The notes below the pieces were generated by a model. The model worked only from the letters and a program-made list of their open reading frames with translations, did no database searches and was not told the DNA's origin. Source: an uncultured Planctomycetaceae bacterium (GTDB lineage Bacteria > Planctomycetota > Planctomycetia > Pirellulales > UBA1268). From it: DNA of 37,769 nt. Position 1 is the stretch's first letter. Every line of letters begins with the position of its first letter. Position numbers and translations under genes: made by a program. Location: the NCBI GenBank assembly GCA_903919035.1, contig CAIXGY010000016.1:1-37769 (forward strand), given 5' to 3'. Shown here piece after piece: positions 1 through 37,769 of this stretch.

Positions 1-5
1 CGCAG

Positions 6-109
6 AAACAGGCCGCACTGGCCATGGATGGCAGTGCGGCCGTGAACCAGCGGCAGGATGCCGCGCAAAAAACAGGCCGCACTGGCCATGGATGGCAGTG
101 CGGCCGTGA
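6..109. repeat. Tandem 40-bp hairpin repeat (two copies, 64-bp period)
   Basis: Positions 6-45 and 70-109 are identical over 40 bp. Each copy holds a perfect 10-bp inverted repeat, GGCCGCACTG / CAGTGCGGCC, around an 11-nt loop GCCATGGATGG (hairpins at 11-41 and 75-105). The 64-bp spacing is not a multiple of three, so the copies translate in different frames. The repeat is therefore conserved as DNA or RNA, not as a peptide. More copies may lie left of the window edge. Confidence 0.85.
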
Positions 110-110
110 C

Positions 111-356
111 ATGGCGGGGGCAGGGCGCGAACAAACCGCGTTTCGTGCGGGAAATCCCGCGGCCGTGTCGCAGTGCGACGCGAAATGCGACGCGATTTCA
201 GCCGATCGCGTGGAACTGCTCGCCCGGGCCGTCATCCTCGTGGCCGGCATGGCAATCACAGATACATCGCGGGAGGCCGTGCTGGCTCGGGTGGTCGCTG
301 ATCTGACCGCGGAGGGTTGGAGGGCATTCCTGTCGAAGGCCTGCAAAACCGTCTGA
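111..356 (+). pseudogene. Integrase-tail-like ORF remnant
   Basis: An open frame of 81 codons from ATG 111 to TGA 354. Its beginning reads MAGAGREQ, and the first 14 bases (atggcgggggcagg) are the same as the antisense 3' end of the initiator tRNA gene at 9484-9497. Further on it contains CDAKCDA, encoded by an 18-bp stretch (174-191) that recurs exactly at 9351-9368 in the tail of the integrase fragment. The C-terminal half (ADRVELLARAVILVAGM...) looks like a short amphipathic helical domain. I read it as debris of a recombinase end or of a small companion ORF of an integrated element. It could also be a genuine small protein; no function can be given. Confidence 0.3.
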
Positions 357-530
357 AACTCGTGCCAGTCAGGTTGGTTCACCAATGAGCGGGAGTGGGC
401 CCCAGAGAAGCTGCCGATGCGGCTGGCCAGGGCTCCCCGGTGGCAGCAGGGAACGCGCGTGGCATGACGTCGATAGTAAACCATCCGTGAAGTGTGGCGC
501 TGACGGACACCACGCGCTACCCTGAAGAGC
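357..530. other. Spacer without a convincing gene
   Basis: Between the remnant ORF and the next small ORF I see no credible coding frame, repeat or RNA. The minus-strand ORF listed here (369-551) has no recognisable content. Confidence 0.5.
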
Positions 531-623
531 ATGGACACGCCACAACCACAAACCGCGAACACCGAAGCCGACACTCGCAAGGCTGCTGAAGCCATTGCCG
601 AGATGCTACGGATGAAACAGTAG
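531..623 (+). CDS. Possible 30-aa small protein
   Basis: ATG 531 to TAG 621 encodes a short, hydrophilic, probably helical peptide (MDTPQPQTAN...KAAEAIAEMLRMKQ). It is too short for the ORF track. A weak purine stretch (gaagagc) lies just before the ATG. Accessory elements often carry small ORFs beside an integrase, but nothing here identifies a family, and the reading could be chance. Confidence 0.25.
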   Translation: MDTPQPQTANTEADTRKAAEAIAEMLRMKQ

Positions 624-768
624 TTCATTCACCGCCATGAGTTCCCTGCTGAGCGAGCTGATCTGCATTGCCGCTCCGCTCGGCTGACGATTGCCGAAGC
701 GCCGTCGGCGAACTATCCTGATCCGCATTCCAGATGCCATTTTGCACGCACCATCGACCAATCCCCGG

Positions 769-1431
769 ATGCTGATGAAATGCTCCAAGCTGTTCGGCAT
801 CGGCCTGCCGAAAACCGGTACGTCAAGCATGGCTGCGGCCCTGAACGCTCTCGGCATCCGCTGCCTTCACAATCCATGGGACTTCCGTCAGCAGGCGTTC
901 GCCGGGCAGTACCGGTTCACACCCTCCGAAACATGGGACGCCATCGTCAACTTTGGCGAACACTTCTATCCGCAGCTTGACGTTGCGTATCCGGGCAGCA
1001 AGTTCGTTCTGACGGTCCGAGACAAGGAAGAGTGGCTGCGTTCGGTACGGCACTACATGGGCGATACCACCGGTTTCGAGCCTCCTGTGCGTCGCCGCCT
1101 CGTTTCGTGGCTGCATCCATCAAGATGGCTGACAGAGGCTGCGATACGCAGGGGAGCAGCGTACCGCATGTGCAACGCCCTGGTTCGCATCGACATCTAT
1201 GGGTGCCACCGCTTCGATCGTGATCGCTTCTCGTATGTGTACGACCTGCACGAGCGCACGGTCCGTGACTACTTCCGAGGACGCGAGCAGGACCTGCTGA
1301 TCCTGAGACTGGCCGAAGGCAATCCATGGACGCCATTGTGCGAGTTCCTGGGAGTCCAGCCGCCGGCAGATGTGCCGTTTCCACACGTGCGACCCAAGCC
1401 GGCAGGTTCATACTTGCGACGCGCCCCTTGA
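769..1431 (+). CDS. Sulfotransferase family protein
   Basis: This 220-aa protein probably transfers a sulfuryl group from PAPS to a glycan or lipid acceptor. The 5'-phosphosulfate-binding loop is clear near the N-terminus (GIGLPKTGTSS, residues 10-20), as in the Sulfotransfer_4 type of P-loop sulfotransferases. A second PAPS-contact segment is likely at FVLTVRDKEEWLRSV. The ORF track starts at TTG 691, but the first 26 residues are not domain-like, so ATG 769 (or 775) is preferred; no strong Shine-Dalgarno helps decide. It opens the glycosyltransferase island, and a paralogue lies at 7435-8037. The acceptor cannot be read from sequence. Confidence 0.75.
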   Translation: MLMKCSKLFGIGLPKTGTSSMAAALNALGIRCLHNPWDFRQQAFAGQYRFTPSETWDAIVNFGEHFYPQLDVAYPGSKFVLTVRDKEEWLRSVRHYMGDTTGFEPPVRRRLVSWLHPSRWLTEAAIRRGAAYRMCNALVRIDIYGCHRFDRDRFSYVYDLHERTVRDYFRGREQDLLILRLAEGNPWTPLCEFLGVQPPADVPFPHVRPKPAGSYLRRAP

Positions 1432-1519
1432 TCCATCTGTTGGCGTTGCGCGACGAGAGCCATTTCGCCCCCGAGACGAGCCTTGCTTCAGATCGGCCTG
1501 CCAGGCCAAAGCGACCGCG

Positions 1520-2122
1520 ATGACCAAGCTTTTCATCATCTCGATCTTCTGGATTGTCGTCGCAGCCGCGACCCTACGGCCAAGTTCTCGGTTGCGAACG
1601 CTGTTTCTCGCCTCGTTCTTCGGCCTGCTGATACCGTGCGGGCTTTCGCACCAATCGATCTGGCCGTTTTTCGCGTGGGACATGTGGTGCCGCCTCGTGC
1701 CGCCGGCCGTGGAATGCTTCGAAATCTCGCTGGTGGATGCCGATTCCAGGGAATGGCGGTACGACTTTTCAGCCGTGCCACCCGCGTGCCCCGCGATCAT
1801 CGAGCAGAAGTGCGGCGCGATTCTGTTGGGGCAGCCTGACAAGGCTCCATGTGTCGCTGAATGGCTGCTGCGGCGGGCTCACGAGCTTCGCGACTCGCCG
1901 GCAGGCATTGAGCCCAGATGGTGGTGCACCGACCTCGGGCTCCTGCCCGTCGGTCCGGCGTCGCGGGAGTCGTGCAGTGGTTGGGCGAGCGAACCTTCGT
2001 CGCGACCTGCAGAGTTCGTGGCGCTCGTGGTGAGGAAAAAGAGAGCTCGTTTTTCGACGCGTTCGGACGACGCTGGGTTCGACGTCATTGCCGAGACGAG
2101 GTTCCCGTGGACGGGTTCGTGA
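1520..2122 (+). CDS. Membrane-anchored protein, partner of the HTTM gene
   Basis: A 200-aa protein from ATG 1520 with one or two hydrophobic segments at its N-terminus (LFIISIFWIVVAAATL and LFLASFFGLLIPCG), then a soluble domain with several cysteines. The phrase SHQSIWPFFAWDMW following the membrane part is striking; I recall similar WPF-containing segments in small proteins next to bacterial HTTM genes, but cannot verify this. Its 3' end overlaps the start of the HTTM gene, so the two are very likely translationally coupled and may form a membrane complex. The ORF track extends to 1370, where the extra N-terminus shadows the end of the sulfotransferase. Function unknown. Confidence 0.65.
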   Translation: MTKLFIISIFWIVVAAATLRPSSRLRTLFLASFFGLLIPCGLSHQSIWPFFAWDMWCRLVPPAVECFEISLVDADSREWRYDFSAVPPACPAIIEQKCGAILLGQPDKAPCVAEWLLRRAHELRDSPAGIEPRWWCTDLGLLPVGPASRESCSGWASEPSSRPAEFVALVVRKKRARFSTRSDDAGFDVIAETRFPWTGS

Positions 2123-3036
2123 ATTACTGGCATCGGCCATACCGAGCGACCAGCCTGAACCTTGCCGTTGCGCGGGTCTTCGTCTGCCTGTTGGCCGCCT
2201 GGAAGGTGTTCGCCTACCCCTTCGCCGGGATCGCGGCCTATCCGACGGATCTCGTGAAGGAGGGTGCTCCTGCACTGTGGGCCCTGTGGCCGGGGTACGG
2301 GCAATGGATCGCACGGGAGCAATGCCTCGCCGTCATTTGCCTGATCGCGTGTGCCTTCGGGATCGCCCCTGGGTTCGCTGCCGTGACCGCCGCGGCGATC
2401 ATTGCGCATCTCACCGCGGTCGTCTGGCCTGTGTGCTGCGAAAAGACCTGGCTGCCGACGGTGTATTTCCTGCTTCTGTATGGAGTGTTTCGGCACGAGG
2501 ACCGGCTTGTCCTGTGGCCCGCGCAGAGGAGCGGCAGCGAGGCAAATCCCCGGGGGGCAGGATCGGCCCCATGCACACAGGGTTTTGCGCTTCATTCGCT
2601 CAGGTGGTTTCTCGTGACCATCGCGCTGATCTATTTTTGTACCGGCCTGCATAAGTTGGAGGGCGGGGGGTGGTTCATCGAGTGGGGCTCACCCGTCAAC
2701 ATGTCACGCATGCTCGAGAAGCGGGCCTTCATCCGGGGCGATCCGCTGCCTCCGCTCGCTGCCTGGCTCCAGCAGTCGCCGGCTTTGCTCGGCGCGATCG
2801 GTGCGGCCACGATCGTCCTCGAGCTCGGGCTGCTTATCGCCGTTCTGGCCAACCGGTTGCTCACTCCGTGCTTCCTGGGGCTCGCGGCGATGCATCTGGG
2901 CATCTGGGCGACCATGAGACTCAACTACTTCACCGACTTTGGCGCGATGTACCTCGTATTTCTGCCATGGGACACCATCTACGAGGCGATTGCTCGATCG
3001 TGGACGGCCCTTCTCGCACGAGGATTCCGGTCATGA
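2107..3036 (+). CDS. HTTM domain protein (gamma-carboxylase-like)
   Basis: A polytopic membrane protein of about 309 aa resembling the HTTM domain (horizontally transferred transmembrane domain), the membrane module shared with vitamin K-dependent gamma-carboxylase. Seen are a first helix after an arginine (ARVFVCLLAAWKVFAYPF), several further hydrophobic segments, and an HKLEGGGWFIEWGSPV stretch typical of the family between helices. Start choice: GTG 2107 has GAGG five bases upstream; GTG 2119 overlaps the preceding TGA as GTGA. Both give coupling with the upstream gene. The 1918 start of the ORF track shadows the previous gene. Bacterial HTTM proteins mostly lack a known reaction; carboxylase activity should not be assumed. 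Confidence 0.75.
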   Translation: MDGFVNYWHRPYRATSLNLAVARVFVCLLAAWKVFAYPFAGIAAYPTDLVKEGAPALWALWPGYGQWIAREQCLAVICLIACAFGIAPGFAAVTAAAIIAHLTAVVWPVCCEKTWLPTVYFLLLYGVFRHEDRLVLWPAQRSGSEANPRGAGSAPCTQGFALHSLRWFLVTIALIYFCTGLHKLEGGGWFIEWGSPVNMSRMLEKRAFIRGDPLPPLAAWLQQSPALLGAIGAATIVLELGLLIAVLANRLLTPCFLGLAAMHLGIWATMRLNYFTDFGAMYLVFLPWDTIYEAIARSWTALLARGFRS

Positions 3037-3815
3037 TAGCGCAACGCGTGACGCTCGAATCCCTGACTCCGGAGCCCATGCGGCCGGTTGTCCGCCGTCT
3101 GTGGCGGCGTCTCATTGGTCGGCCGCTGGATGGCTGGGATCTCACCGGCGGAAGGGTCGCAGCGGGGCCCTTCCGCGGCATGCGGTATGCGACCTTCGGC
3201 CTCGGCAGCGTGATCTGCGCCAAGATGCTCGGCACCTACGAGCGCGAGCTGCATCCCTGGTTGGACGAGATCATCGCCACGCCATACCGGATGATCCACG
3301 TCATCGGCTGCGCCGAGGGGTACTACGCCGTTGGACTCGCCCGGGCGATGCCGGCCTCGACGGTACTGGCGTATGACCTCGATCCGCGTGTGCCATCGGT
3401 TCTCGCCGGCATCGCAGCCCGTAACGGCGTCGTCGACCGCGTGCGTTTCAGCGGTGAGTTCACCGCGGCGTCGCTTGCAGTTCCCGCCACCGGCGCCGAA
3501 TTGATCGTGTGCGACGTGGAAGGCGAGGAGCTGTCGCTACTCGATCCGACGGCCACCCCGCGATTGCTGGATTGCGACCTGCTCGTGGAAATCCACGACG
3601 GTCAGACCGAGACGGACGAGCATATTATTGCGTCGCGGTTCGCAACCACCCATGCCATTCGCCGTGTTGTCGCGAAACTACGCACGTGTGATGATCTGCC
3701 ACCGCGGCTGCGGGGCCAACTGCCGACGGACGTCGCGGAAAAGATGATGAACGAGGGCCGAAGCAGGGGCCTCACCTGGCTGTTCATGCGGCGGCACGAA
3801 CTACCCTGCGAGTGA
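3033..3815 (+). CDS. SAM-dependent methyltransferase, FkbM-like
   Basis: A 260-aa class I methyltransferase. Motif I is at residues 90-100 (VIGCAEGYYAV), the acidic end of beta-2 at YDLDP (about 116-119), and a motif IV-like IVCDVEGEE follows near 160. The ATG at 3033 overlaps the HTTM stop codon (ATGA), so the gene belongs to the same transcript. The long N-terminus predicted from 2670 shadows HTTM. The family often methylates sugars or small molecules, which suits the neighbouring glycosyltransferases and sulfotransferases. The substrate is inferred from context only. Confidence 0.75.
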   Translation: MIAQRVTLESLTPEPMRPVVRRLWRRLIGRPLDGWDLTGGRVAAGPFRGMRYATFGLGSVICAKMLGTYERELHPWLDEIIATPYRMIHVIGCAEGYYAVGLARAMPASTVLAYDLDPRVPSVLAGIAARNGVVDRVRFSGEFTAASLAVPATGAELIVCDVEGEELSLLDPTATPRLLDCDLLVEIHDGQTETDEHIIASRFATTHAIRRVVAKLRTCDDLPPRLRGQLPTDVAEKMMNEGRSRGLTWLFMRRHELPCE

Positions 3816-3833
3816 GGCGTCGAAAACTGCATC

Positions 3834-3992
3834 ATGATCGACGTGCTGCGGCGGATCGGCCGAAGGTTTCCCCTTGGCTGGCGGGCGTCGCATTTCCACG
3901 GGCCGGGTCCGTACGTGGTCACGGAGTATTGGAGCACGACGCTTTTCCAACGCGGTCGCGCGGACAACTGCAGACCGCAGGCATCTGTGTGA
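3834..3992 (+). CDS. Small ORF, 52 aa, unknown
   Basis: ATG 3834 to TGA 3990 between the methyltransferase and the GT8-like gene, on the same strand. The product (MIDVLRRIGRRFPLGWRASH...) is basic and rich in aromatic residues, without a membrane segment. It could be a decayed N-terminal piece of a larger island gene or an unremarkable open frame. No family recognised. Confidence 0.25.
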   Translation: MIDVLRRIGRRFPLGWRASHFHGPGPYVVTEYWSTTLFQRGRADNCRPQASV

Positions 3993-4002
3993 GTGATCGG
4001 TC

Positions 4003-4962
4003 GTGAAGGTTGTGTATTGTCTCAGTGGTGGAGCCGGTGACGCCGTCGTCGCGATGATGCGGCTGTCGATCGCCACGGTGCGCTTCACGAACCCGGATGC
4101 CGTGGTCGAGGTCCTCGTCGACCAGGAGTCGCTCGATGACCTTCAAGCGGCCGGCAGCCGGCTCCTCGAGGAGGTCGATCACGTGCACGCCTGTGCCGTT
4201 CCCCCGGGGCCTGCGGCCCTGCGGAGCCGTCACCTGAAGACGAGCACACGCACGGTAGTCCAGGGGGCGTTCCTGTTTCTTGATGCCGACACCATCGTCC
4301 GCAAGCCCCTATGTGCGGAATGGTCCGACGTGGCTGACGTGGCTGCCTGCCCGAACTACTGCCGCGACAGTCTGCACGACCAACTGGGGGCCGACGAAGC
4401 AGCGTACATCGCGGCGATGGGATGGCCCGTCCCTTCGTCATACGTGAACAGCGGCGTCGTCTACTTTGCGGATTCGCCTCGGGCCCATGCCGTCGGCCGT
4501 TTGTGGCACGAGTGCTGGACGGCGGGCGTGCAGCGGACCGGACGGCGGATCGACCAGCCGGCGTTTAATCATGCCGTGCAGGCGAGCGGCGCCGAGCTGT
4601 GCTTGCTGCCGCACGGATGGAACTCGCAGATTGTCCGTGCGCCCGCGACGGCGCGGGATGCGTCGATCTGGCACTACTACCAGTCCTGCGAGCGTGCCGC
4701 CGACACGTGGTTCGCCATCGAAGCGCAGAGGCTTTCACATGAACAGCCTGTCGAGCAGTCGGTTGTACGGCGGCTCGTGGGTGCCGACCTGCCGTGGCCG
4801 ACCGACTCGTGGATCCAGCGGACTGTCGTCGGCATGATGATGCGTCGCGGGGAGCTGACCCCGCTGATGTCCTCGGTTCTCACCGGAGACTACGTGAAAG
4901 CCGCACACCATACGGTGCGAGCCGCCCTCGAACGTCTCATTCGCCCGTTCACGCGGCCCTGA
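4003..4962 (+). CDS. Glycosyltransferase, GT8-like
   Basis: A 319-aa soluble glycosyltransferase with a GT-A-like layout. The N-terminus reads VVYCLSGGAGDAVVAMMRLSIATV, a hydrophobic strand leads into a DxD motif (FLFLDADTIV, residues 94-96) that would bind the metal and nucleotide-sugar, then YVNSGVVYF and DQPAFNHAV follow as in GT8 and related nucleotide-diphospho-sugar transferases. It starts with GTG 4003; the upstream 10 bases offer only a weak ribosome site. It lies between the FkbM-like methyltransferase and the GT2 gene. Sugar donor and acceptor are unknown. Confidence 0.75.
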   Translation: MKVVYCLSGGAGDAVVAMMRLSIATVRFTNPDAVVEVLVDQESLDDLQAAGSRLLEEVDHVHACAVPPGPAALRSRHLKTSTRTVVQGAFLFLDADTIVRKPLCAEWSDVADVAACPNYCRDSLHDQLGADEAAYIAAMGWPVPSSYVNSGVVYFADSPRAHAVGRLWHECWTAGVQRTGRRIDQPAFNHAVQASGAELCLLPHGWNSQIVRAPATARDASIWHYYQSCERAADTWFAIEAQRLSHEQPVEQSVVRRLVGADLPWPTDSWIQRTVVGMMMRRGELTPLMSSVLTGDYVKAAHHTVRAALERLIRPFTRP

Positions 4963-5074
4963 CGGTCGTACGCGACAGTGGCCTCACTTCGGCAGCCGCG
5001 GACCGGTGTCGCGCAATCCACAGAGGTCGCGCGATCGGCGGCGTGTTGTGTTGAGGCGTACCGTAAATGCGGCT

Positions 5075-6085
5075 ATGATTCGGACTCCTGATCTCTCGGC
5101 ACATGGGTTGGCGACCATCATCGGATCTCCTCGCGTGCGGGATAACGCCACTGAAGAGCCGGCCGATGGGAGGCAGGCTGTCGCGGTGGAAGTCAGCGTC
5201 GTCGTTCCGGCCTTCCAGGGCCGTGCGACCATCGTGGAGTGCCTTGAATCGGTACTCCGGGCCGTCGCCGGACGGTCGTGCGAGATCATCGTGGTGGAGA
5301 GTTCGCGTGACGGTGCGGCCGATCTCGTCCGGGCACGGTTCCCCGGGGTCCGAGTGATCGAGCCAGCCGGACGACTGTCGGCCGGTGCCGCCCGCAACGA
5401 GGGTTTCCGTCACGCCCGTGGCCGTCTGCTCCTCTGCGTCGACCAGGACTGCTTGGTGCCGCGCGACTGGATTTCCCGTATGGTCGAGCTCCTCGAGCGC
5501 GATCGTGTCGGCGCGGCCGGCGGCTCCATCGGTGTCGCGAATCCGAGGAATCTCGCGGGCTTGTGCGTCTACTTTCTCGAGTTTTTCACGCATTTTCCGT
5601 CTCGGGGTTCGATCCGCGAAGACAATTACCTCATCGGGGCGAATAGCGGTTGGCGGCCGGAGGCGATCCGGGGGCTGGCCTTTCCCGACAGAACGCTCGG
5701 CGAAGACCTTCTGGCGTGCGCGTCAGTACGCGCAAACGGTTTCCGGATCCTCTACGACCCAAGCCTCGCCGTGCTCCATCACAACCGCTCCGGATGGTGT
5801 GAGTTCCTCCGCTACTGTCGCGCGATGGGAGTGGCCGCGGCTGACGTGCAGACTCGGCTTGGTGGACGGGCCATCAAGGCTCTGCACTGCATTCCTGCAA
5901 TGTCCTACGGCATTCCGTTCCTCCTTCTCCCCCGCATCGGGTGGAAACTGCTCGGCGCACCACGGGGCTATTTGGCAACGTACATCGCACTATTTCCCTG
6001 CTGCGTCGTCGGGCACTTCGCGTGGGCCGACGCTTTCCGCCGAGCGCTGCGTCAGCGACGAACGTCGGCGAGTGCCGTGTCGTAA
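5075..6085 (+). CDS. Glycosyltransferase family 2
   Basis: A GT2 enzyme of 336 aa from ATG 5075. The N-terminal nucleotide-binding strand is SVVVPAFQGRAT (41-52), the DxD equivalent is DQD at 123-125, and the later acidic motif GED (209-211) probably includes the catalytic base. GAARNEGFRHARG is a typical GT2 connection. The C-terminal 100 residues contain hydrophobic stretches (IPAMSYGIPFLLLPRIGWKLL, YLATYIALFPCCVVGHF) that may associate with the membrane. The ORF track begins at 5006, but the first residues there look non-coding. The 3' end overlaps the convergent GT4 gene by 34 bp. Confidence 0.85.
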   Translation: MIRTPDLSAHGLATIIGSPRVRDNATEEPADGRQAVAVEVSVVVPAFQGRATIVECLESVLRAVAGRSCEIIVVESSRDGAADLVRARFPGVRVIEPAGRLSAGAARNEGFRHARGRLLLCVDQDCLVPRDWISRMVELLERDRVGAAGGSIGVANPRNLAGLCVYFLEFFTHFPSRGSIREDNYLIGANSGWRPEAIRGLAFPDRTLGEDLLACASVRANGFRILYDPSLAVLHHNRSGWCEFLRYCRAMGVAAADVQTRLGGRAIKALHCIPAMSYGIPFLLLPRIGWKLLGAPRGYLATYIALFPCCVVGHFAWADAFRRALRQRRTSASAVS

Positions 6086-7431
6086 TGCCCGCGGATCTTC
6101 GTGGCCTGCGATTCGATTGTCGGCACCGCGGGCGCCCGCCTGGACATCTCGGCGAGTAACGCCGGCCGATCGATCACCGCCTCCATCACGCGGCGGAGAT
6201 CCCCGGCGTCGCCGAGGCGGAAGAGCAAGCCGTCGACGCCGTCACGGACCAACTCAGCCATGCCTCCCTCGTCGCCCGTGATGACCGGAACGCCCGCGAT
6301 CTGTGACTCCTGAATCGTGAGCGGGGAGTTCTCATACCAGATACTCGGCACCACCACCACGTCGAGCGTTCCAAGAATCTCGCCAAGCCGCTCATTCTCG
6401 TAGCCGCCGTGAACGGAGATTCCGGCGGACGCTGCTGACATGATCGAGCGAAAATAGGCATCCGACACGGGGCTGCCGAACGATGAGCCGTGGATATGGA
6501 GGCTCGCGCGATCACCGAGCCCGCGAAAGGCCTCGAGCAAAACCTTGATTCCCTTATGGGCGTGAAAGGACCCGATGTAGCCGAAACGCACCTTGGCATC
6601 GGCGGCGGCCACTCGCTGGGGCCTCGGAAAGTGCCGCAGGCCGTTTTTCTCGTGCACGATTCGCTCTGGCGAAAGGCCACACTGCACGAAGCGGTCGCGA
6701 AGATAGCCGCTCGGAGCGATAAAGAGATTCGTTTGGTCGAAGATCCGACGGGTGCTGTCGAGGTAGAATCGACGCTTCGCTTCCACGGCTGTTTGTTCGG
6801 GCACACCGAACGCGGCCCGGCCGAGCATGACGAGGCTGGCGAGTGCGGCGCGCGGGATCACACGCGCCTGGTTGGCCGCGAACTGCTGCCAGCGAAACAG
6901 CGGCGGAAGACGCCGGGCGAGCGGTGGCACTCTGCCTCCCGAGCAGCGGATCGTCAGCGGGCAGCAGTCCTGGAAGAAATCAGGGGTACTCTTGCCGCAG
7001 AGGCGACCATCCGCACGAAGGAGGAGATTGTTCGGGCAAATGAGACCGTAGTCGTGCAGCGTGTAAACGACCGCACCGCCTCTCGCACGGGCGAGTCCGA
7101 CGAGATCGTCGCCGAGGCTCAGATAGTTGTGAAAGTGGACAACATCCGGTGCGAATTCATCGAGGGTCCGTGTGAAGCATGACTGCAGGAAGGTATTCGG
7201 CCAGTCGGCCAGCCGACTGTACTGGCCGTCATCGACGCAGTGGAATGTCCGCAGGGCTCCCTCCACGCCGCGGACCAGTCGGCGCGGAGTTCGTGGAACA
7301 GTGTTGGAAAGGTGGAAGATACCTACATCATCGCCCCCGGCTGCAAGGGCGCCGGCGAGTTGCAGGCAATAAACCTCGGAACCCTGCGAAGAGAACGGCG
7401 GGAACTGATGGATGACTTGCAGGATTCGCAT
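6052..7431 (-). CDS. Glycosyltransferase family 4
   Basis: A 459-aa GT-B enzyme. It begins MRILQVIHQFPPFSSQGSEVYCLQLAGAL, the usual GT4 start with a glycine-rich acceptor loop, and the donor half carries FGYIGSFHAHKGIKVLLEAF and an EX7E motif (ENSPLTIQE) followed by GVPVITGDEGGMAELV. The stretch between residues 140 and 180 has several cysteines (CPNN, CGKS, CCPLTIRC), as sometimes seen in the GT4 branch that acts on surface glycans. It is the second gene of a minus-strand pair: the preceding sulfotransferase stops 3 bp before this ATG, so they are co-transcribed. Confidence 0.85.
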   Translation of the reverse strand: MRILQVIHQFPPFSSQGSEVYCLQLAGALAAGGDDVGIFHLSNTVPRTPRRLVRGVEGALRTFHCVDDGQYSRLADWPNTFLQSCFTRTLDEFAPDVVHFHNYLSLGDDLVGLARARGGAVVYTLHDYGLICPNNLLLRADGRLCGKSTPDFFQDCCPLTIRCSGGRVPPLARRLPPLFRWQQFAANQARVIPRAALASLVMLGRAAFGVPEQTAVEAKRRFYLDSTRRIFDQTNLFIAPSGYLRDRFVQCGLSPERIVHEKNGLRHFPRPQRVAAADAKVRFGYIGSFHAHKGIKVLLEAFRGLGDRASLHIHGSSFGSPVSDAYFRSIMSAASAGISVHGGYENERLGEILGTLDVVVVPSIWYENSPLTIQESQIAGVPVITGDEGGMAELVRDGVDGLLFRLGDAGDLRRVMEAVIDRPALLAEMSRRAPAVPTIESQATKIRGHYDTALADVRR

Positions 7432-7434
7432 CAG

Positions 7435-8037
7435 TCATAAACTCCGCGGTCGCACCCAAGGGAACGGCTCATTTGGCATGCCAATCCCGAGGAACGGACA
7501 GAGCTTCTCATACCCGTCGCCAGCGCAGACGTTGAGCCGGAGGAGATTCGGCTCGTCCGCGAGAACCTCCAGCACCCGCTCCAAGTGGTCGCGATACCGA
7601 CGGAGGGCCTCCGTGGGCGAGCATTTCGGTTTTGTGAAGGCGATGTAGGAGCGAATCCACTCGGCTTCATCGCGCTCGAGAAGAACGTAGTACGACCCCG
7701 GGAAGCGGGCTCTGAACGCGGCAATGATGTCGGGGGAAAACCAGGGGCGATCGTCAAAGGAGTCGAAGTGCTCGGCCCAGTCGAGGCATCGGTCGAGATC
7801 GCCGCGTCTGCGGCTGTTCTCGAGATCACGGTCGTAGCCAAAGTGGCTGTAGCCCAATCGCCGCATTGCCGCTCCGAAGGACGAGGTGCCCGTCTTCGAG
7901 TACCCGACGCAGAGCACACGCGACCTATCCGGATGGCGGACGCTCCGAAGCCTGCGCCACCAACGGAGGCAGGTTCGTCCCGCTCGGCTTCGCTCGAACA
8001 GGCGGACCACAGGCGTTAGCAGGCGATCAGTCATCAT
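7435..8037 (-). CDS. Sulfotransferase family protein (second copy)
   Basis: A 200-aa P-loop sulfotransferase. The PAPS-binding loop is VGYSKTGTSSFGAAM (residues 44-58), and the second contact is likely YYVLLERDEAEWIRSYI. It has the same architecture as the protein at 769-1431, including the late PFLGIGMPNEPFPWVRPR ending, which matches EFLGVQPPADVPFPHVRPK there. The two are therefore paralogues, though divergent. It leads a two-gene minus-strand operon with the GT4 enzyme and is divergent from the methyltransferase at 8260. Confidence 0.78.
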   Translation of the reverse strand: MMTDRLLTPVVRLFERSRAGRTCLRWWRRLRSVRHPDRSRVLCVGYSKTGTSSFGAAMRRLGYSHFGYDRDLENSRRRGDLDRCLDWAEHFDSFDDRPWFSPDIIAAFRARFPGSYYVLLERDEAEWIRSYIAFTKPKCSPTEALRRYRDHLERVLEVLADEPNLLRLNVCAGDGYEKLCPFLGIGMPNEPFPWVRPRSL

Positions 8038-8259
8038 CGCGGATTCAGTGCATCGTGCGGCTGTTGCATCGCCGGGTACGTCAGGTCACCATGACAGGGC
8101 AATTTATACGAAGGCGTTGTCGAGTGCGCGGTGCCGACGGCTGCGTCACGAGTTGATCCCGAAACCGACAAAGGAACGCGACGAGTGGACGGCGGAGACA
8201 GATGCCAACAGCAGTCGGCGAATGCAGACGCTGCCCCCTCTGGTGGGGCGCACGGCGGC

Positions 8260-8895
8260 ATGACTATCAGTGACGCGGAGAAATCAGCCGGAGACGCGAT
8301 CGGTGGGCTTGCTCGATCGAGGGGTCGTGACTTTCTCACGTCCGCTGAATGCGTCAAGCGGGCGGCGAACGGCATGCTCAGTGTCCGCGTCTATGACCGC
8401 CTGATGGATCTGGCTCGGCGCTCACGGCCTGCGATCATCGTCGAGATCGGGACAGCTCACGGCGCTGCGACCATCGCGCTGGCGATAGGGGCGAGGGCGG
8501 CCGGTGCCGCCTTCCATATCTACACGGTGGACCCATTCTCGGGTTTCTCCAGCCGAGTGATGTTCGGCGGCGTGGACGACAATCTTCGGATCGTCACCGC
8601 AGCTCTCTCTCGATTTGGTGTGACAGACTGCGTCACGGTCGTGGTGGGAACGGTGACGGATCTCATCGCGCGACTGCCCTCCGGTCCCATCGACCTTCTC
8701 CTTATCGACGCCGATGGAAGGATCGACCGCGACCTGGCTGCGGTCTACGACCGTCTCGCCCCCGATGCCGATATCGTGATCGACGACGTCGATGGAGATG
8801 TGTACCTGACCCGATTCGCCAACCGCATCTATTGCGATCAGAAACACCGCCTCACACGGCTCATCGTCGATCAACTCCGGGCTCCGGCCACCTGA
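8260..8895 (+). CDS. Class I SAM methyltransferase, probably frameshifted
   Basis: A 211-aa reading frame from ATG 8260. Motif I is IIVEIGTAHGAATIALA (59-75), the acidic post-II residue falls in YTVDPF, then come LLLIDADG and VIDDVDGDVYLTRFANRIYCDQKHRLTRLIVDQLR, a Methyltransf_24-like arrangement. GTG 8131 is an alternative start but adds a low-complexity N-terminus. The frame ends abruptly (RAPAT stop), while the next frame continues with protein-like sequence to 9116 (see next entry), so the gene appears broken or a base is missing in the assembly. A catechol- or sugar-type O-methylation is plausible, unproven. Confidence 0.7.
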   Translation: MTISDAEKSAGDAIGGLARSRGRDFLTSAECVKRAANGMLSVRVYDRLMDLARRSRPAIIVEIGTAHGAATIALAIGARAAGAAFHIYTVDPFSGFSSRVMFGGVDDNLRIVTAALSRFGVTDCVTVVVGTVTDLIARLPSGPIDLLLIDADGRIDRDLAAVYDRLAPDADIVIDDVDGDVYLTRFANRIYCDQKHRLTRLIVDQLRAPAT

Positions 8896-9116
8896 GAGAC
8901 GAGCAGGTCGAGGCAGCGACCGGCTTTTACTCGAAGGGTCGTGGCACGGCCGCGGCGATCGAAGCCCGGGCGCTCCCGGCCTACAGGGAACTCGTGTTCG
9001 CGGACATTGACGACATCGCCGTCGCGAGACGCCAGTCGGTATTCCGCCGCGCGTTCCACCGGCTCGGGACGCTCGCCGATCGGGTCCGTCGATGTTTCAA
9101 GCCTGACGTCGGTTGA
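8883..9116 (+). pseudogene. Out-of-frame C-terminal extension of the methyltransferase
   Basis: Directly after the in-frame end of the methyltransferase, another plus frame reads SGHLRDEQVEAATGFYSKGRGTAAAIEARALPAYRELVFADIDDIAV... to TGA 9114. Its composition is protein-like and it ends just before the integrase fragment. Joining it to the upstream domain near 8881 requires a one-base loss or two-base gain and would give a protein of about 285 aa. It may be a true frameshift mutation or a sequencing error. Confidence 0.45.
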
Positions 9117-9141
9117 GGCTCAGCGGGGCAGGCCATGGGCT

Positions 9142-9558
<417 letters not shown>

Positions 9559-9684
9559 TCATGTTGGGTGGTCGATCCTTTGCCATATCCGGAAAAGAAG
9601 CGACTGCCTGATAATAGATCGGTCAGACATCGAAATGAAGCCCCACGCCCCTGGCTGCGGAAATCGGCCGCTCCCAGGCCTCCC

Positions 9685-11409
9685 ATGCCGCCCGATGTGC
9701 CACCGACACCGCCGTCGCCAGCCTCGCCAGGTCGGCCCGGCGCGGAACCTGCCGAGACCGCCGGCCTGCAGCCCTCTGTCGGCTCTTCAGCCCAGACGGA
9801 AGCCGCCGGTGGTCCTCCGCCTCACGACGTGCGGCCGCCCCTGATCGTGCCGGTGCCGCGCCGCCGAACGGGCTGGCTCGTCGGCATCCTCGGCGAGGAG
9901 GAGGCCGCCGAGTTTCGCTCGATCCCCGCGCGGATCCGAGCGTGGCTCGACGCCTGGGTGCGAAAAAGCCCCCCGTTCACCGTGAGCCTGTCGGTGCACG
10001 TCGCCCTGCTGCTCGCGTTGGCTCTCGTCTTCGTGCGGCTGGAACGCACACGCCGGCGGCCGATCGATCTCTCCTTTGCCGCCGCAAACTCCGTCGAGGC
10101 CGAGCGGGCGGGCGTGCAGATGGTCGAACCGGAGCCAGAGCCGGAACCGGTCTCGCAACCGGACGCGGTGGACGAACCAGAGCCCGTCGAGGATCCCGTC
10201 GCCGCGCCGATCGCCGCCGCGGCGGAGCAGGTGAACGCGCTCGGTTCCGAGCCCGAGCCGGCCGCGGCACCGGCGGTGGGCTCACTGCTCGATGGCCGGG
10301 TGGCAGGCCGACGCGAACGACTCGTCGCGGCCTATGGCGGAACCGCCGCCACCGAGGCCGCGGTGACCCGGGCCCTCGACTGGCTGGCGCGGCAACAGCA
10401 GAAGAACGGGCTCTGGAGCCTGCGGGGCCCCTATGCGTCGGGCGGGTCGCAGGAGAACCAACTCGCCGCGACGGCGATGGCGCTGCTCGCCTTCCACGGC
10501 GCGGGCACGACACCGCGCGAGGGCCCGCATCACAAGGCCGTGGCCGCGGCATGGACGGCCCTCCTCAAACGGCAGGTGGCCGGCCCCGAGGCGGCTGAGG
10601 ATCGCGCGGACCACGGGCGATTCGTGATCTCCGCCGAGGATCCGCCCGCCCACCACGCCCTCTATGCCCACGCGCAGGCCACGATCGCGATCTGCGAGCT
10701 CTACGGGATGACGAAGGATCCGATCTACGAGCAGCCGGCGCGGAGGGCCGTGGCCTATGCCGTGGCGGCCCAGGGCCGCAATGGCGGCTGGCGCTACGAG
10801 CCCGGCCAGGACGGCGACATGTCGGTGACGGGCTGGTATCTGATGGCGCTCAAGAGCGCGCAGATGGCGGGGCTCGACGTGCCGGCGGCTACCTGGGACG
10901 GCGTGGAGCGGTTTCTCGACCACGTGGCGGTCGACGGCGGCCGCCGCTACGGCTACCGCTTCGACGACAGGAACAGAACGGCCGACCTGAACGCCGCGCG
11001 GAGGGCGGCCGGCCCGGTCACCGCGGCGGTGTCGGCGGAGGGGCTGCTCTGCCGGCAATACCTCGGCTGGCCCCGCACCCGTCCCGAGTTGACGGCCGGC
11101 GTCGAGGCACTCGTGGGCGAGAAGTTCCTCGACTGGGAGCACGACAAAGACGTCTATGCGTGGTACTACATCACGCAGGTCGTGCATCACGTCGGCGGGC
11201 CCGCGTGGCAGCGGTGGAACGGTCGCCTCGTCGAGGTGTTGCCCGCTGCCCAGGTGGCCAAGGGGTCGGAGCGGGGTTCCTGGGATCCGGCGCTCGACAA
11301 GTGGGGGGCGAACGGCGGCCGGTTGTTCGTCACCTGCTTCTGCACCTACATGCTCGAGGTCTACTACCGTCACCTGCCGCTCTACGGCGAGGCGGCCGGG
11401 CAGCCCTGA
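9685..11409 (+). CDS. Membrane-anchored squalene-cyclase-like repeat protein
   Basis: A protein of about 574 aa from ATG 9685: a proline-rich cytoplasmic N-terminus, one membrane segment (VSLSVHVALLLALALVFV, about 100-117), an acidic PEPEPEPEP linker, then an alpha-barrel domain of prenyltransferase/squalene-oxidase repeats. Repeat motifs include QQKNGLWSL, GRNGGWRYEPGQDGDMSVTGWYLMAL and GSWDPALDKWGANGGRLFVTCFCTYMLEVYYRHLPLY. The DxDD acid motif of true cyclases is not visible, so terpene cyclisation is unlikely; many planctomycete proteins of this kind have unknown roles. The ORF track start at 9568 lies just beyond the tRNA and is probably too early. Confidence 0.7.
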   Translation: MPPDVPPTPPSPASPGRPGAEPAETAGLQPSVGSSAQTEAAGGPPPHDVRPPLIVPVPRRRTGWLVGILGEEEAAEFRSIPARIRAWLDAWVRKSPPFTVSLSVHVALLLALALVFVRLERTRRRPIDLSFAAANSVEAERAGVQMVEPEPEPEPVSQPDAVDEPEPVEDPVAAPIAAAAEQVNALGSEPEPAAAPAVGSLLDGRVAGRRERLVAAYGGTAATEAAVTRALDWLARQQQKNGLWSLRGPYASGGSQENQLAATAMALLAFHGAGTTPREGPHHKAVAAAWTALLKRQVAGPEAAEDRADHGRFVISAEDPPAHHALYAHAQATIAICELYGMTKDPIYEQPARRAVAYAVAAQGRNGGWRYEPGQDGDMSVTGWYLMALKSAQMAGLDVPAATWDGVERFLDHVAVDGGRRYGYRFDDRNRTADLNAARRAAGPVTAAVSAEGLLCRQYLGWPRTRPELTAGVEALVGEKFLDWEHDKDVYAWYYITQVVHHVGGPAWQRWNGRLVEVLPAAQVAKGSERGSWDPALDKWGANGGRLFVTCFCTYMLEVYYRHLPLYGEAAGQP

Positions 11410-11425
11410 CCTCCGCGTCGCCGCG

Positions 11426-12976
11426 TCAGCCCGTGGCGACGATGCCGAGCCGCGCGAGCGCCGGCACGGAGGTGGTGAGGAAGGTGTCGCAGGCCTGCGC
11501 GACCAGCTGCGCCTGCTCGGTCGCGTCGGTGACCGCGCGGCCCTGCTGCTGCAACGTCCGGCCGCTCGTGGCCAGTCGTGCACTCACCCGGTCGGCCACG
11601 CCGTCGCGGCCCCGCTCGCAGAGCTCGTGGAGCATGACGGCCTCCAGGTCGCCGATGGAGTGGCCGGTGCCGGTGTGTCGGCTGGCCAGCGCGATCGCCC
11701 GGCCGCCGAGCGCCTCGCTGGCGATCAGCGCTCGGTTGAACGCATCGGGCACGCTCACGCGGCCCGTCACGTTGCCGGTGACGTCGGGCAGCGGCCCGGC
11801 GGCCACCTCGAACAGCCCCATCGCCACGCCGGCATCGACAGCCCGGGCCACGTCGTCCGGCCTCGTCGCCCGAAACGGCTCGGCCGCGACGATCTCGGAC
11901 AGCCGTAGGCTCCGGTCGCCAAGTGCGTCGAGCAGGGCCTGGTAGAGCGGGCCCTGCACCGTGGACGTGACCACGCCGAGATTCGCCTGCCAGGGGAGCG
12001 TGGTGCCGGGCCGCGCGACGCGAAAGTGAAGGTCGTCGGCCTCACGGAGCCGGGCCTCCACGTCGGCCAACGTCCGCGGCTGCCGCGAGAAGATGTCCCA
12101 GCGGAAGGCCGTGTTGGCGCAGAAATCCTTGTGGGCCTCGGTCACGAGCCGGTTGGTGGTGGTGCGGAAGAGTTCCTGGAACTCGGGCCTCACGCAGAGA
12201 TCCCAGAAGTTGGTGTGCACCGGCAGGCTGCCGACGAACGGCAGACCGGCGGCCCCGAAGGCGGCCGCGACGTCGGCAACGTAAAAGCTCGTCCAGTGCT
12301 CGTTGAGATACTCGTGGGCCAGGTACTTCGCGTCCTGCGTGAGCAGGGCATCGACGTAGGCGGCGGCCCGGGGGTTGTCTTCGAAATACTTGGCGTGCTT
12401 GTCGCGGATGTACACGACGTAGGCGAGGGCATCCTTGATGCGTTGCACCGAGTCGCCCTGCCGGAGGGCGGCGTAGTGCCGGAGGATGCCGCGGATCGGC
12501 TGCAGGTGGGCCCAGCCGGGCAGGGCGTTGTAACTCACGAGCACGAGCCCGCCCGGGGCCAGATGCCGGTCGAGCACGCGAAGCACGTCCTCGCGGACCT
12601 GCGGCGACACCCAGCTCCAGATGCCGTGCAGGGCGATGAAATCGAATGAGCCGAGATCGGCGGGGGCCGCGTCGAACGCGGCGTTGATCACGCGGACGTT
12701 CCGCAGGCCGCCCGCGGCCACGTCGCGCTCCACGGCCGCCGTGTGTTCGGCATTGACGTCGATGCCCACGAACTGGCCGTGCGGATTGGCGGCGGCGAGG
12801 GTCGTCAGCGAGCGGCCCAGGCCGCACCCGAGTTCGAGGTAGCGGAAGCCTTCGGCTACCCGTGGCGGTGCGACGCGATTGAGGGCGGCCACGTGCCGCA
12901 GGGCCACCGGGGCCATGTGGGCGTAGAAGCCGGGGACGTAGGTGACGTCGGTGATGTAGCCGGCAGCCGCGGTCAT
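11426..12976 (-). CDS. Methyltransferase with regulatory domain
   Basis: A 516-aa protein with an N-terminal class I SAM methyltransferase domain (motif I YLELGCGLGRSLTTLA, 46-61; VGIDVN as the motif II acidic strand) followed by a methyltransferase regulatory domain of the PF10119 type (KYLAHEYLNEHWTSFYVADVAAAFGAAGL) and a C-terminal helical domain. The ATG at 12976 is fixed by a strong Shine-Dalgarno (AAGGAG, seven or eight bases upstream). It ends convergently 16 bp from the previous plus-strand gene. This family is common in planctomycetes and proteobacteria; its substrate is unknown. It lies downstream of trmL on the same strand but after a repeat-containing spacer. Confidence 0.85.
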   Translation of the reverse strand: MTAAAGYITDVTYVPGFYAHMAPVALRHVAALNRVAPPRVAEGFRYLELGCGLGRSLTTLAAANPHGQFVGIDVNAEHTAAVERDVAAGGLRNVRVINAAFDAAPADLGSFDFIALHGIWSWVSPQVREDVLRVLDRHLAPGGLVLVSYNALPGWAHLQPIRGILRHYAALRQGDSVQRIKDALAYVVYIRDKHAKYFEDNPRAAAYVDALLTQDAKYLAHEYLNEHWTSFYVADVAAAFGAAGLPFVGSLPVHTNFWDLCVRPEFQELFRTTTNRLVTEAHKDFCANTAFRWDIFSRQPRTLADVEARLREADDLHFRVARPGTTLPWQANLGVVTSTVQGPLYQALLDALGDRSLRLSEIVAAEPFRATRPDDVARAVDAGVAMGLFEVAAGPLPDVTGNVTGRVSVPDAFNRALIASEALGGRAIALASRHTGTGHSIGDLEAVMLHELCERGRDGVADRVSARLATSGRTLQQQGRAVTDATEQAQLVAQACDTFLTTSVPALARLGIVATG

Positions 12977-13027
12977 GCGTGCTCCTTCTTCAGGGGGACG
13001 GCGGTAGTATGCCACGGCGGCCGTCGA

Positions 13028-13042
13028 GCCGGCGTTGCCGGC
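13028..13042 (-). other. Short perfect hairpin upstream of the methyltransferase
   Basis: GCCGGC AAC GCCGGC, a six-base-pair stem with a three-base loop, about 50 bp upstream of the ATG at 12976. There is no U-run after it on either strand, so it is not a classical terminator. Confidence 0.35.
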
Positions 13043-13091
13043 CGAGCGCAGCACGGATGAGGAAGTGAGGCCAGCATCGAGTGAGCGAAAG

Positions 13092-13199
13092 GCACGAAGC
13101 CCGTCGCGAACGTCCGCGCGAGACGGCACGGGCATCGTCGACGCCGGTTGGGCGAGTTGACCCGCCTCGCCGACTCGCGACGATCACGTGTGAACCGCA
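13092..13199 (-). repeat. Dispersed intergenic repeat, copy A (3' of trmL)
   Basis: Read on the minus strand it begins directly after the trmL stop (tgcggttcacacgtgatcg...) and contains a 31-bp core that is identical to 34735-34765. The core includes a TCGCG / CGCGA hairpin, and flanking GCCCGT / ACGGGC can close an outer stem. The spurious ORF here reads CPCRLARTFATG, matching CPCRLARTFAKG at copy C. It lies in the trmL-to-methyltransferase spacer. Confidence 0.8.
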
Positions 13200-13679
13200 T
13201 CAGTCGTCGACCGTCCACTGCCGCAGGGCCTCGTAGGCCACGATCGCGGCGCAGTTGGAGAGGTTGAGGCTGCGAACCTGCGGCCGCGAGGGAATCGTCA
13301 GCAGGTGGTCAGGGTGGGCGGCGGTGAGCGCGGCGGGCAGCCCCGCCGACTCCTTGCCGAACACCAGCACGTCCCCCCGCGCGTACGAGACGCCGGTGTA
13401 GGGTCGGGTCGCCCGCGCGGAAAACAGCCAGCGGGTGCCCGCGCCGCTCGCGTCGAGGCGGGTCACGAGGTGATCCCAGGAATCGGCGGCCTCCCACTCA
13501 AGTTCGTCCCAGTAGTCGAGCCCGGCGCGGCGGAGGTAGTAGTCGTCGAGCGAGAAGCCCAGCGGCCGGACGAGCCACATCTTCGCCCCGAGGGCCACGC
13601 AGGTGCGGCCCACGTTGCCGGCGTTCGGCGGGATTTCCGGCTCGTGGAGGACGATATGAAGGATGGGGTCGTAACGCAT
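13200..13679 (-). CDS. trmL: tRNA (cytidine/uridine-34-2'-O)-methyltransferase
   Basis: A 159-aa SPOUT methyltransferase that 2'-O-methylates the wobble base of certain leucine tRNAs. All hallmark segments are present in order: [48 protein letters not shown], a central [14 protein letters not shown], and the knot ending [28 protein letters not shown]. Length is usual for TrmL. The start [14 protein letters not shown] at 13679 is preferred; the longer ORF runs antisense through ispG. Its ATG overlaps, divergently, an alternative ispG start. Confidence 0.93.
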
Positions 13680-13725
13680 GGATTCGCCGGCCGGCGGCCG
13701 TCTGCTATCGTTGGAGCACAGTGTG

Positions 13726-14880
13726 ATGACGGGAGGCCACGTGGTCGAGTTGAAGCGGAATCGGACGCGGGCGGTGAAGATCGGCAGCATCACGATCGGT
13801 GCCGGCCACCCCATCGCCGCCCAGAGCATGACGGCCACCCACACGCAGGACGTGGCCGCCACCGTGGAGCAGGCCAACGCCCTGCACGCGGCCGGCGCGG
13901 GCGTGGTGCGGATCGCGGTGGACTCCAAGAAGGACGCGGCCGCCCTCCCGGCGATCCGGGCTGGCACGCCGGCCAACCTGGCGATCGACCTCCAGGAGAA
14001 CTACCGTCTGGCCGTCGACGTGGCGCCGCACGTCGACAAACTCCGCTACAACCCCGGCCACCTCTACCACCACGAGCCGACGAAGCCCTGGCAGGAGAAG
14101 GTGAAGTTCATCGCCGGCGTCGCGGCCGACCACGACTGTGCCCTGCGGGTGGGCGTGAACTGCGGCAGCGTGGATCCCGCGAAGAAGGAGCAGTTTGACC
14201 CCGAGGATTCGATCGGCCCGATGCTCGCCAGCGCGCTCGAGCATTGCGAGTTGCTCGACTCCATCGGCTTCACCCGCTACGCGGTGTCGCTCAAGGACTC
14301 GGATCCCCGCAAGGTGATCGACGTCAACCGGCGGTTCGCCGCGGAGCGGCCCGACGTGCCCCTGCATCTGGGCGTGACCGAGGCGGGGATGCCACCCGAC
14401 GGCATCATCAAGACGCGGATCGCCTTCGAGCAGCTGATCTCGCGGGGCATCGGCGACACCGTCCGGGTGTCGCTCACGGTGCCGAATGTCGACAAGCCGC
14501 AGGAGATCGCCGCCGCCAACCAGATCCTCGCCGACATCGCCGCCGGCCGGGTGCGGAGCGTGGTGGACTACGGCCTCGCCTCGCTCAACATCATTTCCTG
14601 CCCGAGCTGCTCGCGGGTCGAGAACGAGGCCTTCATCGACCTGGCCAAGCAGGTGAAGGCGATGACCGACTATGCCCGTGACCACGCGATCACGATCGCC
14701 GTGATGGGCTGCCGGGTGAACGGCCCCGGCGAGACCGACGACGCCGATCTCGGCCTGTGGTGCGGGCCGACGCACGTGAATCTGAAGAAGAAGAGCGTCG
14801 AGCTCGGGGCCTTCCCCTACGACGAGATTCTGCCGCGGCTCCGGGCCGAGCTCGACACGCTGATCGCGGAGCGGGCATGA
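13726..14880 (+). CDS. ispG: 4-hydroxy-3-methylbut-2-en-1-yl diphosphate synthase
   Basis: IspG (GcpE) reduces MEcPP to HMBPP in the MEP isoprenoid pathway using a [4Fe-4S] cluster. The product is about 384 aa, the short bacterial form without the inserted domain. Visible are [13 protein letters not shown] near the start, the NxGS-like GVNCGSVD, and the cluster ligands in ISCPSCSR and [10 protein letters not shown] near the C-terminus. Start candidates are ATG 13726 and GTG 13741, the latter with GGGAGG four bases upstream. It is the first gene of a run in which rimO follows by an ATGA overlap. Confidence 0.95.
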
Positions 14881-16322
14881 AAGGTCTGCCGATCGTCTCA
14901 GCCGACGAGCCGTGCGGGGTCGGGACGTCGGCCCTGCCGGTGATCCAGCCCGTCGATCCGGCCACCTGCCGGGGCACGTTCTCGATGGTCAGCCTCGGCT
15001 GCCCCAAGAACCTCGTCGACAGCGAGCGGATGCTCGGGCTGCTGCGGGAGGACGGCTGGCAGCTCGTGGCCGAGCCGCACGGGGCGGATCTCGTGATCGT
15101 CAACACCTGTGCCTTCATCGACGCCTCGCGGCAGGAGTCGTATGGGGCCATCCGCGAGATGCTCGACCTCAAGGCGGCCGGCGCCACCCGCGGCGTGATC
15201 GTGGCAGGCTGCCTCGCCGAACGGCAGAAGGAGTCGCTCCTCGACGAGCTGCCGGGGGTGGACGCGGTGATCGGCGTCTTTTCCCGGGACGAAGTGGCCC
15301 GCGCGGCCGAGCGGCTGCTCGGCGGCCTCGGGGATCAGCGGAGCGTGTTCCGCCCGGCGCCGGCGCGGGCCCTCGACGATTCCGGTCGCATGCGGGTCAC
15401 GCCGCGGCACATGGCCTACCTCAAGATCTCGGAGGGCTGCGACCGGACCTGCACGTTCTGCGCGATCCCGCGGATGCGCGGCAAGCATGCCACGAAGCCG
15501 ATCGAGGAGGTGGTGCGCGAGGCCCGCGAACTCGCCGCGGACGGCGTCAAGGAGCTCGTGATCGTCGCGCAGGACACGACCTACTACGGGCTCGATCTCT
15601 ATGGCGAGACACGGCTCGTGGAATTGCTCGGCGAGCTGGAGCGGGTGGACGGGATCGAGTGGATCCGGCTCATGTACCTCTATCCGATCCACTTCACCGA
15701 CCGCCTCGTCGCCACGATCGCCGGGAGCGGCAAGATCCTGCCCTACCTCGACATGCCCTTGCAGCACGCCAGCGATCCGGTGCTCAAGCGGATGCAGCGG
15801 CGGGTCAACCGGGCCGCCACCGAGGAGTTGCTGGGAAAGCTCCGCGAGCGGATCCCCGACCTCGTGCTCCGCACCACGTTCATCACGGGGTTTCCGGGGG
15901 AGACCGACCCGCAGTTCGCGGAGTTGGTCGACTTCGTCCGCCGGTGGCGGTTCGAGCGGGTGGGAGTGTTTACCTATTCGCTGGAGCCCGACACGCCCGC
16001 GGCGCGGCTCGACGGCCATCTGCCCGAGGACGTGAAGACGGCCCGACGCGACGAACTCATGCGGGTGCAGCAGGGCATCGCCCACGACCACGCCCGGCGA
16101 CAGGTGGGCCGCACGCTCGACGTGATCGTCGATCGGCGCAGCGACGAGCGGCCCGACGTGTGGATCGCCCGCACCAAGGCCGACGCGCCCGACATCGACT
16201 GCGTGGCCTGGATCACCGCGCCGGGCAGCGAGCATGGCCGGCCGCTCACGGGCCGCATCCTGCCGGTCGAGGTGGTCGCCGCCTCGGGCTATGACCTGGC
16301 CGCGGTGTCCGCCGAGGCCTGA
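14877..16322 (+). CDS. rimO: Ribosomal protein uS12 methylthiotransferase
   Basis: RimO attaches a methylthio group to an aspartate of ribosomal protein S12. The 481-aa protein has the UPF0004 domain with its three cluster cysteines (SLGCPKN C42, VNTCAF C78, VAGCLAE C112), the radical SAM motif CDRTCTFC within [18 protein letters not shown], and a C-terminal TRAM domain. The signature [39 protein letters not shown] distinguishes RimO from MiaB. ATG 14877 overlaps the ispG stop; a 36-residue N-terminal extension before the first conserved strand is slightly longer than usual. Confidence 0.95.
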
Positions 16323-16325
16323 CGC

Positions 16326-16919
16326 ATGGCCACCGATCGCGTGCTCACCGTGCCCAACGTACTGTCGCTCGCGCGGCTGGGCCTGGCGGTCGTGTTCTTC
16401 GCGGCGGTCGAGCGGCCGGAGCCGGTCGCCGCGTTCTGGCTGTTTCTCGTGGCGGCGTCCACCGACTGGGTCGATGGCTGGTGGGCGCGGCGGTTCGGCC
16501 AGGTGAGCCGGCTGGGACGGATCTTCGATCCGCTCGTCGACAAGGTGCTCGTGTGCGGCGCCTGGGTGCTGCTCGCCGCCCGCGACGGCGGGTCGGCGAT
16601 CCTGCCCTGGATGGCCCTGGTGGTCGTCGTCCGCGAACTCGTGGTGACGGCCGTCCGCGCGGAGATGGAACGGATCGGCCGCGACTTCTCCGCCGCGCTC
16701 GTCGGAAAATTGAAGATGGTGTTGCAGTGTGCGGCCGTGGCCCTCGAGTTGGCGGCGCGTGCCTGGCCGGGCTGGCAGCCTGGCGGCGTCGATCCGCGGC
16801 TGGCCGCGACGTGGACGGCTTGGGCGGCCGTCGTGGCCACGGTCTGGTCGGGCGTCGAGTATCTCGTCGCCGCACGGGTGCTCGTCGCCCGCGGCGCGGG
16901 CTCGCCGCCCGGGGAATGA
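16326..16919 (+). CDS. pgsA: CDP-alcohol phosphatidyltransferase (PgsA-like)
   Basis: An integral membrane enzyme of 197 aa, most likely making phosphatidylglycerophosphate from CDP-diacylglycerol and glycerol-3-phosphate. The full family motif DxxDGxxARx8GxxxDxxxD is present without change: DWVDGWWAR through GRIFDPLVD, residues 47-72. The start TVPNVLSLARLGL is typical of PgsA. It starts 3 bp after rimO and its stop overlaps the CPBP gene start, so it is part of the same operon. A different alcohol acceptor cannot be excluded. Confidence 0.9.
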   Translation: MATDRVLTVPNVLSLARLGLAVVFFAAVERPEPVAAFWLFLVAASTDWVDGWWARRFGQVSRLGRIFDPLVDKVLVCGAWVLLAARDGGSAILPWMALVVVVRELVVTAVRAEMERIGRDFSAALVGKLKMVLQCAAVALELAARAWPGWQPGGVDPRLAATWTAWAAVVATVWSGVEYLVAARVLVARGAGSPPGE

Positions 16920-17779
16920 GCGGGGCGGCAGACATGCAGACGGGTGAAGCGGTCGGCGTCGGCGGGGTGGATCCGACACTGACCGTGCCGCTGATCGCTG
17001 CGATGCTCGTGGCCTGGACGGCGAGTATCGTCGTGGCCGCGCGGCTCGCGGTCCGGCTGCGGCGCGGACTCCCGATGGTCGATCCACGGCCGCATCCGCC
17101 GGTGACCTGGGGCGGAGCCGACGTGGCGGCAGTCGCGGCGATGTTCATCGGTCTGCTCATGGCGGCGGGCTGGTGGGTGCGGCCGGAATCCGCCTTGCGT
17201 CTCCAACTTGCCGCGGACGTGATCACGAAACTTGGCGCCACGCTCGCGGGCCTGGCTGTGCTGCGAATGGCCGGCGCTTCGTGGGCCGCCCTCGGCTTCG
17301 GTGGAGAACGTGTCGTTGACGATCTGCGGATCGCCGTCGGCGGGCTGGCGCTCGTGCTGGCGCCGCTGCTCGGCATCGCGGCCATCCTCGACCGGATCGT
17401 GCCGTATCGCCATCCGGTCGTGACGTTTCTCCAGACCGAGCGGGATCCGGTCGCCATCGGGCTCGTCGTGCTTGCGGCCGTTTGCGTGGCGCCGGTGGCC
17501 GAGGAGTTTTTCTTTCGCAGGGTGCTGCAGGGCTGGCTCGAGTGCCGCCTGCCCGAGGCCGACGGCGCCGTCGCGATCGGGCTCTCCGCGGCGGCCTTCG
17601 CCGCGGCCCACGCCGGGCATGGCCTGGCGGCCGGGCCGCTGTTCCTGCTCGGGGTGGTGCTCGGGGTCGTGGCCAGACGCACCGGGTCACTCGGGGCCTG
17701 CATCGGACTGCACGCGCTGTTCAATGCCGTGAGCGTGGGGCTGATCCTGGCCTCACCGCCTGGCCAGGGCGGGGCATGA
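16916..17779 (+). CDS. CPBP-family intramembrane metalloprotease
   Basis: A 287-aa multipass membrane protein with the CPBP (CAAX protease / bacteriocin-processing, Abi) domain at its C-terminus. Motifs: EEFFFRR (E196, E197, R201), FAAAHAGHG, and HALFNAVS. These supply the glutamates and histidines of the active site. The first 150 residues contain at least three further helices. ATG 16916 overlaps the pgsA stop (ATGA). The family cleaves prenylated or secreted peptides in some bacteria, but the substrate here is unknown. Confidence 0.85.
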   Translation: MSGAADMQTGEAVGVGGVDPTLTVPLIAAMLVAWTASIVVAARLAVRLRRGLPMVDPRPHPPVTWGGADVAAVAAMFIGLLMAAGWWVRPESALRLQLAADVITKLGATLAGLAVLRMAGASWAALGFGGERVVDDLRIAVGGLALVLAPLLGIAAILDRIVPYRHPVVTFLQTERDPVAIGLVVLAAVCVAPVAEEFFFRRVLQGWLECRLPEADGAVAIGLSAAAFAAAHAGHGLAAGPLFLLGVVLGVVARRTGSLGACIGLHALFNAVSVGLILASPPGQGGA

Positions 17780-17852
17780 GGGCTCGGGGCCCGGAATCGA
17801 TCTTGGCCGCGATGCGGCGGACGCGGCACAATCCCGGGCTCACCCATCTCGG

Positions 17853-18803
17853 ATGGTCGTGTCTCCCGTGTCGCGTCGCCCTCTCACCACCCGCCTTGCC
17901 GACGTGGCCGCCTACGTGGCGGTGCGGGTGGTGATCTGCGTGCTTCAGGCCCTGCCGCGCGGCACGTGCGAACGGTGGGCCCGGCGACTCTCGGGCCTGT
18001 TCGCCGATCGGCTGGCCATCCGTCGGGACGTGGTGCTCGGCAATCTCGGGATCGCATTTCCCGACGCCACCCTCGAGACGCGGCAGGCACTCTCTCGGGG
18101 CATGTGGGAGCACCTGCTGCTGATGGTCGTGGAGATCGCCCATGCCGACCGCGTGATCCGCACGACGACGTGGCGACGCTATCTGCGGATTCAGGGGATG
18201 GAGGAGGCCGTTCGGACACTCTGGCTCGAGCGGCCGAAGGTCATCCTCTCGGGTCACTACGGCAACTTCGAGATCGCGGCCTACCTGTTCGGATTGTTCG
18301 GCTTCCGCACCTTCTCGGTGGCCCGCGAACTCGACAATCCCCTGCTCGACAACTTCGTGACCCGGTTTCGCGAGTCGCGGGGCCAGGTGATCCTGCCGAA
18401 GATCGGCAGCGCGCCCGACGTGGCGCAGGTGCTGGATGCGAACGGCACGATCGGCCTGCTCGGCGACCAGGCGGCCGGCCCCCGGGATTGCCGGGTCGAG
18501 TTTTTCGGCCGGCCGGTGACGGTGCACAAGGCGATCGGCCTGTTCGCGCTCTCGGCCTGCGCACCGGTAATCGTCTGTTCGGCGACCCGACGCGGCGGGC
18601 TGTTCGCCTACGACCTGCGGGTCGAAGGCACCATCGATCCCGCCGCCGGTGGACCCGAGGTTGAGAATCCCCGTGCCCTCTCGCAGTGGTACACGGGACT
18701 CCTCGAACGGGCGATTCGACGGGAGCCGAGGCAATACTGGTGGCTCCATCGCCGGTGGCGGGAGGGGCGTCGACCGGCTACAGTGGGCCGCTCCGCCGCA
18801 TGA
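17853..18803 (+). CDS. LpxL/LpxM-type lysophospholipid acyltransferase
   Basis: A 316-aa inner-membrane acyltransferase of the lipid A late acyltransferase (HtrB) family. An N-terminal hydrophobic segment (VAAYVAVRVVICVLQAL) is followed by a pattern VLGNLGIAFPDATLETRQ and the catalytic HxxxxE motif SGHYGNFE (H135, E140). GLLGDQAAGPRDCRVEFFGRPVTVHKAIGLFAL and QYWWLHRRWR are also typical. The presence of such an enzyme supports a lipid A-like outer membrane. It is separated from the CPBP gene by 73 bp. Whether it acts on lipid A or on another glycolipid cannot be told. Confidence 0.88.
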   Translation: MVVSPVSRRPLTTRLADVAAYVAVRVVICVLQALPRGTCERWARRLSGLFADRLAIRRDVVLGNLGIAFPDATLETRQALSRGMWEHLLLMVVEIAHADRVIRTTTWRRYLRIQGMEEAVRTLWLERPKVILSGHYGNFEIAAYLFGLFGFRTFSVARELDNPLLDNFVTRFRESRGQVILPKIGSAPDVAQVLDANGTIGLLGDQAAGPRDCRVEFFGRPVTVHKAIGLFALSACAPVIVCSATRRGGLFAYDLRVEGTIDPAAGGPEVENPRALSQWYTGLLERAIRREPRQYWWLHRRWREGRRPATVGRSAA

Positions 18804-18861
18804 CCGGCACGAGGCGTCGTGCCGGCCCCGCGCTGCCGCCCGCCTCCGCCGCCAGGTCGCC

Positions 18862-19191
18862 ATGTCTGAGTGGATTCCGATCGCCACGGAGGCGGAGTGT
18901 CCCCCGGGCACCTGCATCGAGCGGGTGGCCGAGGATCGCGTGGTGGCGATCGCCAACGTCGCCGGCCGCTATCACGCTCTCGACGGCCTCTGCCCGCACC
19001 AGGGCGGGCCGCTCGGGCGGGGCACGCTCCAGGGCACGACGCTCACCTGCCCGTGGCACGGCTGGCAGTTCGACGCGACCACCGGCCGCCACTGCCTGTC
19101 GGCGACGGTGCGGCAAGCCATCCACGAGATCCGCACGGACGCCGGCATGATTCTCGTGCGCTTCGGTGAGGTCGCCGGAACCGCGACATGA
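18862..19191 (+). CDS. Rieske [2Fe-2S] ferredoxin-like protein
   Basis: A 109-aa soluble Rieske domain, similar to the small subunit NirD and to ferredoxin components of ring-hydroxylating dioxygenases. The cluster ligands are C44-P-H46 in CPHQGG and C63-P-W-H66 in CPWHGWQF. The start ATG 18862 gives the usual short N-terminal strand (MSEWIPIATEAECPPGTC). Its stop overlaps the next gene's ATG, so the two are coupled. No reductase or oxygenase partner lies in the window, so it may serve as a free electron carrier. Confidence 0.9.
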   Translation: MSEWIPIATEAECPPGTCIERVAEDRVVAIANVAGRYHALDGLCPHQGGPLGRGTLQGTTLTCPWHGWQFDATTGRHCLSATVRQAIHEIRTDAGMILVRFGEVAGTAT

Positions 19192-20153
19192 TCACGTTTC
19201 GCTGCTTCCGCAACGACGATCCCCCGCGACTCGCCGGCATCTGGCGAACCGCGAATCTCGGGCCGGGGGCGATGCAGCCGATGACCGTGACGCATCTCGA
19301 GGCCGGCGTCTTCTCGAAGCCCTACTTCGACCGCGAGGGGCTCATGCTGGCCTTCGACGACGATCAGGCCGTGGGCTTCGCCCACGCGGCCTTCGCGCCG
19401 AACACCGACCGCGACGCGCTGGACACGTCGACCGGCACCACGCTGCTCGTCGTGGTCGAGCCCCACGAGCACGAGGCCGACATCGCCGCTGGCCTGATCT
19501 CCCGCTGCGAGGACTACCTCCGACGCCGCGGCGCGCGGACGATCCTCGGCGGCGGCTCGGCCGAGATGGCGGGTTTCTACCTCGGGCTCTATGGCGGCGC
19601 GCTCATTCCGGGCATCCTCGATTCATCGGCCGCGATGCAGCGGGCCTTTCTCGCCTCGGGCTACGAGGCCGCCGACCGGATCGCCGTGCTCCGTCGGCCA
19701 CTCGCGGGATTCCGGCCCCCCGTCAACCGACTCCAACTGGCCATCCGGCGTGCGAGCGAGCTCCGGGTGATCGACGAGCCGGTCCGCCGCACGTGGTGGG
19801 AGGCTGCGACCACCACGGGAATCGCGCTGCGGCGCTATGAACTCCGCGGGCGGCAGGAGGGGCCGGAAGGGACTGGGGCCCTCCTCGGGAGCGCGTCGTT
19901 CTGGGACATGCAGCCGCTCGCGTCGGCGTGGGGAGTGCCGGCGGCCGGTCTGATGAACGTGACCATCGAGGGCCCGCGGCGCCGCCAGGGGCTGGCGAGC
20001 TACCTCGTCGCCGAGGCGTTGCATGACCTCGCCGCGGAGGGCGTGACGCTCGTGGAGACGCAGGTGTCGGAGGCCAACGCCGCGGCCACGAGCCTGTTCG
20101 GCAAGCTGGGTTTCCAGGCCGCCGACCACGGCACCGTGTTTCGCAAGCCGTAA
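19188..20153 (+). CDS. GNAT-family N-acetyltransferase (two domains)
   Basis: A 321-aa protein with two GNAT folds in tandem. The N-terminal one (residues 1 to about 170) has a poor acetyl-CoA site. The second has a recognisable motif A (MNVTIEGPRRRQGLASYLVAEALHDLAAEG) and a final strand motif (ATSLFGKLGFQ), so it is the likely catalytic domain. ATG 19188 overlaps the Rieske stop codon. Substrate unknown. It is the last gene of the plus-strand run before the convergent DUF1570 gene. Confidence 0.82.
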   Translation: MITFRCFRNDDPPRLAGIWRTANLGPGAMQPMTVTHLEAGVFSKPYFDREGLMLAFDDDQAVGFAHAAFAPNTDRDALDTSTGTTLLVVVEPHEHEADIAAGLISRCEDYLRRRGARTILGGGSAEMAGFYLGLYGGALIPGILDSSAAMQRAFLASGYEAADRIAVLRRPLAGFRPPVNRLQLAIRRASELRVIDEPVRRTWWEAATTTGIALRRYELRGRQEGPEGTGALLGSASFWDMQPLASAWGVPAAGLMNVTIEGPRRRQGLASYLVAEALHDLAAEGVTLVETQVSEANAAATSLFGKLGFQAADHGTVFRKP

Positions 20154-20158
20154 TACGA

Positions 20159-21034
20159 TCAGGGCTGGCCCGCGGCGGCGAGCGAGGACAGGTGCGTCGT
20201 GAGCGTGGCCGCGAGGTCCGGCGGGGTGTCGGGGGCGCGCATGAGTCGCGCCGAGAGCGGCGGGGTCTTGCCGTCGCGGCGGACGTCGGCCAGGTAATCC
20301 TGCAGCAGCCGGCGACGCTCCGGCGTCGTGCACAGGAGCCAGTGCACCCAGCACCAGGCCTCGGCATAGTGATCCTGCGAAAGTTCTCCGGCGGAGGCGA
20401 GCGACTCGAGCCTCGCGAGATCGGGCCGCCACGTGCCCTCCAGCGTCCGGCCGGCGAGATGGGCGACGTGGGCCCGATGCACGCCGGCCTCGTGCCGCGG
20501 CAGTTCGAAGAACTCGGCGAGCCCCTCGTCGAGCCAGAGCGGCACGGCGGGCGCGACCGAGTGGACGTAGCCGTGGGTCGTCTCGTGCCGCAGGTCCTCG
20601 GCGACCCGGTCCTGCCAGGCGGCGAACACGGCGAGCGTGGTGTCGGTCTCGACGAAGAAGGCCCGCCGAGCCGGAAAGCCGGGGAACTGTCGCGCGGCGA
20701 AGGCGGTGTAGCGATCCGCGTCTTCGAAGAGATACAGATGCACCGGCTCGTCGGAGACCGGCAGGCCAAGCCGCTGGCTGACTTCCGCACGGAGGTCGTC
20801 GAGCTCGCGCACGAGGCGGTGCTGGCCCGCGAGTGGAAAATCCGCGTGGATGACCAGTTGCCCGACCGCGAGTTCCGTCCGGTCAGGCAGCGAGCGGTCC
20901 CTCGTCCACGAGCCGAGGCCGATGGCGGGCGCGGACGAGCGGGCGAGCGCGTCGAGGCCGACCACATGGGCGCATCCGGTGGCCACCAGCACTCCGAGTG
21001 CGCAGACGATCGATGAAACGACGGCGGGCCGCAT
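20159..21034 (-). CDS. DUF1570-type lipoprotein, gluzincin-like peptidase
   Basis: A 291-aa lipoprotein. The signal sequence ends in a lipobox VATGC (Cys21), so it is anchored to a membrane outside the cytoplasm. The centre carries a metallopeptidase signature: HETTH (150-154) followed 16 residues later by WLDEGLAEFF, whose glutamate would be the third zinc ligand. YLFEDADRYTAF before it is typical of DUF1570, a family prominent in planctomycetes. The catalytic set looks complete, but no activity is established for this branch. It faces the GNAT gene convergently with a 5-bp gap. Confidence 0.8.
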   Translation of the reverse strand: MRPAVVSSIVCALGVLVATGCAHVVGLDALARSSAPAIGLGSWTRDRSLPDRTELAVGQLVIHADFPLAGQHRLVRELDDLRAEVSQRLGLPVSDEPVHLYLFEDADRYTAFAARQFPGFPARRAFFVETDTTLAVFAAWQDRVAEDLRHETTHGYVHSVAPAVPLWLDEGLAEFFELPRHEAGVHRAHVAHLAGRTLEGTWRPDLARLESLASAGELSQDHYAEAWCWVHWLLCTTPERRRLLQDYLADVRRDGKTPPLSARLMRAPDTPPDLAATLTTHLSSLAAAGQP

Positions 21035-21076
21035 GGCGCACTCCGACCCGCGCCGGCCAGGCCCGGGGGCGGGATG

Positions 21077-21922
21077 CTAGTGGGACCGGCCTGGTGGGCC
21101 AAGGCCGGTCGGGCGGTCTGCACCGAGAGCACCGGCGAGCGACTCCGGTGCGATCGGCCTGCCGATGACCGCGGCGGCACCCGCACGCAGTGCCGCCAGA
21201 GCGGTGTCGGATCGGGGAAACGAGTCGATCACCACGATGCGGAGTCCCGGACGGTTGGCCGTCAGCAGGCCGAGCCAGGCGAGTTGCGAGGAGTCGAGCG
21301 TGCCCGCGTCCCACACGAGCACGTCGGCGGGCTCGTCGAGCGGCGGGCGTCCGCAGGAGCGCCGCACGACCTCATGCCCCGCCGCGGCCAGAAGGTCGGC
21401 CAGGCCGTCGAGATCGAGTGGCCGCTGCGCCGCCACGGACAGGCGGATTCCGGCGGGGCCGGCCGGAGCCAGGGCGGCCACCGCCTCCAGCATCCGATCC
21501 TCTCGCCGCGCGGTCGCGGGGAGGCCGGGCGTGCCGGGCCGATCCGCGGCCCGTACCGCGAGCCACGTCGCCAACCTCGCCGGCAGTTCGCTCCAGGGCA
21601 CCTCCTCCGTCGCCGGCAGTGCCGGTCCGCTGCGGCGTCGTCCCTCGACGAGACTCGTCGCCACGGACACGAGCGGCGCGAGCGGCCAGCGGCGGGCCAG
21701 GGTCGTGAGGTCGGCGAGCTGCCAGCAGGCGGAGGCGTCGCTGCCGAGCAGCACGAATGCCGGCCAGAACGGCATCGGCTCTGCCGCGTCGACGTCGGGA
21801 ACGTCGCGGACATCCACGAGTTCGGCGACGGCAGCGCGGGCCCACTCCAACTCAGGACCGTGGGCGGCGCCAACCCAGGCGACCGCGGGCCGCGAATCGG
21901 ATGCTGCATGATTGGGCGTCAT
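21077..21922 (-). CDS. Receiver-like protein of unknown function
   Basis: A 281-aa protein. Its C-terminal part (GIRLSVAAQRPLDLDGLADLLAAAGHEV through ALAALRAGAAAVIGRPIAPESLAGAL) follows the alternating strand-helix order of a response-regulator receiver, with a lone aspartate in VLVWDAGTL where the phosphoacceptor would be and no lysine before the last proline (IGRPI in place of the usual TKP). The N-terminal 130 residues may be a second, more degenerate copy. No output domain follows. It is probably a divergent or pseudo-receiver. It lies just upstream of the DUF1570 gene on the same strand, 42 bp apart. Confidence 0.45.
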   Translation of the reverse strand: MTPNHAASDSRPAVAWVGAAHGPELEWARAAVAELVDVRDVPDVDAAEPMPFWPAFVLLGSDASACWQLADLTTLARRWPLAPLVSVATSLVEGRRRSGPALPATEEVPWSELPARLATWLAVRAADRPGTPGLPATARREDRMLEAVAALAPAGPAGIRLSVAAQRPLDLDGLADLLAAAGHEVVRRSCGRPPLDEPADVLVWDAGTLDSSQLAWLGLLTANRPGLRIVVIDSFPRSDTALAALRAGAAAVIGRPIAPESLAGALGADRPTGLGPPGRSH

Positions 21923-22134
21923 CGATGGTCACGGTAGCGGGAGTGCGGCAAGCGCGGCAAGGCAGGAGAGGTGCGGGGTCGCGGCCGTCGGGTGGGCTCG
22001 AATCCGCCATTGACCCCATGGGACGGGGGCTGACAATGCCGGCTCGTCGCGGTCATGGATGTCCGCGACGCACGCGATGGAAACCGGGTGAGCGCCGCCA
22101 CGGGGCGGACCGCCCGCAACGGCAGGAGGCCGCC

Positions 22135-23313
22135 ATGTCGGAATCGGGCACGCGAGCGCGGCGTGGAGTGGGACGCCGCATGCAGGTGATCGCCGTCACG
22201 GGCACCAGCGGCAAGACGACGACGACGTGGCTCGCCGCGTCGGTGTTGGCCGAGGCCGGCCTGCGAGCGGGCGTGGTGAGCGACCTGGGTTGCGTCGATG
22301 CCGATGGGACGTTCGTGGGCCACTTCGACCGTCGAAGCCCGGACGCGCTCGCCGCGCGGCTCGCGGCGTTCGCCCGCAGCGGATGCACGCACGCCGTCGT
22401 CGAGATGCCGCACACGCTCCTGGAGGCCGGCGCGGTGGGTCGCGGGACGTGCGGCACCGTCGTCGTCACCAGCGCCGTTCGCGGGCCGCGCGGCGAACGG
22501 TCCGCCCGCCGCCGCATCGAGCGGCGGATCGTCGAGGCGTTGGCGTCCGACGGCTGCCTGGTGGCTCCGCGCGACCCGCGTTTCGCCCCACTGTTTGCGG
22601 CCGCGGCCCGCCGCCGCGGCGTGACCGGCCTTGCGGTCGGCCTCGACGATTCATGCGACGTGTGGGCACAGCCCGTCGAGCGCGGCCTGCATGGCCAGGT
22701 CTTCCTCGCCGCGGCCGCCGGACAGGTCGTGCCGATGGCGGTCGACGTGCCGGTGGCGTCGTTCGCCCGCAACGCGATGTGCGCCGCCGCCGTGGGACTT
22801 CGTTGCGGCGTGCCGCTCGACGTCGCCGCGCGGGGCGTGGAGGCGTGCGGCAGTGTGGCCGGCCGCGTGGAGCGGCTGGATCGCGGGCAGGACTTCGCGG
22901 CCTTTCTCGATGCGCCGGGAAGCGGCCATGCGCTCGCGTCGACCCTCGTGAGCCTCCGGCGGCTCACGCCCGGGCGGCTCGCGGTGATCGCCGACCAGCG
23001 ATTCGTGGACGGCCTCGGAGCGATCGCGTTCGCGCGGCCCGTGCGGCAGCGTTGCGACGACGTGGTCGTCGTGCCGGCGGGCGTGCTCGATGACGAGGCC
23101 GACGAGGCGGCGCTGGCGGCCTACGCCCGCATCGACCTGCTCTTGGGGCGGCTCGGGGCCCGCGACTGCCTGCTCGTGCTCGGACACACCGATCCGGTGC
23201 CTCGGCCGCGACAGTCTGGCGGCGACGTGCCCCTGGCGACGCTCGTGGATGGCTGGCTCCGGCTGGCCCATCCGCCACGGGTCGCCGCGGCGGGTCCGCG
23301 CCGGGCGGCATGA
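22135..23313 (+). CDS. Truncated, MurE-like Mur ligase family protein
   Basis: A 392-aa protein with a strong ribosome site (AGGAGG, 5 bases before ATG 22135). The ATP-binding loop is intact (VTGTSGKTTTTWL, 21-33), and GSVAGRVERLD corresponds to the start of the MurE C-terminal domain. However, the UDP-binding N-terminal domain of MurE is missing, the conserved SSH motif is replaced by EMPHTLL, the DHLDYH region and carbamylated-lysine area are unrecognisable (RSARRRIERRIVEAL), the YAHTP motif reads DAPGSGHAL, and the DNPR motif is absent. It is therefore unlikely to be the housekeeping ligase. MurB-like and FtsQ-like genes follow directly. Confidence 0.7.
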   Translation: MSESGTRARRGVGRRMQVIAVTGTSGKTTTTWLAASVLAEAGLRAGVVSDLGCVDADGTFVGHFDRRSPDALAARLAAFARSGCTHAVVEMPHTLLEAGAVGRGTCGTVVVTSAVRGPRGERSARRRIERRIVEALASDGCLVAPRDPRFAPLFAAAARRRGVTGLAVGLDDSCDVWAQPVERGLHGQVFLAAAAGQVVPMAVDVPVASFARNAMCAAAVGLRCGVPLDVAARGVEACGSVAGRVERLDRGQDFAAFLDAPGSGHALASTLVSLRRLTPGRLAVIADQRFVDGLGAIAFARPVRQRCDDVVVVPAGVLDDEADEAALAAYARIDLLLGRLGARDCLLVLGHTDPVPRPRQSGGDVPLATLVDGWLRLAHPPRVAAAGPRRAA

Positions 23314-23425
23314 GGACCGTTCCGCGGGTCCGCCATGGACGTCCACGCCGCCGGTGGGCCACAATCCTGTCCGGTGTCGCCGATGCGGTTCGGCGGCCGA
23401 GGTTTTCGGTACGAGGGTCACGGCG

Positions 23426-24352
23426 ATGGCGGCGGCAGGCAAATCGGCGGCGGATCCGGCCGCCGGGGCGGACGCGACGCCCTTCGATGATCTCGGCGTG
23501 GCCGTGTCGCGGCGCGAACCGCTGTCGCACCACACCTGGCTCGGGCTGGGCGGCGAGGCTTCGTTCTTTTGCGAGCCGGTCGATGTCGAGGCGCTGCGGC
23601 GGGTAGTCAGCCGCTGCCGAGAGCGGGGCATCCCGCTGCGGGTGATCGGCGGTGGCTCCAACGTGCTGGTGCCGAAGGCAGGCTTCGCCGGCATGGTGGT
23701 GCGGCTGTCGGCGCCCGCCTTCTGCGGGATCGAGGTGCGAAAGCCGGGGCTCGTGGCCGGTGCCGGCGCGAAACTCGTGCACGTGGTCTCGGCGGCCGTT
23801 CAGGCTGGGCTCTCGGGGCTCGAGACGCTCGTGGACGTGCCGGGCACCGTCGGCGGCGCGCTCGTCGGCAACGCGGGCGGGCATGCGGGCGACATCGGCG
23901 AGCGGGTCCGCGAGGTGACCGTGATGCTGGTCGACGGCAGCGTCGAGAACCGCGACCAGTCACGGCTGGCGTTCGAGGCCCGGTGGAGCAACCTCGACGA
24001 CTGCATCGTGATCAGTTGCCGATTCGATCTCGACGAGGAGAGCCCGGCCCTGCTCACGAAGCGGATGCAGAAGCAGTGGATCGTGGGCCGCGCCGAGCAA
24101 CCCGGGGGCACGCGGGCCGTGGCGATGATGTTCAAGGATCCGCTCGGCACCACGGCCGAATCGCTCATCGTCCAGGCTGGGGCCCGCGACACGCGGGTCG
24201 GCGGCGCGTCGGTGCATGCCCCCCACGCGAATTACGTCGTGGCGGATGCCACGTGCACGAGCGACGACGTGCGGGCACTCGTGGAGCGGGTGCGGACGCG
24301 GGTTCGTGACGCCCTCGGCGTGGAACTGACCCCGCAAATCGAGGTCTGGTGA
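23426..24352 (+). CDS. MurB-like FAD protein with altered active site
   Basis: A 308-aa protein of the UDP-N-acetylenolpyruvoylglucosamine reductase family. FAD-binding segments are well kept: VIGGGSNVLVPKAGF (73-87), GLETLVDVPGTVGGALVGNAGG (131-152). The RxS pair is present (ARWS, R186). The catalytic serine/cysteine segment, normally GSxFKNP, reads AMMFKDP, placing Met234 at the proton-donor position, and the C-terminal LEPEV-type segment reads LTPQI (Gln304). Both key acid/proton residues thus look lost. It still ends normally (HANYVVADATCTSDDVRALVERVRTRV). It lies between a degenerate Mur ligase and an FtsQ-like gene. Confidence 0.8.
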   Translation: MAAAGKSAADPAAGADATPFDDLGVAVSRREPLSHHTWLGLGGEASFFCEPVDVEALRRVVSRCRERGIPLRVIGGGSNVLVPKAGFAGMVVRLSAPAFCGIEVRKPGLVAGAGAKLVHVVSAAVQAGLSGLETLVDVPGTVGGALVGNAGGHAGDIGERVREVTVMLVDGSVENRDQSRLAFEARWSNLDDCIVISCRFDLDEESPALLTKRMQKQWIVGRAEQPGGTRAVAMMFKDPLGTTAESLIVQAGARDTRVGGASVHAPHANYVVADATCTSDDVRALVERVRTRVRDALGVELTPQIEVW

Positions 24353-24371
24353 GCCGCCCGGCCGCTCTGCG

Positions 24372-25262
24372 ATGAACGCTCCCCTCCGTCGCCGGCCTCC
24401 CGTCCCCGAGCCACCGCGTGCATCGGCGGTGATGGAGTTCCTGTCTACCCGCCGCGCCGGTCTGGGCGCGATCGCGGTGATCGTGGCGGCCGGACTCGGC
24501 GGCTGGGCGTTGTGGCGTCGCCATGCCGCCGACGTGCGGGCCCATCCGGATGCGGTGCTGTTTCCGGAGCGGGTGGATGTTCGCGGCGTGGCGCCGTGGG
24601 TCCGCGGCGACCTTCGCGCCGAGGTGCTCCGCGACGCGAGCCTCGACGGCGGCCTGCCGCTCGACGACCCCGACCTCGCCGAGCGGCTGCGGCGGGCGTT
24701 CGCGAGGCATCCGTGGGTCCGCGAGGTCGCGCGGGTGGCGATCAGCCAGCCGGCAGCCGCCGTCGTGGAGGTGCGCTGCCGGCAGCCGGTGGCGATGGTG
24801 CGGGTTCAGAACGGCCTCTACGCCGTGGACGCAGACGCCGTGCTGCTCCCCAGCGACGACTTCACGCCCGAGTCGGCGGCCGCCTATCCGACGATCGCCC
24901 ACGTCGGGTCCACGCCGCTGGGGGCGGCCGGCACGCGATGGGACGACCAACTCGTGGTCGAGGGGGCGGCCGTGGCGGCGGCGATCGGCCCCGAGTGGCC
25001 GCGGTTGGGAATGCGGGATCTGCGCCCCGCGGGCACTCCCACCGGCATCCACTGGGATCTCGTGGGCGACGACGGCAGCATGATCCGCTTCGGCTCGGCG
25101 CCCGGTCGCGAACGGCCCGACGAGCCGGCCGCCGCGGCGAAGGTGGTGCGACTCCGGGACGTCGCCGGCGGCGATGCGGCCGGGTCGGTCGACCTCGCGG
25201 CACCGCCACCGGCCGAGAACACGCCGCCGATCAGCGCGGGCGATCCAGCACCAGCGTCCTGA
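24372..25262 (+). CDS. FtsQ-like POTRA membrane protein
   Basis: A 296-aa bitopic protein: a proline/arginine-rich cytoplasmic N-terminus, one membrane segment (GLGAIAVIVAAGLGGWALW, about 30-48), then an extracytoplasmic POTRA-like domain (ERVDVRGVAPWVRGDLRAEVL ... LRRAFARHPWVREVARVAISQPAAAVVEVRCRQPVAMVRV) and a beta domain starting GLYAVDADAVLLP. This order and the HPWV phrase fit FtsQ/DivIB. The C-terminal 50 residues are low-complexity. The gene starts 20 bp after the MurB-like gene, as in dcw clusters. Its 3' end overlaps the convergent hydrolase gene by 32 bp. Confidence 0.75.
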   Translation: MNAPLRRRPPVPEPPRASAVMEFLSTRRAGLGAIAVIVAAGLGGWALWRRHAADVRAHPDAVLFPERVDVRGVAPWVRGDLRAEVLRDASLDGGLPLDDPDLAERLRRAFARHPWVREVARVAISQPAAAVVEVRCRQPVAMVRVQNGLYAVDADAVLLPSDDFTPESAAAYPTIAHVGSTPLGAAGTRWDDQLVVEGAAVAAAIGPEWPRLGMRDLRPAGTPTGIHWDLVGDDGSMIRFGSAPGRERPDEPAAAAKVVRLRDVAGGDAAGSVDLAAPPPAENTPPISAGDPAPAS

Positions 25263-25776
25263 CCTCCCGAAAGTTCGGGTGTTCAGCCGACCGGCACCAT
25301 TCGAACAGCACGGCCTCGCTCGTGGTGAGCACGGCCCCTGCGCCCTCCAGACGGCGCAGGGCGACATCGTGATCGAGCGAGTGTCGCGAGGCCACGGCAT
25401 CGACCGCCACGAACACGGCCAGGCCGCGACCGAGCAGGTCGAGCGCGGTTTGTGCGACACAGACATGGGTTTCGAGTCCCGCGAGCACGACGCTCGTCAC
25501 GTCGGGCCCGACCGCGGCCTCGAAGGCCGCGCTGCCGCAACAGCTGAACGTCATCTTGGGGATGGCGGACGGCAGGCGGGAGGCGAGCGTGGCCGGCGTG
25601 GGGCCGAGGCCCTGGGGATATTGCTCGGTGAGCACGCGGCTGACGCCGAGGATGGCGGCGGCCTCGGCGAGCCGGAGGGACCGGGCGACGACGCGTTCCG
25701 CGTCGGGCATCGCGGCCAGCAGCCGCTCCTGGACGTCGATCACCGCGAGGAGGGACGAGGCGGGTGTGAGTTGCAT
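25231..25776 (-). CDS. Isochorismatase-family cysteine hydrolase
   Basis: A 181-aa protein with the family's catalytic triad: Asp14 (AVIDVQERL), Lys74 (IPKMTFS) and Cys106 (LETHVCVAQTALDLL). The length and the AGLETHVCV phrase fit the YcaC/nicotinamidase-like group that hydrolyses small amides. Nicotinamidase-specific metal ligands are not evident, so the substrate is open. Start MQLTPASSLLAVIDVQ at 25776 is chosen because the upstream ORF part is repeat sequence. Confidence 0.88.
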   Translation of the reverse strand: MQLTPASSLLAVIDVQERLLAAMPDAERVVARSLRLAEAAAILGVSRVLTEQYPQGLGPTPATLASRLPSAIPKMTFSCCGSAAFEAAVGPDVTSVVLAGLETHVCVAQTALDLLGRGLAVFVAVDAVASRHSLDHDVALRRLEGAGAVLTTSEAVLFEWCRSAEHPNFREVRTLVLDRPR

Positions 25777-26127
25777 CCGCGTAGCATACGTGAAACGCTG
25801 GCCAGGGCCGGGGGAATCCCGATGCCGCGGCCCGCATGACGGTCGCCTTGTCGTCGCGCCGCGAGAGGCATCTCGTTTGCCAACGGACGTCGCGCCCAAC
25901 CGGCTCGGGACTGCCCACGCCCTCTCGCGGGACGTTCGCCTCGGCCATCCAAGGCCTCGGTGCTCTGCATGTCCGCTGCGCTCCGGCATCGATGCCTGCG
26001 CTGGCTTCCATAGCCCCGCTCGTGGGGATGGGCAGACCCGATCCTTTCTCGCTCGTGTCGGGCAAGGTGCCCTCAGTGCCGGGACAGTCGCGGTGACCGA
26101 TGAGGATCGAGCGCGGGCCGACTGAGG
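25777..26127. other. Intergenic region of about 350 bp with repeat copy B
   Basis: No credible gene is seen between the hydrolase start and the tsaE stop. The listed ORFs here are low-quality. The region holds the degraded repeat described at 25891-25940 and further GC-rich sequence without a clear promoter or terminator. Confidence 0.6.
25891..25940 (+). repeat. Dispersed intergenic repeat, copy B (degraded)
   Basis: cgcgcccaaccggctcgg and tgcccacgccctctcgcg followed by ggacgttcgcc align with copies A and C (cgcccaaccggc and tgcccgtgccgtctcgcgcggacgttcgcga), with four substitutions before a final mismatch and one missing base in the core. The similarity to copy A continues loosely to the shared gctgcgctc further right. 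It is read on the plus strand, opposite to the flanking genes. Confidence 0.6.
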
Positions 26128-26604
26128 TCAGGAACGAGACGCCGCGAGAGACTCGATCGCGCGAGCGTGGGCCAGGCCGCGGGACGTGAACGAAAACGCC
26201 CGCGCTGTCGGGCTCGTGATCGCGATCACCACGTCGAGCCGATCGGCCGGCAGCGCCGCCAACGCCCGCTCCGGCCACTCCACGAACGTCCACGTGGCGG
26301 CGGCCACGGCATCGTCCCAGCCGGTCTCGTGCAGGTCGGCGGCATCGGTGAGGCGGTAGAGGTCGGCATGCACGAGTCGGCCCCGCGGCCCATCGTGGAC
26401 GTGAATCAGGCCGAACGTGGGACTCACGACCTCGACGGGATCGATGCCGGCCGCGGCCGCGACGGCCTTCACGAACGTGGTCTTGCCGGCGCCGAGATCG
26501 CCCGACAGCGCGACGAACGCGCCGGCGGGCAGGGCGGCCACGACCGCCGCCGCGAGCGGGGCGAGCGCGGCCTCGTCGGGCACGTCGATGACCACCGTCG
26601 GCAT
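26128..26604 (-). CDS. tsaE: tRNA threonylcarbamoyladenosine ATPase TsaE
   Basis: TsaE is the ATPase that drives the TsaB-TsaD-TsaE complex making t6A37 in ANN-decoding tRNAs. The 158-aa protein has the Walker A loop SGDLGAGKTTFVKAV (34-48), the SPTFGLIHVHDG switch and the LVHADLYRLTDAADLHETGWDDA segment ending in FVEWPER. The ATG at 26604 begins MPTVVIDVPDEA and lies 5 bp after the thiL stop, so thiL and tsaE form an operon. Length is normal. Confidence 0.94.
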   Translation of the reverse strand: MPTVVIDVPDEAALAPLAAAVVAALPAGAFVALSGDLGAGKTTFVKAVAAAAGIDPVEVVSPTFGLIHVHDGPRGRLVHADLYRLTDAADLHETGWDDAVAAATWTFVEWPERALAALPADRLDVVIAITSPTARAFSFTSRGLAHARAIESLAASRS

Positions 26605-26609
26605 GCGTC

Positions 26610-27542
26610 CTACCCGTCGAAGGCGTGGATGAAGCCCCGCGGCTCCAGCGGCCGCGTCGTGCCGTCTGCAGCGCGGGCCAGCAGCCCGGAGCCAGCCTGG
26701 ACCACACCGAAGATCGCCGGGGCGAGGCCCGGGGGCGGATCGGCGACGAGGGCGCGGGCGTCGGCCGGCGGCATCGCGAGCACGAGCTCGAAGTCCTCGC
26801 CGTCGGCCAGCGTGTGGTCGAGCGGGCTGCGTCGGTCGTCGGAGCGGGCGGCGAGCCGTTCCGCGTCGGGATGGATCGGCACGGCGGCGAGATCGACGAC
26901 CGCCGCGGCGCCGCTGGCGGCCATCATCCGCGACAGATCGAGCGACAGGCCGTCGCTCACGTCGATCGCCGCGTGGACGGTGTGGCGGGCGGCGATCGCC
27001 AGCGCCTCGCGGCAGCGGGGAGCCACGGCGAGGTGGCGTCCGAGAATGCTGCCGCCGCACGGGCCCGTGACGACGAGCAGATCGTCGGGCCGGGCCCCGT
27101 CGCGACGCCAGGCAACGCCCGCCGCGACGCTGCCGACCGCGGTGATGGTCACCACCAGCGGGCCGTCCCACGCGTTCGTGTCGCCGCCGGCGAGCGTCAC
27201 GCCATGGTCCGCCGCCAGTGCGGCGATGCCCTCGTGGAGGCCGCGGGCGATCGCATCGCCGCCATGCCGAGGAAGCGCCACGGCCACCACGATCGCCTCG
27301 GGCCGGGCGGCCATGGCCGCCAGGTCGCTCAAGTTGACCGCGAGCGCCTTGTGGCCCACGGCCTGCGGCGGACAGTCGGGGCCGAGCACGAAGTCGACGC
27401 CCTCCATGAGCATGTCCGTCGTGACGACGGTGCGACGGCCCGCCGGGGGTCGCAGGACGGCGGCGTCGTCACCGGGGGGCACCTCGAGCCGCACGTCGGC
27501 CGGAATCCGCCGCAGGAGCCAGTCGACGAATTCAGTTTCCAT
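26610..27542 (-). CDS. thiL: Thiamine-monophosphate kinase
   Basis: ThiL phosphorylates thiamine monophosphate to the diphosphate coenzyme. The 310-aa protein shows the N-terminal PPGDDAAVL, the metal-binding TTDMLMEGVDF, HKALAVNLSDLAAMAARP, GGDTN, the central VTGPCGGSILGRHL, and AIDVSDGLSLDLSRM with a late LADGEDFELVLAM. All are in the usual order and spacing. It is transcribed towards tsaE. The upstream HtrA-type gene ends 66 bp before it. Confidence 0.95.
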   Translation of the reverse strand: METEFVDWLLRRIPADVRLEVPPGDDAAVLRPPAGRRTVVTTDMLMEGVDFVLGPDCPPQAVGHKALAVNLSDLAAMAARPEAIVVAVALPRHGGDAIARGLHEGIAALAADHGVTLAGGDTNAWDGPLVVTITAVGSVAAGVAWRRDGARPDDLLVVTGPCGGSILGRHLAVAPRCREALAIAARHTVHAAIDVSDGLSLDLSRMMAASGAAAVVDLAAVPIHPDAERLAARSDDRRSPLDHTLADGEDFELVLAMPPADARALVADPPPGLAPAIFGVVQAGSGLLARAADGTTRPLEPRGFIHAFDG

Positions 27543-27608
27543 CGCGCTGCCCGCGAAGATCGGGCACCCGACCGCCCGCTGCGGGATCGACGCCCGCTGG
27601 TGGCCATC

Positions 27609-28913
27609 CTACCGCAGGACGGAGTCGGAGACGATGTGGCCGAAGAGCGTCTCGCGGCCGCGGAGCACGTAGAACTTGATCGGATTGAGGTGATCTTCGC
27701 CGGCCTTGTCGAGGATGTATGCCACGTTGTCGGGGGCGATCGTCTCCCACACGTGGAGGCCGACGAGGATGTCGCCCGCGCGGATGCCCTGCTCTGCGGC
27801 AGGCCCGCCGTCCCGCACCTCCGTCACGTCGAGCCCGCCGCGGTAGCGGGCCTGCAGCTTCTGCACCTTGGCCGCGGGCAGCGGCTGCAGTCGCACGCCG
27901 AGTTCCTGCCAGCACCGCTCCTCGATCGACATGTCGGAGCGGCGCATGGCCGCCAACGGCAGCGTCAGGCTCTCCTCGGCCCCGGCCCGCACCACCGTCA
28001 TCGAGATCGCGTCGCCGGCCTTGTGGCCGAGCAGGCCACGCTCGATGTCGAACGGCCGCGTGACCCGGACGTCACCGATCCGCGTGATCACGTCGCCGGC
28101 CCGCACGCCCACGCTCGCCGCCGGGCTCTCGCCGTGCACCGCCTCAACGACGGCGCCGGTGGCGTCGCCCCGTCGGGCCACGATGCCGTGCCAGGTGTGA
28201 TCCACCCGCTCGACGGACATGAGCCGGGTGACCACGTCCAGCACGTGGTCGATGGGCAAGGCGAAGCCGATGCCCTGCGCCCCGGCCCGCACGGCCACGT
28301 TGATGCCGATCACCTCGCCGTCGACGTTGAGCAGCGGGCCGCCGGAGTTACCGGGATTGATGCTGGCGTCGGTCTGGATCAGGTCGTCGTAGCGCTGCGT
28401 GCGGCTCACCTCGACGTCGCGGTGGAGCGCGGACACGATCCCCCGGGTCACGGTGTGCTCATACCCGTAGGCGTTGCCGAGCGCGAGGACGGTCTCTCCG
28501 ATCATGAGGTCGCTCGACGTGCCGAGCGTGATCACCGGCAGCGGCTCGGCGGTCGGAATCTTGATCACGGCCAGATCCGTGCGCGGGTCGTGCGACACGA
28601 GCGCAGCCGAGGTCGTGCGGCCGTCGGCGAGCGTGACCTCGATCCGGCGGACTCCCTCCACGACGTGGAAGTTGGTGACGACGTAGCCGCGCGGATCGAC
28701 GATGCAGCCGGTGCCCATGCCGTTGACCCGCCGTGCCTCGGCGCCGGCCTCGTCGTCGCCCACGACCTTCTGCCCGTGGATGTTGACCACGGCATCGCGC
28801 TGCGACTCGACCGCGAGAACGATGGCCGAGCGCCGCATCTCGGTGGCCGAGGCGGGAGCGGTCGCGGCGGCGCAGACGGCCACGAGCGACACGACAACCG
28901 ACGAAATCCGCAT
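27609..28913 (-). CDS. HtrA/Deg-type serine protease with two PDZ domains
   Basis: A secreted or periplasmic quality-control protease of 434 aa. A signal peptide (residues 1-23, MRISSVVVSLVAVCAAATAPASA) is followed by a trypsin-like domain with the triad His83 (TNFHVV), Asp113 (RTDLAV) and Ser190 (NPGNSGGPL). Two PDZ domains follow (around 250-335 and 345-430), which would bind substrate C-termini. ATG 28913 is selected because the longer ORF lacks a signal sequence. A paralogue with a membrane anchor lies at 31664. Probably co-transcribed with thiL and tsaE. Confidence 0.9.
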   Translation of the reverse strand: MRISSVVVSLVAVCAAATAPASATEMRRSAIVLAVESQRDAVVNIHGQKVVGDDEAGAEARRVNGMGTGCIVDPRGYVVTNFHVVEGVRRIEVTLADGRTTSAALVSHDPRTDLAVIKIPTAEPLPVITLGTSSDLMIGETVLALGNAYGYEHTVTRGIVSALHRDVEVSRTQRYDDLIQTDASINPGNSGGPLLNVDGEVIGINVAVRAGAQGIGFALPIDHVLDVVTRLMSVERVDHTWHGIVARRGDATGAVVEAVHGESPAASVGVRAGDVITRIGDVRVTRPFDIERGLLGHKAGDAISMTVVRAGAEESLTLPLAAMRRSDMSIEERCWQELGVRLQPLPAAKVQKLQARYRGGLDVTEVRDGGPAAEQGIRAGDILVGLHVWETIAPDNVAYILDKAGEDHLNPIKFYVLRGRETLFGHIVSDSVLR

Positions 28914-29110
28914 GGCGGACTGGCTCCCCCGGCGATGACCGGACCGACGGCGCTCCGCGGCCCTGGCTCGGGAGGGAAATCGGCCACCACCCCCGGGCCG
29001 GCCGCACGAGCGGCCTTTGCGTCGGCACATCCTGCCCAAACTCAAGCCCGCAGCCTGCGGAATCGGTGCGTGTGCCCCCGTCGCCGCGGGTTCGCCGGCT
29101 TCCGCTGGAA

Positions 29111-30337
29111 TCAGCCGGGGCCGGGCCGATCGGACCGTGCCTCCCGGGGCTCGGATCCCACGAGCGCGGGCAGCACCTGAAGCCCGAGAAACAAGACCAG
29201 GACCACGAGCACGAGCACCGGCCAGGCGTTGGCGATGGCCGTGCCGAACTCCCAGCCGATTTCCCGCGAGATTCCGGCCACGAGCGTGGCCACGACGACG
29301 AGAAGCAGCGCGAGGAGCACGAGACCGCATCCCAGCGACGCCATCGTGCCCTTGAAGGTGCCGAGTTCCGAAAACTCCTCGTGGTGCAGGTCGATCGCGC
29401 GGCCCCGCGCCAGGCTGCGGGGCACCGTTTCGGCGATCTCCAGGGCGCGGGCGGCGTCGGGCCAGACCGCCGGCGGCACGGCCGACGAGTCCGGCCGCGG
29501 GCGTTCCCCGAGCACGCATTCCAGGTGGTCGAGCAACGCGGCGCCGCGGTCGAACGGCGTAGGCTCCGCGAGAGGTGGCGTCGTCGTCCACGGCACCGGT
29601 TCCTCTGGAGCAAAGACCTCGATCGGCCCACGGGCGTGATGCAGCGTGATCCGCAATCCCTCGGGCCGACCGGCCGCCACCTGCCAGCGGGCCGGCACCT
29701 GGGCGGGGCCGGTGAGCCCGACGGCGAGCGTGGGCCATGCCGAGTCGGGGTCGCCGGCGCCGAGCGTGGCCACGCGGCCCGGATCACCGACCAGCACGCG
29801 GATGATGTCCGCGTCACGGGAGAGCGCCGCGAGCACGGCCTGCTTTGAGCGATCTGCGAGCGTCCGCTCCAGTCGGATGGATTCGAGCGGCCCGAGCGGT
29901 CCGGAGCCGGCGGCGGCGGCCTCGACCAGGCCCTTCAGGGCGGCGATCGTCGGATGCAGGCGATCGGGCAGGGCGGGCACGAGCCGCGCACCGGAGTCGC
30001 GGGCGATCATGTCGAGCTCGAACGCCCAGACCATCGAGAACTCGAGCGGCTGCGCGAGCACGAGCGGGCGACCCGACTGCACGAGCGTGCGGACGGCCTC
30101 GGCCCGGGCCGCATCCCAGCCGTCCGAGCCGACGAGCACGGCATCGCACACGGCGTCGTCCAGGAAGGACGTCCACGCCACGCGACCGGCCGACGGCACG
30201 GTCGTCGCATGGGCGGCGAGGATCGTCCATCCGCGGTCGCGGGCGGCAGCGGCGATCCGGGCAATCAGGGGGTCGTCGCCGAGCAGGCCGAGCGTTTTCG
30301 TGGAGCGGGTGGACATCCGGACCATTGTTCCCGCCAT
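29111..30337 (-). CDS. Gfo/Idh/MocA-like protein with C-terminal membrane helices
   Basis: A protein of up to 408 aa (alternative starts ATG 30325 and 30316). The N-terminal 130 residues follow the Rossmann pattern of Gfo/Idh/MocA oxidoreductases (LGLLGDDPLIARIAAAARDRGWTI; AVRTLVQSGRPLVLAQPLEFSMVWAFELDMIARDSGARLVPALPDRLHPTIAAL). The EKP motif with the catalytic lysine reads AQP, and the dinucleotide glycine motif is poor, so dehydrogenase activity is doubtful. Two hydrophobic helices near the C-terminus (GCGLVLLALLLVVVATLVAG and AWPVLVLVVLVLFLGLQVLPALV) anchor it in the membrane. Function unknown. Confidence 0.6.
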   Translation of the reverse strand: MAGTMVRMSTRSTKTLGLLGDDPLIARIAAAARDRGWTILAAHATTVPSAGRVAWTSFLDDAVCDAVLVGSDGWDAARAEAVRTLVQSGRPLVLAQPLEFSMVWAFELDMIARDSGARLVPALPDRLHPTIAALKGLVEAAAAGSGPLGPLESIRLERTLADRSKQAVLAALSRDADIIRVLVGDPGRVATLGAGDPDSAWPTLAVGLTGPAQVPARWQVAAGRPEGLRITLHHARGPIEVFAPEEPVPWTTTPPLAEPTPFDRGAALLDHLECVLGERPRPDSSAVPPAVWPDAARALEIAETVPRSLARGRAIDLHHEEFSELGTFKGTMASLGCGLVLLALLLVVVATLVAGISREIGWEFGTAIANAWPVLVLVVLVLFLGLQVLPALVGSEPREARSDRPGPG

Positions 30338-30404
30338 CGCCCCGGCCCGCCAGTGCGGGCGGGGGCTCCTGTGCTGCGGCTGGCCGGGACGCTATAGAAG
30401 AGTC

Positions 30405-31667
30405 ATGAATGCCACGGGCGGGCCTAGGGCCGAGGTGATCGCGATCGGCGACGAGCTGACCACCGGCGCGCGGCTCGACACCAACAGCCAATGGCTGTCG
30501 GCCGAACTCGCCGTGCTCGGGATCCCGGTGGCGTTTCACACCACCGCGCCCGACACGCTCGATTCCGGGCTCGAGGCCCTGCGGATTGCCGCGGGCCGGG
30601 CCGACATCGTCGTGGCCACCGGCGGCCTCGGGCCGACGGCCGACGATCTCACCCGCGACGTCCTGGCCGGGCTGGCGGGCGCGCCGCTCGACCTCGATGC
30701 GGCGTCGCTCGCGGCCGTCGAGAGCCGTTTCGCGCGGCGAAACGCGCCGATGCCGGAGTCGAACCGGCGGCAGGCGCTGTTTCCGCGGGGCAGCCGGATC
30801 ATTCCGAATCCCGACGGCACCGCGCCGGGCATCGATCTCGACGTCACAGGGCCCAGCGGCCGGCGCTGCCGCGTGTTCGCCCTCCCGGGCGTGCCCGGGG
30901 AGATGAAGACGATGTGGCGCGAGACCGTGGCGCCGGCGCTCGCCGGGCTCGTGCCTGGTGGGGCGACGATCGTCCAGCGGCGGATCAAGTGTTTCGGCGC
31001 AGGTGAGAGCGCGATCGAGGCGCTGCTCCCCGACCTGATTCGCCGCGGTCGCGAGCCGTGCGTGGGCATCACGGCGCACGAGGCGACGATCACGCTGCGG
31101 ATCACGGCCCGGGGCCGCGACGAGGCCGCCTGTCGGGCGGCGATCGCCGCCGACGAGGCGACGATCCGCGGCTGCCTCGGCCCGCTGGTCTACGGCGTCG
31201 AGGACGACGAGGTGGAGGACGCGGCGGTGCGGGCCGTGTCGGCGGCCGGGCTGACCCTCGGTTCCGCGGAGATCGGCACCGAGGGACGCGTGGCCGCCCT
31301 GCTCGCGCGGGCACGGGGCCGGCTGCTCGACGCCGGTGTCGCCGTGCGTGGTGGGCTCGTGCTCTCTGCCGCGGGCTCGACCGCCGGGCCGGATGCGGCC
31401 CAATCGCTCGCGGACCGCGCCCGCCGCGAGTGTGTGACCACCCTGGGCCTCGGCGTGGGCGGGCCGCGGCCTGGAGCTGAAGGTCGCACGGTGATCGACG
31501 TGGCCCTGTCGGGTCTGACAGACCGTGGAGGGCGGCCGGCCGTGGTCCGTCTCGAGCACGTGCTCGGCGGCGGTCCTGATCTGGCGGGTTCGCGGGCCGC
31601 GAAGTCGGCGATCGATCTTGTCCGCAGGTCGCTCGCGGAGTTGGGCGGAGACGGAGCCGCGACATGA
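30405..31667 (+). CDS. cinA: CinA-like protein with decayed amidase domain
   Basis: A 420-aa CinA family protein. The N-terminal molybdopterin-binding-like (COG1058) domain is well kept: IAIGDELTTGARLDTNSQWLSAEL, VVATGGLGPTADDLTRD, PGVPGEMKTMW. This domain hydrolyses ADP-ribose or NMN-linked pyrophosphates in characterised homologues. The C-terminal domain normally opens with ESCTGG and is a nicotinamide-nucleotide amidase; here it reads AEIGTEG (288-294), so the nucleophile region is lost. The second half still ends with a plausible fold. ATG 30405 gives the canonical start. Its stop overlaps the following protease gene. Confidence 0.88.
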   Translation: MNATGGPRAEVIAIGDELTTGARLDTNSQWLSAELAVLGIPVAFHTTAPDTLDSGLEALRIAAGRADIVVATGGLGPTADDLTRDVLAGLAGAPLDLDAASLAAVESRFARRNAPMPESNRRQALFPRGSRIIPNPDGTAPGIDLDVTGPSGRRCRVFALPGVPGEMKTMWRETVAPALAGLVPGGATIVQRRIKCFGAGESAIEALLPDLIRRGREPCVGITAHEATITLRITARGRDEAACRAAIAADEATIRGCLGPLVYGVEDDEVEDAAVRAVSAAGLTLGSAEIGTEGRVAALLARARGRLLDAGVAVRGGLVLSAAGSTAGPDAAQSLADRARRECVTTLGLGVGGPRPGAEGRTVIDVALSGLTDRGGRPAVVRLEHVLGGGPDLAGSRAAKSAIDLVRRSLAELGGDGAAT

Positions 31668-32767
31668 GCGGTCGGAACTCGGATCGCGCGACGTCGTCGG
31701 CCAATTGGCGGACACTGCTTTTGTTCGCGGGCTTCGTCGCGCTCGTGACCCTGATCGCCTGGCCGTCGTTCATCGGCCGCCTGCACTACGCGCGGACGCG
31801 GGCCGAGTTGCGGGCCATCCGCGATGCCGCGTCGGTGGCCGAGTTGAGTTCGGTCGGCAAGCTGTTCACGACCCTGGCCCGGATCATCGGGCCCACCGTG
31901 GTCAACGTCACATCGCGAAGGCCCGTCTCGGTCGCCGAGGAGAAGGCAGTGGTCGAAGGCATCGACGAGTCGGCGGGCTCCGGCCTCGTGATCGGGGGGG
32001 ACGGTGTGATCGTGACCAACTATCACGTCGTTGCCCGCGCCGAGCAGACCATGGTGACGCTCGCCGACGGACGGCGGCTGCCCGCCGAACTGGTCGGCGC
32101 CGATCCGGCGACCGACCTTGCGGTGCTGCGGGTCGACGCCATGGACCTGCCGACCGCCACCTGGGGCGACAGCGACGGTATGGAGGTCGGCGAGATGGTC
32201 TGGGCGCTCGGCAACCCCTTCCGGCTCGATCGCACACTCACCTACGGGATCGTGAGCGCCGTCGGGCGGCGGGGAGTGCTGGAGAGCCCCTACCAGGAAT
32301 TCCTCCAGACCGATGCGGCGATCAACCCGGGCAACTCGGGCGGCCCGCTCGTCGATGTGCACGGCCGCGTGATCGGCATCACGACGGCCATGGTGGGCCG
32401 CGACTACACCGGGATCGGTTTCGCGATCCCGAGCAACACCGTCCGTCAGGTGTGCGATGCGATCCTCGCCCAACGCGAGCCGGATCGCGGGTATTTGGGT
32501 GTGTCCCTCCTGGCGACCTGGGCCGCCGGTGGCGGAGCCGGGGCGGAGGTCACGGCCGTGGAGGCCGGCTCGCCCGCGGCCCAGGCGGGTGTCGCGGTGG
32601 GCGACGTGATCGTCGGATTCGCCGGTCAGGACATCGACGGCCCGGCAGAGTTTTTGCTTCACGAGACCCGCGCGGCCGTGGGCGAGACCCGACCGCTCGA
32701 GGTGCGCCGAGACGGGGAGCGGATCACGCTCGACGTCCTCGTGGGCAGGCGGCCGCGTGATCGGTAG
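31664..32767 (+). CDS. Membrane-anchored HtrA-type serine protease
   Basis: A 367-aa protein with an N-terminal membrane segment (LLLFAGFVALVTLIAW, about 18-33), no obvious cleavage site, then a trypsin-like domain with His121 (TNYHVV), Asp151 (ATDLAV) and Ser225 (NPGNSGGPL) and one PDZ domain (about 275-360, GYLGVSLLATWAAGG...). The architecture fits DegS-like anchored proteases that act in envelope stress signalling. The ATG overlaps the cinA stop codon (ATGA). It differs from the protease at 27609 by having one PDZ domain and an uncleaved anchor. Confidence 0.9.
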   Translation: MSGRNSDRATSSANWRTLLLFAGFVALVTLIAWPSFIGRLHYARTRAELRAIRDAASVAELSSVGKLFTTLARIIGPTVVNVTSRRPVSVAEEKAVVEGIDESAGSGLVIGGDGVIVTNYHVVARAEQTMVTLADGRRLPAELVGADPATDLAVLRVDAMDLPTATWGDSDGMEVGEMVWALGNPFRLDRTLTYGIVSAVGRRGVLESPYQEFLQTDAAINPGNSGGPLVDVHGRVIGITTAMVGRDYTGIGFAIPSNTVRQVCDAILAQREPDRGYLGVSLLATWAAGGGAGAEVTAVEAGSPAAQAGVAVGDVIVGFAGQDIDGPAEFLLHETRAAVGETRPLEVRRDGERITLDVLVGRRPRDR

Positions 32768-32894
32768 CCTGCGATTCCGCCGCGGATTCGGTGGCCGGCC
32801 GCTGGCGGCCGCACGCCGGCCGCGATACCATCCCGGTGTCAAATGCACACGCCCGCGGGGCGTGGATCAGTCAGCCAGCTCCGGGGCCAGCCAG

Positions 32895-33251
32895 ATGGAA
32901 GCCTTCCGCAGAATCCAGACCGGCAAGAAGGGCGATATCCACATGGTCGCCTTCAAGGACTCGAAGATTCTCGACGACGCCGTGCTCGACGCGATCCGGC
33001 AGGAGATCACCACGCTCATCGGCAAGGCCTCGGGCCCCGACGTGCTGCTCGACTTCGCCAACGTCGAGTTCATGTCGAGCGCCATGCTCGGGCTCCTCGG
33101 CCAGCTCCACCGCAAGATTTCCGGCGGCCATGGCCGGCTGAAGATGTGCGGGATCCGGCCCGAGATCATGCAGGTCTTCAAGCTCACGAGCCTCGACAAG
33201 CTGTTCAGCATCCACAAGGACGCGCCGGCCGCCCTGGCGACGTTCACCTGA
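32895..33251 (+). CDS. STAS-domain anti-anti-sigma-like protein
   Basis: A 118-aa single STAS domain from ATG 32895, as in anti-sigma factor antagonists SpoIIAA/RsbV. The core reads DVLLDFANVEFMSSAMLGLLGQLHRKI; Ser61 sits where the partner kinase phosphorylates and where the phosphatase next door would act. The upstream ORF part (from 32757) is not domain-like. It precedes the REC-PP2C gene by 11 bp, so the two are one operon. The RsbW-type kinase that should complete the switch is not in the window. Confidence 0.88.
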   Translation: MEAFRRIQTGKKGDIHMVAFKDSKILDDAVLDAIRQEITTLIGKASGPDVLLDFANVEFMSSAMLGLLGQLHRKISGGHGRLKMCGIRPEIMQVFKLTSLDKLFSIHKDAPAALATFT

Positions 33252-33262
33252 CGGCGGGACGC

Positions 33263-34681
33263 ATGTTGGACCAGACCGCGGCCGCGGCGCCCTCCGGCGC
33301 CGGCATCGACGTGGTGATCGCCGAGGACAGCCGCATCCAGGCGAAGATGCTGGAGCGCCGCCTCGTCGAGGCCGGCCACCGGGTGCGGTGGGGCGAGAAC
33401 GGGGCCAAGGCGCTGGCGCTCGTCCGCGAGCGGCGGCCCGACATCGTCGTTTCCGACATCGAGATGCCGGAGATGACCGGCTACGAGTTCTGCAAGGCCG
33501 TGAAGGGAGATCCGGCGTTGCGGACCATCCCGTTCATTCTGCTCTCCACGCTCTCCGACCCGATCGACATCATCCGCGGGCTCGACGCGGGGGCCGACAA
33601 CTACGTCACGAAGCCCTACGAGCCCGACTTCCTCCTCGGCCGGATGCGGTCGCTGTTGGCCACGCCGCTGGCCGACGTGCAGGACGCGGCCGCCACGCTC
33701 GAGGTGTCGCTGGCGGGCCAGACCTTCCGCGTGCAGGCAGGCCGCCAGCAGGTGCTCAATCTGCTCGTCTCGACCTTCGAGAACGCGGTCGCCAAGAACC
33801 AGGAGCTCGTCGTCGCCAACCAGGAACTGTCGGTGGCCCGCGATAGCCTGGAGAAATCGAACCACGAGCTCGTCGGGCTGAATGCGGAGATCAGCCGCCG
33901 CAACGCGCAGATGGTCCGCGACCTGGAGGCGGCGGCGAAGGTGCAGCGGTCGCTGCTGCCGGCGGCCGACGCGGAACTGCCGGCGGCGCAGGTCGCGTGG
34001 CGCTACGTGCCCTGCGCCGACCTCGCCGGCGACTTCCTCAACGTCTTCCCACTCGACGCGGAGCATGCGGGCCTGTTCGTCGTCGACGTCAGCGGCCACG
34101 GGGTGCCGTCGTCGCTGATGGCCGTCACGGTGGGCCGGTTCCTCGTGCCGAAGGTGTCGGAGTCGTCGCTGCTCGTGCGGCAGGCGGCCGACGGGGGCGT
34201 GAGCATCGTGGCCCCGGCCGACGTGGCCACGCAGCTCAACCGGCTCTTCCAGGCCGACGAGTTCTCGGGGCTGTATTTCACGATGCTCTACGGCGTGCTG
34301 CACCTGCCCACGGGGCGTCTCGACTACGTCTCGGGCGGGCATCCCGCGCTCGTGCGGGTGCCGGCCGCGGGGGGCGACGTGGAGCATCACGGCGCCGAGG
34401 GCTTTCCGATCGCGTTCGTGCCTGATGTGGGCTACGAGCAGAAGACGCTGCAACTCGCGCCGGGCGACCGCATCTATCTCTATTCCGACGGTGTTCCCGA
34501 GGCGATGGACGCGGAGCGGCAGCCGTTCGGCGAGGATCGCATGAACGACTGCCTGCGCGCATCACGCGGCCGGCCGCTCGACGAGAGCGTGGCGGCGTTG
34601 CTCACCGCGGTCGAGGAATGGTGCAAGCCCGCCGGCCCGCTGGACGACGTGACGATCCTCGGCCTCGAGTGGCGTCCGTAA
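33263..34681 (+). CDS. Response regulator with PP2C (SpoIIE/RsbU) phosphatase
   Basis: A 472-aa protein: an N-terminal receiver with phosphoacceptor Asp65 (IVVSDIEMPEMTGYEF) and the lysine in YVTKPYEPDFLL, then a coiled-coil-like region (NAVAKNQELVVANQELSVARDSLEKSNHELVGLNAEI, about 170-215), and a C-terminal PPM/SpoIIE phosphatase domain. Metal-binding acids appear in AGDF, VVDVSGHG, SDGVPEAMD and DDVTILGL. It is expected to dephosphorylate the adjacent STAS protein when the receiver is phosphorylated, releasing a sigma factor or other target. Start ATG 33263. It is followed at once by repeat copy C. Confidence 0.92.
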   Translation: MLDQTAAAAPSGAGIDVVIAEDSRIQAKMLERRLVEAGHRVRWGENGAKALALVRERRPDIVVSDIEMPEMTGYEFCKAVKGDPALRTIPFILLSTLSDPIDIIRGLDAGADNYVTKPYEPDFLLGRMRSLLATPLADVQDAAATLEVSLAGQTFRVQAGRQQVLNLLVSTFENAVAKNQELVVANQELSVARDSLEKSNHELVGLNAEISRRNAQMVRDLEAAAKVQRSLLPAADAELPAAQVAWRYVPCADLAGDFLNVFPLDAEHAGLFVVDVSGHGVPSSLMAVTVGRFLVPKVSESSLLVRQAADGGVSIVAPADVATQLNRLFQADEFSGLYFTMLYGVLHLPTGRLDYVSGGHPALVRVPAAGGDVEHHGAEGFPIAFVPDVGYEQKTLQLAPGDRIYLYSDGVPEAMDAERQPFGEDRMNDCLRASRGRPLDESVAALLTAVEEWCKPAGPLDDVTILGLEWRP

Positions 34682-34777
34682 TACGGCTCGCATGTGATCC
34701 TCGCGCGTCCCCGCGCCTGTCCCGGCGTCGGAGCTGCCCGTGCCGTCTCGCGCGGACGTTCGCGAAGGGCGTCGTGC
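34682..34777 (+). repeat. Dispersed intergenic repeat, copy C (3' of the PP2C gene)
   Basis: Starting directly after the TAA of the phosphatase gene, tacggctcgcatgtgatcctcgcgcgtc aligns base for base with the sequence after the trmL stop (tgcggttcacacgtgatcgtcgcgagtc). After a short length difference the 31-bp core tgcccgtgccgtctcgcgcg... (34735-34765) is identical to copy A, including the TCGCG / CGCGA stem. It sits between two convergent genes. Confidence 0.8.
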
Positions 34778-34787
34778 GTGAGCCGGA

Positions 34788-35612
34788 TTACCGTGGCCGC
34801 GGGCGGTAGTGGCAGGAGCCGCCGTCGGCGACCCGCTCCCAGTCGTCACTCACGCCGATGAGGGTCTCCGCGCCGCCCAGGAACAGCGCGCCGTCAGGCC
34901 GCAGCACGCGGCGCACTTTCGCCACCAAGGCCGTCCGCGTGAGCGGGTCGAAATACAGCATCACGTTCCGCAGGAAGACGATGTCGCAGGGGGGCCAGGC
35001 CGGCCAATCGGCGTTGAGATTGAGCTGCCGGAACTCGACGAGCTGGCGGATCTCGTGCGTCACGCTCCAGCGGCCCTGGAGTTGGCGGAAATACTTTTGC
35101 AGCAGGTGCGGCGGAACGCCGCGGGCGATCTCCAGGCCGCTGAAGACGCCCTCGCGGGCCCGGGCCAGCACGACGTCGGAAAAGTCGGTGGCCAGGATGC
35201 GGATCTTCCAGGCGGCCACGAGGTCGCGGAAGTGCTCGTGAAGCACCATCGCGATGCTGTAGGGTTCCTGGCCGGTCGAGCAGGCCGCCGACCAGATCAC
35301 GAGCGACCGCTCGCGGGTCCGGCTGACGGCGAGTTCCGCGATCACCCGCCGTAGGGCCTCGAAGGGGGCCTGGTCGCGGAAGAACGAGGTCTCGTGGGTC
35401 ATCATCGCGCAGAGCACGTCGCGCTCCAGCGACGGGTCGTCGCCGGAGCGGACACGGTCGAGGAGCGTCTCGATGGACGGGAGGCGTCGCTGGCGCACGA
35501 TGGGCAGGAGGCGGGCCGTGACGAGATAGTGCTTCGTGCCGTCGATGCAGACGCCGGTGCGCCGCTTGAGGAGGCCGCACAGGAAGGCGAACTGCGGTTC
35601 GGCGACGTGCAT
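34788..35612 (-). CDS. cheR: Chemotaxis protein methyltransferase CheR
   Basis: A 274-aa CheR that methylates glutamates of chemoreceptors with SAM. The N-terminal helical domain (FAFLCGLLKRRTGVCIDGTKHYLVTARLLPIVRQ) precedes the catalytic domain, with HETSFFRDQAPFEAL, the SAM-binding WSAACSTGQEPYSIAM, ILATDFSDVVLARAREGVFSGLEIARGVPPHLLQKYF, and VFLRNVMLYFD. All parts of the family pattern are present. The start at 35612 (MHVAEPQFAFLC) leaves about 20 bp to the cheB stop. No CheA, CheW or CheY-only gene is in the window. Confidence 0.95.
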   Translation of the reverse strand: MHVAEPQFAFLCGLLKRRTGVCIDGTKHYLVTARLLPIVRQRRLPSIETLLDRVRSGDDPSLERDVLCAMMTHETSFFRDQAPFEALRRVIAELAVSRTRERSLVIWSAACSTGQEPYSIAMVLHEHFRDLVAAWKIRILATDFSDVVLARAREGVFSGLEIARGVPPHLLQKYFRQLQGRWSVTHEIRQLVEFRQLNLNADWPAWPPCDIVFLRNVMLYFDPLTRTALVAKVRRVLRPDGALFLGGAETLIGVSDDWERVADGGSCHYRPRPR

Positions 35613-35632
35613 CGGGGCTCGCTCGGGCGACG

Positions 35633-37084
35633 TCAGCCGCCGCGCCTCGTCAGGCGCAGCGAGATCTCCGTGCCGATCTGGCCCAGTGGCAGCACCGCGT
35701 CGGCGAGCCCGGCCCGCACCACCTCGCCCGGCATGCCCCAGACGACGCTCGTGAACTCGTCCTGGGCGACGACGGCGCCGCCCGCATCGACGAGGGCCCG
35801 GCTGCCGGCGAGCCCGTCGCGGCCCATGCCGGTGAGCACCACGCCGAGCGTGCCGCCGCCCCAGACCCGCGCGGCGGAGCGGAAGAGCACGTCGGCCGCC
35901 GGCCGGCAGGAGTTTTCCGGCGACGCGTCGGTGAGGCGGGCCCGGGGATTCGCCGCGTCGCCCGCAATCTCGAGGTGCCGGCCGCCCGGGGCGAGCACCA
36001 CCGTGCCGCGGTCGAGCCGCATGCCGTCTGTCGCTTCCACGACCCGCACCCCGCAGAGTTTCGTGAGGCTGCCGGCGAGCTGCGTCGTGAAGAAGGCAGG
36101 CATGTGCTGCACGATGACGATGGGCACGGGTGCGCCCGGTGCACACGCCGGAAGAACCTCGGCGAGGGCCGTCGGCCCGCCGGTCGAGACCGCGACCACC
36201 ACGCCACGAACCGGTTCACGCCGCGCGAAGGCGGGCGGCCGGCGGACGACGGGGCTCGAGGGCTCGGCCGGAGCGGGCGCCGGTCCGCCGCCGGATGCGG
36301 CGAGGGCCCGGATCCGCGAAACCACGTCAGTGCGGATCCGCTCCTTGACCGCGGTCGGATCGAGCCCCGCGGGCTTCGCCACGTAATCGTTCGCTCCGGC
36401 GAGCAGCGCTTCCACGGTCGCCTTCGCGCCACGCTCGGTGAGGCTCGAGAACATGAGGACAGGCAGTTGGGGATGCCGCCGCCGTATCTCCCGCAGCGCC
36501 TCGAGACCGTCCATGACCGGCATCTCGACGTCCAGCAGCACGATGTCGGGCAGGTCGCGGGCCAGCGCCTCGAGGCAGGCCCTGCCGTTGACGGCGGTAC
36601 CGGAGACCTCGATACCGGGTTCGGCGTCGAGCGCGGCGGCGAGGATGCCGCGGATGGTCAGCGAGTCGTCGCAGACGAGCACCCGGATCGGCCGGGTGGC
36701 CGCGGCCACATCGGCCGCACTGCAGACCTTCAGTTCGACGAGCTTCCGCACGAGCGCCGCCGGCGTGAACGGCTTGGCGAGGTAGCCATCGACGCCGGTG
36801 GAGAGAGCCTCGGCTACCCGGTCGCGGGCGTGCTCGGTCGAGATCATCAGGAGTGGCAGGTCGCGATGCGGCCCCGCGGCCCGCAGCCGGCGGACGAGCT
36901 CCAGCCCGTCCATCACCGGCATGTGCCAGTTGACCGTGACGAGATCGGGCCGTCCGCCCGACTCGAGCGCGGCCAGGGCCTCCTCCCCGTTGGCCGCCTC
37001 AACGCAGTCGAACCGCAGGCCACGCAGCGTCCGGGCGACGATGCTCCGCACCGGCTTCGAGTCGTCGACGATCAACGCCCGCAT
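35633..37084 (-). CDS. cheB: REC-REC-CheB methylesterase fusion
   Basis: A 483-aa protein with two receivers before a CheB methylesterase. Receiver 1 (1-120) keeps the acidic pair (VDDSK) and Lys104 (LAKPF) but has Asn52 in place of the phosphoacceptor Asp (VTVNWHMPVMDG). Receiver 2 (132-255) has Asp185 (IVLLDVEMPVMDG) and a YVAKPAG lysine region. After a proline-rich linker comes the catalytic domain with Ser (VAVSTGGPTA), His (QHMP) and Asp (LTGMGRDG). It demethylates or deamidates chemoreceptors. The normal CheB has one receiver. The gene lies between an MCP gene and cheR, all in one direction. Confidence 0.93.
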   Translation of the reverse strand: MRALIVDDSKPVRSIVARTLRGLRFDCVEAANGEEALAALESGGRPDLVTVNWHMPVMDGLELVRRLRAAGPHRDLPLLMISTEHARDRVAEALSTGVDGYLAKPFTPAALVRKLVELKVCSAADVAAATRPIRVLVCDDSLTIRGILAAALDAEPGIEVSGTAVNGRACLEALARDLPDIVLLDVEMPVMDGLEALREIRRRHPQLPVLMFSSLTERGAKATVEALLAGANDYVAKPAGLDPTAVKERIRTDVVSRIRALAASGGGPAPAPAEPSSPVVRRPPAFARREPVRGVVVAVSTGGPTALAEVLPACAPGAPVPIVIVQHMPAFFTTQLAGSLTKLCGVRVVEATDGMRLDRGTVVLAPGGRHLEIAGDAANPRARLTDASPENSCRPAADVLFRSAARVWGGGTLGVVLTGMGRDGLAGSRALVDAGGAVVAQDEFTSVVWGMPGEVVRAGLADAVLPLGQIGTEISLRLTRRGG

Positions 37085-37136
37085 GGACCCCGGCCTCCGT
37101 GTCGCCCGCCGTCGGCAAGCCTAGCAGACGCCCGGT

Positions 37137-37769
37137 TCAGCGCTGGTACTCGCCGACGAGCGTCTGGAGGGCCTGGGCCATCCTCGACAGTTCCTGCGAG
37201 GCGAGCTGCGTGTTGGCGGCCCCCTCGGCCGTGCTCTGGGCTGCGCGGGCCACCTGGAGGATGTTTTCGGCGATCTCCCCCGAGCCGGTGGTCGCGTGGC
37301 CGATGTTGCGGACGATCTCGCCGGTCGTCGCCGATTGCTCCTCGACGGCGGCCGCGATCTTCGTCTGCAGGGCGTCGATCTTCTCGATGACGCCGCGGAT
37401 CTCAGTGATCGCATCGACGGCGCGGCGGGTGTCGGCCTGCATGCCCTCGATCCGCCCGCCGATCTCCTCGGTGGCGCGGGCCGTCTCGCGGGCCAGTTCC
37501 TTGACCTCGTTGGCCACGACGGCAAAGCCCTTGCCTGCGTCCCCTGCACGGGCCGCCTCGATCGTGGCGTTGAGCGCGAGCAGGTTGGTCTGCTCGGCGA
37601 TCGAGTTGATGACCTTGACGACCGCGCCGATGTCGGTGCTGGAGCGTCCCAACGCATCCATCGTGGCTGACGTCGCCGTCGCGGCCTCGACGGCCCGGCG
37701 GGCGGTGGTGGCCGCGTCGTGGGCGTTGCGGGCGATGTCGTGAATGCTGACGGTGAGGTTTTCGATGGA
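37137..37769 (-). CDS. Methyl-accepting chemotaxis protein, C-terminal part
   Basis: The window ends inside this gene, which continues to the right; 210 C-terminal residues are visible. The signalling hairpin tip is canonical: [38 protein letters not shown], followed by a long coiled coil with the heptads [32 protein letters not shown] as the adaptation region. There is no C-terminal CheR/CheB tethering pentapeptide (it ends VGEYQR). The sensor domain is not visible. It is the first gene of the MCP-cheB-cheR run. Confidence 0.95.

Follow-up and report, generated by a model that had tools for sequence, protein, structure and literature searches.

The window, that is, the whole stretch of DNA analysed here (37,769 nucleotides from an uncultured bacterium of the order Pirellulales), contains three co-directional genes that encode, in this order, a Mur ligase homologue, a MurB homologue and a divergent FtsQ (Table 1). 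A preliminary description, made from the sequence alone, had reported these genes in a row, and this observation was confirmed for all three; it had also noted long reading frames with a strong ribosome site, and indeed the frames are open and an AGGAGG motif accompanies the ligase gene.

Table 1 Features of the ligase-MurB-FtsQ locus (positions in the window).
Feature	Position	Strand	Evidence
Ribosome-binding site (AGGAGG) for the ligase	22124..22129	+	Sequence; comparison with relatives
Remnant (392 aa) of a MurE-type ligase, reduced to the middle and C-terminal domains	22135..23313	+	Pfam PF08245; MurE models; AlphaFold/Foldseek
Junction of internal in-frame deletion that removed the N-terminal (UDP-binding) domain, between codons 12 and 13	22170..22171	+	Alignment to full-length relatives
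P-loop TGTSGKTTT	22198..22224	+	GTSGK kept in 33/33 family members
MurB-like protein, 308 aa, FAD-binding fold (probable start, ATG 23426)	23426..24352	+	FAD_binding_4, MurB_C; AlphaFold
Codon of Met234, E. coli Ser229 proton-donor position	24125..24127	+	Alignments
Codon of Gln304, E. coli Glu325 position	24335..24337	+	Alignments
Divergent FtsQ, 296 aa	24372..25262	+	Weak NCBIfam FtsQ match; homology to gene after murC-murB-ddl

When the ligase was searched against Pfam, the Mur ligase middle domain alone was matched (45 bits), and among the NCBIfam models those of MurE scored best; an AlphaFold model (pLDDT 89) gave Foldseek matches to MurE and to plastid PAP11. A decayed MurC, which the position of the gene would suggest, was ruled out by the MurE models, the MurE structures and the best score going to E. 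coli MurE. Compared with MurE, the window ligase shares the fold of the middle and C-terminal domains and an intact P-loop that fits the MurE pattern TGTxGKTT, but lacks the N-terminal UDP-binding domain, the EVSS and HLD motifs, the carbamylated lysine and DNPR (alignment to the family), and the SSH position reads PHT. PAP11, a plastid MurE-like protein that is part of the plastid RNA polymerase complex, has the same middle and C-terminal fold and P-loop; no sign of a link between the window ligase and RNA polymerase was seen.

The loss of the UDP-binding domain and of the SSH, DHLDYH and DNPR motifs next to an intact P-loop, as originally described, is therefore borne out for this copy, but it extends to the family only in part, the loss of the N-terminal domain, SS and HLD being confined to the window genome. 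The N-terminal domain is present in 32 of the 33 family copies, the relatives' ligases being full length, with EVSS and an AHLDxH-like motif; DNPR is gone in 33/33, whereas GTSGK is kept in 33/33 and the carbamylated lysine in 21/33. The deletion in the window removes about 95 codons between the start region and the P-loop region. The leader RQEAxM around the ribosome site, which is conserved in relatives, can still be made out, as can a start region with RRGV at its end; GRRMQVIAVTG follows directly, and upstream, no convincing displaced N-terminal domain was found among the tblastn matches listed (best E = 0.086). Conceivably, the deletion is an assembly error of this metagenome-assembled genome (MAG); however, it is accompanied by the other motif losses, which argues for a real event.

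The identity of the window ligase to its relatives averages 8 points below the expectation based on MurB, the largest shortfall in the family, and relative to MurB, this is the fastest-evolving copy. The codon-position G+C content (80/58/88%) is nevertheless that of a coding gene, and in a pairwise codon model, ω = 1 was rejected for the window ligase pairs (dN about 0.35); because dS is saturated, only this rejection and dN are usable, and the test takes in the branch of the relative as well.

The MurB-like protein matches FAD_binding_4 and MurB_C in Pfam and scores 132 bits on TIGR00179, below the equivalog cut-off of 144.5 (NCBIfam). Its AlphaFold model has a pLDDT of 91.7, and MurB accounts for every one of the 18 best PDB matches. 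In fold (TM 0.85-0.89), FAD motif and overall sequence, the protein resembles MurB (TIGR00179; PDB 4pyt, 3tx1 and 1hsk), from which it differs in the loss of the proton donor and Glu325, in changed substrate-side residues and in belonging to a genome without MurA and without the downstream pathway. As the preliminary description had it, the proton donors are missing: the positions of E. coli Ser229 and Glu325 are occupied by Met and Gln, respectively. The same holds throughout the family, where the first of these positions is Met or Leu and the second Gln, Leu, Arg or His in 33/33 MurBs. On the substrate side, Lys217 is replaced by Arg, Asn233 by Asp and Tyr158 mostly by Ser or Ala; in the FAD motif, the SN.L part is conserved. 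In MurB, substitution of Ala for Ser229 nearly abolishes reduction, and PDB 1uxy, among the structure matches, is that mutant. Purifying selection on the gene is strong (ω = 0.055-0.061 for the window pairs, pairwise codon model).

The third protein reaches 22 bits on the NCBIfam FtsQ model and has no match in Pfam, the POTRA and FtsQ C-terminal domain profiles included; with these, even a wall-making relative gives no more than a POTRA match below the cut-off. Its gene is homologous to the one that follows murC-murB-ddl in wall-making Pirellulales, which supports its identity as FtsQ. These wall-making relatives carry murC before murB, at the place where the window carries the MurE-type ligase. 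Thus, of the proposed order of a dcw cluster end, the murB-ftsQ part is retained, but with a ligase of the MurE type and with murC and ddl gone, the triad does not represent the ancestral order.

In the window genome (97.5% complete, 338 contigs), profile searches detected the Mur ligase middle domain and MurB_C once each, both in the triad; no intact MurE or MurB is found elsewhere by these searches. The MurG C-terminal and PBP transpeptidase profiles had no match and SEDS (FtsW/RodA) was not found; a true MurA is absent, the only profile match (38 bits) being at the level of the second, AroA-like match of wall-makers, and so is a true MraY, with its only match below the cut-off. Four wall-making relatives served as internal controls, and both SEDS and MraY were detected there. 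The searches for MurA, MraY, MurG, SEDS and PBPs thus show a lineage without peptidoglycan synthesis genes. The suggestion that the ligase and MurB regulate wall synthesis is accordingly abandoned: as the other steps of wall synthesis have gone as well, the setting is that of a lineage that lost peptidoglycan synthesis. In most relatives of the family, Mur_ligase_M is also matched by a protein of at least about 900 aa, whose length suggests a cyanophycin synthetase-like protein, and by a FolC-like protein; both may be lost from the window genome or lie within assembly gaps.

Synteny of the triad extends to each of the 32 family genomes fetched (12 genera), mostly with the same flanking genes, and among 46 named loci of the family in public genomes, almost all carry it; its occurrence in 32 other genomes shows that it is not a chance arrangement. 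The preliminary description had proposed a comparison of synteny and selection among relatives and had held that a triad found in one genome only, under relaxed selection, would speak against repurposing; the comparison shows a triad conserved in the family, with 32 syntenic relatives and purifying selection. The flanks (window 14912-30337), named from reading the sequence, comprise genes for CAAX protease-like, lipid A-type acyltransferase, Rieske-like, GNAT, isochorismatase-like, TsaE, ThiL and HtrA-like proteins, in an order kept across the family and partly in four further genomes (G037, G041, G045 and G058). A MurE-type gene lies beside murB in the window's family and in two others (f12 and f20) and stands alone elsewhere, for example in G037; in most other families, the MurE-type ligase does not adjoin murB.

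Many of the named family records are lake MAGs, and by position, the family is perhaps the freshwater Vodnikaceae described in a study of Lake Zurich and Rimov (PMC6461901). The family triad, with MurBs 70-80% identical to that of the window, also occurs in several public records (L095, L105, L108, L113, L115, L118 and others) that bear the title Candidatus Kuenenia stuttgartiensis or Planctomicrobium piriforme; these titles are therefore probably wrong.

Across Pirellulales, MurB was found in all 189 genomes at least 95% complete, and a transpeptidase match in only 23 of them (one weak, 26 bits). To relate MurB catalytic residues to PBP status, one locus was tallied per sampled genome, excluding G057 (contaminated, two MurB copies). 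Both residues were kept in 24/24 PBP-positive genomes, whereas at least one was lost in 95/108 PBP-negative genomes, including the window's family; among the 75 PBP-negative genomes outside the family, 13 kept both residues, 19 lost one and 43 lost both. Residue retention is associated with PBP status by a statistic that ignores relatedness (Fisher p = 6 × 10−14). Mapped on the MurB tree, the state at the proton-donor position has changed no fewer than 16 times, and the presence of PBPs no fewer than 9 times; a phylogenetic independent-pairs test, underpowered with only three supported pairs, yielded none in the opposite direction. Outside the family, 13 different residues occupy the proton-donor position in PBP-negative genomes.

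MurB is likewise present in 120/120 genomes of the class. In its other orders, where MurB residues alone were compared, PBP status aside, one family (f23; loci L255-L268 within genomes G222-G302) carries Arg or Lys in place of the proton donor in 14/14 MurBs, with Glu325 kept in 13/14; a second family has lost Glu325 (4 loci), and a third, with murC, keeps both residues (2 loci).

The connection with FtsQ extends beyond the family as well. In 61 of the 75 PBP-negative loci outside it, ftsQ is the gene directly after murB, and among the same 75 loci, ddl occurs in none and murC in three. A link between MurB and the divisome that a paper on E. coli FtsE had seemed to suggest proved to concern gene silencing, not interaction.

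Part of this pattern is known. According to excerpts of two studies on dcw remnants, Pirellulales lost murA, murC, murD, murF, murG, murJ and ftsW whereas murB, as one of very few dcw genes, is conserved throughout PVC (PMC12283558), and in Planctomycetia, murB is very conserved and murE semi-conserved (PMC10632474). The wall-gene losses and the retention of murB and murE agree with ours; however, these studies count orthologues or essentiality, and the excerpts mention neither catalytic residue loss nor a MurB-FtsQ coupling in genomes that lack wall genes nor the triad, and note the retention of murB without explaining it. In the main texts of the open-licence PMC papers searched, there was no description of the recurrent catalytic death of MurB, of its coupling to FtsQ or of the family triad. 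Sugar and peptide components of peptidoglycan were reported in selected planctomycetes, Rhodopirellula baltica being among those assayed, and all planctomycetes analysed were said to harbour essential peptidoglycan genes (PMC4432640); the present results bear on this universal claim, given that most of the Pirellulales genomes tested lack PBPs.

A MurB that has lost its catalytic residues where the wall genes are gone, and that still lies next to ftsQ, makes it possible to put the puzzling retention of murB as a claim open to test, namely, that the protein fulfils a second, non-enzymatic function, probably together with FtsQ, which is relevant to how planctomycetes divide without FtsZ. The results suggest that at least MurB has such a second job outside wall synthesis. 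The most likely explanation, which we hold with moderate confidence, is that MurB has been retained as an FAD-binding pseudoenzyme linked to FtsQ, while its MurE partner drifts. The triad would then consist of wall and division genes that outlasted the loss of peptidoglycan synthesis. To judge from their sequences, the MurB and MurE forms of this group of lake bacteria, which has lost the peptidoglycan synthesis genes, should no longer be capable of catalysis. The MurB-like protein would have ceased to reduce UDP-GlcNAc-enolpyruvate and may bind FAD without turnover; as a pseudoenzyme of this kind, it could be a sensor or scaffold that, together with membrane-anchored FtsQ, takes part in division or growth of the envelope in cells with neither FtsZ nor a wall. 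The MurE-like protein would be a secondary neighbour in the family, with the ATP P-loop kept and the DNPR substrate motif lost; in the window, where the N-terminal domain is lost as well, it would do no more than bind nucleotide as a partner and may be in the course of being lost. The role of this partner is the least certain part of the explanation because the gene is still decaying in the window genome. Thus, the earlier interpretation is partly supported: repurposing is a strong case for MurB, coupled to ftsQ across the order, but a weaker one for the ligase.

Against a pseudoenzyme tied to FtsQ, it can be held that murB and ftsQ are neighbours by inheritance from the dcw cluster, which does not have to imply a shared function, that 13 PBP-negative genomes keep both catalytic residues, and that, according to an excerpt of PMC10632474, the wall-making planctomycete P. 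limnophila can dispense with either murB or ftsQ. A bolder formulation, which we put forward tentatively, is that in planctomycete lineages without peptidoglycan, MurB turned many times in parallel into a non-catalytic, FAD-binding FtsQ partner needed for division without FtsZ or a wall, joined in the freshwater family by a MurE-derived, ATP-binding recruit.

Alternatively, the MurB-like protein could still be an enzyme, an FAD oxidoreductase whose substrate or reaction has changed; it might, for instance, act on a different UDP-sugar that goes into lipopolysaccharide or a surface glycan, and the relatives' full-length MurE-like protein would work in the same new pathway. We consider this rather unlikely. 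In its favour, the FAD motif is kept while the substrate-side residues changed uniformly in the family, the P-loop persists in 33/33 ligases and the carbamylated lysine in 21/33, and a lipid A-type acyltransferase is close by in the conserved neighbourhood; against it, the 13 residues at the proton-donor position outside the family look more like loss of function than like a new active site, and the window ligase has neither the N-terminal domain nor the carbamylated lysine.

Slow neutral decay, with both genes as leftovers awaiting deletion, appears less probable still. The presence of MurB in every near-complete Pirellulales genome after the other dcw genes have gone, its ω far below 1, the rejection of ω = 1 for the ligase and the codon-position composition of the window ligase all speak against it, even though that ligase, with its in-frame deletion and motif losses, is the most accelerated copy of the family and the MurB catalytic residues were lost many times.

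That the lineage still makes a modified peptidoglycan in which these proteins take part is very improbable, considering that profiles able to find MurA, MraY, SEDS and PBPs in control genomes and wall-making relatives show all four to be missing here, that the excerpted published profiling (PMC12283558) agrees on murA, murC, murD, murF, murG, murJ and ftsW, and that the MurB proton donor is gone, notwithstanding the peptidoglycan components reported in selected planctomycetes (PMC4432640) and the strong MurG matches that persist in three genomes without any PBP (G037, G040 and G041). These MurG-type matches score 77-115 bits, and in G037 (locus L070), the MurG-type gene adjoins the lone MurE-like gene, which has altered motifs.
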